NCBI GenBank assembly: GCA_027063225.1
Contig: JAMOSG010000036.1
Location: 35,990-99,989 of the forward strand
From: Helicobacteraceae bacterium
GTDB taxonomy: Bacteria > Campylobacterota > Campylobacteria > Campylobacterales > Sulfurimonadaceae
Direction: 5' to 3'
Length of the DNA stretch: 64,000 bases
In this document: piece after piece, positions 1 to 64,000 of the stretch
Layout: every line of letters starts with the position of its first letter
Position numbering within the stretch: position 1 is the stretch's first letter
Program-made: the position numbers and the translations under genes
The notes under the pieces: model-generated
Seen by the model: only the letters and a program-made list of their open reading frames with translations
What the model was told of the DNA's origin: nothing
Databases searched by the model: none

Positions 1-30
1 AGTCACAAAAATATTCAAACACTAAAGCTA

Positions 31-45
31 TGCCCATAAAGGGCA
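31..45 (-). terminator. Possible hairpin downstream of thiC
   Basis: TGCCC-ATAAA-GGGCA inverted repeat just past the thiC stop; weak U-tract. Confidence 0.35.
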
Positions 46-64
46 AGAGAAACAAACTTATGCT

Positions 65-1459
<1,395 letters not shown>

Positions 1460-1712
1460 TTAAAGTATATGGAAATATAATCAAATAAGATTAAATTATC
1501 ATTAAGGAGTTAGATTAAGCAAGAGATTTAACTTCGAAATAGTATTTATATATAAATAGTTTAAACTTCTTTTAATAAATAGAGTTTTATTAAATAATCA
1601 AAACTAGCACTCCCAACATTCGTAAAAAAAACAACTTATCTTCAAAGACAAAGAGAAACAAAAGTTTTAATATGTATAATTTCGTAACACTTTTGAGATA
1701 AAAGGGATTTTT

Positions 1713-2840
1713 TTGTCAGATACTACACTCATTTTACTTGCTGCTGGTAGTTCTAGTAGGTTTGATTACAACGTAAAAAAGCAATGGTTACGTATTGGAG
1801 ATACTCCACTGTGGCAATTTGTAGCACAACGTTTCGCACAAAGTGGGCTTTTTAGTAACATTATTGTTACAGCTTCTGCAACAGATATAGAGTTTATGAA
1901 ACAATACAGCTCCTCTTTTACTTTTGTTGAGGGTGGAGCTTCAAGGCAACTCTCACTTAAAAATGCTTTAGAATTTGTAAAGAGTGAATATGTGCTTGTT
2001 AGTGATATTGCTCGTGCTTGTATCTCTCGACAATTTTTAGAAACTATTCTTTTGCATAAAACTCAAGCAAAAAGTGTTGTGCCTTACCTTAAGGTTACTG
2101 ACACTATTGTGTACCAAAACCAAACTATCAATAGAGATGAAGTAAAGCGTATTCAAACTCCTCAACTCTCACACACTCAAACACTTAAAGAGGCACTCCA
2201 AACTCAACAAGAGTTTACAGATGAAAGTAGTGCCATAGCAGCACTTGGGTATGAGCGTTATTTTATTTTAGGTGAAGAGGATGCTCATAAAATCACTTAT
2301 GTAAGTGATCTTAACAAAGTTCCATGTTTAGCCAAACCATCAAATAACACTTTAAGTGGAAACGGTTTTGATGTACACCCATTTGAACAAAATAAAGCTA
2401 TGTATTTAGGTGGTGTGCATATAGAGAATGTAGAATATGGTTTTGCAGCACATAGCGATGGCGATGTAGCCATTCATGCACTTATAGATGCACTTTTAGG
2501 TGCCGCTGGAATGGGTGATATTGGTATGCTATTTCCTGATAATGACAACACTTACAAAAATATAGACTCTAAAAAACTCCTCAGTGAAGTTGTTACAAAA
2601 CTTCACAACTATGGGTTTGAAATTATTAATGTAGATATTACCATAGCAGCTCAAAAACCTCGCCTTGCAAAGTATAAAATGGCAATGAGAACAACTCTTG
2701 CTACTATTTTAGGTATAAACCAAGCACTTTGTAATGTTAAAGCAACGACAACTGAAAAACTGGGTTTTGTTGGTAGAGGTGAAGGTGTAAGTGTATGGGC
2801 AAATGCAAGTTTAAAATATTTTGATTGGACGAAGGTATAA
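1713..2840 (+). CDS. ispDF: Bifunctional IspD/IspF (MEP pathway)
   Basis: N-terminal LLAAGSSSRF cytidylyltransferase motif fused to C-terminal GNGFDVHPF...HSDGDVAIHALIDALLGAAGMGDIG IspF domain; TTG start. Confidence 0.95.
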   Translation: MSDTTLILLAAGSSSRFDYNVKKQWLRIGDTPLWQFVAQRFAQSGLFSNIIVTASATDIEFMKQYSSSFTFVEGGASRQLSLKNALEFVKSEYVLVSDIARACISRQFLETILLHKTQAKSVVPYLKVTDTIVYQNQTINRDEVKRIQTPQLSHTQTLKEALQTQQEFTDESSAIAALGYERYFILGEEDAHKITYVSDLNKVPCLAKPSNNTLSGNGFDVHPFEQNKAMYLGGVHIENVEYGFAAHSDGDVAIHALIDALLGAAGMGDIGMLFPDNDNTYKNIDSKKLLSEVVTKLHNYGFEIINVDITIAAQKPRLAKYKMAMRTTLATILGINQALCNVKATTTEKLGFVGRGEGVSVWANASLKYFDWTKV

Positions 2841-2843
2841 AGA

Positions 2844-3731
2844 TTGAAGATATTAATTATAGAAAATGAGATATATTTAGCGCAAAGTATCGCTACAAAG
2901 CTCTCTGAAAAGGGGCATATTTGTGAAATGTGTACCTCAACAAAAGATGCTATTAAAGGTAGCCAATACGATGTAGTACTCCTTTCTACAAATATTAATG
3001 GTCAAGATTTCAATCCTGTTATAGAAACTTTTAAAAAATCGATTGTTATTTTAATGGTTTCATACATTAGTAACGACACAGTTTCTAAACCCCTTGCAGC
3101 TGGTGCAAAAGACTATATCTTAAAACCTTTTATGATAGAAGAGCTTATTAGAAAGATTGATCATTACCAAGATTATGAGCGTCTTAAAAAGAGAAATGTA
3201 GCTTATGAAAAGTACCTTAACTACTCTTTTGAATCTCTCTCTAAAGAGTATGACCATAACAATATTGAGTTACCTCTTTTTATCGCATCATCGTTTGGTA
3301 AATATGCTGATGCGTTTGCATTTGAACATGCTCAAGCTAAAAATGCACCTTTTTATTTTGTGTCGCTAAGTGAACCAAAAGCACTTCAAGAGATAGAGTC
3401 TATTCCCCACAATGCTATCATTTATGTAACAGACTTTCAAGTACTTAAAAAAGGTGAGCGTCAAACATTTTTAGATCTTATAAAAGAGAAAAACGTTATT
3501 GTCGCAAGTAGTGAAAAAATAGAAGATATCCCTTACAATGTTCTTGAAATTAAAAATGAAAATACACTTTTTGATAGAAGCGACATCCTCCCAATTGAGG
3601 ATTATATTAAATTTATCGTGTTAAACTTTCAAGATAAATACCCAGATACTGAACTTTCTAAAAAACTAGGAATTTCACGTAAAAGCCTTTGGGAAAAAAG
3701 AAAAAAATATGACATCACAAAGAAAAAATAA
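2844..3731 (+). CDS. Atypical response regulator, HP1021/CemR-like (degenerate receiver, C-terminal Fis-type HTH)
   Basis: Receiver-like N-terminus with Ser at the phospho-Asp position (VVLLSTNI), conserved ILKPF lysine, C-terminal TELSKKLGISRKSLWEKRKKY HTH; next to ispDF. Confidence 0.85.
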   Translation: MKILIIENEIYLAQSIATKLSEKGHICEMCTSTKDAIKGSQYDVVLLSTNINGQDFNPVIETFKKSIVILMVSYISNDTVSKPLAAGAKDYILKPFMIEELIRKIDHYQDYERLKKRNVAYEKYLNYSFESLSKEYDHNNIELPLFIASSFGKYADAFAFEHAQAKNAPFYFVSLSEPKALQEIESIPHNAIIYVTDFQVLKKGERQTFLDLIKEKNVIVASSEKIEDIPYNVLEIKNENTLFDRSDILPIEDYIKFIVLNFQDKYPDTELSKKLGISRKSLWEKRKKYDITKKK

Positions 3732-4899
3732 AACAATCTTTATAGACCGCGAAGCTGCCTCTGCACTAGAGCTTGTAAAAGACAAACTTCTCTACCCTCT
3801 TACTGGTTTAATGAACCAAAAAGAGAGTGAAGAGGTTTTACAAACTGGACTTATAAACAACAGAACTTTTCCTTTCCCTTTCATCCTTGCTCCCGCTGGA
3901 AAAAAAAATGAAACTATTTTACAAACACTCACTCAAGGTGAAGAGATAACTCTTATTTGTGAAAATGAGGAGTTTGCAACACTTATTGTAGATGAAGTAT
4001 TTAAAATAGACACAAAAGCAAGAGTAAAACACCTCTATGGAACAGATGACTTAGCACACCCTGGAGTAGAAGCAACGCTAAAACGTTTAGGCTCTTATGC
4101 AGTAAGTGGCGAGTACACTATTGTAAACAAACAGCCAAACCAAAATGTAAAACTTATTCAAGATGCTAAAAACATCATTAATGCAAAACATACAACTGCA
4201 ATTTTTATGGCAGCAAATCCACTCCACCGTGGGCATGAAAGGCTTATTCGCCAAACACTCGATAGAACAGATTTACTTGTTATATTTTTACTCAAACCAT
4301 ATGAAAACAAAAACTTAAGTTACGATTTACGTAAAGAGGCTTTGGAGTTTTTTATCCAAAACTATTTACCAAAGAATCGTGTTATTATTGTTCCTCTTGA
4401 AAACAGCTATATTTTTGCAGGATTTAATGAGATTATAATAGATGCAATTGTTGCAAAAAACCATGGGTGTGATCGCTTAACAATTGGGCAAAACCATGCA
4501 GGGCTTGGAATGTTTTACGATTGCAATTCCAACAAATCTATAATTGATCGTGTAACAAATGTAGATATCGAAATAGAAATAGCTAGTGAATATGTCTATT
4601 GTGATAAATGTACAACACTTGTAAGTAAAGATACCTGTCCACATGGGCAACACCACCATATGTCTTACCATTCAGATTCTATTTTAGAGCTTTTAGAGAT
4701 GGGAATAGTTCCACCTGCTGTGCTTATGCGTAGAGAGATTTCAGCGCATATTTTGGCAAAACTCTTTCCAAATAGATTTAAAAACTTAGAAAAACTCTAC
4801 TACGACCTCTTCCCAACAGAGGGACTTTTAAAAGAGCATACATCAAAAGATTTTTATCTTAAACTTATGCAACTTTACCAAACTACTTCACTTACGTAA
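3709..4899 (+). CDS. Divergent sulfate adenylyltransferase-like (ATP sulfurylase fold) protein
   Basis: NPLHRGHE HxGH nucleotidylyltransferase motif, GQNHAGLG, CDKC-x8-CPH Zn-binding motif; sulfate-binding QTRN signature not conserved. Confidence 0.8.
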   Translation: MTSQRKNKTIFIDREAASALELVKDKLLYPLTGLMNQKESEEVLQTGLINNRTFPFPFILAPAGKKNETILQTLTQGEEITLICENEEFATLIVDEVFKIDTKARVKHLYGTDDLAHPGVEATLKRLGSYAVSGEYTIVNKQPNQNVKLIQDAKNIINAKHTTAIFMAANPLHRGHERLIRQTLDRTDLLVIFLLKPYENKNLSYDLRKEALEFFIQNYLPKNRVIIVPLENSYIFAGFNEIIIDAIVAKNHGCDRLTIGQNHAGLGMFYDCNSNKSIIDRVTNVDIEIEIASEYVYCDKCTTLVSKDTCPHGQHHHMSYHSDSILELLEMGIVPPAVLMRREISAHILAKLFPNRFKNLEKLYYDLFPTEGLLKEHTSKDFYLKLMQLYQTTSLT

Positions 4900-4912
4900 A
4901 AAAGGAAACAGA

Positions 4913-5416
4913 TTGAGAAAATTTTTTTTAACATTAGGTTTTAGCGGACTTAGCCCTATTGCTCCAGGAACTGTTGGTTCTTTAGTTTCACTTATTTTAG
5001 GTGTTTTTGTACTTATCTACTTTGATGCTTATACACTTTTTTTAGCAGCAGCACTTATTAGTGTTGTAGCAGTAAAAGAGATAAACAAATATGAAACAAT
5101 CACAAAAACACATGATGATAAAAGCATTGTTATAGATGAACTTGCAGGTATGTGGTTTGCACTAAGTGTTGCTCCAGCTATGGGTGTTGCACCAGATGAA
5201 ATTTTAAACCTTAGCAATGGCTTTTTAATTCAAGTTATTTTAGCTTTTGCATTTTTTAGATACTTTGACATCACAAAACCTTCTATTATTGGAAGAATAG
5301 ATAAACAAACAGAGGGTGGTGTTGGTGTAATGGGTGATGATATTATCGCAGGTTTTGCAGCGGGTATTGCTACAGCTCTTACTTGGCAAGGGATCCTTGC
5401 GTTAAATATTTTTTAG
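4913..5416 (+). CDS. pgpA: Phosphatidylglycerophosphatase A
   Basis: SPIAPGTVGSLVSL, DDKSIVIDELAGMWFAL, GGVGVMGDDIIAG motifs. Confidence 0.92.
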   Translation: MRKFFLTLGFSGLSPIAPGTVGSLVSLILGVFVLIYFDAYTLFLAAALISVVAVKEINKYETITKTHDDKSIVIDELAGMWFALSVAPAMGVAPDEILNLSNGFLIQVILAFAFFRYFDITKPSIIGRIDKQTEGGVGVMGDDIIAGFAAGIATALTWQGILALNIF

Positions 5417-5424
5417 GCTAAAAA

Positions 5425-6072
5425 ATGACTTGGCAAGAGATTATCGAGGAGCAAAAAGAACAAGAGTATTTTAAAAAGCTCAAAGCGTTTATAGATGAAC
5501 GCTATGAGCAAACAACAGTTTACCCACCTAAAAATAAAATCTTTAATGCTTTTGCACTTTGCAAATATGAAAACTTAAAAGTGGTTATTTTAGGGCAAGA
5601 CCCCTACCACCAACCAAACCAAGCACAAGGTTTAGCATTTTCTACCCCTAAAGAGATTAAAAACCCACCAAGTATGGTAAATATTTTTAAAGAGATAGAA
5701 TCAGACTTAGGGCATCCCTCTAGTTGTTTAGATGGTGACTTAACGCCATGGGCAAAACAGGGAATTTTACTTATAAATGCAGTTTTAACAGTAGAAGACT
5801 CTAAACCACAATCTCACCAAAACAAAGGGTGGGAGATTTTTACAGATAATATTATTCAGCATATTTCACAACATAAAGAGGGAATTGTTTTTTTACTGTG
5901 GGGCTCTTCTGCTATTAAAAAAGCAAAACTTATCGATGCTACAAAACACCATATTTTAACAGCACCCCACCCTAGTCCACTCTCTGCATATCGTGGTTTT
6001 TTTGGGTGTAAACACTTCTCTATGACAAACCAAATCTTACAACAACAAAAAAAAGAGCCAATTATTTGGTAA
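5425..6072 (+). CDS. ung: Uracil-DNA glycosylase
   Basis: VVILGQDPYHQPNQAQGLAFS and HPSPLSAYRGFFGCKHF motifs. Confidence 0.97.
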   Translation: MTWQEIIEEQKEQEYFKKLKAFIDERYEQTTVYPPKNKIFNAFALCKYENLKVVILGQDPYHQPNQAQGLAFSTPKEIKNPPSMVNIFKEIESDLGHPSSCLDGDLTPWAKQGILLINAVLTVEDSKPQSHQNKGWEIFTDNIIQHISQHKEGIVFLLWGSSAIKKAKLIDATKHHILTAPHPSPLSAYRGFFGCKHFSMTNQILQQQKKEPIIW

Positions 6073-6081
6073 TTCACAAAG

Positions 6082-6102
6082 GTTGATTGACATAGACTCA
6101 AC
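6082..6102. promoter_or_regulatory. HAIR-like HspR operator
   Basis: GTTGATT-N7-ACTCAAC inverted repeat (one mismatch between arms), resembling CTTGAGT-N7-ACTCAAG, upstream of the dnaJ-hspR operon. Confidence 0.7.
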
Positions 6103-6116
6103 TCTTATGATATAAT
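6087..6116 (+). promoter_or_regulatory. Sigma70-type promoter of the dnaJ/cbpA-hspR operon
   Basis: TTGACA (6087-6092), N18, TATAAT (6111-6116) with upstream TG. Confidence 0.7.
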
Positions 6117-6150
6117 TGCACTTAGAAAATTAATCGTAGGAGGAAGAGAT

Positions 6151-7041
6151 ATGGCTAAATCATTATATGAAACACTCAAAGTCTCTGAAAATGCAACAGA
6201 ATCAGAAATTAAAAAAGCTTACAGAAAACTCGCTCGTCAATACCATCCAGATGTTTGTAAAGAACCATCTTGTGAAGAAAAATTTAAAGAAATTAATGCA
6301 GCTTATGAAGTTTTAAGCGACCCGCAAAAAAAAGCACAATATGACCAAGTTGGTGATGGAATGTTTGGTGGTCAAAACTTCCATGACTTTTCACGTGCAC
6401 AAGGTGGCAATGTAGACTTAGATGAAATTTTACGTCAAATGTTCTCAGGTGGTGGCTTTGGTGGCAGCGCTGGAGGCTTTGGCGGTTTTGGAGGCGGTGG
6501 CTTTGGCGGAGGTGGTTTCCACCAAGAGTACCAAGAGCCAAATTTAGATATTGAAACAAGTGTTACAATCCCATTTAGTGTAGCAATTTTAGGGGGAACT
6601 CACTCTGTTTCAGTTAATGGTGAACGTTTCGATATTAAAATCCCAGCTGGTGTAAAAACTGGTGAAAAAATGCGTGTAAAAGGGAAAGGTCATGCACAAA
6701 ATGGACGTGCTGGAGATCTATTTTTAAAAATTAATGTAGCAGATAATCCAGAATATACACGTGATGGTGATGACTTAACAAAAACATTTGATGTACCACT
6801 TTATGCGGCACTCTTTGGTGGCAAAATTGCTATTCAAACACTAGAAAAAGAGATAAAACTCAAAGTTCCTCAAAATACTAAAAATGGACAAAGTTTCCGT
6901 GTTAAAGGTATGGGTGCAACAAATAGAAAAACAAAACAAAGAGGTGATCTTTACTTAAAAGCAAATATTGTCCTTCCAAAAGTGGAAGAGTTAGATAGCG
7001 ATTTAGTAGAGATGATGAAAGAGAAACTTCCAAAGGAGTAG
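6151..7041 (+). CDS. cbpA: DnaJ-family co-chaperone (CbpA type, no zinc finger)
   Basis: J-domain with HPD (YHPDVCK), G/F-rich linker, C-terminal DnaJ domains; no CxxCxGxG repeats. Confidence 0.93.
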   Translation: MAKSLYETLKVSENATESEIKKAYRKLARQYHPDVCKEPSCEEKFKEINAAYEVLSDPQKKAQYDQVGDGMFGGQNFHDFSRAQGGNVDLDEILRQMFSGGGFGGSAGGFGGFGGGGFGGGGFHQEYQEPNLDIETSVTIPFSVAILGGTHSVSVNGERFDIKIPAGVKTGEKMRVKGKGHAQNGRAGDLFLKINVADNPEYTRDGDDLTKTFDVPLYAALFGGKIAIQTLEKEIKLKVPQNTKNGQSFRVKGMGATNRKTKQRGDLYLKANIVLPKVEELDSDLVEMMKEKLPKE

Positions 7042-7044
7042 AAA

Positions 7045-7428
7045 ATGATTCACCAATATGATGAACCTGTTTATCTCATTAGTATTGTTGCAAAAATTTT
7101 AGATATCCACCCTCAGACACTTCGCCAATATGAGAGGGAAAACCTTATTCGTCCTTCACGCTCCAATGGGCGTGTAAGACTCTACTCACAACACGATATT
7201 GATCGTATTAAGCTTATTTTACGCCTTACTCGTGAACTTGGTGTAAATCTAGCTGGAGTTGATGTCATTTTACGTTTAAAAGAAAATATTGACCAACTAG
7301 AAAATGAAGTAGCTTCACTAAGACATGAGTTAGCACAAGCAAATAACAACCGCTCAGTTTCACCAGATAAAGCGCTTGTTACTAAAAAATCACTCTATGA
7401 GATGGTGATTTTTGAAGAGAAAAAGTAG
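7045..7428 (+). CDS. hspR: MerR-family heat-shock repressor HspR
   Basis: MerR HTH (HPQTLRQYERENLIRPSRSNGRVRLYS) immediately downstream of the dnaJ-like gene. Confidence 0.92.
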   Translation: MIHQYDEPVYLISIVAKILDIHPQTLRQYERENLIRPSRSNGRVRLYSQHDIDRIKLILRLTRELGVNLAGVDVILRLKENIDQLENEVASLRHELAQANNNRSVSPDKALVTKKSLYEMVIFEEKK

Positions 7429-7433
7429 TAGTT

Positions 7434-8729
7434 ATGTTAAAGAGTACCACACTCTTTGTAGGGGCGTTACTTTTAGTTGGTTGTAATGCCTCTTCAACAC
7501 AACCGCACGAGGAGGAGATAACAACACAACCTCCAACCTATGAAGAAACTTCTCTTGAAGACTCTACTGCTATTACAACCTTAAATAACTTAAGAGAAAG
7601 TATAGGGCTAAATAAACTCACACAAAACCAACTTCTTGATAACTCTGCACTCAATCATGCTACATATTTAAATGACAACAATCTTAGTGGACATATAGAA
7701 GAGGAGAATAAAGAAAGTTTTACAGGTATAAACCCTGTAGATAGAACAACCTATGTTGGATATAAAAGCCAAAAAATTTTAGAAAATGTTTCTGTAGGTC
7801 AAGAAGATGAAACAGCTTCCATAGATGGACTAATGGGTGCTATTTATCATAGAATTGCTTTTTTAGCATTTGATATAGATGAGATTGGGTATGGAGATAA
7901 AAATAAACACTATGTTTACAATATGGGAAATTCAAAACTCAATACTTTATGTGATAAAGAGAGTTTTGATGGTGTTGGAGTCTATTACACTAATGTTTGT
8001 AGTGATAAAGATTTTAAAATAGAATATAATACTTATAACACTGCACTAAGTAGTGTTGCACTGGTAAATCCATCACTTATTGTTTATCCATATAATAATC
8101 AAACAAATGTAACTCCTGTTTTTTATGAAGAATCTCCAGATCCACTACCAAACCAAAGTGTAAGTGCCATTCCAATAAGTGTTGCTTTTAATAGTTACGA
8201 TTTTAATACCTCAAAACTTACAGTAGAAAACTTTGAACTACACAACCAAAAAGATGAATTACTTGAATTAGTTCTATTTGAAGATGGTGATTCAATATTA
8301 AAAGAAACAAATGATATTAACCATGAGTTTTCACCTTTTGATTTTGCAATTTTTCCAAAACAAAGATTAGACTACAACACAACATACAGTGCACAATTCA
8401 CATACACGTATGATAACAAGAGTTTTACAAAAAAATGGAGTTTTACTACAAAATCGCTTCCTAATCTTATAACTTACAATAATGAAACACTTCATCTTAA
8501 TCTTGCTACACCATACTATGTGTATCTTAAACCATTAAATGAAAATGATACTATTGCACATATTAGTGTGCGTTGCTCTTACCAAAGTGGTGGAGATGTA
8601 GATATAGATACTTCACTTCACGATCAAAATACAATAAAACTTGAAGTAAATGGAAGAGGTGTAGAGAGTTGTAGACTCTCTGTGTTAAAGAGTGATAACT
8701 CTACACAAGATATAGAGTTAGATTTTTAA
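7434..8729 (+). CDS. CAP/SCP-domain lipoprotein
   Basis: Lipobox LLVGC at N-terminus; CAP-like LNNLRESIGLNKLTQNQLLDNSALNHATYL. Confidence 0.75.
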   Translation: MLKSTTLFVGALLLVGCNASSTQPHEEEITTQPPTYEETSLEDSTAITTLNNLRESIGLNKLTQNQLLDNSALNHATYLNDNNLSGHIEEENKESFTGINPVDRTTYVGYKSQKILENVSVGQEDETASIDGLMGAIYHRIAFLAFDIDEIGYGDKNKHYVYNMGNSKLNTLCDKESFDGVGVYYTNVCSDKDFKIEYNTYNTALSSVALVNPSLIVYPYNNQTNVTPVFYEESPDPLPNQSVSAIPISVAFNSYDFNTSKLTVENFELHNQKDELLELVLFEDGDSILKETNDINHEFSPFDFAIFPKQRLDYNTTYSAQFTYTYDNKSFTKKWSFTTKSLPNLITYNNETLHLNLATPYYVYLKPLNENDTIAHISVRCSYQSGGDVDIDTSLHDQNTIKLEVNGRGVESCRLSVLKSDNSTQDIELDF

Positions 8730-9793
8730 CCTAAAAAATTTTTTACTCTCACATAATCAAAACGGGTTGGCTTTTTAGCCTCCCCTGTTCCTAAAAGTGT
8801 TGCTATCCATCTTGTATTTTTATTGTTATAAAACATAATTTTAAGCATAATAGTTAGTGGAATAGATAAAAACATACCAACTATCCCTAAAAGCCATCCC
8901 CAAAAAATCAAAGATAAAAAGACAACCAAACTAGAAAGACCTAGCCCTTTACCCATAACTTTTGGCTCAATAATAGAGCCTATAACAATATTTACAACTA
9001 CATACACCACAACAACTGCTGCAGCACTTAGTGGACCTAACTGCACAAGTGTTAAAAGCACTACGGGAAATGCTGCTATGATTGAGCCAATATTTGGAAT
9101 AAAGTTAAATAAAAATGCAATCATTGCCCATAAGAATGGGTAATCTACACCAATAAACCAAAGAGCTATATAGATAATAAAACCAGTAAATGCAGAAATA
9201 ACTGCTTTTAAAACCATATAATTTTTAATTTGAGAAAGGATTTTATCTAAATGTTTCAAAGATGTTTTATCTCTAAAAATAGAAGATAATTTATAGGAAA
9301 AATTATTTGATTCTAAAAGCATAAAAATAACACTAAAAAAAACAACAAATCCATCACTAAAAATACCACCCATACTCTGCATAGCTTTAGTAGCAAAAGA
9401 CATTATCTCTTTAGAGTTAAAAACTCCAGCTATATCATCACGCGAAATAGCTATACCAAACTCCTCTAAAAAAGAAGCGATATCTGCATAATAGATAAGC
9501 AGCTTTGTTGTGTAAGTTTCTATATTTGCGTTAAAACTATAAAGAGATGTTCCAACAAGTTTAGCAACACCTAGACCTAAAGCTATAAAAGTAACAAGAA
9601 CAATCGTTAAAGAGATACTATCTGGAACATTATAACGAGAAAAAAAGTTGTAAAATGGATGTAAAATAATCGCTAAAAAGAGTGAAAGTAAAAAAGGTAC
9701 AATCACAACAAAAGCAGCTTTAACCCCTGCAATAACAATAATAATACTCGCAAAAACAATAAAGAAATATCCTATTTGATGTTGTTCTTTCAC
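8726..9793 (-). CDS. AI-2E family transporter (PerM-like)
   Basis: Multi-TM; AFLFNFIPNIGSIIAAFPVV, IIEPKVMGKGLGLSSLVVFLSLIFWGWLLGIVGMFLSIPL. Confidence 0.9.
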   Translation of the reverse strand: MKEQHQIGYFFIVFASIIIVIAGVKAAFVVIVPFLLSLFLAIILHPFYNFFSRYNVPDSISLTIVLVTFIALGLGVAKLVGTSLYSFNANIETYTTKLLIYYADIASFLEEFGIAISRDDIAGVFNSKEIMSFATKAMQSMGGIFSDGFVVFFSVIFMLLESNNFSYKLSSIFRDKTSLKHLDKILSQIKNYMVLKAVISAFTGFIIYIALWFIGVDYPFLWAMIAFLFNFIPNIGSIIAAFPVVLLTLVQLGPLSAAAVVVVYVVVNIVIGSIIEPKVMGKGLGLSSLVVFLSLIFWGWLLGIVGMFLSIPLTIMLKIMFYNNKNTRWIATLLGTGEAKKPTRFDYVRVKNFLG

Positions 9794-10587
9794 TGTTGTA
9801 CCTCTTTTTGATTAAAAAGTTCTTGAAGATATGAAGCTATATTCATAAAACAAAATGTTACAAGAAAAATCATAAGTCCAGGAAAAAAGCTGACCCACCA
9901 AGCAATCTCTATAACCTCTTTTCCACCATTTAAAATTGTTCCCCAACTCATTTGTGGAGGAACTATTCCAAGTCCCAAAAAACTAAGAGAAGACTCTGTT
10001 AAAATAGCACCACCAATACCAAAAGTAAAACTCACTAAAAAAATAGGAGCTAAAAGTGGCGCATAATATTTAAAAAAGATTTTCGTTTTACTTACTTTTG
10101 CAATATTTAAAATCTTAATAAAAGGTTGCTTCGTAATTTTGTAGCTATCAGAACGAATAAGCCGTGCTGTGGACATCCACCCTGTTATGGAGATAATAGC
10201 TATTAAAATAAACACCGAAGCATCAACATACCCAACAAGTGCCAAAAGTAAAAAAAGTGTAGGAAATGTTAAAAATAAATCTACCACTATTACAAATATT
10301 TTATCGAAATAGCCTCTAAAATATCCAGCCATTACCCCATAAATAAGCCCAATTAAAGAGGCAATAAGTGCACTTGCAATCCCAATAACAAGTGAAACTT
10401 TTCCACCCTCTATAACACGTGCTAAAATATCACGTCCAAGCCTATCTGTACCAAATGGGTGTTGTAATGAAGGCGAAAATAAAATAGAGTGAGGGTCTAA
10501 TTCATAAGGGGAGAGAGTATAAAAATACTCTCCAAAAAAAGTGAGAAAAAATATAAAAAAAAGTAAGAAAAAACTTAACTTTGGCAT
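9790..10587 (-). CDS. Peptide/nickel-type ABC transporter permease (DppC/YejE-like)
   Basis: HPFGTDRLGRDILARVIEGGKVSL motif, TM pattern, EAA-like loop. Confidence 0.9.
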   Translation of the reverse strand: MPKLSFFLLFFIFFLTFFGEYFYTLSPYELDPHSILFSPSLQHPFGTDRLGRDILARVIEGGKVSLVIGIASALIASLIGLIYGVMAGYFRGYFDKIFVIVVDLFLTFPTLFLLLALVGYVDASVFILIAIISITGWMSTARLIRSDSYKITKQPFIKILNIAKVSKTKIFFKYYAPLLAPIFLVSFTFGIGGAILTESSLSFLGLGIVPPQMSWGTILNGGKEVIEIAWWVSFFPGLMIFLVTFCFMNIASYLQELFNQKEVQQ

Positions 10588-10589
10588 TA

Positions 10590-12476
10590 CTATTGTTTAA
10601 TGCCTAATAGAGTTTGCATCATCTGATCAAGTGTTGTAATAACTTTTGCAGCAGCACTATAAGATGTTTGATATTTAATAAGATTTGTCATCTCCTCATC
10701 TACATTTACTTTAGATGTTGAGAAATATTCATTCTCGATTGTATTATATTGAGCAAGAATAGTATCACTTCTACGTATTGCAGAGTTTGTTGCAGTTCCA
10801 ACATCTGTTGCAGTAACATCAAACATACCATAAGAAGTTACATTGTATGATTGTGTTCCAATCTCATAATCATATCTTTCAAATTGATGTTGTACCATAT
10901 CTAATGCTAAACTATTATCTCCAGCAACAGGTGTTTTACCAGCTTGAATAAATGTAGGATTTTCTTGATACTTGCTATGTAAAGCAATAGAATATGCACT
11001 ATCTCCATCAAAATATCGATTTAACCCTAGTGCTCCTGCAAAGTTTGTTCCAGAATTAAAAGAGTCATCGGTTAAATTATCCTCTATTGCAAAAGTATAT
11101 CCCTTCGACTCCGATAAAGGACCTATAGAAAGTTCTAGTCTTAATTCACCATTTTCTGCACGTGTAAAATTAAAACCATCTTTAAAATAATCATCTATAT
11201 CATTTGTAGCATTCGCATCTTTATTATCATCTTTTTGAGCTTTAATTTGCCCCTCAATAGAATCAGAGCCTGGTTCACCTGTCATAACGGTTGTATTTTC
11301 TAAATTAATCTCTCTTTGTGCTGCAACATTTCCTTCATTGTCATATACAATAAGGTTAAAAGAACCCTTATTTAAATTTAAATTTGTATTTAATAAAGCA
11401 TCATTTTGATTAAAATCAACTGGATTAGATTGCATAAGAGTAGTTGGTGTTGCAGCATAAAGATTATTTGTAGATTCAATAAGACCTTTTGCAAAGGCAT
11501 CTAATTCAGAAACAGTTGTTTGAATTGTCCCATCTGTTGGCATTCCACTTGTTGAATCAACACTACCACCACGTAAATCTAGCATAGCACCAATTTTACC
11601 ATCTCTAATTTTATCGTCAATTGGTATTAATTTTCCATCTTGTCTTTCATAAGAAAGCTCATAAAAACCATTAGAGTTTGTATTTCTATCTGCTCTAATT
11701 GGATGGTAAGAAGCACCATCTACAATATTAAATCCAGCAACACTAATGGAGTAACTTCCATTAACACTATTTGAAGCACTATCTACTTCAATATTTGAGC
11801 TCATTCCATCTTTATTTACTTTAGCACCAATTAAACGAGCTAAATCTTTTTCTAAAAGATTTCTTTTATCTCTTAAATCATTAGCTTCATAAGAACCAGC
11901 ACTCTCTGCTACATTAATAGAAACATTAATTTCTGAAATCTCTTTAGCAATAGAATTAACTTCATTGATACTTACAGCAAGATCATCATTAATTTGCATT
12001 TGTAAATTTGTTACTTGCTCTTGTGTTTGTTGTATATGTGTTGCTAACTGGTCCGTTTGCTCTGCTAATGCCACTTTTATAGCAGGATTTGTAGGGTTAT
12101 CAGAAAAATCTTGCCATGAATTATAGTACTCTGCTAAATCACTTTTAACACCAACACCATCTATTTCAGGAAAGTAACTTGAAAGCTCCTCGAGTTTAGT
12201 TTGTACATAATCTACATACTCTTTATCTGCAGCGATATCAGTATAACGTGTATAAACAAAATTGTCGAAAACTCTTTTAACGTCTGTAACTTCAGTACCA
12301 TTTCCAACATTACCTTTACTTGTTGAAATTGGTGTTGTAGAAGATGTCATAACACGTTGACGAGAATACCCTTCAACCTCAGCATTTGCAATATTATGTC
12401 CAGTTGTATCAATACCAACTTGAGCAGCATTTAAGCCTGTATAGCCAGTACTAAGGGAATTAAAAATAGATGGCAT
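10590..12476 (-). CDS. flgK: Flagellar hook-associated protein 1
   Basis: GLNAAQVGIDTTGHNIANAEVEGYSRQRV N-terminus; YQTSYSAAAKVITTLDQMMQTLLGI C-terminus. Confidence 0.95.
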   Translation of the reverse strand: MPSIFNSLSTGYTGLNAAQVGIDTTGHNIANAEVEGYSRQRVMTSSTTPISTSKGNVGNGTEVTDVKRVFDNFVYTRYTDIAADKEYVDYVQTKLEELSSYFPEIDGVGVKSDLAEYYNSWQDFSDNPTNPAIKVALAEQTDQLATHIQQTQEQVTNLQMQINDDLAVSINEVNSIAKEISEINVSINVAESAGSYEANDLRDKRNLLEKDLARLIGAKVNKDGMSSNIEVDSASNSVNGSYSISVAGFNIVDGASYHPIRADRNTNSNGFYELSYERQDGKLIPIDDKIRDGKIGAMLDLRGGSVDSTSGMPTDGTIQTTVSELDAFAKGLIESTNNLYAATPTTLMQSNPVDFNQNDALLNTNLNLNKGSFNLIVYDNEGNVAAQREINLENTTVMTGEPGSDSIEGQIKAQKDDNKDANATNDIDDYFKDGFNFTRAENGELRLELSIGPLSESKGYTFAIEDNLTDDSFNSGTNFAGALGLNRYFDGDSAYSIALHSKYQENPTFIQAGKTPVAGDNSLALDMVQHQFERYDYEIGTQSYNVTSYGMFDVTATDVGTATNSAIRRSDTILAQYNTIENEYFSTSKVNVDEEMTNLIKYQTSYSAAAKVITTLDQMMQTLLGIKQ

Positions 12477-12491
12477 AGTAAAAGCTCCTAC

Positions 12492-12920
12492 TTATGCTCT
12501 AACTTCTAAGAAAGAAGGTCGTCTTGCAGCTACTTTTTCATAACCTTGCATCTCTATTGGTACAAGTTTTTCTAAAAAAGTATTATAAAGATTACTTACA
12601 GCTAAAACCATTTTTGCATAACGTTTATTTACTTCATGCAAATTTGCTAATTCTACTTTTAATTCATCAAGAAGTTGATGTTGTTGAGATGTCAACAAGG
12701 AAGGAAGTTCTATATTTGGATGAGACGCAATAAGCTGAGAAATCTCATAATCTATCATAGATTTTTTTGTTTCAAAGCTACTAATTTTTTCCTCTTTTAA
12801 AGATAGTCTTGAAAATTGAGTTTCATGCTTCGCCTCTTTTATATCATTTATATCAGATTCAGTTATTTCTATAAGCTCACGAAGATCTTTCAAAGCGCCT
12901 TGTAAATGATGAGACAACAT
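12492..12920 (-). CDS. FlgN-like flagellar chaperone
   Basis: Helical 142-aa protein between flgM and flgK. Confidence 0.6.
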   Translation of the reverse strand: MLSHHLQGALKDLRELIEITESDINDIKEAKHETQFSRLSLKEEKISSFETKKSMIDYEISQLIASHPNIELPSLLTSQQHQLLDELKVELANLHEVNKRYAKMVLAVSNLYNTFLEKLVPIEMQGYEKVAARRPSFLEVRA

Positions 12921-12944
12921 AATTTAACTCCTTAGTTTTTTGCA

Positions 12945-13160
12945 TTATAGAAGCAACTCATCTGCAATTTTTTGCGAAAGTGCTTCTAAATCTACTTTGT
13001 ATTCTCCAGAAGTAATAGAATCTTTTACTCGATCTATTTTATTTTTGTCACCTTGTTGTGAAACCACAACATTTGATGAACGATTTACTTCTTTCGAATT
13101 TTGATTTGATGGTGAAGTATAACTACTTTTTACCATCGTATTTGTTGCATTTAATATCAT
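12945..13160 (-). CDS. flgM: Anti-sigma28 factor FlgM
   Basis: Small protein with C-terminal KIDRVKDSITSGEYKVDLEALSQKIADELL. Confidence 0.85.
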   Translation of the reverse strand: MILNATNTMVKSSYTSPSNQNSKEVNRSSNVVVSQQGDKNKIDRVKDSITSGEYKVDLEALSQKIADELLL

Positions 13161-13211
13161 CTTAATTATCCCTTTTTAATATTAATTAAATTAATAATTT
13201 AACCACATTAA

Positions 13212-13238
13212 ATATCGGATAAAATAAAAGAAACTTAA
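13212..13238 (-). promoter_or_regulatory. Candidate sigma28 (FliA) promoter for flgM
   Basis: Minus-strand TTAAGTTT then TCCGATAT; TTAA-N15-TCCGATAT vs consensus TAAA-N15-GCCGATAA. Confidence 0.65.
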
Positions 13239-13531
13239 TGTTTTTCCTTTAAATAATCAAATAACATTTGCGAAAAACCAAAACTTCCTGCACTTGCTTT
13301 ACTTAACTCATCTCTATACATCGATTTATAAATCTTATCCCCAGGATCATTTTGTGAAGAGAAAAGATTTTTTTCATCTTTTGCTGCATTATCTAAAACC
13401 ATTTTAAGTAAAATCGCTTCAAAAGCATCTGTTTGCTTTTTTAACTCTTTATCTTGTGCATTTTCATTTACTCTTGGAATAGCACTTGGTGATTGTAATG
13501 TTTTATTTAACGCTAAATTTGCATAACTCAT
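13235..13531 (-). CDS. flgJ: FlgJ-type rod-binding protein (no muramidase domain)
   Basis: TDAFEAILLKMVLDNA...YKSMYRDELSKA rod-binding motifs. Confidence 0.8.
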   Translation of the reverse strand: MSYANLALNKTLQSPSAIPRVNENAQDKELKKQTDAFEAILLKMVLDNAAKDEKNLFSSQNDPGDKIYKSMYRDELSKASAGSFGFSQMLFDYLKEKH

Positions 13532-14571
13532 TAAATAACCTTTAATTCAGCAGAGATACTTCCAGCACTCTTCATTGCCTCCAAAATAGAGATAATATCT
13601 TTTGGAGTTGCACCTAGTTTTTGTAAAGAGCGAACCAAGTTTGCAACTGTTGTTGTTCCCTTACGAGTATAAAGCTCATTTTCATTAAGTCCTATTACCA
13701 TGTCATTGTCAACTGCAATAGAACCTGCAGGTTTTGCAGGTTCGCTCTGTTCATTGATTTTAATGGTAATATCACCATGAGTAAGAACAATTGGCTTCAC
13801 TTCTATATCTATTCCAGCAATAATCGTTCCAGTTCTTTCATTAATAATTATTTTATTTTTAGGTTTATAGTTCATATCTACATCTTGAACTTCAGATAAA
13901 AACTCAATCATAGAGAGATTCTTAGGGCATTTTAGTTTAATTGTACGAGGGTCAAGTGCTACTGCAACTTTTGTATTGTAAAATTTATTGATAGCTTTTT
14001 GAACACCTATAGCGTTTTTAAAGTTAGACTCTTTAAGTGAAAGATTTGCATATTGTTGATGGTATAAATCTATATTTATCTCACGCTCCACAAAACCACC
14101 CTCAAACACCATACCAACAGTTGGATGAGAGTTTCCTCCACCTTGGTTACGTCCACCAATGCTAATACTTCCTTGTGCTAAAGCGTAAATTTTGCCATCT
14201 ACCCCTTTAAGTGGTGTCATAAGAAGTGTTCCACCCTCAAGAGATTTTGCATCTCCAATAGAAGATACAACTACATCAAACTTATCCCCTTGACGAGCAA
14301 AAGGCTTGAGTGTTGCAGTAACAACAACCGCTGCAACATTTTTAGATTTAATATCAATCGGTTTCATATCGATATTCATCGACTTTAACATATTTGAGAT
14401 AGATTGTAAGGTAAATTTAGAAGTTGTCCCATCTCCTGTTTTTTTTAAACCAACAACAAGTGAATACCCAATAAGCTGATTCTCACGAACCCCAACAATA
14501 TTGGCAACATCACTTACTTTTGTTGCATAAACAAAGGAATAAAAAAAGAGTAAAAGGAGTAAAAGACGCAT
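13531..14571 (-). CDS. flgI: Flagellar P-ring protein
   Basis: VSDVANIVGVRENQLIGYSLVVGLKKTGDGT and NLVRSLQKLGATPKDIISILEAMKSAGSI. Confidence 0.96.
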   Translation of the reverse strand: MRLLLLLLFFYSFVYATKVSDVANIVGVRENQLIGYSLVVGLKKTGDGTTSKFTLQSISNMLKSMNIDMKPIDIKSKNVAAVVVTATLKPFARQGDKFDVVVSSIGDAKSLEGGTLLMTPLKGVDGKIYALAQGSISIGGRNQGGGNSHPTVGMVFEGGFVEREINIDLYHQQYANLSLKESNFKNAIGVQKAINKFYNTKVAVALDPRTIKLKCPKNLSMIEFLSEVQDVDMNYKPKNKIIINERTGTIIAGIDIEVKPIVLTHGDITIKINEQSEPAKPAGSIAVDNDMVIGLNENELYTRKGTTTVANLVRSLQKLGATPKDIISILEAMKSAGSISAELKVI

Positions 14572-14609
14572 AAAATTTACCTTCTTGAAAGTTATATTTT
14601 TTAAGATTT

Positions 14610-14626
14610 AAGCAAGTTTTATTCCA
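14610..14626 (-). promoter_or_regulatory. Candidate sigma54 promoter upstream of flgI
   Basis: Minus strand TGGAATAAAACTTGCTT with exact -24 GG / -12 GC spacing, about 40 bp upstream of flgI. Confidence 0.65.
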
Positions 14627-14653
14627 TTTTGTTTCACAATTTTTACTACAAAA

Positions 14654-14941
14654 TTATAAAACCACCCCTTTATCAATCTCCTTTTTTAATAATTCATTAG
14701 CAGAGTCATACAACACTAAATCTATCGGTAAATCTAAATCTTTTAGTAAAAGAGTTTTAAAAAATTGTGTTTTTGCTTTTTTAAAATTTTCTGTACTCAT
14801 TTTTTTATTTACTGCAATATCAAAATCTCCACCCTTTTTTGCATCATCTACACGACTTCCAAAAAGTATGAGTTCACACTCTCCAAATGCCTTTTGTGAA
14901 GCTTGTTTAAACTCATTTACTAGGAAGTTCGATACTCGCAT
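14654..14941 (-). CDS. MNT-type minimal nucleotidyltransferase
   Basis: LILFGSRVDDAKKGGDFDIAV (GSx10DxD); start moved to MRVSNF, preceded by an AAGGAG RBS. Confidence 0.85.
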   Translation of the reverse strand: MRVSNFLVNEFKQASQKAFGECELILFGSRVDDAKKGGDFDIAVNKKMSTENFKKAKTQFFKTLLLKDLDLPIDLVLYDSANELLKKEIDKGVVL

Positions 14942-15278
14942 TATATCTCCTTGCAAATTCAAATACATTTTGCACCACTTGTTCTAAATAACTAAAATTT
15001 TCTACACAATATTTTAAATCTGCTAAAACTTCACTCATTTTAGAATAACCAATACCTGAAATATCAAGTAGACTTCTAAAAACTTTTGCTCCTAAATAAT
15101 CTTGAAGAGATGAAAATCTTTTAAGGTATGCTTCTAAAACAGCTTTTGATGGAGTATCCAAATAACTAAACTCCTCTTCACTAAAATCGAATTGCATAGT
15201 ATCTATATGCTTTTTATATTCTCTTAGTGCTTCATAATGTTTTGCAACTTTTTGAAGCTGTTTATCTATCACTAACAT
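14913..15278 (-). CDS. HepT-like helical partner of the MNT nucleotidyltransferase
   Basis: Helical 121-aa protein overlapping the MNT ORF; canonical RX4-6HXY motif not seen. Confidence 0.5.
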
Positions 15279-15372
15279 ACAACATTCCTTTCTTGAAATT
15301 AAGAGGAGTATAACTACTTTATGCTATAAAAAAACTTACATCTTTTACACTTTTTTAAGCTATAATTCCACC

Positions 15373-17355
15373 ATGAAGAAAAAACCAGAATTTAAAGTAG
15401 AATCACCTTACCAACCAACAGGGGATCAACCTCAAGCAATAGAACAACTTAGCAAAAGCATACAACAAGGTAACCGCTACCAAACACTCGAAGGGGTAAC
15501 AGGAAGTGGTAAAACGCATACAATGGCACGTGTTATAGAAAAAGTGCAAATGCCAACTATTATTATGACGCACAATAAAACTCTTGCTGCACAGCTTTAT
15601 AGTGAATTTAGACAGTTCTTTCCACACAACCACGTGGAGTATTTTGTTTCATACTACGACTACTACCAACCAGAAGCATACATTCCACGTCAAGATCTTT
15701 TTATTGAAAAAGATAGCTCCATAAACGATGAACTAGAACGCCTTCGCCTTAGTGCTACAGCAAATCTTTTAAGTTATGATGATGTTATTGTTATCGCTTC
15801 AGTTTCTGCAAACTATGGTTTGGGGGATCCTGAAGAGTATATGAATATGGTACAAGCTTTAGAAGTTGGCGATGAGATTGGACAAAAACAACTTCTTTTA
15901 CGTTTAGTAGAGATGGGTTATAGCCGCAACGATACCTATTTTGATAGTGGTCATATTCGCGTAAATGGTGAAAGTATAGATATCTATCCACCCTACTTTG
16001 AAAGTGAAGCGATTCGTATAGAGTTTTTTGGGGATGAAATAGAAGCTATTTATACATTTGACGTAATTGACAATAAACGCCTAGAGGATCATAAAAAATT
16101 TACAATCTACGCAACAAGTCAATTCTCTGTTTCACGTGATAAACTAGCCCTTGCTATTAAACGCATTGAAGAGGAGCTAGATGAGCGACTTGAGTATTTT
16201 CAAAAAGAGGGAAAACTAGTTGAATACCAACGCTTAAAACAAAGGGTTGAGTTTGATTTAGAGATGTTAGAAACAACAGGAAGTTGTAAAGGAATTGAGA
16301 ACTACTCTCGCCTTTTAACAAACAAAAAACCAGGGGAAGCTCCTTTTACACTTTTAGATTATTTTGAGCAAAACAATAAAGAGTACTTAGTAATCGTAGA
16401 TGAGAGTCATGTTTCACTTCCTCAATTTCGTGGGATGTACGCAGGAGATAGAGCAAGAAAAGAGGTTTTAGTGGAGTATGGTTTTAGACTCCCCTCAGCT
16501 CTTGATAACCGTCCACTTAAACTTGAAGAGTATATAAATAAATCTCCCCACTATCTGTTTGTTTCAGCTACACCAAATGAGTATGAGCTAGAACTTAGTG
16601 CAACAAAAGCAACACAAATTATCCGCCCAACAGGTCTTTTAGATCCTATCATAGATATAAAACCATCTGATAACCAAGTGGAAGATATTCACGATGAAAT
16701 TAAAAAAACAGTTGCTAAAAATGAGCGTGTTTTAATTACAGTTTTAACAAAAAAGATGGCAGAAGCTCTAACAAAATATTTAGCCGATTTAGGGATAAAA
16801 GTGCAATATATGCACTCCGATATTGACACAATTGAGCGTAACCAAATTATACGTGCACTTCGTGTTGGGGAGTTTGATGTTTTAATTGGGATCAACCTTT
16901 TACGTGAAGGTTTAGATTTACCAGAAGTTTCTTTAGTAGCTATTTTAGATGCCGATAAAGAGGGATTTTTAAGAAGTGAAACAGCACTTATTCAAACTAT
17001 TGGGCGTGCAGCTAGAAATGAAAATGGTCGTGTAATTCTTTACGCTAACAAAGTTACAAAATCGATGCAAAAAGCAATCGATATTACAAAAGAGCGTAGA
17101 GCATTACAAGAGGCTTACAACAAAAAGCATAACATCACACCAAAAACTACAAAACGTACACTCGATGAAAACTTAAAACTTGAAGAGCACGATGGCATCT
17201 ACCAAAAACATAAAAAAATAGATAAAATGCCAGCAAGTGAAAGAAAAGCGATAGTAAAAGAGCTTATGTTAAAAATGAAAGCAGCTGCAAAAGAGTTAAA
17301 CTTTGAAGAAGCAGCAAGACTACGTGATGAAATTGCAAAAATAAAGCAACTTTAA
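15373..17355 (+). CDS. uvrB: Excinuclease ABC subunit B
   Basis: [44 protein letters not shown]-terminal UVR domain. Confidence 0.98.
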
Positions 17356-17366
17356 AAGGAAAATTA

Positions 17367-17927
17367 GTGGAAGATATATTTACAAACTTAGAAACTTATG
17401 GGTATATTGGAGTATTTCTTTACTCTTTTGGTGGAGGTTTTTTGGCACTTGTAGCAGCTGGAGTTCTTTCTTTTATGGGAAAGATGGACTTAACAACTTC
17501 TATAGCTGTTGCGTTTGTTGCAAATGCTATAGGAGATATTGTTCTTTTTTATATGGCTCGTTACCAAAAAAGTATGATGATGGATCAAATTCGCTCACAT
17601 AGACGTAAACTTGCACTTGCTCATATTATGATGAAAAAATATGGCTCTTGGATTATTTTAATTCAAAAATTTATTTATGGAATTAAAACACTTATTCCAA
17701 TTGCTATTGGACTTACAAAATACGATTTTAAAAAATTTGCTATTTTAAATATTTTTAGTGCGGCTGTATGGGCTTTAGTATTTGGACTTGGAAGTTACTT
17801 TATGGGAAATATTTTAGTTGAGTTTGCAAAAACTATAAGCAATCAACCCTATATCGCACCACTTTTACTTGTTATTTTTGGTGGAGCACTTTGGCTTTAT
17901 TTAGAAAAAGCTACAAAGAAAAAATAG
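17367..17927 (+). CDS. DedA-family membrane protein
   Basis: Multi-TM; GDIVLFYMARYQ, IYGIKTLIPIAIG. Confidence 0.85.
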   Translation: MEDIFTNLETYGYIGVFLYSFGGGFLALVAAGVLSFMGKMDLTTSIAVAFVANAIGDIVLFYMARYQKSMMMDQIRSHRRKLALAHIMMKKYGSWIILIQKFIYGIKTLIPIAIGLTKYDFKKFAILNIFSAAVWALVFGLGSYFMGNILVEFAKTISNQPYIAPLLLVIFGGALWLYLEKATKKK

Positions 17928-17928
17928 T

Positions 17929-18276
17929 ATGCAAATAAGGCAACTCTCATTAAAAGAGCTTGAAGAGGTTTACCCTCTTATCCAAAAGCTTTACTCTCTT
18001 AGCTATAAAGAGTTTGAAGACCTCATCTATGAGATGAGAGAAGAATATATTATGTTGGGGATTTTTGATAAAGATGAGCTTGTTTGCTATAGTGGTGTTA
18101 AAGTAGTAACTTCACTGCAGCACAAACGACACCTTCAAGTGTTAGACTTCACTACAAAAGAGGAAAGATATGAAATATTAATGCTTAGTTATTTAAAAGA
18201 TTATGCAAAAACTGCTATGTGTCAAAAAATACACTTTTTTGAAGAGAATGGAGTCTATGAAGAGGTTAGTTTTTAA
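17929..18276 (+). CDS. GNAT-like acetyltransferase domain protein
   Basis: N-terminal LSLKELEEVYPLIQKLY...LVCYSGVKVV GNAT-like pattern. Confidence 0.55.
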   Translation: MQIRQLSLKELEEVYPLIQKLYSLSYKEFEDLIYEMREEYIMLGIFDKDELVCYSGVKVVTSLQHKRHLQVLDFTTKEERYEILMLSYLKDYAKTAMCQKIHFFEENGVYEEVSF

Positions 18277-18601
18277 ACTTAAACCCCTCTTTTTCCAAAA
18301 GTTTTCTCAGCTTTTGTTCTACTTCCCCTTGAAACTCCATAAAATTATTTTTAAAGCTTCCCCCACAACCTAATTGTTTTTTAAACTTTTTTACCAAAGT
18401 ATTTGTTTGCTCTTTTTCTAAAAAGAACTCCCCAACTAATGTAACAGTTTTCCCTCTACGCTTCTGTTTTTGAAAGTGAAGTTTATGCTCTTTTGGCATT
18501 AAAATTTTAGAACTCTCTTTTTTAGAGGATGACTCAACAACTGCCCAATCATCCTCTATTTGAGCGCCAACAAAAAGATCTAACTTTTTACCTCTGCTCA
18601 A
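18266..18601 (-). CDS. SUI1/YciH-like translation factor
   Basis: RRGKTVTLVGEFFLEKEQTNTLVKKFKKQLGCGGSFKNNFMEFQG. Confidence 0.85.
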   Translation of the reverse strand: MSRGKKLDLFVGAQIEDDWAVVESSSKKESSKILMPKEHKLHFQKQKRRGKTVTLVGEFFLEKEQTNTLVKKFKKQLGCGGSFKNNFMEFQGEVEQKLRKLLEKEGFKFKN

Positions 18602-19470
18602 TCAATTACCTTTTGTACTAAAATGCTCATACCCTCTTTTGTATGTTCAGGCTTCTCCTTAGAAATTTCAGCTTTAACATCATCTAAGCTATAAAGCGTA
18701 TGATCATAAACAATAACACTAAATTCATCACCCTCTTGTAAAAATGTATTCTCCCCAAACTCTGTATAACGAGTTGCACCTATACTAATGAGCGCTTCTT
18801 GTGGAAGTTCACATCCAAGAAGATACTCCTCTATAGGCTCAAGTGGCCCAGAATCTTCTTGTGTATCTATTTGCTCCACAAGCCAATCTAAAAGCTGTTC
18901 ATAAAAATAACTATATCCTGTAAGCTTTGCATCTTCACCATACTCATAAATTTTACCATCTCTCTTAAGATAACTACAAATAGAGTAATTATCCATCACT
19001 CCACCTTCGCTAAAAGTATCGATTTCAAGTAAGGTATCACTAATACCTTTTGAATTTTCACCCCAATTTTTCTTATCGCTAATTTTTTTTGCACCTTTTA
19101 CGCGAATAGAACAATCGTTATATGCTGCAAAATGGGTAGGAGTGATTTTTTTTAGTTTTCCACCAACACCATATTCAAAACGGCAAACTAAAACTACTTC
19201 AGGCTCTGCTTGAATATTTAGATTTTTATTTAATGGTTTTTTAATATAATGTCCACTCAAAGGATAAGTAAAAAGTTGTTTATTTACTTTTAAATTTACT
19301 AAAGAAACATCACTTGTTGGCTTTGGAAGATAAAAAGGAAAAACTCCCTTTGGAGCATTTTCATCTTTTGTAACAACATCTTTAAAATCTTCTGCTTCTC
19401 CAGCTTGGTCAAGGTGCAGAGCAAAATTCCCTGCTATACCTAAACCTATAAACTTCTTATAGCGACCCAT
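18598..19470 (-). CDS. Conserved hypothetical protein (DUF5718-like)
   Basis: 290-aa ORF in a tight operon; FIGLGIAGNFALHLDQAGEAEDF N-terminus. Confidence 0.6.
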   Translation of the reverse strand: MGRYKKFIGLGIAGNFALHLDQAGEAEDFKDVVTKDENAPKGVFPFYLPKPTSDVSLVNLKVNKQLFTYPLSGHYIKKPLNKNLNIQAEPEVVLVCRFEYGVGGKLKKITPTHFAAYNDCSIRVKGAKKISDKKNWGENSKGISDTLLEIDTFSEGGVMDNYSICSYLKRDGKIYEYGEDAKLTGYSYFYEQLLDWLVEQIDTQEDSGPLEPIEEYLLGCELPQEALISIGATRYTEFGENTFLQEGDEFSVIVYDHTLYSLDDVKAEISKEKPEHTKEGMSILVQKVID

Positions 19471-21074
19471 TAAAGAGTACCTGCTTCTTTAGCTTGAGCA
19501 AACTCTTCGTAACTTCCTCTAAAATCTATAATTGTTCCATTTTCTTGAATCTCAATAACACGTGTTGCAAAAGCATCAAGTAATTCTCTATCGTGAGATA
19601 CACAAATAACATTTCCATCAAAATTATGGAGTGCCTCACCAAGAGCTACGATCGCTTCTAGGTCAAGGTGGTTAGATGGTTCATCTAAAACTAAGAAGTT
19701 TCCACTCTCTAACATCATTTTAGAAAGCATCATTCTATGTTTTTCACCCCCAGAGATTTTCTCTACACTTTTTTCTTGTTGTTCACCATTAAAAAGCATA
19801 CGTCCAAGGCAGTTACGAATCTCTGCAATATCACGTTTAGGATCAAAAGAGCGTAACCAATCATAAAGTGTTCCATCACCCTCAATTTTATCTGTTGTAT
19901 CTTGAGGGAAATATGATGTTTCAATTGTAGCACCCCAAAAAACTTCACCCTCTGTTGGTTTTAACTCTTCCATCATAATTTTAATAAGTGTAGTTTTACC
20001 AACACCGTTTCCACCAATAAGTGCAATTTTTTCACCTGGTTCTACTTTAAAGTCAATATCATTAAGAACTTTATGATCCCCATAGCTATGCGATACATGG
20101 CGAACTTCTAATGCTTCATCACCCATTTGACGTTTAGCTTTAAAAACAATCGATGGATCACGACGAGATGATGGTTTAATCTCTTCGATATTTAATTTTT
20201 CAAGTTGTTTTTGACGTGAAGTTGCTTGTTTTGCTTTTGAAGCATTTGCACTAAAACGTCTTACAAACGCTTCTAATTGCTCTTTCTCTTTTTGTTTTTT
20301 AGCATTTTCTAACTCTTGTTGTTTTGCTAAAACATTTGCAGCAATGTACCAATCATCATAATTCCCTGTAAATTCACGAATCTTTTGGTAATCTACATCT
20401 AAAATATTTGTTACAACTGCATTTAAAAAGTGTCTATCGTGAGAGATAACTACTAAAGTACCCTCATGACGTTGCAATTCATGCTCTAACCAGCTAATCG
20501 TTTCAATATCAAGGTTATTTGTTGGCTCATCTAAAAATAAAACATCTGGTTTTGGAAAAAGTACTTGTGCAAGTAAAACTTTAAATTTATCTGCACTGTT
20601 GAGTGTACTCATAAGATTGTAATGTTGCTCAGCTGGAATTCCAACATTTTCTAAAATTTTTGCAATTTTAATATCATACTCATATGTTGGATCCTCTTCA
20701 ACACAGATTGTTTCAAGTTCTGCTAAACGATTGTTTACCGCATCATCCTCAAAATCACCCGTTGCATAAAGATTCTCTTTCTCTTTAATCGCATCATAAA
20801 GGCGTTTGTTTCCATAAAGTACTGCATCTAAAATTGTAAAATCTTCAAAAGCAAATTGGTTTTGTCCTAAAACACCAACACGATATTGTTTAGGGATAAT
20901 AACTTCCCCTTCATATTCGTTAATTTCACCACTTAAAATTTTTAAGAAAGTTGTTTTTCCCGCACCATTTGCACCAATAAGCCCATAACGCTTATGTCTA
21001 TCTAGTTTAAGATTAATATCTTGAAAGAGAACTCTACTTCCAAAACGCATCGTTAAATTTTGTACTGTTACCAT
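19470..21074 (-). CDS. ABC-F family ATPase (YbiT-like)
   Basis: Two NBDs (GANGAGKTT, GGNGVGKTT), no TM; degenerate first signature (TLNSADKF), second ISGGEKH. Confidence 0.92.
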   Translation of the reverse strand: MVTVQNLTMRFGSRVLFQDINLKLDRHKRYGLIGANGAGKTTFLKILSGEINEYEGEVIIPKQYRVGVLGQNQFAFEDFTILDAVLYGNKRLYDAIKEKENLYATGDFEDDAVNNRLAELETICVEEDPTYEYDIKIAKILENVGIPAEQHYNLMSTLNSADKFKVLLAQVLFPKPDVLFLDEPTNNLDIETISWLEHELQRHEGTLVVISHDRHFLNAVVTNILDVDYQKIREFTGNYDDWYIAANVLAKQQELENAKKQKEKEQLEAFVRRFSANASKAKQATSRQKQLEKLNIEEIKPSSRRDPSIVFKAKRQMGDEALEVRHVSHSYGDHKVLNDIDFKVEPGEKIALIGGNGVGKTTLIKIMMEELKPTEGEVFWGATIETSYFPQDTTDKIEGDGTLYDWLRSFDPKRDIAEIRNCLGRMLFNGEQQEKSVEKISGGEKHRMMLSKMMLESGNFLVLDEPSNHLDLEAIVALGEALHNFDGNVICVSHDRELLDAFATRVIEIQENGTIIDFRGSYEEFAQAKEAGTL

Positions 21075-21104
21075 ATCTTTTTGCCTACTATTTTTTTGTT
21101 TGTA

Positions 21105-22325
21105 TTATACAGTTTTAAGTTTTAAACTTAGTAAAAATGCTAAACTAAGCAACCCTATTGTAAGTAAATATATAGCACTATAACTCCCAAAAACAGAGAG
21201 TAAAACTCCACCTAAAATTGGAAAGAAAAGGCCAATAGAAACAAGGTTTGTCTGCACTGCTGTGTAAATTGGTCGCTCCTCCTCTGGAGCTAATTCTATA
21301 ACTAAGTTCATCCCTGCAATACTTAAACCATCAAGTGCAATACCAAAAAGTAAAAATATCGCTCCATAAAAAAACAAACTATCTGCAAAAAGTGCTATAA
21401 CAAAAGCGTTTATCATAAAAAAGATAGATAAGGAGAGCATCTTATTGTAGTTACTTATTTTTCTCCATAAAAATGTACTTCCTAAAATACTTCCAACCAT
21501 CTGAAGCATAATAAATCCACCAAGCATTGTTCCACTTAATGTAAAACTATTGTTAGCATTTAAAATAACAAAAGGCATACTTAAAAAATAACTAAAACTT
21601 AAAAAAATAACTAATATCTGTTTTTGAAATGCTCTATTACTTTTTAAAATAGTTAACGCTTTTGCTAAAAACTTTTTAAAGTTTTTCTCTTTTTGAAGCA
21701 CTTTTTTCTTTGGAGGTTCCTCAATCGTTATAAATGCTACAAACCCTATTGCCATCAACAAACTACTTACCATAAAAAGGTAAGCATAATTAAGGGGTGC
21801 TTCAAAGTTTGTTAATACAAACCCTGTAATTCCACCACTAATAATACTTGCAATACTTCCTGCAACTTGGCGATTTGCCATAGTTTTTCCACGATACTCT
21901 TTAGAAAAAAGCTTAGCTTGCAACTCTTTAAAGTAAATTGCTCCAAAACCAGCTGTAAAACTAAAGAAGAAAAGCCCAATCCCTATAGAGATAAGTGTTA
22001 ATGTTTTATGCTCATCTCCAAATATTAAAATAGCAAATCCTATAAAAAACCAGCTAAACCACCGAAAGAAAAAAACTTTACGTATATAAGGTAAAACTCT
22101 CTCATACGCAACAGCATGAAAGGCAGCATAAAGTTGTATAGCAATAGCACCACCGCGAAGCAATGAGCTAAAAAGACCAACTAAAATAAGATTTTCACTA
22201 AAGTGGTGAATCATAAGTGGTAAAACGGTAGAGGGTTCTGCAATAGTAATAGCAAGTGCTAAAAAAAAGGCATGAATAATGTTTTTATAATTATTTTTTG
22301 GATTGTCAATTTGATAATTTTTCAT
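21105..22325 (-). CDS. MFS transporter
   Basis: About 12 TM segments; SKEYRGKTMANRQVAGSIASII loop. Confidence 0.85.
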   Translation of the reverse strand: MKNYQIDNPKNNYKNIIHAFFLALAITIAEPSTVLPLMIHHFSENLILVGLFSSLLRGGAIAIQLYAAFHAVAYERVLPYIRKVFFFRWFSWFFIGFAILIFGDEHKTLTLISIGIGLFFFSFTAGFGAIYFKELQAKLFSKEYRGKTMANRQVAGSIASIISGGITGFVLTNFEAPLNYAYLFMVSSLLMAIGFVAFITIEEPPKKKVLQKEKNFKKFLAKALTILKSNRAFQKQILVIFLSFSYFLSMPFVILNANNSFTLSGTMLGGFIMLQMVGSILGSTFLWRKISNYNKMLSLSIFFMINAFVIALFADSLFFYGAIFLLFGIALDGLSIAGMNLVIELAPEEERPIYTAVQTNLVSIGLFFPILGGVLLSVFGSYSAIYLLTIGLLSLAFLLSLKLKTV

Positions 22326-22359
22326 AAGAAACTTTTGTGATTAATTTGTAGTTGAAGAA

Positions 22360-22436
22360 TGGTACGCCCAAAGGGATTCGAACCCCTGACCGCCGGTACC
22401 GCAAACCGGTGCTCTATCCAGCTGAGCTATGGACGC
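22360..22436 (-). tRNA. tRNA-Arg (anticodon GCG), CCA encoded
   Basis: Cloverleaf: GCGTCCA acceptor, ASL CCGGT-TTGCGGT-ACCGG, T-loop TTCGAAT, A20 in D-loop, 3' CCA. Confidence 0.93.
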
Positions 22437-22513
22437 AAATTTTAAGAAGTTATCTTTTAAAGATGGTGAAATTATAGTATAAAACTTTTAAAACAAGCTT
22501 AATTCAAAGAAGA

Positions 22514-22729
22514 TTATTGGATCTGCTCCAAAATCTTCTCTAATTTTTTCTCTAATGTATAGAGTTCATGGATCTGTTTAACATAGGCTTGTAAAACAAA
22601 TTTCAGATCATTGTTTGCTTCAATGTCAAAATCTTGTGCCATCTTCTTTTCTAAAAAAATAGCAAAATCATCTTCAACATCAAGGTCAAAACGACGACCA
22701 CCTATATCTAAACCTATTCTTTTAGACAT
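22514..22729 (-). CDS. ZapA-like small protein
   Basis: 71 aa; RIGLDIGGRRFDLDVEDDF N-terminus plus C-terminal helix; adjacent coiled-coil gene. Confidence 0.5.
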   Translation of the reverse strand: MSKRIGLDIGGRRFDLDVEDDFAIFLEKKMAQDFDIEANNDLKFVLQAYVKQIHELYTLEKKLEKILEQIQ

Positions 22730-22733
22730 CTAT

Positions 22734-22982
22734 TTAGCCTAAAATACTTTCGATTTTACTCATGATATCTTCAATCTCTAACTCTTTAAACTCATTTTCC
22801 TCTTTAAGAGTTTCAATCTCTTTATTTTTTGCTTCAATTGTTGTGTTTAGTTCTGCAATCTCATTTTTTAAAAGTTCATTATCTTGTTGAAGAGCATTGT
22901 ATTTTTCAAGTAAAGTAGATACTTTTGTAGCTAATTTTTCAACTGTTGTTTGTGCCTGTGTAATTTGTTCTTGATTTTCCAT
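22734..22982 (-). CDS. ZapB-like small coiled-coil protein
   Basis: 82 aa almost entirely heptad coiled coil. Confidence 0.5.
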   Translation of the reverse strand: MENQEQITQAQTTVEKLATKVSTLLEKYNALQQDNELLKNEIAELNTTIEAKNKEIETLKEENEFKELEIEDIMSKIESILG

Positions 22983-23011
22983 AAATAGTTCCTTTATTTG
23001 GGTTTTAATTA

Positions 23012-23764
23012 TTATTTATAAAGCACAATTTGTTCCAAAATATTCTCTTTTTCTAAATCAAAATAAAATATCTCATTTTGAGATTCAAAAACAAGTTTAT
23101 TCTTTTGCTTTTTTACAAACTGCAACACCCGCTGTTCTTGTTGCTCCTTTTTTGAAACAACTTTCCCTCTTTCTATATACACCACCCTAGAAGCTACCTT
23201 TTCTAGCTCATTCTTATCATGAGTAACCATAATAGTTGTTAAATGGAAACGTTTATGTAAAACTAAAAGCTCCTCTTGAAGTTTTAAACGTATTTTTGCA
23301 TCTAATGCAGAAAGTGGTTCATCTAAAAGTAAAACTTTTGGTTTTTTCATAAGTGCACGACACAAAGCAACACGCTGTTTTTGTCCACCACTAAGCTGGG
23401 AAGGAAAAAGGTGCTTTAGCGATGTAAGTTCTGTAAGCTCTAAAAGCTCCTTTGCTAAGTTTTTGTCATTTTGAGCAAAAAGAAGATTTCTCTCTACACT
23501 CATATTTTCAAAAAGAGCATAATCTTGTGTTACAAAACCAATGGAACGTTTTTGTGTTGGAAGTTTTTTTGTTTTGCTATTCCAAGTCTCACCATCTACT
23601 TCAATAAAACCTTTTGTATCTTCTAAACCTGCCAAAACTCTTAGAAGCGTTGTTTTTCCACTTCCACTAGTACCACTTAAAACAATAAACTCATTCTCTT
23701 GAATATGAAGTTTTACATCTAAGGTAAATTGTTCTAACTCTTTTTGAATATCTACAAAAATCAT
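23012..23764 (-). CDS. modC: Molybdate ABC transporter ATP-binding protein
   Basis: [32 protein letters not shown], operon with modAB. Confidence 0.88.
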
Positions 23765-24393
23765 TTTAAACTCTTTTGTTTATGGTTAAAGTAATAGACA
23801 CTAAACAAAACACTAAAGCTTAAAAGTAACATTACCATACTGTAAATATGAGCATTATCATACTCTAAGTTCTCTACAAACTCATAAATAGCAACAGAAG
23901 CAACTTTTGTTTCTCCTGGAATACTACCACCAACCATTAAAACAACACCAAATTCTCCTACTGTATGTGCAAAAGTAATTACAATAGCATTTAAAAGTGC
24001 TGGTTTAATATTTGGTAATGCAACAAAAAAAAGTGTTTGCAAAGATGATTTTCCAACAATATAACTTGCTTCTATCATATTTTTATTGAGCGATGCAAAA
24101 CCACTTTGCAAAGGTTGAACCATAAAAGGTAAAGAGTAAAAACAACTTGCAATCACTAAAGATTCAAAGTTAAAAATAAAAGGGGTATCTGAGAGTGCCC
24201 ACAAAAGGTAAAAACCTAAAACTGAAGGGGGTAAAACTATAGGGAGTGCTGTTATTGTTTCTAAAAAAGGTTTAAATTTTGAAGTTGTTTGAGAAAGATA
24301 CCAAGCAAGCGGAAGAGCAAAGAAAAAAAGAAGTATTGTTGTAACACTCGCTAACTCAAAGGAGAGTAAAAATGGCTCAAAATCTAAATTCAT
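23761..24393 (-). CDS. modB: Molybdate ABC transporter permease
   Basis: [40 protein letters not shown]. Confidence 0.93.
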
Positions 24394-25130
24394 GGCACAA
24401 TATAACCATACTCTTTAAATATCTGTTTTGCTTTTTTTGATTCTAAAAAGCTTAAGAAATATTTTGCATCATCATTGTTTTTTGCATGTTTTAAAAGTAC
24501 AACACCTTGCTTTATAGGTGTATAAAGTTTTTGATCTATTTGCATAAAATGTTGTGGTGTCTGAAATTTTCTCAGCTTATCACTATAAAGAGCAGAGATA
24601 GCTACAATTCCAACATCAGCAGCTTTAAGAGAGTAAGAGAGTGTTTGTGCAATGGAATGAGCATAGATAAATTTAGACTTTATATCTTTGTAGATATGTA
24701 GATTTTTCAATGCTTCAACGGCTGCTGCTCCATAGGGTGCTGTTTTTGGATTTGCTATAGCAATTTTTTTTATATCTTTTTGTTTTAAAAGTGTTAAAGA
24801 TTTTGACAAATCTCTTTTTTTTACGCTAAATAAAGCTAAAAGTCCATTTGCATACACTTTTGGTTTTGAGATAGCTAAAGATTTTTCATATAAAAACTGT
24901 GGATACTTCATATTGGCAGATAAAAAAAGATCATAAGGTGCACCACGTAAAATCTGTGCACTTAAATGTCCACTTCCACCTAATGTCACTTCTACTTTAA
25001 CTTCTGGGTACTGTTTTAAAAACTCTTTTTTTAAATCTTGTATTGCATAACTTACATTGGCTGCAATTGCTAAATGGATAGTTGAAGCTTGTAAAGATAC
25101 AACAAAGAATAAAAGAGCAAACAACTTCAT
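24390..25130 (-). CDS. modA: Molybdate-binding periplasmic protein
   Basis: Signal peptide, [25 protein letters not shown], operon with modBC. Confidence 0.92.
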
Positions 25131-25870
25131 TAAGAGTTTATCTCCTCTTTAATAATAGAAGCTATAGTACAACATTTATCAATTTTTTGTGTAAAGTTTG
25201 TATCTTCTTCTAAAAGAACTTTTGTAAAAGCACTTCCAACAATTACACCATCTGCTCCAACAATTTTTTGTTTTGCAGTTTTTTCATTTACCCCAAACCC
25301 TACAAATACTGGTGTTTTTGTGTACTCTTTAATAGTTTGTAAAAAAGGTTGAAGATCTTCTGAAGCACCACTTCCTGTAATACCAGTGTATGCTACCATA
25401 TAGATAAATTTTTGAGCATTAGAAACAATTTGTTCAATTCTTTGTGGAGAATCTGTTGGTGCTACAAAACTAATATTACTTAGATTGTTTGCTTGAAACA
25501 GTTCATCATACACCACTGCTTCTTCATGTGGTAAGTCTGGAATTATAAACCCACTTAGTCCCATCTCTTTTGCTAAAGGAAGAAGCTTAGGCATTTTTTG
25601 TTGATAAAAGCTATTAAAATACCCCATCCATAAAGTATCTACTTTTGGTGCAACCTCTTTAGTAATATCTAACACATCGCTAAATTTTAAACCTTGTTGT
25701 AACACTTTATGACTTGCTGCCTCAATAAGTGGTCCATCTGCAACAGGGTCAGAAAATGGAACTCCAAGTTCAAGTGTATCTACACCATTTTGTGCAAGAG
25801 CTAAAGCTAAATCTACACTAAATTGTTTCTCTGGATATCCAGAAGTTATAAAAGCTACTAATTGTTTCAT
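25130..25870 (-). CDS. trpA: Tryptophan synthase alpha chain
   Basis: LELGVPFSDPVADGP, GFIIPDLPHEE, VGFGV, ADGVIVGSAF. Confidence 0.97.
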   Translation of the reverse strand: MKQLVAFITSGYPEKQFSVDLALALAQNGVDTLELGVPFSDPVADGPLIEAASHKVLQQGLKFSDVLDITKEVAPKVDTLWMGYFNSFYQQKMPKLLPLAKEMGLSGFIIPDLPHEEAVVYDELFQANNLSNISFVAPTDSPQRIEQIVSNAQKFIYMVAYTGITGSGASEDLQPFLQTIKEYTKTPVFVGFGVNEKTAKQKIVGADGVIVGSAFTKVLLEEDTNFTQKIDKCCTIASIIKEEINS

Positions 25871-26271
25871 TTTGCATCCAAGTCTGGTAATTTTAAAAGG
25901 GAGAATTTTACTTTGCTAAGAGGTTGGTCTTGATTAAAATCTTTGTTCCATTGCGTAAACATATCGCTAATTTGTAAAAGCCAATCTATTGTTTCTTGAT
26001 TTGCATGATCCTCTTTTTGACGTAAAATCTCTAATAAATCCTCTACAAGAGCTGCTAATCTATGAATAGATTCAAGTTTTAAATAACCAGAAGCAGATTT
26101 GATATTATGAAAAACACGAAAAAGTTCATTTACACTTCTTCTATACATCTCATCTTTAGAAAGATCTAAAACCATAATTTCCATACTATCACACATCAAA
26201 GAAAAATGGTCTAAAAACTCATCAACAATATCAAAATCAAATGCCTCTTCTAACTCAGTTTTGATACCCAT
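25867..26271 (-). CDS. Hpt-domain histidine phosphotransfer protein
   Basis: ELFRVFHNIKSASGYLKLESIHRLAALVEDLLEILR. Confidence 0.85.
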   Translation of the reverse strand: MGIKTELEEAFDFDIVDEFLDHFSLMCDSMEIMVLDLSKDEMYRRSVNELFRVFHNIKSASGYLKLESIHRLAALVEDLLEILRQKEDHANQETIDWLLQISDMFTQWNKDFNQDQPLSKVKFSLLKLPDLDAK

Positions 26272-26313
26272 AAAAAAGCTCCCCTACTAATGAGGATTAT
26301 AACAATTTTTTAA

Positions 26314-27315
26314 TTAATTTTTACTATAAGGGTTTAGTTTAAGTAAAATTAAATCTGCCACAACATTCCCTATAAGTGTTAAAAAAGCACTAATAATTAA
26401 GATTCCCATAATAACTGGATAATCTCTACTTAAAGTACTAGAAAAGAAAAGTTGCCCCATTCCATCTATTCCAAAAATAGCTTCTAAAATAACACTACCA
26501 CCAATAAGTCCTGGTAAAGAAAGTCCTAATAGTGTAACAATTGGAGGCAATAGATTAGGCAAAATATAATACTTCAAAAGTTCTATTTTTGATAAAGCAC
26601 GAGTTTGGGCAAAAAAGTAAAAGTCACTCTTTAAAATTTCTAATGTCAAAGAACGAATATAAGAGATTAATGCACCTAAAGAGACAAAAATAGTAATACT
26701 AATAGGAAGAACAAGATGCCATAACATATCTTTATAATAAGCTAAAGTATCTGTAGCATTAATATTAAGCGAATGTAATCCAGCAATGGGAAAGAGTTCT
26801 AAATAAACGCTAAAAAAACCTATAAATAAAAGTGCTAAATAAAAAGATGGTGTTGCAAAACTAAAAAGAGCAATTTGTTGAATTATTTTATCGATAAAAC
26901 TGTTTTGAGACAATGCAGCACTAATGCCTAAAAAAAGTGCTATGACAAATACAAATATTAAAGAAACAATATTTATAAAAAGGGTAATAGGCAATCGTTT
27001 GAGTATTTCATCTATTACATCACCACCTGTTACAAAAGATATACCAAACTTTAATGTAAGAATATTTTTTATCCAATCTATGTATTGTTCAAACAAAGGT
27101 TTATCAAGCCCATAAACTGCTTGAAGTTTAGCAATAGCCTCTGGAGTCATATTTGGATTTAATTCACCAGCAGATAAAAAACTATTTGGAGCTAAATGCA
27201 TTGCAAAAAAAGAGATAAGAGAAATTAACAATAGCATAAAAAGTATATATAAAAATTTAATAAAAAATTGTTTCATAGAAAAGATTGTAGCATAATAAAG
27301 GGTTAAGACAAACAA
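26314..27315 (-). CDS. Peptide/nickel-type ABC transporter permease (DppB/YejB-like)
   Basis: DppB-type TM pattern; LTPEAIAKLQAVYGLDKPLFEQYIDWIKN, LGLSLPGLIGGSVILEAIFGIDGMGQL. Confidence 0.9.
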   Translation of the reverse strand: MFVLTLYYATIFSMKQFFIKFLYILFMLLLISLISFFAMHLAPNSFLSAGELNPNMTPEAIAKLQAVYGLDKPLFEQYIDWIKNILTLKFGISFVTGGDVIDEILKRLPITLFINIVSLIFVFVIALFLGISAALSQNSFIDKIIQQIALFSFATPSFYLALLFIGFFSVYLELFPIAGLHSLNINATDTLAYYKDMLWHLVLPISITIFVSLGALISYIRSLTLEILKSDFYFFAQTRALSKIELLKYYILPNLLPPIVTLLGLSLPGLIGGSVILEAIFGIDGMGQLFFSSTLSRDYPVIMGILIISAFLTLIGNVVADLILLKLNPYSKN

Positions 27316-27340
27316 AAAATGTTTGCCTTAATTAAAGAAA

Positions 27341-28507
27341 TTAAAAGTTGTAAGTTAAATAAGCTTGAATACTATTTACAGCATCATTTGCAGAGTAATC
27401 ATCTGTACGAATAATTGCTACTGTAGTATCTAAATCAGCAAAAGATTTAGAGATAGTTAATGTTTCTTCATTTGCACTATCTGAAGAGTTACCAGCTTGA
27501 ACTGTTCCTGTATCAGCTTTTGCAATATAAACACCAAGATCAAATCCAGCTACTGTAGCTTCTGCAGAAACACTGTAAGACTCAGTATCTACGTTACTTG
27601 CCCAACCAGAAGTCCACCAACTTGCAGTATATAAACTTGAAGCACCACTACCTGAAAGGTTTGCACCAGCACTATTGTCTGAACCAACTTTTGAATACGC
27701 TACTTTAAATGTTGCAACATCTTTAAGTGCATATCCAACCATTACTGCTGCAGCTTTTCCAGCATCTTGACCTTCTAAATCTGTTGAAGTATATTGAGCA
27801 CCAGCTAAGATACCATTAAAATCAAAATCAGCTTGAACAAAATATGCAGTTGCTACATGTGTTGCATTATAATACCATGCTTGTAGAGTTAAAGGTTTTA
27901 CAGAATTGTTCACTAAACCAGCTGCAAATGCACCTTGGTAGAATTGTGAAAAGTTTGAAGTTCCATTTGCATTAAAAGGAGCAATAACACCACCAGCACC
28001 ATTTTCAGCAGCACCATTTGATGCACCAACATAAGCACCAATAAGTGTAGTATCTGGAAGATCTTTATTTACAGCTACTGCTGTTTCAAATGTATTTGTA
28101 GCTACTGACCATGTTTCACTTTTTACAAGTGGAGTATCAAGCATCATACGACCAATTTGAACAGTTGTATTTGCAATATTTGCACTTAAATATGCTTGAT
28201 CAAACCAATAAGAATCTGTAGTTCCATTAGTGCCTTCCCAAACCTTATTTACAAGTTGTCCCTCTAAACCAAGAGTAGAAAGAGCTGTCATATGAACAGT
28301 TGCTTTTACATTTTTATCTAAATCTGCAGTTAATCCAAGACCAAGTGCTGCTTGACCCTTTGCCTTATCTTTTTCAAAAAAACCATCACCAGAATCATCT
28401 GTAGAATAAAATAATTTTGCATCACCGCTTGTTTTTACATTGTCAATTGCAAATGCACTTGAACCAATTAGTAGTGCTGTAACTAAACTCATTTTCGTTA
28501 ATTTCAC
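27341..28507 (-). CDS. Outer-membrane porin
   Basis: GTG start (VKLTKMSLVTALLIGSSAFA signal peptide) with GGAG RBS; beta-rich, C-terminal YLTYNF. Confidence 0.85.
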   Translation of the reverse strand: MKLTKMSLVTALLIGSSAFAIDNVKTSGDAKLFYSTDDSGDGFFEKDKAKGQAALGLGLTADLDKNVKATVHMTALSTLGLEGQLVNKVWEGTNGTTDSYWFDQAYLSANIANTTVQIGRMMLDTPLVKSETWSVATNTFETAVAVNKDLPDTTLIGAYVGASNGAAENGAGGVIAPFNANGTSNFSQFYQGAFAAGLVNNSVKPLTLQAWYYNATHVATAYFVQADFDFNGILAGAQYTSTDLEGQDAGKAAAVMVGYALKDVATFKVAYSKVGSDNSAGANLSGSGASSLYTASWWTSGWASNVDTESYSVSAEATVAGFDLGVYIAKADTGTVQAGNSSDSANEETLTISKSFADLDTTVAIIRTDDYSANDAVNSIQAYLTYNF

Positions 28508-28597
28508 ATATTCTCCTTTGTGTGTTTCAAAAATACACCTCAATTATATCAAAAGTGTCAATTTTTTTCTTAAAGCTGTTAATTTTTTATACAAGTG

Positions 28598-29422
<825 letters not shown>

Positions 29423-29430
29423 CTATTCTC

Positions 29431-30132
29431 CTATTTTGAAATACTATTTGCAATTTCAACCATTGCACTAAAATCTTTTACCTCTAATGCTGCACTTCCA
29501 ACAAGTACACCATCTACATTTGGAACATTATAAATATCTTTTACATTATTTAGTTTTACACTTCCACCGTATAATAATGGAGCAGATGAAAGCTTTTTAA
29601 GTTCACTATGAATTGTTTCAATATCTACAAGAGTTGGAACAAGTCCTGTTCCTATTGCCCATACAGGTTCATAAGCAACAGTTAACTTCTCATAGCTAGT
29701 ATCTATACCCTCATATTGCTTTTGTATATACGCTAAAGTAGCTTCTAAACCAGCTTCTCGCTCTTGCAATCTCTCTCCAACACAATAAACTATCTCAAAA
29801 CCTTGCTCTTTAAAAAAATTAAATTTTTCAACAATTTTCTCTTGTGTCTCACCTAGAATATGACGACGCTCACTATGCCCTAAGAGGATACTCTTAATAT
29901 TAAACTCTTGAAGATGAACAAGACCAATCTCACCAGTAAATGCACCATTTTTTGTAGGATAGGCATTTTGAGCACCAATTGTTAGTGAAGTGTTAAAACT
30001 ATTTAATGATGAAGTTGCAGGAAAAACTAACACTTTCGTACCTTGGGCAATATTTGTATTAGAAAGAGTCTCTACATACTCTAATGTTTCTTGACGTGTA
30101 AGGTTAGTTTTTAAATTTGCTGCAACAATCAT
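29431..30132 (-). CDS. tpiA: Triosephosphate isomerase
   Basis: AANLKTNLT, LLGHSERR, AYEPVWAIGTG, LYGGSVK. Confidence 0.97.
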   Translation of the reverse strand: MIVAANLKTNLTRQETLEYVETLSNTNIAQGTKVLVFPATSSLNSFNTSLTIGAQNAYPTKNGAFTGEIGLVHLQEFNIKSILLGHSERRHILGETQEKIVEKFNFFKEQGFEIVYCVGERLQEREAGLEATLAYIQKQYEGIDTSYEKLTVAYEPVWAIGTGLVPTLVDIETIHSELKKLSSAPLLYGGSVKLNNVKDIYNVPNVDGVLVGSAALEVKDFSAMVEIANSISK

Positions 30133-31334
30133 TATGCATCCTTTTTAACCATTAGAGGCTCAACGCCTGGTAAAAGTTTCCCTTCTAAAAGCTCTAGTGA
30201 TGCTCCACCACCTGTTGAGATAAAACTCATATCTTCATCAAGACCAATTCTTTGCACTAAATCTGCAGTATCTCCACCACCAACAACTGTTGTTGCATAA
30301 CTATCTGCTACAAAATGTGCTACTTTTGAGCTACCACGTGCAAACTTATCCATCTCGTATACACCCATTGGTCCATTCCAAAGAATTGTTTGAACATCAT
30401 TAAGTGCTTCTCTGTAAAGTCTTACAGTTGCAGGACCAATATCAAGTCCCATCCAATCATCTGGAATCTCTTGTGCTGTTACAATTTTACTTACAGCATT
30501 TTCACTAAATTTTTCTGCAACAATAACATCAACAGGAAGATAAAATTTTACACCTAACTCTTTGGCTTTGTCCATAATACATTGTGCTTCCTCAAGTAGT
30601 TCATCTTCAACTAATGATGCTCCAATGTTATACCCCATTTGTTTTAAGAATGTAAATGCCATTCCCCCACCGATAAACACTTTATCTACTTTTGGAAGAA
30701 GGTTAATAAGTGCTTCAAGTTTTCCAGAAACTTTACTTCCACCAACAATAGCAGCAAAAGGACGTGTAGGATTATTTACAATTTTACCAAAGTAGTTAAT
30801 CTCTTTATCAAGTAAAAATCCTGCTGCTTTATGTTCAGCATCAAAAAATTTAGTAATCCCATGAACAGAAGCATGCGCACGGTGTGAAACTCCAAATGCA
30901 TCATTAATATAAACTTCCGCCATCGAAGCTAACTCTTTTGCTAAAGCTTCATCATCTTTTGTTTCACCCTCTTCAAAACGTAGATTTTCTAAAAGAAGAA
31001 CCTCTCCACATTTTAAATCTTGTGCTTTTTGTTTTGCATCTTCACCAACTACATCTTTAGCCAGGATTACATCTCTTTTTAAAAGAAGATGTAATCTTTT
31101 TGCAACAGGCTCTAATGAATATTCAGGGTTAAACTCCCCTTTTGGACGACCAAGGTGAGAAGCTAAAATAATAGAACAATCTCTGTCTAAACAATAGTTA
31201 ATTGTAGCTAATGCAGAACGGATACGTCTATCATCTGAAATATTTTTATCTTCATCTAAAGGAACATTAAAATCACAACGAATAAAAACTTTTTTATTTT
31301 CTAAATCGAGATTTTTAATACTTAAAAGTTTCAC
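30132..31334 (-). CDS. pgk: Phosphoglycerate kinase
   Basis: [33 protein letters not shown]. Confidence 0.98.
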
Positions 31335-31342
31335 ATCTTCTC

Positions 31343-32344
31343 CTATTTTGTGATATGTAAAGCCATATCAAGAAGTCTCATAGAGTAACCCCACTCATTA
31401 TCGTACCAAGCCATCACTTTAACCATATTTTCACCAATAACTTGTGTTAAATCTTCTGCTACAATAGAAGAATACTCACACCCTACGAAGTCTTGAGAAA
31501 CTCTCATATCTTTATCTATAAGTAAAAGACCTTTTAAAGAGCTATTTGCTGCTTCATTAAATACAGCATTCACTTCCTCTTTTGTTGTACATTTTTTCAC
31601 TACAACATTTAAGTCAACCATAGAAACATCTGGTGTTGGAACACGAACAGATTGCCCATGAAGTTTCCCTTGAAGTTGTGGCATTACAAGACCAATAGCT
31701 TTTGCAGCACCAGTTGTTGTTGGAATCATATTTACAGCACCAGCACGTGCACGACGTTTGTCTTTAGAGTGTTTTACATCTAAAATATTTTGATCATTTG
31801 TATATGAATGGATTGTAGTCATAAGACCTTTTTCAATTCCAAATGCATCATCTAAAACTTTTGCAACAGGACCTAAACAGTTTGTTGTACAAGAAGCATT
31901 TGAAACAATTTTTTGTCCATCATATTTCTCTTCATTTACACCCATTACAAACGTAGCTGTTTCTTTGTCTTTTGCAGGAGCAGAGAAAAGAACTTTTTCT
32001 ACACCATTATCAATATGAACCTGAGCTGATTCTTGAGTTAAAAATACACCTGTACACTCAAGAACGATATCCGCACCACAATCTGCGAATTTTAAGTTTT
32101 TAGGGTCACGGTCAGAAAAAACTCTAATTTTTTTACCATCTATAGAGATGTTTTGCTCATCTACTTGTTCAACTTCACTATTAAAAACTCCATGAACAGA
32201 GTCATTTTTAAGTAGATAAAGCATCATATCCATACTAGCCATATCGTTAATAGCTACAATCTCTACATCTTCTCTAGTAGCAGCAATACGTGCCACACAA
32301 CGACCAATTCTACCAAATCCGTTAATTGCTATTTTTAGTGCCAT
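31343..32344 (-). CDS. gap: Glyceraldehyde-3-phosphate dehydrogenase
   Basis: [35 protein letters not shown]. Confidence 0.98.
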
Positions 32345-32392
32345 TTTATATATCCTACAAAAATAAATTCGCCTATTTTACCCTATTTTTGT

Positions 32393-32398
32393 TATAAT
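32393..32398 (+). promoter_or_regulatory. -10 TATAAT element directly upstream of nadD
   Basis: TATAAT 9 nt before the nadD ATG; no SD between. Confidence 0.5.
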
Positions 32399-32407
32399 TG
32401 TCATTAA

Positions 32408-32947
32408 ATGAAAAAAACTATTGCACTTTTTGGTGGATCATTTGATCCACCACACATCGGACACATTGCTATTATAGAGGCTTTGAAGCAATTAGAGTAT
32501 ATAGATGAAGTGATAGTAATGCCAACATATTTAAACCCTTTTAAGCAAAATTTTGTAGCAGATGCATCGCTACGCTTAAAGTGGTTAAAACAAATTTTTC
32601 AAAATGATCCTAAGGTAACAATATCTGACTTTGAAGTAAAACAACAAAAAAAAATTCCAACAATTCAAAGTGTTGAGTATCTTTTAAAAAAGTATTCAAA
32701 AATCTATCTTGTTATTGGAGCAGACAACCTTATTGCTTTAAACAAATGGCACCAGTTTGAAAAATTACAAAATTTAGTAAGCTTTATAGTTGCTTCACGA
32801 GATGGTATTGAAATAGATGAAAAGTTCATTCAGCTTTATGTAGATTATCCAATATCATCATCACAACTTCGTCAAAAGCTTAATGAATCTCAACTTCCAA
32901 TAGAATGCAAAGATGAAATTTTAAAAACCTATGGAGAAAAAAAATGA
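32408..32947 (+). CDS. nadD: Nicotinate-nucleotide adenylyltransferase
   Basis: ALFGGSFDPPHIGH, SSSQLRQKL. Confidence 0.95.
   Translation: MKKTIALFGGSFDPPHIGHIAIIEALKQLEYIDEVIVMPTYLNPFKQNFVADASLRLKWLKQIFQNDPKVTISDFEVKQQKKIPTIQSVEYLLKKYSKIYLVIGADNLIALNKWHQFEKLQNLVSFIVASRDGIEIDEKFIQLYVDYPISSSQLRQKLNESQLPIECKDEILKTYGEKK
32431..32452. repeat. Perfect inverted repeat inside the nadD 5' coding region
   Basis: TGGTGGATCA-TT-TGATCCACCA (10-bp arms, 2-nt spacer). Confidence 0.95.
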
Positions 32948-33384
32948 AAAAAACAGTTGCTTTTATAGTTTTAGTTCTTATTGCTATACAATTTATTCCT
33001 CTAGAACGCACAAACCCTAAAGAGAATCCAAAACTAGCACTACATACAGATAAAAAAGTGATGAAGATTTTACAAAAAAGTTGTTACGACTGCCACTCAA
33101 ACAATACACACTGGTCAGAGTATGCTTATATTGCACCTCTCTCTTTTGGTGTTGTTTCCCATATTAAAGATGGAAGGAAAGCATTAAATTTTTCTAATTA
33201 TAAGAATATTCCAAAAAATATTAAACTTACAAGACTCAAACGTGCAATCAACATGATTAAACTAGAGACAATGCCTCTTAGAAGCTATACACTATTTCAT
33301 CATGATGCAAAATTATCATCAAATGAGAAAAAGATAGTTATAGAGTGGTTGCGTCAAGAAATTAAAAAATTGGAGAAAGAGTAA
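32944..33384 (+). CDS. Membrane-anchored haem-binding domain protein
   Basis: N-terminal TM, CYDCHSNNTHWS CxxCH, TMPLRSYTLFHHDAKLS. Confidence 0.85.
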   Translation: MKKTVAFIVLVLIAIQFIPLERTNPKENPKLALHTDKKVMKILQKSCYDCHSNNTHWSEYAYIAPLSFGVVSHIKDGRKALNFSNYKNIPKNIKLTRLKRAINMIKLETMPLRSYTLFHHDAKLSSNEKKIVIEWLRQEIKKLEKE

Positions 33385-33449
33385 ACAACTCTTTTTTCAT
33401 TTGCTACAATTTCTAATTAATTTTTATGATTTTTCTTGATTGAAAGAAG

Positions 33450-33524
33450 TGGCTCCGGATACTGGATTCGAACCAGTGGCCAAGTGATTAACAGTCACCT
33501 ACTCTACCGCTGAGCTAATCCGGA
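33450..33524 (-). tRNA. tRNA-Asn (anticodon GTT), CCA encoded
   Basis: TCCGGAT acceptor, ASL GGTGA-CTGTTAA-TCACT, T-loop TTCGAAT. Confidence 0.96.
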
Positions 33525-33673
33525 ATGTTTTTGTTTTGAAGTGGCGAAATTATATCCATACAATACTTAAAATCTACTGAATAAATAATTTTTTTAATAT
33601 TTTTATTTTTTAAAAAAAGATTTTCTAACTTTTTGTTATAATTGCAAATAATTTTTATATAAGGTATAGGATA

Positions 33674-34567
33674 ATGAATATAGTAACAGGATCTTCAACG
33701 GCACTTATAACTCCATTTAAAGATGGAAAACTAGATGAGCAAACATATGCAGATCTTATTAAACGTCAAATTGCAAACGGTATAGATGCAGTTTGTCCAG
33801 TTGGAACAACAGGAGAAAGTGCAACACTTACTCACGATGAGCATAAACGTTGTATTGAAATTGCCGTAGAAGTTTGTAAAGGAAGTTCTACAAAAGTTTT
33901 AGCAGGTGCAGGAAGTAATGCAACACATGAAGCAGTAGAGATTGCAAAACATGCACAAAGTGCTGGAGTAGATGCAATTTTTTCTGTTGCACCATACTAC
34001 AATAAACCTTCACAAGAGGGTCTTTACCAACACTACAAAGCTATTGCACAAGCTGTACCAGAACTCCCTTTTATGCTATACAATGTTCCAGGTCGTACAG
34101 GTGTAGATATTAGTGCAGATACTGCTATTCGCCTTTTTGATGATGTAGAAAATATTTATGGTATTAAAGAAGCAACAGGTTCACTTGAGCGTACAGTTGA
34201 GCTTCTTTCACGTAGACCAGATTTTAAAGTATTTTCTGGAGATGATGCTATTGATTATCCTATTTTAGCGAATGGTGGTGCTGGGATCACTTCTGTTACT
34301 GCTAACCTTATGCCAGATTTAAAATCTCAACTTGTAAAAGAGGCTCTTGCTGGTAATTTTAGTGAAGCAAAAGCGATTAACGATAAACTTTATAACCTTA
34401 ATAAAGTTCTTTTTTGCGAGTCTAATCCTATTCCTATTAAAGCTGCAATGTATATTGCAGGACTTACACCTACACTTGAGTACAGACTTCCACTTGTACC
34501 ACCAAGTAAAGAGAATATGAAAAAAATTGAAGAAGTTATGAAAAATTACGAAATAAAAGGACTTTAA
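33674..34567 (+). CDS. dapA: 4-hydroxy-tetrahydrodipicolinate synthase
   Basis: GSSTALITPFKDGKLDE, VGTTGESATL, YNVPGRTG. Confidence 0.97.
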   Translation: MNIVTGSSTALITPFKDGKLDEQTYADLIKRQIANGIDAVCPVGTTGESATLTHDEHKRCIEIAVEVCKGSSTKVLAGAGSNATHEAVEIAKHAQSAGVDAIFSVAPYYNKPSQEGLYQHYKAIAQAVPELPFMLYNVPGRTGVDISADTAIRLFDDVENIYGIKEATGSLERTVELLSRRPDFKVFSGDDAIDYPILANGGAGITSVTANLMPDLKSQLVKEALAGNFSEAKAINDKLYNLNKVLFCESNPIPIKAAMYIAGLTPTLEYRLPLVPPSKENMKKIEEVMKNYEIKGL

Positions 34568-34568
34568 A

Positions 34569-35336
34569 ATGGAAGGTAAAACTTTATTTATTAGTGGTGG
34601 AACACGTGGTATTGGAAAAGCAATTGTTTATGCATTTGCTAAAAAAGGTGTAAATGTTGCATTTACTTATGCTTCAAGTGCAGATACTGCAAATGAAATT
34701 ATAGAAGATCTTGAGAAAAACTACAACGTAAAAGCTCGTGCTTATAAACTTAATATTTTAGAACCTTTAACATATAAAGATGTTTTTAAAGAGTTTGATG
34801 AAGATTTTGACTCTTTAGACTTTTTTATCTCTAATGCTATCATCTCTGGTCGTGCTGTTGTTGGTGGATTTGGTCCATTTATGCGTCTTAAACCAAAAGG
34901 TCTTGGAAATATCTACACTGCAACTGTTGAAGCATTTGTAGTTGGTGCACAAGAAGCTGCAAAAAGAATGGAAAAAAATGGTGGTGGAAGTATTATCTCT
35001 ATGAGTTCTACTGGAAATATTGTTTATACTCCAAATTATGCAGGTCATGGAACAAACAAAGCTGCCGTAGAAACAATGGTAAAATATGCTGCAACTGAAC
35101 TTGGAGAGAAAGGTATTCGCGTAAATGCTGTAAGTGGTGGTCCAATCGATACAGATGCACTCAAAGCATTCCCTAACTATGAAGAGGTAAAAGCAGAGGT
35201 TGTAAAACGCTCTCCACTGAACCGTATGGGTGAGGCTGAAGATTTAACAGGTGCTTGTCTTTTCTTATGTTCTAATGATGCTTCTTGGCTTACAGGACAA
35301 ACAATTGTCGTAGATGGTGGAACATCTTTTCAATAA
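34569..35336 (+). CDS. SDR-family enoyl-ACP reductase, FabL-like
   Basis: SGGTRGIGKAI, YAGHGTNKAAVE, RVNAVSGGPIDTDALKAFPN (FabL-like C-terminal block). Confidence 0.8.
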   Translation: MEGKTLFISGGTRGIGKAIVYAFAKKGVNVAFTYASSADTANEIIEDLEKNYNVKARAYKLNILEPLTYKDVFKEFDEDFDSLDFFISNAIISGRAVVGGFGPFMRLKPKGLGNIYTATVEAFVVGAQEAAKRMEKNGGGSIISMSSTGNIVYTPNYAGHGTNKAAVETMVKYAATELGEKGIRVNAVSGGPIDTDALKAFPNYEEVKAEVVKRSPLNRMGEAEDLTGACLFLCSNDASWLTGQTIVVDGGTSFQ

Positions 35337-35357
35337 ACTAAATTAAAGGAGAAAAAT

Positions 35358-35756
35358 ATGGCATATAATTATGATGGAATGGAGTTTGAGACTCTTTTTG
35401 AAATGTTTGAGCGTGTAGTGTATAAAGGTGATGTAGAAACTTTTAAAAAACTTGTTGATGAACTAGATGATATTAATATTCAAAACAACTATGGTTGGAC
35501 ACTCCTTCACATCACTATCCGTAGAGATGAGCGTGAAATGGTTCAATACCTTTTAGATAAAGGTGCAGATATTAATCGTAAAGATGGTGTTGGTTGGACT
35601 CCACTTATGGAAGCTATAATGGATGATAAACCAGAGCTTTGTAAAATTCTTGTAGAGCGTGGAGCAGATAAAACTATTGCAAATGATAGAGGTGCAACAG
35701 CTCCTATGCTCGCACAAAAATTTGGTAGATCTAGTATGTACCAATATTTAATGTAA
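35358..35756 (+). CDS. Ankyrin-repeat protein
   Basis: GWTLLHITIRRDEREMVQYLLDKGADINRKDGVGWTPLMEAIMDDKPELCKILVERGAD. Confidence 0.9.
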   Translation: MAYNYDGMEFETLFEMFERVVYKGDVETFKKLVDELDDINIQNNYGWTLLHITIRRDEREMVQYLLDKGADINRKDGVGWTPLMEAIMDDKPELCKILVERGADKTIANDRGATAPMLAQKFGRSSMYQYLM

Positions 35757-35812
35757 TAAAAATTTTACAATGTAGATGATAGTTTAATCATCTACATTTC
35801 AAAGATGACTTT

Positions 35813-36562
35813 ATGAACTTACTCACTACAATATCTTGTGTTATTATCGCAAAAAATTCACAAGAAACTATCACCCAAACATTAGATTCTCTTAAAAACT
35901 TTGAAAATGTCATTCTCTACCTCAACAATTCAACTGACAATACAAAACAAATTGCTCAACAATACAACAACATTACGATTGTAGAGGGGGGATTTTATGG
36001 TTTTGGAACAACAAAAAATAAAGCAGCCTCTTATGCAAAAAATAGTTGGGTACTCTCTTTAGATAGCGATGAAATAGTAACAACAGAGCTTTTTCAAGAA
36101 CTTTTAACTTTACCATTACTAAATAATCAAGAGGTTTTTTCAATTCTACGTGACAACTACTTTTTAGGAAAACATATTAAACATAGTGGTTGGAGTAATG
36201 ATTTTCTTATCCGTCTATACAACAAAAATTTTTACCAATTTAATGCAAATATGGTGCATGAATCTATAGAAATTTCAAGTTCAACAAAAATCACTAAACT
36301 TCAATCAAGTTTTAAACATAATGCTATTACAAATTTAAATCAATTTCTTCAAAAAGTTATGAACTACTCAGACTTAGCATCAGAAAATAAAAAAACATGT
36401 TCTCTTTTCACTGTTATTTTAAAGTCTCACTTCGCTTTTTTTAAAACATACATTTTACAGCTTGGTTTTTTAGATGGTTGGAGAGGTCTTGTTATAGCAA
36501 CATCTAACTTTAATGGTAAATTTTTTAGATATATAAAAAGGTATAATAATTGCAAAAAGTAA
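35813..36562 (+). CDS. Family 2 glycosyltransferase (LPS core WaaE/KdtX-like)
   Basis: ISCVIIAKNSQETITQTLDSL, SLDSDEIV. Confidence 0.85.
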   Translation: MNLLTTISCVIIAKNSQETITQTLDSLKNFENVILYLNNSTDNTKQIAQQYNNITIVEGGFYGFGTTKNKAASYAKNSWVLSLDSDEIVTTELFQELLTLPLLNNQEVFSILRDNYFLGKHIKHSGWSNDFLIRLYNKNFYQFNANMVHESIEISSSTKITKLQSSFKHNAITNLNQFLQKVMNYSDLASENKKTCSLFTVILKSHFAFFKTYILQLGFLDGWRGLVIATSNFNGKFFRYIKRYNNCKK

Positions 36563-37593
36563 TTACACATATTAACTTCGCAAAAGGGTTTCGTGGTGGA
36601 GAGAGGCAAACTCAACTACTTATAGAACAACTCTCTAAAAAAGGTTTCACTCAGAAACTTCTTGTAAGAAAGGGCTCAACACTAGCAAAAAAAGTTGCAA
36701 ATACTCAAAATTTAGAGATTATAGAGCTTTCAAAGCCTTATATACTTCACCTCAATGCAGTAAATAACAGCTCAATTTTACATGCTCATGAAACAAAAGC
36801 TTTACAATTTGCATACTTTGCTTCATTTTTAAAAAAAATTCCATATATAGTTACAAGACGTGTTGATAATAAAATTAAAAACAATTGGCTTAATAAACTT
36901 CTTTACCAAAATGCAAAATATTGTGTTGTTTTAAGTAGTGCTATTGAAAAAACTATTTTAGATATTACAACACAAGTCAATACAGTTACCATCCCTAGTG
37001 CTTTTATAAATACTCCAATAAATCAAGAAAAAACAAAACAAATAAAAGCTAGATTTCCAAACAAATTCCTTATAGGCCACATTGGTGCTTTAGATGACAA
37101 ACACAAAGGACAATCTTTAATTATTGAGATTGCAAAAGAGATTGAAACCAAATATAAAGATATCCATTTTCTTCTTATTGGAGATGGAGCAGACAAACAA
37201 AAACTACAAAATATGGCTCAAAATTTATCAAATATCACATTTGAAGGGTTTGTAAACAATGTTCCAGATTATATAGCAGCACTAGACCTTTTTGTATTTC
37301 CTTCCCGTAATGAAGGTCTTGGCTCTACCCTTTTAGATGTTATGAATCTTAATGTTGCAATTGTTGCAAGCAACGTTGGTGGTATTGTTGATATTATAGA
37401 GCATGAAAAAAATGGATTATTATTTGATATAGAAAATAAAAAAGAGTTTTTAGAGTATATTTTAGAACTGTATAAAAATAAAGAAAAGAGGGAAAAACTT
37501 GCTAAAAATGGTACAAAAAAAGTGCAAAACTACTCTGTTGAAAATATGACACAAAGTTATATTGCACTTTATGAAAAAGTTATAGCTCTATAA
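36550..37593 (+). CDS. Family 4 glycosyltransferase
   Basis: HINFAKGFRGGERQTQLL, FPSRNEGLGSTLLDVMNLNVAIVASNVGGI. Confidence 0.9.
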   Translation: MQKVITHINFAKGFRGGERQTQLLIEQLSKKGFTQKLLVRKGSTLAKKVANTQNLEIIELSKPYILHLNAVNNSSILHAHETKALQFAYFASFLKKIPYIVTRRVDNKIKNNWLNKLLYQNAKYCVVLSSAIEKTILDITTQVNTVTIPSAFINTPINQEKTKQIKARFPNKFLIGHIGALDDKHKGQSLIIEIAKEIETKYKDIHFLLIGDGADKQKLQNMAQNLSNITFEGFVNNVPDYIAALDLFVFPSRNEGLGSTLLDVMNLNVAIVASNVGGIVDIIEHEKNGLLFDIENKKEFLEYILELYKNKEKREKLAKNGTKKVQNYSVENMTQSYIALYEKVIAL

Positions 37594-38563
37594 TCTTCTT
37601 TAGTGCCTCTATAACCTCTTGAGCTTCAATTGTTGTCATACATTCATGATGCTTGACTGGACACTCCCTTTTCATACAAGGGGCACACTCCATATCGTGA
37701 CGCACAATAATGCTTTTTTTATTTTTCCATTGTGATGTTTCTGTATCTTTTGTTGGACCAAAAATAGCTACTGTTGGTACTTGATAAGCTGCTGCTATAT
37801 GCATTGGACCACTATCGTTTGTTACAAACAAATCACATCCACCAATATTTTGGCAAAGCTCATAAATATTTGTTTTTCCTGCTAAATTTGTAAAATTCTC
37901 TACCCCTTTAGTTTTAAGAGTCTCTTCTATCTCTTGTGCAACTTCAATCTCATTTGGTCCACCAAAAATAACTATATTATATCTTTTTGCAAAATATGCC
38001 CCAACCTCACCAAAGCGTTTAGAATCCCACCGTTTTGCACTCCCATAAGTTGCACCAGCATTAATCCCTAATGTTGGTTTTTCAAACTTTATTGGCTCTA
38101 TATAAAGTTTTAAAGGGGAAATTTCATTTTTTTTACACGCATCTGGAGAGTTAATAGTAGCAAGCTCTACATACTGCTGCACTAAATGTTGGTTTGTTGC
38201 AATTTTTGGAGTATGAGAGAGTAAAAATCTTGAATGCCATGAACTTCTTGCAAGGGTTAAAACTGTATTAGTAAAATAAAGTAAAAGTGTTGAATGCAGC
38301 TGGTTTCTAAAAGTAATAGCTAAATCAAACTCCCCTAACTCTTTTGCAAGTTGATAGGTCGCTACCATTCTACTTTTTGCTTTTTTTGTTTCATCTACAA
38401 TAGCCTCTACACAGTTTGGGTGATATTTAAGTGCTTCTATGCTTACATAGCTTCCAACAAATGTAATTTTAGCATCGCTATAACATTGCGTTAAAGCTTC
38501 AATCGCAGGTGTTGCCATCACCGCATCACCAAGCCAGTTTGGTAAAACAATTAAAATTCTCAT
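37580..38563 (-). CDS. waaF: Lipopolysaccharide heptosyltransferase II
   Basis: LPNWLGDAVMATPAIEAL, INAGATYGSAKRWDSKRFGE, VTNDSGPMHIAAA. Confidence 0.92.
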   Translation of the reverse strand: MRILIVLPNWLGDAVMATPAIEALTQCYSDAKITFVGSYVSIEALKYHPNCVEAIVDETKKAKSRMVATYQLAKELGEFDLAITFRNQLHSTLLLYFTNTVLTLARSSWHSRFLLSHTPKIATNQHLVQQYVELATINSPDACKKNEISPLKLYIEPIKFEKPTLGINAGATYGSAKRWDSKRFGEVGAYFAKRYNIVIFGGPNEIEVAQEIEETLKTKGVENFTNLAGKTNIYELCQNIGGCDLFVTNDSGPMHIAAAYQVPTVAIFGPTKDTETSQWKNKKSIIVRHDMECAPCMKRECPVKHHECMTTIEAQEVIEALKKIIEL

Positions 38564-39195
38564 AGTTCCTCTTTAAAAAAATATCTATAAAGCAATAAAC
38601 TTACAAGTGTAACGATAAAAAAAGATGTTACCACATCACTCAAATAATGCCCTCCAGCAGCAACTCTAGCAAAAGAGACTCCACTTCCATACACTAAAGC
38701 AAGAGTGATAAAAAGTTTTTTTCTTCTTGCTAAAAGAGCAATTCCAAAAACACTAAAAGCAGCTGCAGCATGCCCTGAGCTAAAAGAGTGGTACCCCTTA
38801 TCTGTTTTGACATAAGGTTTTTGAAACACCTCTTTACCACCAAAATCAACTGTTTGTACAGGCCTTGCCCTTCCCCAATGCTCTTTTAAAACAACATTTA
38901 CAATAAGCCCTGGAGCTAAAGAGAGTGTTAAAAAGATATAGAGTAAAACTTTTTTTGAAATTTTTTTCAAATAAAACAAAATTAAAAAAACAACTACTAT
39001 TGTAATCAACAGATACTTTACACTATGATATAAAAAATGCTCTACTGCTGTATGCTTAAAAGGAAAAGTTTGTGTTTGTGCATCATAAAATAATTGTGTT
39101 GTAGCTAAATCTATTTGAGGATAGAGAAAAAATACAACTCCACTCACAATAAATGCTACACTTAAAAAAATAATATATCTATCTATAGTTCTCAT
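38560..39195 (-). CDS. PAP2-family lipid phosphatase
   Basis: KEHWGRARP, YHSFSSGHAAAAFS, RVAAGGHYLSDV. Confidence 0.92.
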   Translation of the reverse strand: MRTIDRYIIFLSVAFIVSGVVFFLYPQIDLATTQLFYDAQTQTFPFKHTAVEHFLYHSVKYLLITIVVVFLILFYLKKISKKVLLYIFLTLSLAPGLIVNVVLKEHWGRARPVQTVDFGGKEVFQKPYVKTDKGYHSFSSGHAAAAFSVFGIALLARRKKLFITLALVYGSGVSFARVAAGGHYLSDVVTSFFIVTLVSLLLYRYFFKEEL

Positions 39196-40454
39196 TGTGC
39201 ATCTTTTATAAAAAGGTAAATTGGCTCATTACCAATTTGCAGTTGTGGCTGTTTAAGGCATTTACCAACACTACTATATGCTTCAAAATAACTCTCATTT
39301 TGAAGTGATGTTTCCTTTAATGCCCAATGAATTTGAATGAGCTGTTTTTCATCTTTTAAGAGTTGTAAAATATAATACCCTCTTTTTATATCTAAACGTA
39401 AAAATTGTGCACCTTTTAAAATTGTATTCATATACTTAAACACTTTAAATGCTTTTGTTTTCCTTATGCCATCTCTATTATCCACTAGCCCATATCCAGG
39501 TGCAATAAGCTGATGCCAATAGACACTATCTACTTGTTGTGAAGCAAATGCTAAAAGATAATAACGAAGCATATAAGCAGCATAAAGTTCCTCACTCACA
39601 CACTCCTTTTCACTCGTTGGTGCATAGGGTGCAGTGCCACTTAGTGGCCAGTTTGTTTCTGTAATGTAGAGGCGATGTTTTGTTTTTGGGCTTATCCATA
39701 CCATGGTGCTTAAAAGTGCAATTTTATCTAACAAAGAAAATCCAAGTTGAGTATTTTCTGGAGCTCCACGTCTATCTACATAAAGAAGTGCTGCCGTGGC
39801 ATCATACTTATATTTTGCAAAGTTAAAAAGTGTATGTGCAGTAAAATGAAATTCAAAATCTATCACACCACTTCCTAAAAGCTCAATGTGTGGAAATTTC
39901 TCTTGTTTGAGTTTATAAGCCACCTCAAAAAAAGCATTATACTCATCCACACTAAAAAAGCCCCATTTTGCACGATTTATTGTTGAGCCAATCTCAAACA
40001 TATCTACATAGTTTTTTAGTTTAGAAAAAATAAGCTCTAAATCTTTTTTTAGAAGTTCTAAATCTTCTATATGCTCTCTATCTTGCAAAATTTTAAGTGT
40101 TACTTTTTTTGCATTAACACTCTTTAAAAATGTTATTAACTCTTCTATGCTTTCTAATTCCCAAAGTTTTAAACGTACCAAAATATTTTCTACACCCAAT
40201 TCTTGAAGCATCTCTTTAGTTGCTTGTGGCTCTCTTTGAAAATCTACACCAAGTCCTACAAACTGTGTAGTATCAATAATACGTCTGCGAATAAATGGCA
40301 TACCAAATAAAGATAAAGGTAAAAACAAAATCCCACTGAGTGCAGTTTTTACTAAAGAGAGTTTTTGATGTGAACGCATCTTTTTTTTAAATACTTTATC
40401 TTTAAGCTGGTATGGTTGGTCTGAGTAGTTATCCCATGAAAAAGGTTGTTTCAT
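39192..40454 (-). CDS. Membrane-anchored TIM-barrel glycosidase-like protein
   Basis: Single N-terminal TM; FEIGSTINRAKWG and LYITETNWPLSGTAPYAPT resemble clan GH-A acid/base and nucleophile strands. Confidence 0.55.
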   Translation of the reverse strand: MKQPFSWDNYSDQPYQLKDKVFKKKMRSHQKLSLVKTALSGILFLPLSLFGMPFIRRRIIDTTQFVGLGVDFQREPQATKEMLQELGVENILVRLKLWELESIEELITFLKSVNAKKVTLKILQDREHIEDLELLKKDLELIFSKLKNYVDMFEIGSTINRAKWGFFSVDEYNAFFEVAYKLKQEKFPHIELLGSGVIDFEFHFTAHTLFNFAKYKYDATAALLYVDRRGAPENTQLGFSLLDKIALLSTMVWISPKTKHRLYITETNWPLSGTAPYAPTSEKECVSEELYAAYMLRYYLLAFASQQVDSVYWHQLIAPGYGLVDNRDGIRKTKAFKVFKYMNTILKGAQFLRLDIKRGYYILQLLKDEKQLIQIHWALKETSLQNESYFEAYSSVGKCLKQPQLQIGNEPIYLFIKDAQ

Positions 40455-42350
40455 CTATGGTCTCCACTTTGATTGTTTTAAAAGATTTGCTTCAACACTA
40501 TCAATACTCAAAAGAGTATCTTTTAACTCTTTGGAAGCATTTTTTTCATCTAAAAAAGTATTAAAATTATAAAAAGTACTCCCTTTTAAATCTGTAATAC
40601 CTATAGTATCTCCTTTTTTTACCATAACCACTTTTTTTGTTGCATCAAAAAGTGAATTACCTAGTGAAGCAAATGGAGTATTAAATCCTAATATATCAAA
40701 AATTGTTGCAGGAATATCTAAATGACTTCCAAGTGCTGCATTGTTTTGTGGTTGAAAAATCTTTGGTGCATAAATAATAAGTGGTATACGAAACCCACTT
40801 AAATAACGAGTTTTTGTTTGAAGATTTAACTCTTTTTCTAATGGTGCTTTATTGCAGTGGTCTGCACTAAAAATAAAGATTGTTCTATCAAACCATGGCT
40901 CTTTTTTCATTTTTTGCATAAAAGCACCAATTTGTGCATCAACATAATACATAGTATTTAAAAAACCATTTTCAGTGTTTGTTGCATGGGGATACTTTGC
41001 CCACTTTTTCCCAGGTAAATGGTATGGTGCATGTGTTGAGGCCGTAAAAGTAAAAGTTAAAAATGGCTCTTTTATAGTGTGAAGTTTTTGTGCTAAAAAA
41101 GCAAACATATCACCATCCCATACACCAAAATGTGGTTTTCCAACCTCATCTCCAACTTTTGGCATATCTTCTGCTCCATAATACTCACTAAATCCAGCTA
41201 AATAGCTTAATCCATCTATTTTATACGAACCTCTAGGGGAACTCTGCATTGCAAGAGTATGATACCCATTTTCTTTTGCAGTTTGAGCTAAATAACTTGG
41301 CTTATAAAGCTCTAATCCCTCTCCAAATGGCTCAAAACCAACAGGTTGAATAAGCCCTGTATAAATTGAGGTGATACCCTCAATAGAGCGTTGCCCATTG
41401 GCATAAAAATTTGTAAAAAGAATCCCTTCATTTGCTAATTTATCTAAGTTTGGAGTAACTCCTAAATGGTGATGAGTTAAAGCATCAAGATATTTTCCAC
41501 TCAAACTCTCAATAAGAACAATAACAATATTATAGTTTGTTTTTTTTGCTTGTGTAAAACTCTTTAAAAGTGGATACTTCTGATTTATAAATGGTGCTTT
41601 TTTTGAGGTAAACTCTTTCTTATAAAACGAAAGTGCTTCTTCTAGGGGAATTTTTGAATGATTTAAAGAGTCTCTTTTTCCAGCTCTATAGTAACAAAAA
41701 AAGCCATTTAAAGCTAAATTACCAGATGCAAGTTTTGGTGAAGCAAAAGCATCTGAAATTCCAAATGAGATACCTGTAACTTTTCCACGTATCCCTAAAA
41801 AAGCGATAATTAAAACTCCAAAAAGACTCAACCACTCTTTTTGATTATAATTTTTGCTTTGAATTTGTGCACTAAAAATTTTATAAAAAACAACAACTAC
41901 ACCAAAAAAAAGAAGTGTTGTTACAATTGTTGCAGTAAAATAATAATGAAGTGCCATATCAACAAGAATTCCAACATCATTGCCAATAACACTTAACTCA
42001 TCACCAACATGACGATTTACAAAACCAAAGTAGAGTGTATCTGCAATATTAAAATAACTTATTACACCAATAATAATACCCCAAACAATACCAATAATTT
42101 TTCTATAAAAAAGTGAAAAAGTAAAGCGAAATGGTACTAAAAGCAAAAACCATAACAAAAAAGTAAATGTAAAAATTTCCGCCATATCAACACGAAAACC
42201 ATTAACAAAAGAGAAAAACAACTCTTGAAGTGTTAAAGTATTAAAATAATCAAAATAAGAAAGATATAAAAAAATTCTTGCTGCAAAAAAGATAAGAAAA
42301 CTTATAACAACACCACTTAAAACTTGTGTGTATCTATTTTTAAACTGCAC
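40455..42350 (-). CDS. LTA synthase/phosphoethanolamine transferase-like sulfatase-fold membrane protein
   Basis: 5 N-terminal TMs; VIVLIESLSGKYLDAL, FTASTHAPYHLP, TIFIFSADH. Confidence 0.85.
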   Translation of the reverse strand: MQFKNRYTQVLSGVVISFLIFFAARIFLYLSYFDYFNTLTLQELFFSFVNGFRVDMAEIFTFTFLLWFLLLVPFRFTFSLFYRKIIGIVWGIIIGVISYFNIADTLYFGFVNRHVGDELSVIGNDVGILVDMALHYYFTATIVTTLLFFGVVVVFYKIFSAQIQSKNYNQKEWLSLFGVLIIAFLGIRGKVTGISFGISDAFASPKLASGNLALNGFFCYYRAGKRDSLNHSKIPLEEALSFYKKEFTSKKAPFINQKYPLLKSFTQAKKTNYNIVIVLIESLSGKYLDALTHHHLGVTPNLDKLANEGILFTNFYANGQRSIEGITSIYTGLIQPVGFEPFGEGLELYKPSYLAQTAKENGYHTLAMQSSPRGSYKIDGLSYLAGFSEYYGAEDMPKVGDEVGKPHFGVWDGDMFAFLAQKLHTIKEPFLTFTFTASTHAPYHLPGKKWAKYPHATNTENGFLNTMYYVDAQIGAFMQKMKKEPWFDRTIFIFSADHCNKAPLEKELNLQTKTRYLSGFRIPLIIYAPKIFQPQNNAALGSHLDIPATIFDILGFNTPFASLGNSLFDATKKVVMVKKGDTIGITDLKGSTFYNFNTFLDEKNASKELKDTLLSIDSVEANLLKQSKWRP

Positions 42351-42401
42351 TCAATTCCTTTTTTTTGCTTAATTATACTCTTTTTAGATAAAATACTTTT
42401 T

Positions 42402-43157
42402 ATGAAACAAATTCACAATATATCTGCAGTACTTATTGTTAAAAATAGCGAAAATTCTCTTGCACAAACACTCCACTCTTTAGAGTCTTTTAAAGAGGTT
42501 ATTGTCTATGATAATGGCTCAAGTGATACTTCAAAAAAAATTGCTCAAAGTTTTTCTAATGTAATACTTATTGAGGGAACTTTTGATGGTTTTGGTACAA
42601 CAAAAAATAAAGCAGCCTCTTTTGCAACAAATGATTGGATCTTTTTTATAGATAGTGATGAAGTAGTATCCAAAAAGTTATTAAAAACTTTTTCAACTCT
42701 TAGCCTAGAGAAAAAGACACTTTATTTTATTAAACGAATCAATTTTTATAAAACACAACAAATTAAACATTGCTGGGGAGATGATACACTTGCACGCCTT
42801 TATAATAAAAAAGAAACCTCTTTTACCAATGCAATGGTTCATGAATCACTCCAAGAAAAAAATCTTTCAAAAGTATATCTACACGGAAATTTATTACACT
42901 ACCCATATAATACACTTTCAGAATTTTTAATAAAAGCAGATAGATACTCAAGTGCATTTGCAAAAGAGCATAAAGGGAAAAAGAACTCCTCCCCTACAAA
43001 AGCATTTTTAAATGGAAACTTCTCTTTTTTTAAAATTTATATATTAAAACGTGGATTTTTAGATGGATACGCAGAGCTTGTTATAGCATTTTCCCATATG
43101 GTGACAAACTTTTTTAAGTATATGAAGCTTTATGAACTGAATAAAGAGATGGTTTAA
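42402..43157 (+). CDS. Family 2 glycosyltransferase (paralogue of 35813-36562)
   Basis: ISAVLIVKNSENSLAQTLHSLESF, FIDSDEVV; start moved to MKQIHNIS. Confidence 0.85.
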   Translation: MKQIHNISAVLIVKNSENSLAQTLHSLESFKEVIVYDNGSSDTSKKIAQSFSNVILIEGTFDGFGTTKNKAASFATNDWIFFIDSDEVVSKKLLKTFSTLSLEKKTLYFIKRINFYKTQQIKHCWGDDTLARLYNKKETSFTNAMVHESLQEKNLSKVYLHGNLLHYPYNTLSEFLIKADRYSSAFAKEHKGKKNSSPTKAFLNGNFSFFKIYILKRGFLDGYAELVIAFSHMVTNFFKYMKLYELNKEMV

Positions 43158-43915
43158 CTCTTTTTAAAAAGAGTACCACCTCTGTGTTCTTGTTGCAATA
43201 AAAAACTTTTTGCATCATCTAAATGAAACCCACTTGCTAAAAACATACTTTTATTGTTTTGAAGAAGATAATTTGCAGCTTTGAGTTTTGTAACAATACC
43301 ACCCGTTGCAAAGATATTGTTTGGTGTTACTTCACTCTCTAGTTCATCTTTTGAGATTTCACTTACAACTTTTAAAACTTTTGCATCACTAAATCTACGT
43401 GGATCTTTGTTGTAGTAAGCATCAATATCTGAAAGAATTACAAGCATATCTGAATCTGTATGTTGTGTAATATAGGCTGAGAGTTGGTCATTGTCTCCAA
43501 CTTCAAGCTCATCTGTTGCAGTTGCATCATTTTCATTTACAATTGGAATCACCCCATTTTCTAAAAGGGTATTAATTGTATTTTTAATGCGATTAATATC
43601 ATCTAATTTATTTAAGTTTGCAGCGGTTACTAAAACCTGAGAAACTATAACATTAAATTTCTCAAATTTTTTAGCATATTTTTTCATAAGTACAGGCTGT
43701 CCAATAGCTGCTAATGCTTGTTTGTTTTTTAGTTGAGTTCTGTCAATTTTAAGTTTTGTATAACCTGCTGCGACTGCACCAGAAGAGACTAAAATAACTT
43801 CATATTTTTGACGTAAATCTACTAAAAAATCTACAAGTGCTTGCATACGCTCTAAAGCTATAGTACCATCTTGTGTTAAAACTGCACTTCCAACTTTAAT
43901 AACAAGACGTTGCAT
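43154..43915 (-). CDS. proB: Glutamate 5-kinase (no PUA domain)
   Basis: VIKVGSAVLT, VSSGAVAAG, VNENDATATDELEVGDNDQLSA. Confidence 0.95.
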   Translation of the reverse strand: MQRLVIKVGSAVLTQDGTIALERMQALVDFLVDLRQKYEVILVSSGAVAAGYTKLKIDRTQLKNKQALAAIGQPVLMKKYAKKFEKFNVIVSQVLVTAANLNKLDDINRIKNTINTLLENGVIPIVNENDATATDELEVGDNDQLSAYITQHTDSDMLVILSDIDAYYNKDPRRFSDAKVLKVVSEISKDELESEVTPNNIFATGGIVTKLKAANYLLQNNKSMFLASGFHLDDAKSFLLQQEHRGGTLFKKS

Positions 43916-43917
43916 AA

Positions 43918-45021
43918 CTATTTTGCTCTATTGTTTTGAACTAAGTTAAATAAAGCATGTTTAATAGCTTCTATATTACTTTGTGTTGCAGAAGAGATTG
44001 GTGCTATAAAATATGGTTTTGTTTTATCAAACCCTAGTGTTTCATCTGCACTCTTTTGAATATAGTAAGGTTTATCACTCTCAAAAGGGATCTCCTCTTG
44101 TTTTGTAGGCTCTAAATCTAACATAGTAATAAACTCTGTTACTAAACTCTCTAAATCCTCTGGTGGTACAACATCTGAGCGTGTTAAAGCGATTGCAAAC
44201 GAATTAGATGCTAACACATCACTAAAAGAGGCTATTTCACTTTTGAGTGTTTCTATTTGCTCTTTTAAATCTCTATATGAAGCTAAATCTACCATATAAA
44301 GTAAAATTTTTGTTCTCTCAATATGGCGTAAAAATTTAATCCCTAAACCTTTACCCTCATGTGCTCCACCAATAATTCCAGGGATATCTGCCATAATAAA
44401 TGACTCATAATCCCCAATATTTACTTGCCCAAGTTTTGGTGTAAGTGTAGTAAACTCATAATTTGCTATCTCAGGTTTTGCATTGGAAACTGTTGAGATA
44501 AGTGTTGATTTTCCAACATTTGGAAATCCAACAAGCCCAACATCTGCAATCATCTTAAGCTCTAAGCGGATATCTTTTGTATCACCTTTTTCACCTGGTT
44601 GTGCATACGTTGGTCTTTGGTTTGTTGGACTTTTAAAGTGAGTATTTCCAAGCCCCCCTTTTCCACCTTTTAAAAAAAGCTCCTCTTGTCCATCCTCTAC
44701 CAAGTCAAATAAAATCTCTCCACTCTCTTGGTCAATAACTTGCGTTCCAGGTGGTACAATAATAACTTTTTTAGCACCAGATTTTCCAGTCATATTTGAA
44801 CCCTCACCAGGGCGACCATTATCTGCTTTTATGTGCATTCTTCTTTGAAAATGAGAGAGTGTATGTGTGTTGTTATCACACTTAAACCATACATCTCCAC
44901 CTTTTCCACCATCTCCACCATTTGGACCACCATTGAGTACAAATTTTTCACGACGAAAGGCAACACAACCTGCTCCACCCTTTCCTGAGCTAACTCTTAA
45001 TTCAACACTATCTGTAAACAT
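43918..45021 (-). CDS. obg: Obg-family GTPase
   Basis: Gly-rich Obg fold, [39 protein letters not shown]. Confidence 0.98.
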
Positions 45022-45158
45022 TTTGGTAAATCCTTGAAATTAAATACTTAAAAAAAGACTACTAAAAGAAAAAACTATAGTAAATTTTTAAATATTTTTT
45101 TGAAATTTTATTTTTTAATGAGGGAAACATCTGGGCAAAAGCCCAAATATTTGTAGAA

Positions 45159-45416
45159 TTATGCAGCAGGTACGATTGAAACTTGTTGACGTTTTTTGTC
45201 TTTTCTTTCGAATTTTACAACACCATCAACTAAAGCAAAAATTGTATGATCTTTACCCATACCTACATTTTTACCTGGGTGAACTTTTGTACCACGTTGA
45301 CGGATAATAATATTACCAGCAACTACTGACTCACCACCAAATTTTTTAACACCAAGTCTTCTACCAGCTGAATCACGATTATTCTGCGTACTACCTTGAC
45401 CTTTCTTATGTGCCAT
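45159..45416 (-). CDS. rpmA: 50S ribosomal protein L27
   Basis: [29 protein letters not shown]. Confidence 0.99.
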
Positions 45417-45441
45417 CTAATTCTCCTTAAATTTTAATAAC

Positions 45442-45756
45442 TTATGCAGCTATTTTTGTAATGCGAACACGCGTGAAGTCTCTTCTGAAACCTCTTTTTA
45501 CTTTACTGTCTTTACGACGACGTTTTTTGAAGATTACAACTTTCTTAGCACGACCTTCATTAATAACCTCAGCAGTTACAACAGCACCTTCAACAAATGG
45601 AGTTCCAACTTTAAGCTCTCCATTGTTTACTGCTAATACCTCATTGATCTCGATAGTAGCTTTTGGCTCAAGAGACATTTTATCTAAACGTAAGATATCA
45701 CCCTCTTGAACTTTATATTGCTTTCCACCGTTTTTAATAATTGCATACATTTGCAT
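45442..45756 (-). CDS. rplU: 50S ribosomal protein L21
   Basis: [33 protein letters not shown]. Confidence 0.98.
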
Positions 45757-45903
45757 TCCTTATAATTCTACTAAAAAGTTCGGAATTATACCCAAACTAT
45801 CTTTAAGTTTTATTTAATTGTCTTTAAGGAGATGCCTTAAAACAAGAACAAAACAACTGTTTTTATAAAAAAAACTCTATTTTTATAAACAAAAAAACTA
45901 TTT

Positions 45904-48534
45904 TTAGTCAATATGAATTGTATCCTCGATATTTAACGTAACTGTTTCATTTTCAAGTGTCGCTGTATATGTTACAACACCATCTGTATGAGAAGTTTCT
46001 TGAAAATTATCATCTAAATGTATTATATGTTCAGCATTATCAGCAGCAACAATTTCTAAAGTATTGTCATCATCTGTAATATCTAAAACATCTTCTAAAT
46101 TGACTAAAACACCATTTTGTGGAGCATCTAATTCTATTTTATCCAAGGTGTCTGTTGTAGAAACTAAAGAGTTTAAATCAATTGTTCCATCTTGAGTTAA
46201 GGTAATACTTTCATATCTATTTTCCCCTTGTTCAACATGTAAGGTAACCTTTTGAGCAACACTTGTGGAATCCTCACCCATGGTTCCTCCATCATCAAGA
46301 ATATAAGAAAAACTTACTTTAGAAGATGTAGATTCTAAATTTTCTAAATTTACACTATAAGAGCCATTATTATTCAATGTTACTATATCATCATCTACAC
46401 TATACCCATCAACTGTTACACTCCCCTCTACGAGTTGATACTGAAGTGTTGCTACATCACCAAGGTCTTCATCTAAAGATAATGTTTCAAAACTTTCTTG
46501 AATCACATGTGCACCTAAATCTGATCTTAAACTATCATCTAAAAAGTCTTTATTTAATCCAAGTTGTCCAAACATACTTTCAAGTGTAGTATCTGCTAAA
46601 TCATCAACATTAAGATCAATATGTGAAACTAATGTTTGAGAACTTTGCTGAGCCACCTCTTTCATAAATTCATCATCTTCAGAGATATCGGCTGCTTGAA
46701 TAATAGCATCTGTTAATGCCGATGTTAACACACTTTTTAAATCATCTTCTGTGCCAATCTCATTAGAAACAGAATCTTTTAAATCCCCATAAATTTGATC
46801 TAATGTATCATTAAAAGAATCTGTTACACTTAATGGATTATTTAATGATTTTGCATCAAGAGAATATACAAAATCATTAATTGCATCTTTTGTATTAGAC
46901 AAGAAAGTGTCATATTCATTATTGATTGTATCACTATTTATATGAAGCTGATCTGACAACTCTTGTTCATCTATAGAATCTGCTATGTCTTGTGTATTAT
47001 CTGTTAAATAGTTTTTAAAATTTTCAAGCTGATTTTTTGTATCTGTATACTCTTCATCTGTTAAGTTAGATATATCCTCGATTTGTTCTTGTGTCAAAGA
47101 AGAACCATAAACATCATTTACAGCTTCTGTAAAATCTTCTAAGACTTTTGTTTTATCTACATCATCCTCATCTAACTTTACCAATAAATCATTCACAACA
47201 CTTTCCAACTTAAAAGTTTTTGAAGAGTCATCTAAATAGTTTTCAATATCATTTACAATATCTTGTGTTAATTTATCGATAACTAAAGAGTGTATAGAAC
47301 TATCGATTTCATCTAATATTGATGATGTTACATCTAAGTTTACACCATCTTCAACACTCTTGGCAATATCATCTTGAACCTCTTTCATATCTATATTATC
47401 AGACACAGAACCATCTTCTAGTTGTTGAATAGGCTCTAATAATGAACGAGTATAATCTAATGTACCAGGCAACTCTCCATCATATTTAGCATCATTTAAA
47501 GTAACATCTTTTTCCACTTCAATAGCTACTGGAGTATCATTCACTCCCATAATATCTAACGCAATAGTATTTGTTTGTCCATCTAAAGAATAATCAAATG
47601 AAACAGAAACAACATCCTCTTCATTTAATGCATTAAATAAAGGAGATGTCACTTGATATGAGCCATCTGGTAACAAACCTATATTTAAAAACCCTTTTTC
47701 TTGCAACAACTCTATAGTATCACTACTTAACTCTTTTTCATAAACCTCATCTTGATTTTCTGGTAAATTATCTTTGTAAAGTTTAGATAGTAAAATATCT
47801 ACTTGTTGTAATTTATCACCATCAGAATCTTCACTATTATTGATATTAGCAATCTCCTCTAAAAAGTTAATCACTGATTTATTTTGTGTTGTGATTTTTA
47901 AATTAATATTATCAAAGGAAACATAAGGTATTTCTCCAAGATTAGAGACTATTTTTTCTCCAACATATGTACTATTTTCACCAGCACCCAAATTTACTAA
48001 TTCAGATTCAAAAATAAGATTTTCATTAGAATTAAATAAATTTGCTAAAAGAATATTTTGTAACAATGTTATAGTATCAAGACCATTATTTGTTGTATTT
48101 TCCAGATCTGTTTCTTCTTGTATAGTTTCTATTTCGCTCTCTGGAGCACGTAGTTTTGTTTCAACACTTACCCCCTCAGCAGAAGGAACCGAGAACAACA
48201 AAGAGTTAGAAGCAGTTTCCTCTCCCGCCGCAGTCTCCATCTCATCTGTATTTTTATCATCTACAACCAAATTTTCATTAGCATCTGCTTCTTGAGCAAC
48301 AGATTCGTCAGCTATAATATCAAATACACCCTCATACGTAACAACCTTATCTATATCATTATATTTGATAGCTATCTGTGCTGTATCATCATCACTAACA
48401 ATTTGATCGTTAGCATAAATTTTATCTCCATACGATGCAATACGCTCTGTACCATCTGCATCTATAATACGAATACTTCTAAAAGATGCAACTACTTGCT
48501 GTATTGTTCCAATCTCTATATTTTCTTGTGCCAT
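45904..48534 (-). CDS. LapA-like retention-module adhesin (T1SS substrate), highly acidic
   Basis: N-terminal retention-module-like domain, TAAG motif at residues 101-104, cadherin/VCBS-like blocks, acidic C-terminus LEDVLDITDDDNTLEI; next to T1SS genes. Confidence 0.75.
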   Translation of the reverse strand: MAQENIEIGTIQQVVASFRSIRIIDADGTERIASYGDKIYANDQIVSDDDTAQIAIKYNDIDKVVTYEGVFDIIADESVAQEADANENLVVDDKNTDEMETAAGEETASNSLLFSVPSAEGVSVETKLRAPESEIETIQEETDLENTTNNGLDTITLLQNILLANLFNSNENLIFESELVNLGAGENSTYVGEKIVSNLGEIPYVSFDNINLKITTQNKSVINFLEEIANINNSEDSDGDKLQQVDILLSKLYKDNLPENQDEVYEKELSSDTIELLQEKGFLNIGLLPDGSYQVTSPLFNALNEEDVVSVSFDYSLDGQTNTIALDIMGVNDTPVAIEVEKDVTLNDAKYDGELPGTLDYTRSLLEPIQQLEDGSVSDNIDMKEVQDDIAKSVEDGVNLDVTSSILDEIDSSIHSLVIDKLTQDIVNDIENYLDDSSKTFKLESVVNDLLVKLDEDDVDKTKVLEDFTEAVNDVYGSSLTQEQIEDISNLTDEEYTDTKNQLENFKNYLTDNTQDIADSIDEQELSDQLHINSDTINNEYDTFLSNTKDAINDFVYSLDAKSLNNPLSVTDSFNDTLDQIYGDLKDSVSNEIGTEDDLKSVLTSALTDAIIQAADISEDDEFMKEVAQQSSQTLVSHIDLNVDDLADTTLESMFGQLGLNKDFLDDSLRSDLGAHVIQESFETLSLDEDLGDVATLQYQLVEGSVTVDGYSVDDDIVTLNNNGSYSVNLENLESTSSKVSFSYILDDGGTMGEDSTSVAQKVTLHVEQGENRYESITLTQDGTIDLNSLVSTTDTLDKIELDAPQNGVLVNLEDVLDITDDDNTLEIVAADNAEHIIHLDDNFQETSHTDGVVTYTATLENETVTLNIEDTIHID

Positions 48535-48579
48535 AACAGGACCTTTAAATTAAGATGGGAAAATTGTAACATCTTTATA

Positions 48580-48605
48580 AAAAAAAATATATACTCCTTT
48601 AGTAT
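48580..48605 (-). terminator. Candidate weak intrinsic terminator between the luxR-type gene and the adhesin gene
   Basis: Minus strand ATACT-AAAGG-AGTAT followed by a T-rich tract. Confidence 0.4.
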
Positions 48606-49225
48606 TAGACTCTCACTTTTAACACTAAAGCAACTCTATCAGAAATCTCTAACTTTTCAAAAATATGTTTTATATGCACTTTAACAGTAGGTAAAGAAAG
48701 AGTTAATTTTTGAGCTATCTCCTTGTTAGAAAGTCCTTGTGCTACAAGTATCGCTATTTGTTCTTCTCTTGTTGTTAAAAGAGAAAGTATCTCTTTATTA
48801 AAGCTATCTTTTCTTTCACTGTAATGATTAACCATATATAAGGTCAATTCTTTAAAAAACCATTTATTCCCATCTTGAATCGTTGCAATCATTTGCTGTA
48901 AATTCACCGGTGCTAAATAACTATTTTCATACCCTTTAAGTTGAGCTTTATTGAGCAAGTTTAAAGCATGTTGGAGTGTCGGTTTTTTATTAAAGAGTGC
49001 AATATTTACAAAAGGGTATAATTCCATTTTTAAAAAAAATTCTTCTATATCTAAACAACTGTTCTCATCTGCTAAGATCAAAACTTGTTGGGTTGTCCCT
49101 TTTAAATAATTTTCCAAAGTTTCCAACTCTTCAACTATTATAGTTTGATTATCAATCGATCTTTTCCAAAATTTTTGTAAAGAGGGAGAAGTTGTAAAAA
49201 GATACAAAGTCATTTTAACGCTCAC
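48605..49225 (-). CDS. LuxR-family regulator with degenerate receiver (CsgD-like layout)
   Basis: C-terminal LTTREEQIAILVAQGLSNKEIAQKLTLSLPTVKVHIKHIFEKL. Confidence 0.88.
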   Translation of the reverse strand: MSVKMTLYLFTTSPSLQKFWKRSIDNQTIIVEELETLENYLKGTTQQVLILADENSCLDIEEFFLKMELYPFVNIALFNKKPTLQHALNLLNKAQLKGYENSYLAPVNLQQMIATIQDGNKWFFKELTLYMVNHYSERKDSFNKEILSLLTTREEQIAILVAQGLSNKEIAQKLTLSLPTVKVHIKHIFEKLEISDRVALVLKVRV

Positions 49226-50597
49226 TCACTACATTTTGACTTGCACGCAAAAGGGGTTTTAAGATAAAATCTAACACACTCTTTTTACCTGTAATAATAT
49301 CTACATCTGCTGTCATCCCAACAATCACCTGTAATTTATGCCCTTTTTTTTCTAAATAGTTTCTATCTGTTTTAATATAAACCAAATAATAATTTTTTCT
49401 ATCTGCTTTATCTTCTATAGTATCTGCACTAATACGAATAAGTGTACCACCTAAAGAGCCATAAACAGCAAAATCATATGCAGAAAATTTAACAATTGCA
49501 CGTTGTCCAACATGTAAAAAAGCTATGTCAGATGGTCTAATTTTTGTTTCTATAACCAAACCATCTTGAGATGGAACTATTTTTACAAGATCCATACCTG
49601 GTTTAACAACACCACCTATTGTATTTACCAAAAGCTGTTTAATAGTTCCATCAACTGGCGAACGAACATCTGTTCTTCTTACTTTATCTTCTTTGGCAAT
49701 ATTACTTTTTTGGATCCTTTGCATTTGGGCTTGAACTTCGTTATATTTCTCTTTTGCTTTATTAGCAAAGGAGAGTTTTAATTCCCTTATTTTACTTTTT
49801 TGCTCTTGTATTTTAGATTTTAAACGGGGGATAGAGAGCTGTAATTCTTCAATTTCACCTTTTTTTGTCGCTAGCTCTCTTTTTAGTTTTAAAAAATCTA
49901 CTTCAGCAACTAAATGTTTTTTAAATAGTGGTTCATTAAGCTCCACCTCTTTTTCTAAAAGCTTATAATTATTTTGTAGATTTTTAATTTTTAAAGCAAC
50001 TTCTTGAAGCTCACTCTCTTTTTGCTTTAACTGTTGCTGAAAAATAACAATATTATTTTTCAACTGCTCTTTATTTGTCAAATATAAAGAATACTCATGA
50101 ACTATCAACTTTCCAAGATCTCTTTTTAAGCTTTTAGTTAAAGAAAAACTACTCTCTCCAGCTTCAGCAAGTAAACGAATACTTTTAGCACGAAGTTCAT
50201 CATAACGTAGTTTAGATTCTACATAAGTGGATGCAAAAGAGGTGTCATCAATTTTTATAAGAATATCACCTTTATCTACATGCTGCCCCTCTTTTACTAA
50301 AATATCACTAACAATTCCACCCTCTAAGTTTTGAATTGTTTGTACTTTATTTGAAGGGATAACTCTTCCATTACCTCTTGTTAATGTATCTATCTTGGCA
50401 TAATATGCCCAAACAATCAGACTTACAATAGAGATTACAACACTCCATAGTAAAATTCTTAACTTTGTATGCTTTAAAGTTAAAATCGCTCCACTTAAAG
50501 AGTTCATATATTCACTATCTGAAAAATTTTTAATTTTAATTTTCTTTAACTCATCAGGTGTATAAGTATAATTAACAATTTTTTCTTTAAAATTCAT
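49215..50597 (-). CDS. T1SS membrane fusion protein (HlyD/LapC family)
   Basis: GNGRVIPSNKVQTIQNLEGGIVSDILVKEGQHVDKGDIL, coiled coil, C-terminal beta domain. Confidence 0.93.
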   Translation of the reverse strand: MNFKEKIVNYTYTPDELKKIKIKNFSDSEYMNSLSGAILTLKHTKLRILLWSVVISIVSLIVWAYYAKIDTLTRGNGRVIPSNKVQTIQNLEGGIVSDILVKEGQHVDKGDILIKIDDTSFASTYVESKLRYDELRAKSIRLLAEAGESSFSLTKSLKRDLGKLIVHEYSLYLTNKEQLKNNIVIFQQQLKQKESELQEVALKIKNLQNNYKLLEKEVELNEPLFKKHLVAEVDFLKLKRELATKKGEIEELQLSIPRLKSKIQEQKSKIRELKLSFANKAKEKYNEVQAQMQRIQKSNIAKEDKVRRTDVRSPVDGTIKQLLVNTIGGVVKPGMDLVKIVPSQDGLVIETKIRPSDIAFLHVGQRAIVKFSAYDFAVYGSLGGTLIRISADTIEDKADRKNYYLVYIKTDRNYLEKKGHKLQVIVGMTADVDIITGKKSVLDFILKPLLRASQNVVSER

Positions 50598-50599
50598 AC

Positions 50600-52738
50600 C
50601 TATCTTCCTTGAAGTTTCGATAAAACTTTTTCTTTTTTATCATCCAAAACAATTTTACCATCCACCAATACCATTACCCTATCTACTAACTGTAAAAGCG
50701 TATGTTTATGAGAAATAAGAATAAAAGTTTTATCTTTTACAATACTAGGCATCTGTTTTAAAAAATAATTTTCATTATAACTATCCATTGCACTTGTTGG
50801 TTCATCAAACAATATAAATGGCGTTTCATACAGTAATGCCCTTGAAAGTGCTACAAGCTGCTTTTGACCACCAGAGAGTCCATCACCTCTTTCTGCAATA
50901 GGCATATAAAAACCTTGTGAATCTTTATTTACAAATTTATCAAGACCTGTTAATTTTGCTACTTCTACTATTTCATCATCTGTTGCATTTGGCTTTCTAA
51001 CAATAATGTTATCTTTTAATGTCCCACTAAAAAGTATCGTTTCTTGTGGTACATATGCCATATTCTCTCTCAAATCTGAAGCGTCTAATTGATTAATATC
51101 TATATCGTCTATTAAAATAGTTCCCTCTGTTGGCTCATAAAGTTTTAAAATCAATTTTTGAATTGTTGTTTTTCCTGAACCATTAGCACCAATAATAGCT
51201 AAATTTTCTCCTGGATTGATTACAAAACTTACATTATCTAAAACTTTTTTCTCACTATTTGGGTAAGAAAAAGAAACATTTTTAAATTCTATTTTGCCAT
51301 TAAATTCTTCCCTAGCAATAAACTTCTGCTCATTTTCACCCTCTTGTTTCATAATAGAATCTAATACAGTATATGAATTTTTTGCCTGTTCAAAGTTAGC
51401 AATTAAAGAAGCAACTTGCCCTAATGGTGCTAACATTCTAGAAGATAACATTACAGTAGCAATTAAAGCTCCCATAGTTAATAGCTGCTCTGAAATAGCA
51501 TACACTCCACCAATAATTATAAGTACGGTATTGATATGCACTACAAAACTCACAACATTTGAAACAGAATTTGAAAGGAGCTTAGATTTTATCCCTTTCG
51601 TAGCTACTTCTGCTGTAGCTTCTTCAAATTTCCATTGAGAATGTCCACTTATTCCTAAAGCCTTTATAATTTCTATAGATGATAAAGCCTCAATAAGAAT
51701 AGAGTTTTTCATAGAAGAAGCAACATGCGTTCGCTCTACAGCATTTTTCATAGGTCTTTCAATAAATAAAGAGTATAAAATAATAATTAAAGCACTAAAA
51801 ATAGGTATAATAACTAACGATCCACTTAAAAAATATATCGTAAATAAAAACAAAAAACTAAAAGGTAAATCTACTAAAACACTAATCGTAGAAGCATTAA
51901 AAAAATTTCTTAAAGTATCAAAATCTTTAATATTACTTGCAAAAGAACCAACAGATTTTGGTTTATATTTTAACTTTAAACTCATTACATGTTCAAAAAT
52001 AATAGATGAAATGATAATATCACTTTTTTTAGCGGCTGTTTCTAAGAAATAGGAACGTAAAAACTTTAGAATAAAGTCAAATATGTAAACTAAAACTATA
52101 CCACTTACAAAAACCCACATCGTATCTATAGCATTATTTGGTACTACCCTATCATAAATATTTAATGTAAAAATAGGTGTTGCTATAACAAACAAGTTAA
52201 TAATAAAAGATGCAACAATTACATCAATATAAATATTTTTAGAGTACTTTAAACTACTCCAAAACCAATGTTTTGTGTCTTGTTTAAGTAAAGATTTGTG
52301 GAGGTTATCATAGTTTAATTCAGGTTTAACTAAAAATGCATATCCTAAATACTCCTTTTGAAGCTCCTCAAATTTAACCCAATTTTCTGCTCCTTCTAAA
52401 TCTGGCAAAATTATTTTAACAAACTTCTTATCTGCAGAAATTTCAGTTAAAATACAAGCTCCATCATTTTTTAACACTAAAATAACAGGTAAAAGTAAAA
52501 CTGATATATCCTCAAGCGTATAATTAACAAGTTTTGAATGGAAACCTGCTTTTTTAGCTGCTCTAAAAAAAAGGGATTTAGACTTTGTGTCTTCAACACA
52601 AAAAAGAGATGGTGTTTTTTTGCCATCCTCTAAAGGTAAAGAAGAGACAAGTGCTTTTGCACTCATTGGGCGGTTATAAATTTTTGTAAGAATAACCAAA
52701 CTATCTAAGAGAGGGTTTTCACTACTGCTCGACAACAA
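50600..52738 (-). CDS. T1SS permease/ATPase (LapB/LssB family) with N-terminal C39-like domain
   Basis: TM domain, GANGSGKTTIQKLI, LSGGQKQLVALSRALL; C39-like domain without obvious catalytic Cys. Confidence 0.93.
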   Translation of the reverse strand: MLSSSSENPLLDSLVILTKIYNRPMSAKALVSSLPLEDGKKTPSLFCVEDTKSKSLFFRAAKKAGFHSKLVNYTLEDISVLLLPVILVLKNDGACILTEISADKKFVKIILPDLEGAENWVKFEELQKEYLGYAFLVKPELNYDNLHKSLLKQDTKHWFWSSLKYSKNIYIDVIVASFIINLFVIATPIFTLNIYDRVVPNNAIDTMWVFVSGIVLVYIFDFILKFLRSYFLETAAKKSDIIISSIIFEHVMSLKLKYKPKSVGSFASNIKDFDTLRNFFNASTISVLVDLPFSFLFLFTIYFLSGSLVIIPIFSALIIILYSLFIERPMKNAVERTHVASSMKNSILIEALSSIEIIKALGISGHSQWKFEEATAEVATKGIKSKLLSNSVSNVVSFVVHINTVLIIIGGVYAISEQLLTMGALIATVMLSSRMLAPLGQVASLIANFEQAKNSYTVLDSIMKQEGENEQKFIAREEFNGKIEFKNVSFSYPNSEKKVLDNVSFVINPGENLAIIGANGSGKTTIQKLILKLYEPTEGTILIDDIDINQLDASDLRENMAYVPQETILFSGTLKDNIIVRKPNATDDEIVEVAKLTGLDKFVNKDSQGFYMPIAERGDGLSGGQKQLVALSRALLYETPFILFDEPTSAMDSYNENYFLKQMPSIVKDKTFILISHKHTLLQLVDRVMVLVDGKIVLDDKKEKVLSKLQGR

Positions 52739-54032
52739 TATTCATCTCCGAAAGTAATAAACCCGTATGATACAGAAGTTCATAATAACTTTTCATCTGA
52801 TCATATTTTAATGTAACTTCTAAATTTTTTGCACTATCATATTCAGATTCAACGCCTAAAATATCTGTAATAGTTCTTCCACCTAATTCATATTCATCTA
52901 AATAATCAGTACGTGTTTGTTTTGAAGCTTTTAAGTAACGTTTTACAATTTCATATCTCTTTTGAAGTGTTTTATATTTATCAAATGCTATTTTTAATGA
53001 AGATTGAATATACAACTTTGTATCTCTTAAAGATTCTTGTTCTTTAAGTACTTTATGCTTAGCAGATTCTACTGCTGCATCTGTAGACAAACCTTTAAAT
53101 AAATTATAGTTCACAACAAAAAGTGCATTATATCCTTCATCTGTATCAATTGGATTTGGATTTTCTGGAGTTGAATATCCTACACCACCAACATTTTTAT
53201 TGTTATATGCTTTCAAAATAAGATCAACCGTTGGATAATATCCAGATTTTGATGTTCTAACACTCTCTTGTTGAGCATCAATAATATTTTGCTGCTTTAA
53301 TATTTTTGGATTAGAAACCCATGCTAGTTTAATTAAATCTTCAATCTTTGAAGATGGTAGTTTATGTAAAATTGGATCTTCAAATTTTGAAGGGTCTTGC
53401 AATTTTGGAAGAAGTCTTTGTAGCTGATAAACTGCTGTTTGATAATCTTGTTTAGCCATCAGCTCTAAATTTTTTACATTTTCTAAACGAGCCACTGTTT
53501 GAATATAATTTGAATGTACTTCTAAACCAGCATCAAATCTCTCTTTAATTTTTGCAACATACTCTTTATATGTTTTTGTTGTTGCTTGAGCAATAGAGTA
53601 AAGCTTTGATTGCTTCAACACTTCAATATAGGTTGAAATAGCATCGTATGCAAAATCACTTGCAACAGTTTGTGCATCATTTTTAGAAGACAAAACTAAA
53701 AAATTCTTTCTTTTTACTTCACTCTTTGTAGAAAATCCAGCAAAAAGATTTTCTTTTAAAGTAATCGAGATTTCCTGTCTTGTTAAAGAAGCCTTTTCTC
53801 CATTATTTGCAGGAGTTTTTGTTATCTCTGGACCAATTGCAAAATAAAGATCTATAGAGGGTAAATATCCATTTCCTTTTAATCCTTTAAGCTCTTGCAC
53901 TTGTGTATTAACCACCTCTTTTTTCACTTTTATCTGAGGGTTTGTATATAAAGCATCTTGAATAACTTCATTTAAAGATGTTGCAAGTAAAAAAGATGGC
54001 ATAACAAGCAAAAGTAATCTATTTATTTTCAT
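52722..54032 (-). CDS. TolC-family outer membrane protein
   Basis: Signal peptide, helical repeats, DYLDEYELGGRTITDILGVESEYDSAK. Confidence 0.93.
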   Translation of the reverse strand: MKINRLLLLVMPSFLLATSLNEVIQDALYTNPQIKVKKEVVNTQVQELKGLKGNGYLPSIDLYFAIGPEITKTPANNGEKASLTRQEISITLKENLFAGFSTKSEVKRKNFLVLSSKNDAQTVASDFAYDAISTYIEVLKQSKLYSIAQATTKTYKEYVAKIKERFDAGLEVHSNYIQTVARLENVKNLELMAKQDYQTAVYQLQRLLPKLQDPSKFEDPILHKLPSSKIEDLIKLAWVSNPKILKQQNIIDAQQESVRTSKSGYYPTVDLILKAYNNKNVGGVGYSTPENPNPIDTDEGYNALFVVNYNLFKGLSTDAAVESAKHKVLKEQESLRDTKLYIQSSLKIAFDKYKTLQKRYEIVKRYLKASKQTRTDYLDEYELGGRTITDILGVESEYDSAKNLEVTLKYDQMKSYYELLYHTGLLLSEMNIVVEQ

Positions 54033-54120
54033 CCACTATTTCCTTTATCTTACAAATTATTTGGTATTATACATTCGTAATTATACTATTTCACTTAATA
54101 TATAAGGATTTTCACACTCT

Positions 54121-54840
54121 ATGTTATTTCAATTTTTAAAAAAAGAAACTAAATTACAACATTTTTGTGATCTACATTCACATCTTTTACCTATAGATGA
54201 TGGAGTAAAAGACTTTTCTGAAGCCTTGCTTATTATAAAAGAATTAGAAAATCTTGGCTTTAAAAAACTTATTATAACACCTCATATAAATAATCGTTTT
54301 ACAAATACAAACAAACAAGTTTTAAAAAGTTTCAATCTTTTAGAACAAAAAATAGTAGAAGAAAAATTATCTATTCAATTAGAAGTTGCAGCTGAATATA
54401 ATTATGATGAAGTTTTCTTTGAAGCTATAAAAAATAACTCTCTTCTTAGTTTTTCAAAAGAAAAATATGTTCTTTTTGAATTTCATAAACATCATAAACC
54501 TTTAAACTTAGAACATACTATTTACAACTTACGTAAACTAGATTATCAACCTATTTTAGCACACCCAGAAAGATACCCATTTTATAACACTCTAGATGAA
54601 TATCAAAAACTAAAAGAGATGGGGCTACTCTTTCAAATTAATTTACTTTCTCTTGAAAAATTTTATTCAAAAGAAAGCTACAAAAAAGTTAAATTACTTT
54701 TAGATAATGGCTTGGTAGATTTTCTTGGAAGTGATATACACAATAGTTCAAAATACTTAGAAGTCTTCAAAAAATCCCTTACTAGTAAAAACTACCAAAA
54801 AATATTTCAAACAAATACTATTAAAAATAACTATTTATAA
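54121..54840 (+). CDS. PHP-type protein-tyrosine phosphatase (CpsB/YwqE-like)
   Basis: DLHSHLLPIDDGVKDFSEAL, ITPHIN, PILAHPERYPFY, GSDIHNS. Confidence 0.92.
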   Translation: MLFQFLKKETKLQHFCDLHSHLLPIDDGVKDFSEALLIIKELENLGFKKLIITPHINNRFTNTNKQVLKSFNLLEQKIVEEKLSIQLEVAAEYNYDEVFFEAIKNNSLLSFSKEKYVLFEFHKHHKPLNLEHTIYNLRKLDYQPILAHPERYPFYNTLDEYQKLKEMGLLFQINLLSLEKFYSKESYKKVKLLLDNGLVDFLGSDIHNSSKYLEVFKKSLTSKNYQKIFQTNTIKNNYL

Positions 54841-57173
54841 TAGTGTTGTGCACCATAAGCTTTCCCATAGCCATAACCACCACCATAACCATAATAGCCT
54901 GTTACAATCTTACTACCATTTAAAATCATACCAAATTTATTATCTTTATGTTCATTTACAAGTTTATCAATATCTTCTACAAACTCTTTACGTGTATAAT
55001 CTATACGAGTTACAAACAAAGAAAGATCACAATATTTCATAATAATAACTGCGTCTGTTACTAAACCTGCGGGTGCTGTATCTATGATAATATAATCGTA
55101 TTGTTTCTTAAGAATCTCTAATAATTCCTTGAATTTTTGTGATAACAATAACTCTGAAGGATTTGGAGGTAGTGGACCTGTTGTAATAATATCTAAATTT
55201 TCATATCCAGTTTCTTGTAATATCTCTTCTAAAGTATTATGACCTGAAAGATATGTTGTAATTCCTATATTGTTCACAACATCAAATTCTTTGTGTAATG
55301 AAGATTTACGTAAATCTATATCTAGAACTACCACTTTTTTCTCTGCTGTAGCTAAAATCATTCCCAAGTTAGAAGTTAGAAGTGTTTTACCCTCTCCAGA
55401 AACAGAAGAAGTTACAGAGATAATACGATGTTGCTCATTTCCTGGTAAAAATTGTAAATTTGTTCGTAAATTTCTAAAAGCCTCTTTAAATAAAGATTTG
55501 TCTTTATCTGTTTTCATAAGAGGAATTTCTCCATAAATAGGCATATCTGTTAATTCTTCTAACTCCTCTCTACTTTGAAGAGTTACAATTAAATACTCTC
55601 TAAAAAATGCTAAAGAGATCCCTATAATAAGACCCAAAATAAATCCAACTGTTACAATTAATTTCCTTTTTGGTTTAATTGGTATTTTATTTTCTATTGC
55701 TGTATCTAAAATACGAGCATTTGAAATTGTAGAAGATTTTAAAATCGCTGTTTCAGCCTTTTTCTGGAGTAAAAACTCATAAATTTGTTGGTTTACTTTC
55801 AAAGGTCTTAAAAGTTCTGCCAACTTTTTCTCTTCTGTTGGTAAAGATTGTAAAGATTTATCAAATTTGCGAATCATATTACCAAGATGTAAACTTCTTT
55901 GGTTTAACTGCTCTAAACTATTTGCAATAGAAAGGCGAATAGCTTTTTTTGCTAACTCAATACCAACTTCAACTTTTCTAACTTCTGGATGTTGTGGTGT
56001 AAACTCCATTAAAAGTTTTGCTTTTGTATCTATAAGCCCTCGTAAACTTGTTAACAACAGTGCTATTCTTCCATCTGAAAACTTCATAGAACCTATAGAA
56101 AGTCCACTTAAATCATCATGGGTTTGAATATATTGTTTAATATTATTTAAAATATTTATCTCTGTTTGTAGTTCAAGTTGTTGCGCTTCATACTCCACAA
56201 CTTTTTGTGTTTTTAATGCAACTTTACCTTTTAAATCAACAACAGAGTGTTGAATTTTATAATTCTCCAGATTTTTCTCCGAGTTTCTCAAATTTGCATT
56301 AATAACGTTAAGTTGAGAGTCTATAAAACCTAATGTCAAACCAGCAACAATAGTTTTTTGCTTAATCCCCTCTTCTATATATGTTTTTGTAATAGCATTT
56401 AAAATATCTTTTGCTCTTTTTGAAACATTATCTTGATAAGAAAGTTCAACAACACTTGCCCAATCAGACACAACCTTTACAGAAAGATTTGTAATAAAAT
56501 TGTCATAAAGTTTTGTAACACTTGTAACTTTAAAAGTATAAAGAGGATTTTCAAGTTCATCTTTTTTCTCGACTTTTAATGTAAAATACGGTGTTGTAAT
56601 CTCTTCATTGTAACGATGTATCTGATTGTAACTAAAAAGATCTTCTTCGCTTAAGTGTTTTAAACCAATCTTTGCTAAAACTGCATCAGAACTATAAGGT
56701 GAAATAGGCTTTAAAACTAATCTAAAATGATTTTGTTCTATTGGTTTTAGTTGAAATTTCTTACCAAATAAAAAATCTGTTTTATATAAAACACTAACAG
56801 TAAAAGGGGTGTTTTGATAAAGTTCTGTTTCTTTATGCAATTTGTTTTCTGAAAAATAACGTATTGTTAAATCAAGTGTCTCTAATGCTTTTTGAACAAT
56901 AAATCTTGATTGTAAAACAGCAATTTCATTGTCAATATTAGCACCATTTTTACCCATGGCCATACTTAACATATCGGCTTGTGTACTTCTACTATTTCTT
57001 TCTAAAATTTCTACACTTGTATGTGAACTATAAATATTTGGTTTATAGTAGGCAAAGACTCCACTAAGTAAAGTTGCTATAAGTGTTATAAAAAAGATAG
57101 AAAATTTATATTTTTTAATAACTTTAAAAACATCTTTAAGATCTAATTCTTCACTATTTCTTTCATTTTTCAT
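54831..57173 (-). CDS. Wzc-like polysaccharide co-polymerase / BY-kinase
   Basis: Wzz domain, VTSSVSGEGKTLLTSNLG, VVVLDIDLRKSSLH, Tyr-rich C-terminus GYYGYGGGYGYGKAYGAQHYYK; start moved to MKNERNSEE. Confidence 0.93.
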   Translation of the reverse strand: MKNERNSEELDLKDVFKVIKKYKFSIFFITLIATLLSGVFAYYKPNIYSSHTSVEILERNSRSTQADMLSMAMGKNGANIDNEIAVLQSRFIVQKALETLDLTIRYFSENKLHKETELYQNTPFTVSVLYKTDFLFGKKFQLKPIEQNHFRLVLKPISPYSSDAVLAKIGLKHLSEEDLFSYNQIHRYNEEITTPYFTLKVEKKDELENPLYTFKVTSVTKLYDNFITNLSVKVVSDWASVVELSYQDNVSKRAKDILNAITKTYIEEGIKQKTIVAGLTLGFIDSQLNVINANLRNSEKNLENYKIQHSVVDLKGKVALKTQKVVEYEAQQLELQTEINILNNIKQYIQTHDDLSGLSIGSMKFSDGRIALLLTSLRGLIDTKAKLLMEFTPQHPEVRKVEVGIELAKKAIRLSIANSLEQLNQRSLHLGNMIRKFDKSLQSLPTEEKKLAELLRPLKVNQQIYEFLLQKKAETAILKSSTISNARILDTAIENKIPIKPKRKLIVTVGFILGLIIGISLAFFREYLIVTLQSREELEELTDMPIYGEIPLMKTDKDKSLFKEAFRNLRTNLQFLPGNEQHRIISVTSSVSGEGKTLLTSNLGMILATAEKKVVVLDIDLRKSSLHKEFDVVNNIGITTYLSGHNTLEEILQETGYENLDIITTGPLPPNPSELLLSQKFKELLEILKKQYDYIIIDTAPAGLVTDAVIIMKYCDLSLFVTRIDYTRKEFVEDIDKLVNEHKDNKFGMILNGSKIVTGYYGYGGGYGYGKAYGAQHYYK

Positions 57174-57183
57174 TCTAATCTCA

Positions 57184-57978
57184 TTAATAAATTGGGTCAC
57201 CCTGAATTGTTGTCCATTGAACAAATGGTGCTAAGATACTTGTAATTGTACTGAAAAATGGGGAAACCTCTTTAAAGGCTTTATTAAATCCATCCATCTG
57301 TCTTGCTTGAACATACACAATATCGTTTGGTCTTAAAATTAAACTTGTTTGTTGAATAGCACTTAACTTTGTTAAATCTATAGTTCTAATCTCTGGATTG
57401 CGTAAATCTCCACGAATCACTTTAATATTTGTTCTTTCTGCTAAGGAAGTAAAATAACCAGTTCTTGAAATAACCTCTATGAGGTTCATAGTACCATTGT
57501 AAATGGGAACAACTCCAGGTTTATTAACCTCACCTATAACAATGATACGCTGATTTGTAATTTTGACTGTTACATAAGGATTTTTAATAAACTTTCTATA
57601 CTCTTTCGCTAGTGCTGCTGCTGCTTGATCTTCTGTAAGACCAGCAATCTTTACTGACTGAATAATAGGTAAACGGACTGTACCCTTTTGTGTTACTAAA
57701 AGACCATCACCCTCTTGTAATGTTGTATCTAGTTCAAAAGAATCAGACAAAATTGGTTTCATTAACTGAGAGTTGAGACTATTTTTACTATATACACGAA
57801 TAAGAACACGATCATTTGGAGCAATTTTATTTTCATATTTTAACTCATATTTATACTCTTCATAAGTTAATGTTGAATTGCGTTCTACCCCATCTTTCAT
57901 CTGAAAAAGTCTATCATCTTTTACACTACATGCTGAAAATAGTATAGAAAAGATTACTGTAATAAAAACCATATGCAT
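57184..57978 (-). CDS. Wza-like polysaccharide export lipoprotein
   Basis: Lipobox FSAC, PES domain, SLBB VIGEVNKPGVVPIYNGTMNLIEVISRTGYF. Confidence 0.92.
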   Translation of the reverse strand: MHMVFITVIFSILFSACSVKDDRLFQMKDGVERNSTLTYEEYKYELKYENKIAPNDRVLIRVYSKNSLNSQLMKPILSDSFELDTTLQEGDGLLVTQKGTVRLPIIQSVKIAGLTEDQAAAALAKEYRKFIKNPYVTVKITNQRIIVIGEVNKPGVVPIYNGTMNLIEVISRTGYFTSLAERTNIKVIRGDLRNPEIRTIDLTKLSAIQQTSLILRPNDIVYVQARQMDGFNKAFKEVSPFFSTITSILAPFVQWTTIQGDPIY

Positions 57979-58059
57979 GCTAAATTATTTCCTACTTTCT
58001 TAAAAAAGGTGACGCCATTATAGTTAATTCTAACTAAAAGATGTATAAATAATACGGAG

Positions 58060-59214
58060 TTAGTTATTATCTATTAACTGCTTAACAGTAATATATGCTT
58101 CATCAAGCCTACTATATGTTAAGGTATATATTTTAAGAGTGGCTAGGTATTCTAAATATTTTTTTAGACTTTCAAAATTTTCTCTTTGATGAAGATGATA
58201 CCCTGAGTTTACCAAAAAATTTAAACTTTCCACTAAACTTAATGGTTGCAATTTACACACAACCCCTTCTTGATATTTTGGGAATATCATAAATGCTTCT
58301 TGTGCATATATAGTATGTGTCGCAATATTTTTAGGCGTAATATACTTTACTTTTTGATAATCAAAACGTCTATATACTTTTGCTTCTTTTATCTCTTTTT
58401 CTAATCCCGTAAGAATTTTCCAACTACCCTCTTTTAGTGTTAGAACTAGAGGTAAAGGGTGTATGTTATACTCTGTATCGACAAGTGTTACCTCATCAGA
58501 ATAAAAGTTAAAGTTTTCTTTTTGCATCAAAAAAGCACTTAAAGTACTTTTACCAGAACCAGAAACTGCTGGAAAAATAATGGGTATATTATTGTATGAA
58601 AACATAGCTGCATGAAGAGCAATAAAAAAATTATTGTTTTCATAAATAGTAATACGTACTAAATCTTGCAAATACCCTAAAACAACACTACTTTGAATGT
58701 TTTTATGTACTTGCTTACCATTTATGTAAATACTAAAAAAATCACCCTCTTGCGTAACTTTAAAGATATATTTACATCTACTTTTTTTCTCTAAAACTTT
58801 AAGATGTTGAAATACTATTAACACCTCTTGTTGTATCGAAGAAGGAAGTTCAAAAGAGAAAACAACACCATATAATGAATATAAAACAGGGGTCATACAC
58901 TCCTTTGTTATTTTAGGGATTTCTCGTTCTACATAAACTGTAGTAGCTTTCTCCTTTTTTTCTTTTTTATCCAATAAAGAGGCAATAGTTTCCACCATAT
59001 CTAATGTTGCAGTGTTTTTTGGCAGTTGTAATGCCTCTAAATATCCTTGTATAGATATTGGATCTCTTTTTTCTTCCATATAGAAAAAAAGAACACCATA
59101 TTGAGTACTAAAGCTATATAATGCATAAGTGATTTTTGACCAAACGAAAATAACATCTGCACTCTCTAGCTTAAACACAATAAGATGTTCATGCTTTGTT
59201 GTAAAATACTCCAA
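58060..59214 (-). CDS. HprK-like serine kinase homologue in EPS locus
   Basis: FPAVSGSGKSTLSAFLMQKENFNFYSDEVTLVD (P-loop followed by HprK-type acidic motif). Confidence 0.82.
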   Translation of the reverse strand: MEYFTTKHEHLIVFKLESADVIFVWSKITYALYSFSTQYGVLFFYMEEKRDPISIQGYLEALQLPKNTATLDMVETIASLLDKKEKKEKATTVYVEREIPKITKECMTPVLYSLYGVVFSFELPSSIQQEVLIVFQHLKVLEKKSRCKYIFKVTQEGDFFSIYINGKQVHKNIQSSVVLGYLQDLVRITIYENNNFFIALHAAMFSYNNIPIIFPAVSGSGKSTLSAFLMQKENFNFYSDEVTLVDTEYNIHPLPLVLTLKEGSWKILTGLEKEIKEAKVYRRFDYQKVKYITPKNIATHTIYAQEAFMIFPKYQEGVVCKLQPLSLVESLNFLVNSGYHLHQRENFESLKKYLEYLATLKIYTLTYSRLDEAYITVKQLIDNN

Positions 59215-59229
59215 TAAACTCTTTTTCTC

Positions 59230-59412
59230 CTAATCACTTTCCCATGGTAAACCAGAAGCTGCTGCTTTAGAAGAACCCAATGTCATCATTGCAAAACCAG
59301 CTACAGGTGCTGAAGCTGCATATTTACCAAATTTTTTTATAAACTCACGCTTTTTAGCATCTGCAATCTTTTGTGTTGTCTCTTGCGCTTTTTTATTGTC
59401 TTTCTCTTTCAT
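59230..59412 (-). CDS. 60-aa short peptide with Tat-like leader
   Basis: Strong RBS (AAAGGTGG N6 ATG); KKREFIKKFGKYAASAPVAGFAMMTLGSSKAAASGLPWESD. Confidence 0.8.
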   Translation of the reverse strand: MKEKDNKKAQETTQKIADAKKREFIKKFGKYAASAPVAGFAMMTLGSSKAAASGLPWESD

Positions 59413-59476
59413 AATTTTCCACCTTTGTTTACTTAATATGACTCAATCATAGCATATTTTTTCTTAAAAATATAGA

Positions 59477-60625
59477 TTAGAGATATTTATTTTTCAATTT
59501 ATTTTTTAATATTTCTCTTTTATCCTTATCTAAATACTTAAATAATGTATTTTTTATGTGCTTAAAAAAATAGAATATATATAAATTCTTATTTTGAAAT
59601 CCATACTGTACTTGTAATCCAGATACAGAAAAAACATTAAAAAAATAGATAATAAATGCTCTAAAAGTTCTCAAAAAATTATTATCTAAATTTAAGAAAT
59701 ATTCTACATTTTTTATATATTTTCTGGAGTTTTTAGTTTCTATAATATTTAAAGGTATATAAAAATATTTTTTTTGTAAAAGTAAATATTCATTCCAATA
59801 ATTTTTTATAAAACTATAATTTGATACTTGTTCATAAATTTTTTCTAACTCTATTTTCTCTTTATTTGTATACAATAATTGATTAAAATGTTGTGCGTAT
59901 CTTAAAGCAAAAACTTTATATTGATGGTGAGCATGACTAACTTCAGAATGTAAAAAAGATAAATAAAATTCAGATGTTTCATCTAAAACGTTTGCATTAT
60001 TAATAGTCGCACTTTCTAAGAATGAAATTTTCTGAAAAAAATATTTTGAACTTTTATCATTTAAAAAATATCGATGTATTTCAATAGATGCATAAAAACC
60101 ATCTTTTACTAAAGGGTAATAGTGATGCCAATCTTCTTTTAAATAATAATCATGTTCCACTTCATTATATCCATTCATTTTTAAAATTTTTATTGCTCTA
60201 TCAATTTTTGAAGGTTCAATATAAAGATCTATATCAGCCATAACCCTTTCACCAAGATATTCAAAAACTCCTTCACTTAAAGCAGCAGAACCTTTAAAAA
60301 AAATAGGTGTTATATTTACTTGTGCTAAAATATTTGCAATCTCTTGCATTTGCTCTATTATATTTTGATTTCTTTGTTTGTTTAAATTATATATTTCTAA
60401 TAAATATTCTTTTAATTGTTTATCATCTAACTTATCATAAAGTTTTTTCTTTTTTAAATTTGTATAAACTAAAGGTATTAAATACTCTTTGTTTGCTATC
60501 TCTATAACTTTTTCCCAATCAGTTTTAAAAAAATATTTTTCTACATATTTGTTTTCAAAAGGGGAAATAAGCGATGTAAGAAATAAAAGAATCTCATTTT
60601 TTTGCAAACAACAACCTCTTTTCAC
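59477..60625 (-). CDS. NTP_transf_5-like nucleotidyltransferase family protein
   Basis: PIFFKGSAALSEGVFEYLGERVMADIDLYIEPSKIDRAIKIL signature; true start uncertain. Confidence 0.85.
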   Translation of the reverse strand: MKRGCCLQKNEILLFLTSLISPFENKYVEKYFFKTDWEKVIEIANKEYLIPLVYTNLKKKKLYDKLDDKQLKEYLLEIYNLNKQRNQNIIEQMQEIANILAQVNITPIFFKGSAALSEGVFEYLGERVMADIDLYIEPSKIDRAIKILKMNGYNEVEHDYYLKEDWHHYYPLVKDGFYASIEIHRYFLNDKSSKYFFQKISFLESATINNANVLDETSEFYLSFLHSEVSHAHHQYKVFALRYAQHFNQLLYTNKEKIELEKIYEQVSNYSFIKNYWNEYLLLQKKYFYIPLNIIETKNSRKYIKNVEYFLNLDNNFLRTFRAFIIYFFNVFSVSGLQVQYGFQNKNLYIFYFFKHIKNTLFKYLDKDKREILKNKLKNKYL

Positions 60626-61829
60626 ACTCTAAAAATAAATAAAACATTTGATTTGCCAATATTTTTCTATCGTACTCTACAACAAGTTTTTTACAACCAT
60701 CTTGTAATTGTTTATATAAACTTCTATCATTTTTTATTTTTACTAATTTCTCTAAAAAATCTCTTTCATTTTCAGGTTCAAAACATAGCCCAGCATTGTA
60801 GTTTTCTATAATTTCTTGAGCCTGACCTTCAACTCCCAATAGTGTCGGTTTTAACATTGCAGAAGCTTCAAATATTTTTGAAGGTATAACAGTTTTAAAA
60901 TTATCCTCTTTTTTTAATGGTGCTAAAGAGATATCACAAACAGACAGATACCTTGGAACTTCCTCTTTTGCTATTGGATCCAAAAAAGTCACATTTTTAA
61001 GTTGTAACTTTTTTGCTAACTCTACTATAGTTTGTTTCATAGCACCATCACCAATAAATAAAAAATGAATACTTTCATCTGTAATCTTTGATAAAGAGTT
61101 TACTATAAAATCAAGGCTATGTGCCATTCCATGAGTCCCAATATAACCTACTATAAATTTATCTTCTAAATTTAACTCTTTTAAAAGTTTTGTATCTTTC
61201 TCTCGTGGTTTAAAAAGTTCAATATTTGCTCCATTTGTTACAACCTCAATCTTATCTTTTTCTATTCCACGATTTATAAGATTTGTTTTAAAAGCATCTG
61301 TAACGGCTATAACTTTATTTGCATCTTTATATAAAGCTAATTCAATTTTTTCTAAAATCTCAATAACTTTACCTTGCTTCATTGCCCCAACAGTTTTTAT
61401 AGATTCTGGCCATAAATCGCGTAGTTCAAAGATCCAAGGCTTTCTCTTAACTTTACTAAGCCCCCACCCTGCCCATGTAGTAAAAAATTGTGGTGATGTA
61501 GCTACTATAACATCTGTTTTTTGAAATAATCCTACAACAAAAGCACTTAATGCAAAACTTATATAATCTAATACTCTTTTTATAAATCCACTGTTGGATG
61601 TTATGTAACTCCAAACTCTTATTATTTTTATGCCATCTTTGTATTCAATTTGATAGAGTTTATTTTTATATCCATTATACACTTTTCCATGAGGAAAATT
61701 TGGTACACACGTAAGAATAGTTACTTCTACATTTTTATTTTTTACCCACTCTTTTGCATGCTCATATGTTCTTGTTGCTGGTGCATTTACCTCTGGTGGG
61801 AAGTTATCTGTTATAAAAAGAATTTTCAT
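60594..61829 (-). CDS. Family 4 glycosyltransferase (WbuB-like)
   Basis: FITDNFPPEVNAPATRTYEHAKEWVK, ELRDLWPESI, GYIGTHGMAHSLDF. Confidence 0.93.
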   Translation of the reverse strand: MKILFITDNFPPEVNAPATRTYEHAKEWVKNKNVEVTILTCVPNFPHGKVYNGYKNKLYQIEYKDGIKIIRVWSYITSNSGFIKRVLDYISFALSAFVVGLFQKTDVIVATSPQFFTTWAGWGLSKVKRKPWIFELRDLWPESIKTVGAMKQGKVIEILEKIELALYKDANKVIAVTDAFKTNLINRGIEKDKIEVVTNGANIELFKPREKDTKLLKELNLEDKFIVGYIGTHGMAHSLDFIVNSLSKITDESIHFLFIGDGAMKQTIVELAKKLQLKNVTFLDPIAKEEVPRYLSVCDISLAPLKKEDNFKTVIPSKIFEASAMLKPTLLGVEGQAQEIIENYNAGLCFEPENERDFLEKLVKIKNDRSLYKQLQDGCKKLVVEYDRKILANQMFYLFLECEKRLLFAKK

Positions 61830-63343
61830 AGTTTTATCTCCACTTCTAACTCCTGTGTAAAAGGTATCTCTAGCACTAATGCTTGTTGAGTTTTATTGAA
61901 CTCTGATGCAAAAGAATATGTCGTTATTGTACAGTTTTTAGCTTCTACTCTTTTTTGAATCTCATCTTTTACAATATCTGGATGAAAATGTAATCTAAAA
62001 ATAGCTTGTGTTTTTTTGCTTAAAGTATCCTTGATTATAACTTTATTCTCAAAAAATTGCCATATTCTTGTATGTAAAATACCTTTATAACCATCATGAG
62101 TAGCTTTTATAATATCTTCTTTCTCTTGTAAACTTACTACTTTAGCACGATTTGCTACTCTAAAACCACCCCACACTTCACTACTGTTTTTTTCTAAAAC
62201 TTCAACTGTATTATGTGCTTTTGTACTACGCTCATAAAACCTTATTTTATTTACTTCGTATGTACTTAGTCCACTATCTACTATAAAAGGTTTACTATCA
62301 ATTCTAAGCTCAAAATTAAATGTATCTGCATGTGCATGACCAGGAATATAACTTGCACCTATCTCTGCAATATCTACAATAGCTTCATAACTTCCCTGTA
62401 CGGTTTTTCTGTATCCACTATCATTTAAAGGTGTAGCTTGAAAAGTTATACCCAACTTATAAGCATATTTAAAAAGCTCTTTTGATGTTGGGGCAATTTT
62501 ATTTGCACTATCATTCAACAATGGAATAGTTCCATCTTTATAAGTTATATTTTGTAACCAACTTAACATCATTTGAGCTTTTAAAGTGAAAAATTCTAAA
62601 AGTTCTCTCTTCTTCCAACTATTGTTTTGTACTAAATTGATACAATCTAGCAAACGAAATAACATAAGCTGATGGTACATTGGACTCAGTTCAAAATGTC
62701 CACCATCTTCTAAAATTTGCTCTTGCAGCTCTTGTTGTAAAATCTCTTTTGCTGTAGCATAAAGCTTTTCATCTTGAAAATAATATGCTCCAAAAAGTAA
62801 AGAGAAGCCATTTTCTAAGAGGTGGTTACCTAAAAGATGATACTCTAAATTATCTAGTAAAATATAATACTGAGCATATAAACTATCATCTATAGTTTTA
62901 TTTTTGATTTGATATTTTGTTACAAATTTTATCCAGTTAATTCCACGTAAACTTATAGGAAAAGGCTCTAAAGCATCTCTAAGCTGTTGTATATTTTCAA
63001 TAAAATCGTAGATAAGCCAAATATCTTCTTTTTCTTTTAAATACTCAAAATATGTAAGGTTATATGTCCAAAGTTTTCCATGTTCTGCATAGTTCCAGTC
63101 TATTTTATCTTTAAAGTTTTTAGAAAGATTTAATACACTCAATGTAGTACCTGTAAAGTTACTATATTTATTTTCAATAGATTCACATAATGTTAAGGGA
63201 GTAACATTTGATACTTTTAAAAATATATACTCAAAACGCATAAGCTTTCTATATTTTGCTCTTAAAAAATAAAAAAGTCTAAAATAAATCTGTTTTACTT
63301 TTAAATACTTAATAGTATTAAGTAATCTAATATACTTTTGCAC
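61826..63343 (-). CDS. Heparinase II/III-family protein (EPS-associated)
   Basis: WNYAEHGKLWTYNLTYFEYL, GHFELSPMYHQLML, ASYIPGHAHADTFNFEL. Confidence 0.92.
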   Translation of the reverse strand: MQKYIRLLNTIKYLKVKQIYFRLFYFLRAKYRKLMRFEYIFLKVSNVTPLTLCESIENKYSNFTGTTLSVLNLSKNFKDKIDWNYAEHGKLWTYNLTYFEYLKEKEDIWLIYDFIENIQQLRDALEPFPISLRGINWIKFVTKYQIKNKTIDDSLYAQYYILLDNLEYHLLGNHLLENGFSLLFGAYYFQDEKLYATAKEILQQELQEQILEDGGHFELSPMYHQLMLFRLLDCINLVQNNSWKKRELLEFFTLKAQMMLSWLQNITYKDGTIPLLNDSANKIAPTSKELFKYAYKLGITFQATPLNDSGYRKTVQGSYEAIVDIAEIGASYIPGHAHADTFNFELRIDSKPFIVDSGLSTYEVNKIRFYERSTKAHNTVEVLEKNSSEVWGGFRVANRAKVVSLQEKEDIIKATHDGYKGILHTRIWQFFENKVIIKDTLSKKTQAIFRLHFHPDIVKDEIQKRVEAKNCTITTYSFASEFNKTQQALVLEIPFTQELEVEIKL

Positions 63344-63345
63344 AA

Positions 63346-63612
63346 CTATTTGTAAATATCCTTTCTATGTCCAACTGAAATAACAGTTATAATAAGTTTA
63401 TCGTCCTCTTTTTTGATAATAACTCTATAATTACCAACCCTAAGTCTGAACTTTCCTTTATGATTACCCTGTAATGATTTAAGATTATTTTTTACAATCT
63501 CCGGATCTTTTGCCAATAGTAATAATTTTTCTTTAATTAGTTTTTGTGCAATACTATCTAATCTCTTAAACTCTTTTTGAGCACTTGTTAAAAAAACTAA
63601 TTTATAAATCAA
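63346..63612 (-). CDS. RelE/ParE-family toxin
   Basis: YKLVFLTSAQKEFKRLDS, GKFRLRVGNYRVIIKKEDDKLIITVISVGHRKDIY. Confidence 0.92.
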   Translation of the reverse strand: MIYKLVFLTSAQKEFKRLDSIAQKLIKEKLLLLAKDPEIVKNNLKSLQGNHKGKFRLRVGNYRVIIKKEDDKLIITVISVGHRKDIYK

Positions 63613-63614
63613 CT

Positions 63615-63842
63615 CTATATACCTAACTCTTTAAAAACTTCTTCTGCCGCTATTAGTTTTTCTTTGCCATCTTTGAGTTTATCAAGGCGTTTATCTGCTA
63701 TTTTTTCATCAATATAATCAAAGTACATACTTAATGCTTTTTCTACAATATGACTCTTTTTTTCATTTAACTCAGAAGAAACAGTATTAAGCTCATCGAT
63801 GATAAAATCTGAAACTGTAAATGTACTTCTAACTTTCTGCAT
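63615..63842 (-). CDS. RHH-type antitoxin
   Basis: STFTVSDFIIDELNTVSSELNEKKSHIVEKALSMYFD; directly upstream of relE-like toxin. Confidence 0.85.
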   Translation of the reverse strand: MQKVRSTFTVSDFIIDELNTVSSELNEKKSHIVEKALSMYFDYIDEKIADKRLDKLKDGKEKLIAAEEVFKELGI

Positions 63843-63853
63843 TTTTCATCCTT

Positions 63854-63871
63854 TTCATATAATTGTATGAA
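63854..63871. promoter_or_regulatory. Candidate TA autoregulatory operator
   Basis: TTCATATAATTGTATGAA, 18-bp palindrome with one mismatched pair, 12 bp upstream of the antitoxin ATG. Confidence 0.6.
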
Positions 63872-64000
63872 TAAGGGTCAAGACTAGTTTAGAGGGAAAA
63901 TTCTAAAGTTTTTCAATAGAATTTTATATATGTCTTCACTCCTATTATTAAATCTAAATTCACATTCTTTTAGATGTAGATTAAAACTATCTTTTATAGA

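Follow-up and report, generated by a model that had tools for sequence, protein, structure and literature searches.

A conserved short peptide with a Tat-like leader beside an HprK-like kinase and a nucleotidyltransferase: a probable precursor of a serine-modified peptide

The window analysed here, a stretch of 64,000 nucleotides of DNA from a member of the Campylobacterota, encodes a 60-residue peptide (59230..59412, minus strand) that is real and conserved. Judged by analogy with published systems, it probably serves as substrate in a phosphorylated-peptide pathway. We regard it as the precursor of a linear, leader-guided and exported peptide that is modified on Ser53, a reading to which we assign as a whole a probability of roughly 0.62, and of which the chemistry, the export and the role are the parts that we infer. 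It is founded on the homology of the leader across phyla, on a fixed Ser, on the HprK/PEPCK-type fold of the adjacent kinase with its invariant His, Lys and Asp residues and its RRE-like N-terminus, on the D-x-D site of the NTP_transf_5 nucleotidyltransferase, on the presence of the cassette in each of the five Campylobacterota genomes in which the kinase was detected, on published pairs of kinases and NTP transferases that modify a peptide Ser (PMC13381572, PMC9266682), and on a polysaccharide context like that of the loci for linear polyphosphorylated peptides (LPPs). Counted against it were the KR pair of the Campylobacterota leaders, a non-significant profile comparison for the RRE-like part, four leader copies without kinase and nucleotidyltransferase genes nearby, and the absence of a visible effect of LppN. 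The earlier note on this DNA had already proposed a RiPP-like precursor, and this was largely right.

The reading frame of the peptide begins with ATG and comprises 60 codons, with coordinates and translation identical to those given before, and a ribosome-binding-site-like sequence, AAAGGTGG (59419..59426, minus strand), can be read six bases 5' of the start codon. It lies between the NTP_transf_5 gene, from which it is separated by 64 bp, and the gene for the HprK-like kinase, which follows after 15 bp. The leader (residues 1-52; 59257..59412, minus strand), as delimited by alignments and by the leader HMM described below, contains the motif KREFIKK at residues 21-27 (59332..59352, minus strand), a weakly hydrophobic stretch (Kyte-Doolittle mean of 1.31 for its best 15-residue segment) and a KAAA/S site; the initial description of a Tat-like leader is supported. 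Predicted cleavage after AAA would yield SGLPWESD (59233..59256, minus strand), an eight-residue core whose first codon (59254..59256, minus strand) is that of Ser53, the proposed phosphate acceptor. Scans of both Pfam and NCBIfam returned no model for the window peptide, nor did any of the peptides scanned match a family above the cut-offs. Peptide and kinase share one reading frame in the window (59206-59240), with a single stop codon and a few further codons between them, and likewise in the genome G240 (L034, around 2600-2660). This arrangement could point to a fusion of the two by readthrough of the stop codon, an idea that was rejected as the frames differ in the genomes G095, G171 and G487.

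Homologues in equivalent positions, whose absence would have spoken against the proposal of the earlier note, are present in other Campylobacterota. The second genome of the genus (G095) encodes a 59-residue peptide with 52% identity over residues 4-54 (E 1.3e-9); genes for a kinase and an NTP_transf_5 protein come directly after it, and the chromosomal place is unrelated to that of the window cassette. The third genome of the genus (G487) has a 95-residue peptide, a kinase and an NTP_transf_5 gene, and this cassette directly follows genes for an export protein, a Wzc-like and a CpsB-like protein, a set of polysaccharide neighbours that it shares with the window cassette. Two genomes from another family of the order, G171 and G240, encode peptides of 139 and 65 residues, each followed by kinase and NTP_transf_5 genes. 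The peptide therefore adjoins both genes in each of the five Campylobacterota genomes found with the kinase, and the suggested link to the HprK-like enzyme is supported. Few genomes carry the kinase: 3 of 135 in the genus and 3 of 298 in a sample of the phylum. When a combined leader profile was run against 397 Campylobacterota genomes, three strong matches (E <1e-18) were obtained, all of them beside the kinase, and ordinary Tat-type signals were among the weaker matches; one scan of genome contigs recovered a single locus, already known, and scans of viral contigs and phages gave no relatives of the peptide. One might still suppose that the peptide is a small protein in its own right, exported by means of a Tat signal, and that it lies beside the two enzyme genes by chance; its lack of a Pfam or NCBIfam model and the existence of leader copies remote from such genes would fit. 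Its constant company with the kinase in Campylobacterota, at unrelated chromosomal places, together with the confinement of strong leader matches to kinase neighbourhoods, makes such a coincidence highly improbable.

Two weak matches within the genus (L021, L030) were rejected as pieces of unrelated frames. In G095, the kinase frame stays open upstream of its GTG, yet none of the common start codons occurs there (L031, 8507-8612), due either to a non-standard start or to a sequence error. The gene directly before the peptide in G171 and G240 (L086, 7788-9035; L087, 7680-8957) encodes a lipoprotein-like protein that resembles a repeat propeller and matches Cytochrom_D1 weakly.

The family extends beyond this phylum. 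A tblastn search of plasmids with the window kinase retrieved alphaproteobacteria only, and short reading frames with a similar leader were found near the kinase and NTP_transf_5 genes of many such plasmids, from Ensifer, Sinorhizobium, Rhizobium, Leisingera, Novosphingobium, Parasedimentitalea and Methylobacterium. An HMM was built from 12 alphaproteobacterial leaders alone and run on 494 reading frames of at least 30 residues from the window and three Campylobacterota loci; it matched exactly the four peptides that adjoin a kinase, with E-values from 2.8e-7 to 1.4e-6 (2.8e-7 for the window peptide), and the best frame outside the family reached an E-value of 0.76. Shuffled frames scored at most 6.6 bits, as compared with 22.6-24.8 bits for the four peptides. 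Because of this match and of the homologues beside the kinase, the peptide reading frame is more than a chance occurrence. Four alphaproteobacterial copies of the leader, in S. meliloti and Bradyrhizobium, are located without a kinase or NTP_transf_5 gene within 6 kb (L048, 5968-6297; L049, 5977-6252; L050, 6007-6228; L053, 5995-6303), and that of L048 is near a glycosyltransferase gene and a gene annotated as glf (UDP-galactopyranose mutase). A GNNG(W/Y)GNG motif behind the leader recurs in several of the rhizobial tails (L036, L041, L048, L050, L053, L058). Very large surface-type proteins are encoded near two kinase loci, one LamG-like in Methylosinus (26.5 kb gene; L037, 1-122) and one Ig-like in Leisingera (6.9 kb gene; L051, 1-5485).

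The alignment of these homologues confirms the expectation that leader and C-terminus behave separately: the leaders align across the family and the tails do not. R22, G29, A32 and S53 are invariant in an alignment of 16 rows. Residues were tallied over 20 members, five from Campylobacterota and 15 from alphaproteobacteria, and a Ser at the leader-core border is present in all of them, 31-34 residues after the K/R-R pair. Counted from the K of KR, the distance is 32 residues in each of the five Campylobacterota members; counted from the first R of RR, it amounts to 34 residues in 13 of the 15 alphaproteobacterial members and to 31 in the other two. This Ser is directly followed by G in 18/20 members and is preceded by an A-x-A-like site in most, and the distance from it to the end of the peptide ranges from 8 to 97 residues, the window peptide being the shortest.

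Since this Ser is fixed at the border while the C-terminal residues vary, the constant hydroxyl residue at the predicted leader-core border is Ser53 and not the terminal Ser-Asp, which had initially been put forward as the target of the kinase. In favour of the latter idea are the ESD end of the window peptide and the lasso-peptide kinases PadeK and PsmK, which modify the C-terminal Ser of lasso precursors (PMC9266682); only three of the 20 members end in Ser, however, and one in Asp. The acceptor residue proposed earlier is thus probably wrong, and we consider a kinase directed at the C-terminus very unlikely.

The kinase gene (58060..59214, minus strand; TTG start) matches the HprK-related kinase A model TIGR04352 with an E-value of 9.3e-25, and its score of 87.3 bits stays below the curated cut-off of 200 bits. 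Structure predictions, for which alignments of the window and the genome loci only were used, gave kinase models that match PEPCK and HprK structures. His201, Lys222 and Asp240 are invariant among the kinases compared, and the next residue (Glu241 in the window) is either Asp or Glu; in our mapping, this arrangement agrees with the His-Lys-Asp-Asp residues that lasso-peptide kinases are reported to have (PMC9266682). The N-terminal region of about 80 residues is predicted to form three strands followed by three helices. Its prediction is poor in the window protein and better in the G240 orthologue (pLDDT mostly 67-89), and in a comparison of the G240 model with the PDB, the sole matches outside PEPCK/HprK among the top 50 were the two chains of 5v1u, a structure of the lasso RRE TbiB1 and its leader peptide, at prob 0.89 and 0.77 and E about 0.1. 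In the Methylobacterium relative, this place is occupied by a Pfam PqqD domain (E 4.9e-9), and in Sphingomonas a separate PqqD gene (TIGR04353) is part of the same block; no separate gene of the PqqD family adjoins the window cassette. On these grounds, an RRE-like (PqqD-like) domain covering about residues 1-82 of the window kinase (58969..59214, minus strand) is likely, not proven, as a direct profile comparison of this region with the alphaproteobacterial N-termini was not significant.

The leader might also not be a Tat signal. It could serve solely as a modification leader recognised by the RRE, with the RR/KR pair used for kinase recognition and the A-x-A site cut by another protease. 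The KR pair in 5/5 Campylobacterota members would agree with this, as would the RRE-like domain itself and a conservation exceeding that of a usual signal (G29, A32, a Pro, and the fixed distance to the Ser). The RR pair is found in 15/15 alphaproteobacterial members, however, and most of these have RRxFLK-type or RR-x-F-(L/I/V)-K-like motifs; the A-x-A-like site, the weak hydrophobic region (means of 0.73-1.85 among the members), a TatC gene and the ordinary Tat-type signals among the weak profile matches likewise argue for export, and we judge a leader without any Tat function to be somewhat unlikely. Tat export, as suggested in the earlier note, is accordingly plausible from the motifs, and it is weakened by the KR of the Campylobacterota members. 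A few Tat signals in nature do function with KR in place of RR.

The second enzyme of the cassette, the NTP_transf_5 nucleotidyltransferase (59477..60625, minus strand; PF14907, E 1.9e-31), has K111, G112, R127, D131 and D133 invariant over ten relatives, and its D-x-D site (Asp131, Asp133) is therefore intact. Family matches place the cassette among polysaccharide genes, which encode an export protein (57184..57978, minus strand), a Wzc-like chain-length/tyrosine autokinase (54831..57224, minus strand) and a CpsB/CapC-like phosphatase (54121..54840, plus strand), together with a glycosyltransferase and a heparinase-like protein. Among the genes adjoining the window cassette there is no dedicated RRE, peptidase or exporter gene, and no lasso cyclase or B2 peptidase. 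A type I secretion set (HlyD-like protein, ABC transporter, TolC-like OEP; 49215-54032) is located near the polysaccharide genes; its ABC transporter lies 6 kb from the cassette and has no counterpart in the stretch read around the G487 cassette.

The closest published parallel is provided by the LPPs (lppAKBSDN), described in 2026 as restricted to Bacillota, whose precursors have a conserved N-terminus and a variable C-terminus and whose loci are often tied to capsule genes (PMC13381572). In a linear core peptide, LppK of Paenibacillus alginolyticus modifies Ser3 with between one and four phosphates, LppN is present without visible effect in the published host, and the final product and its role are unknown according to that study (PMC13381572). 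The window cassette resembles these loci in its precursor beside an HprK-like kinase and an NTP transferase, in the absence of a lasso cyclase from the adjoining genes, in the conserved and variable halves of the peptide with a Ser near the predicted leader-core border, and in its polysaccharide surroundings; by position and gene set, Ser53 is the best counterpart of LppA Ser3. LPP leaders, in contrast, contain the motif YxxPxVLxHQxIxFETxxS (PMC13381572), whereas the leader of the window peptide is Tat-like, and [YW]xxP was not found in the aligned leaders. LPPs further possess a discrete RRE (LppB), where the window cassette has a predicted RRE-like domain inside the kinase, as well as the SpI-like peptidase LppS and the MsbA-like exporter LppD, neither of which adjoins the cassette. 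The cassette would thus work like an LPP system, yet it should not be filed as one because the YxxP motif is absent and genes for a discrete RRE, a signal-peptidase-like enzyme and an exporter are not beside it.

In the lasso peptides paeninodin and pseudomycoidin, a kinase (PadeK, PsmK) and a nucleotidyltransferase (PsmN) also act on a peptide Ser, PsmK phosphorylating and PsmN subsequently glycosylating it in pseudomycoidin (PMC9266682, PMC8498205). In these systems the modified Ser is the C-terminal one, and a cyclase and a B2 peptidase turn the core into a lasso; a C-terminal Ser is an exception in the family of the window peptide. Both the alphaproteobacterial leaders and the published YxxPxLxxxGxxxxxTx are compatible with a lasso-type L(x)3G(x)5T spacing, although as a lead only, since the leaders here have no YxxP and those of Campylobacterota have lost the Thr. 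The cassette is related to the HPr-rel-A system (TIGR04352; TIGR04353, PqqD family chaperone), with which it shares the C-terminal half of the kinase and the NTP_transf_5 neighbour, and in which a Sphingomonas protein of 161 residues with a Tat-like leader of different sequence is encoded beside kinase, PqqD and nucleotidyltransferase; it differs in its sub-threshold kinase score and in lacking an adjoining PqqD gene. TIGR02811, the formate dehydrogenase region TAT target, is likewise a very short protein with a Tat-type leader and is weakly matched by the Methylobacterium relative (E 0.016); the window peptide does not match this model and adjoins the kinase and NTP_transf_5 genes instead. 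The literature searched contained no mention of an HprK-related kinase, TIGR04352 or PF14907.

For a precursor modified on Ser53, we envision that the RRE-like domain of the kinase binds the conserved leader, so that the kinase could phosphorylate, and possibly polyphosphorylate, the Ser just behind it; the nucleotidyltransferase may then add a nucleotide or sugar to the phosphate. The Tat-like leader would carry the product to the membrane and be cut at the A-x-A site, and the short decorated peptide would be released into the periplasm or the surface polysaccharide, where it may play a role in that layer. No support was found for a membrane-tethered regulator, another function considered at the outset. 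If true, the linear phosphorylated peptide class would be wider than Bacillota and would include Campylobacterota and Alphaproteobacteria, among them the tractable Sinorhizobium meliloti; in these groups, the two enzyme types of LPPs and a Ser in a similar position are combined with an export-type leader. A coupling of modification to Tat export would be suggested, and the link to surface polysaccharide would become testable. A bolder proposal, unlikely in its entirety, is that these phosphoserine peptides form a class that spans phyla: their leader would be both RRE-recognised and a Tat signal, modification would take place in the cytoplasm prior to Tat translocation, and the minimal form of eight residues with one constant Ser would be an exported carrier or anchor for surface polysaccharide. 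Elsewhere in the window (63346-63842), two short reading frames of 88 and 75 residues resemble, by eye, a toxin-antitoxin pair.
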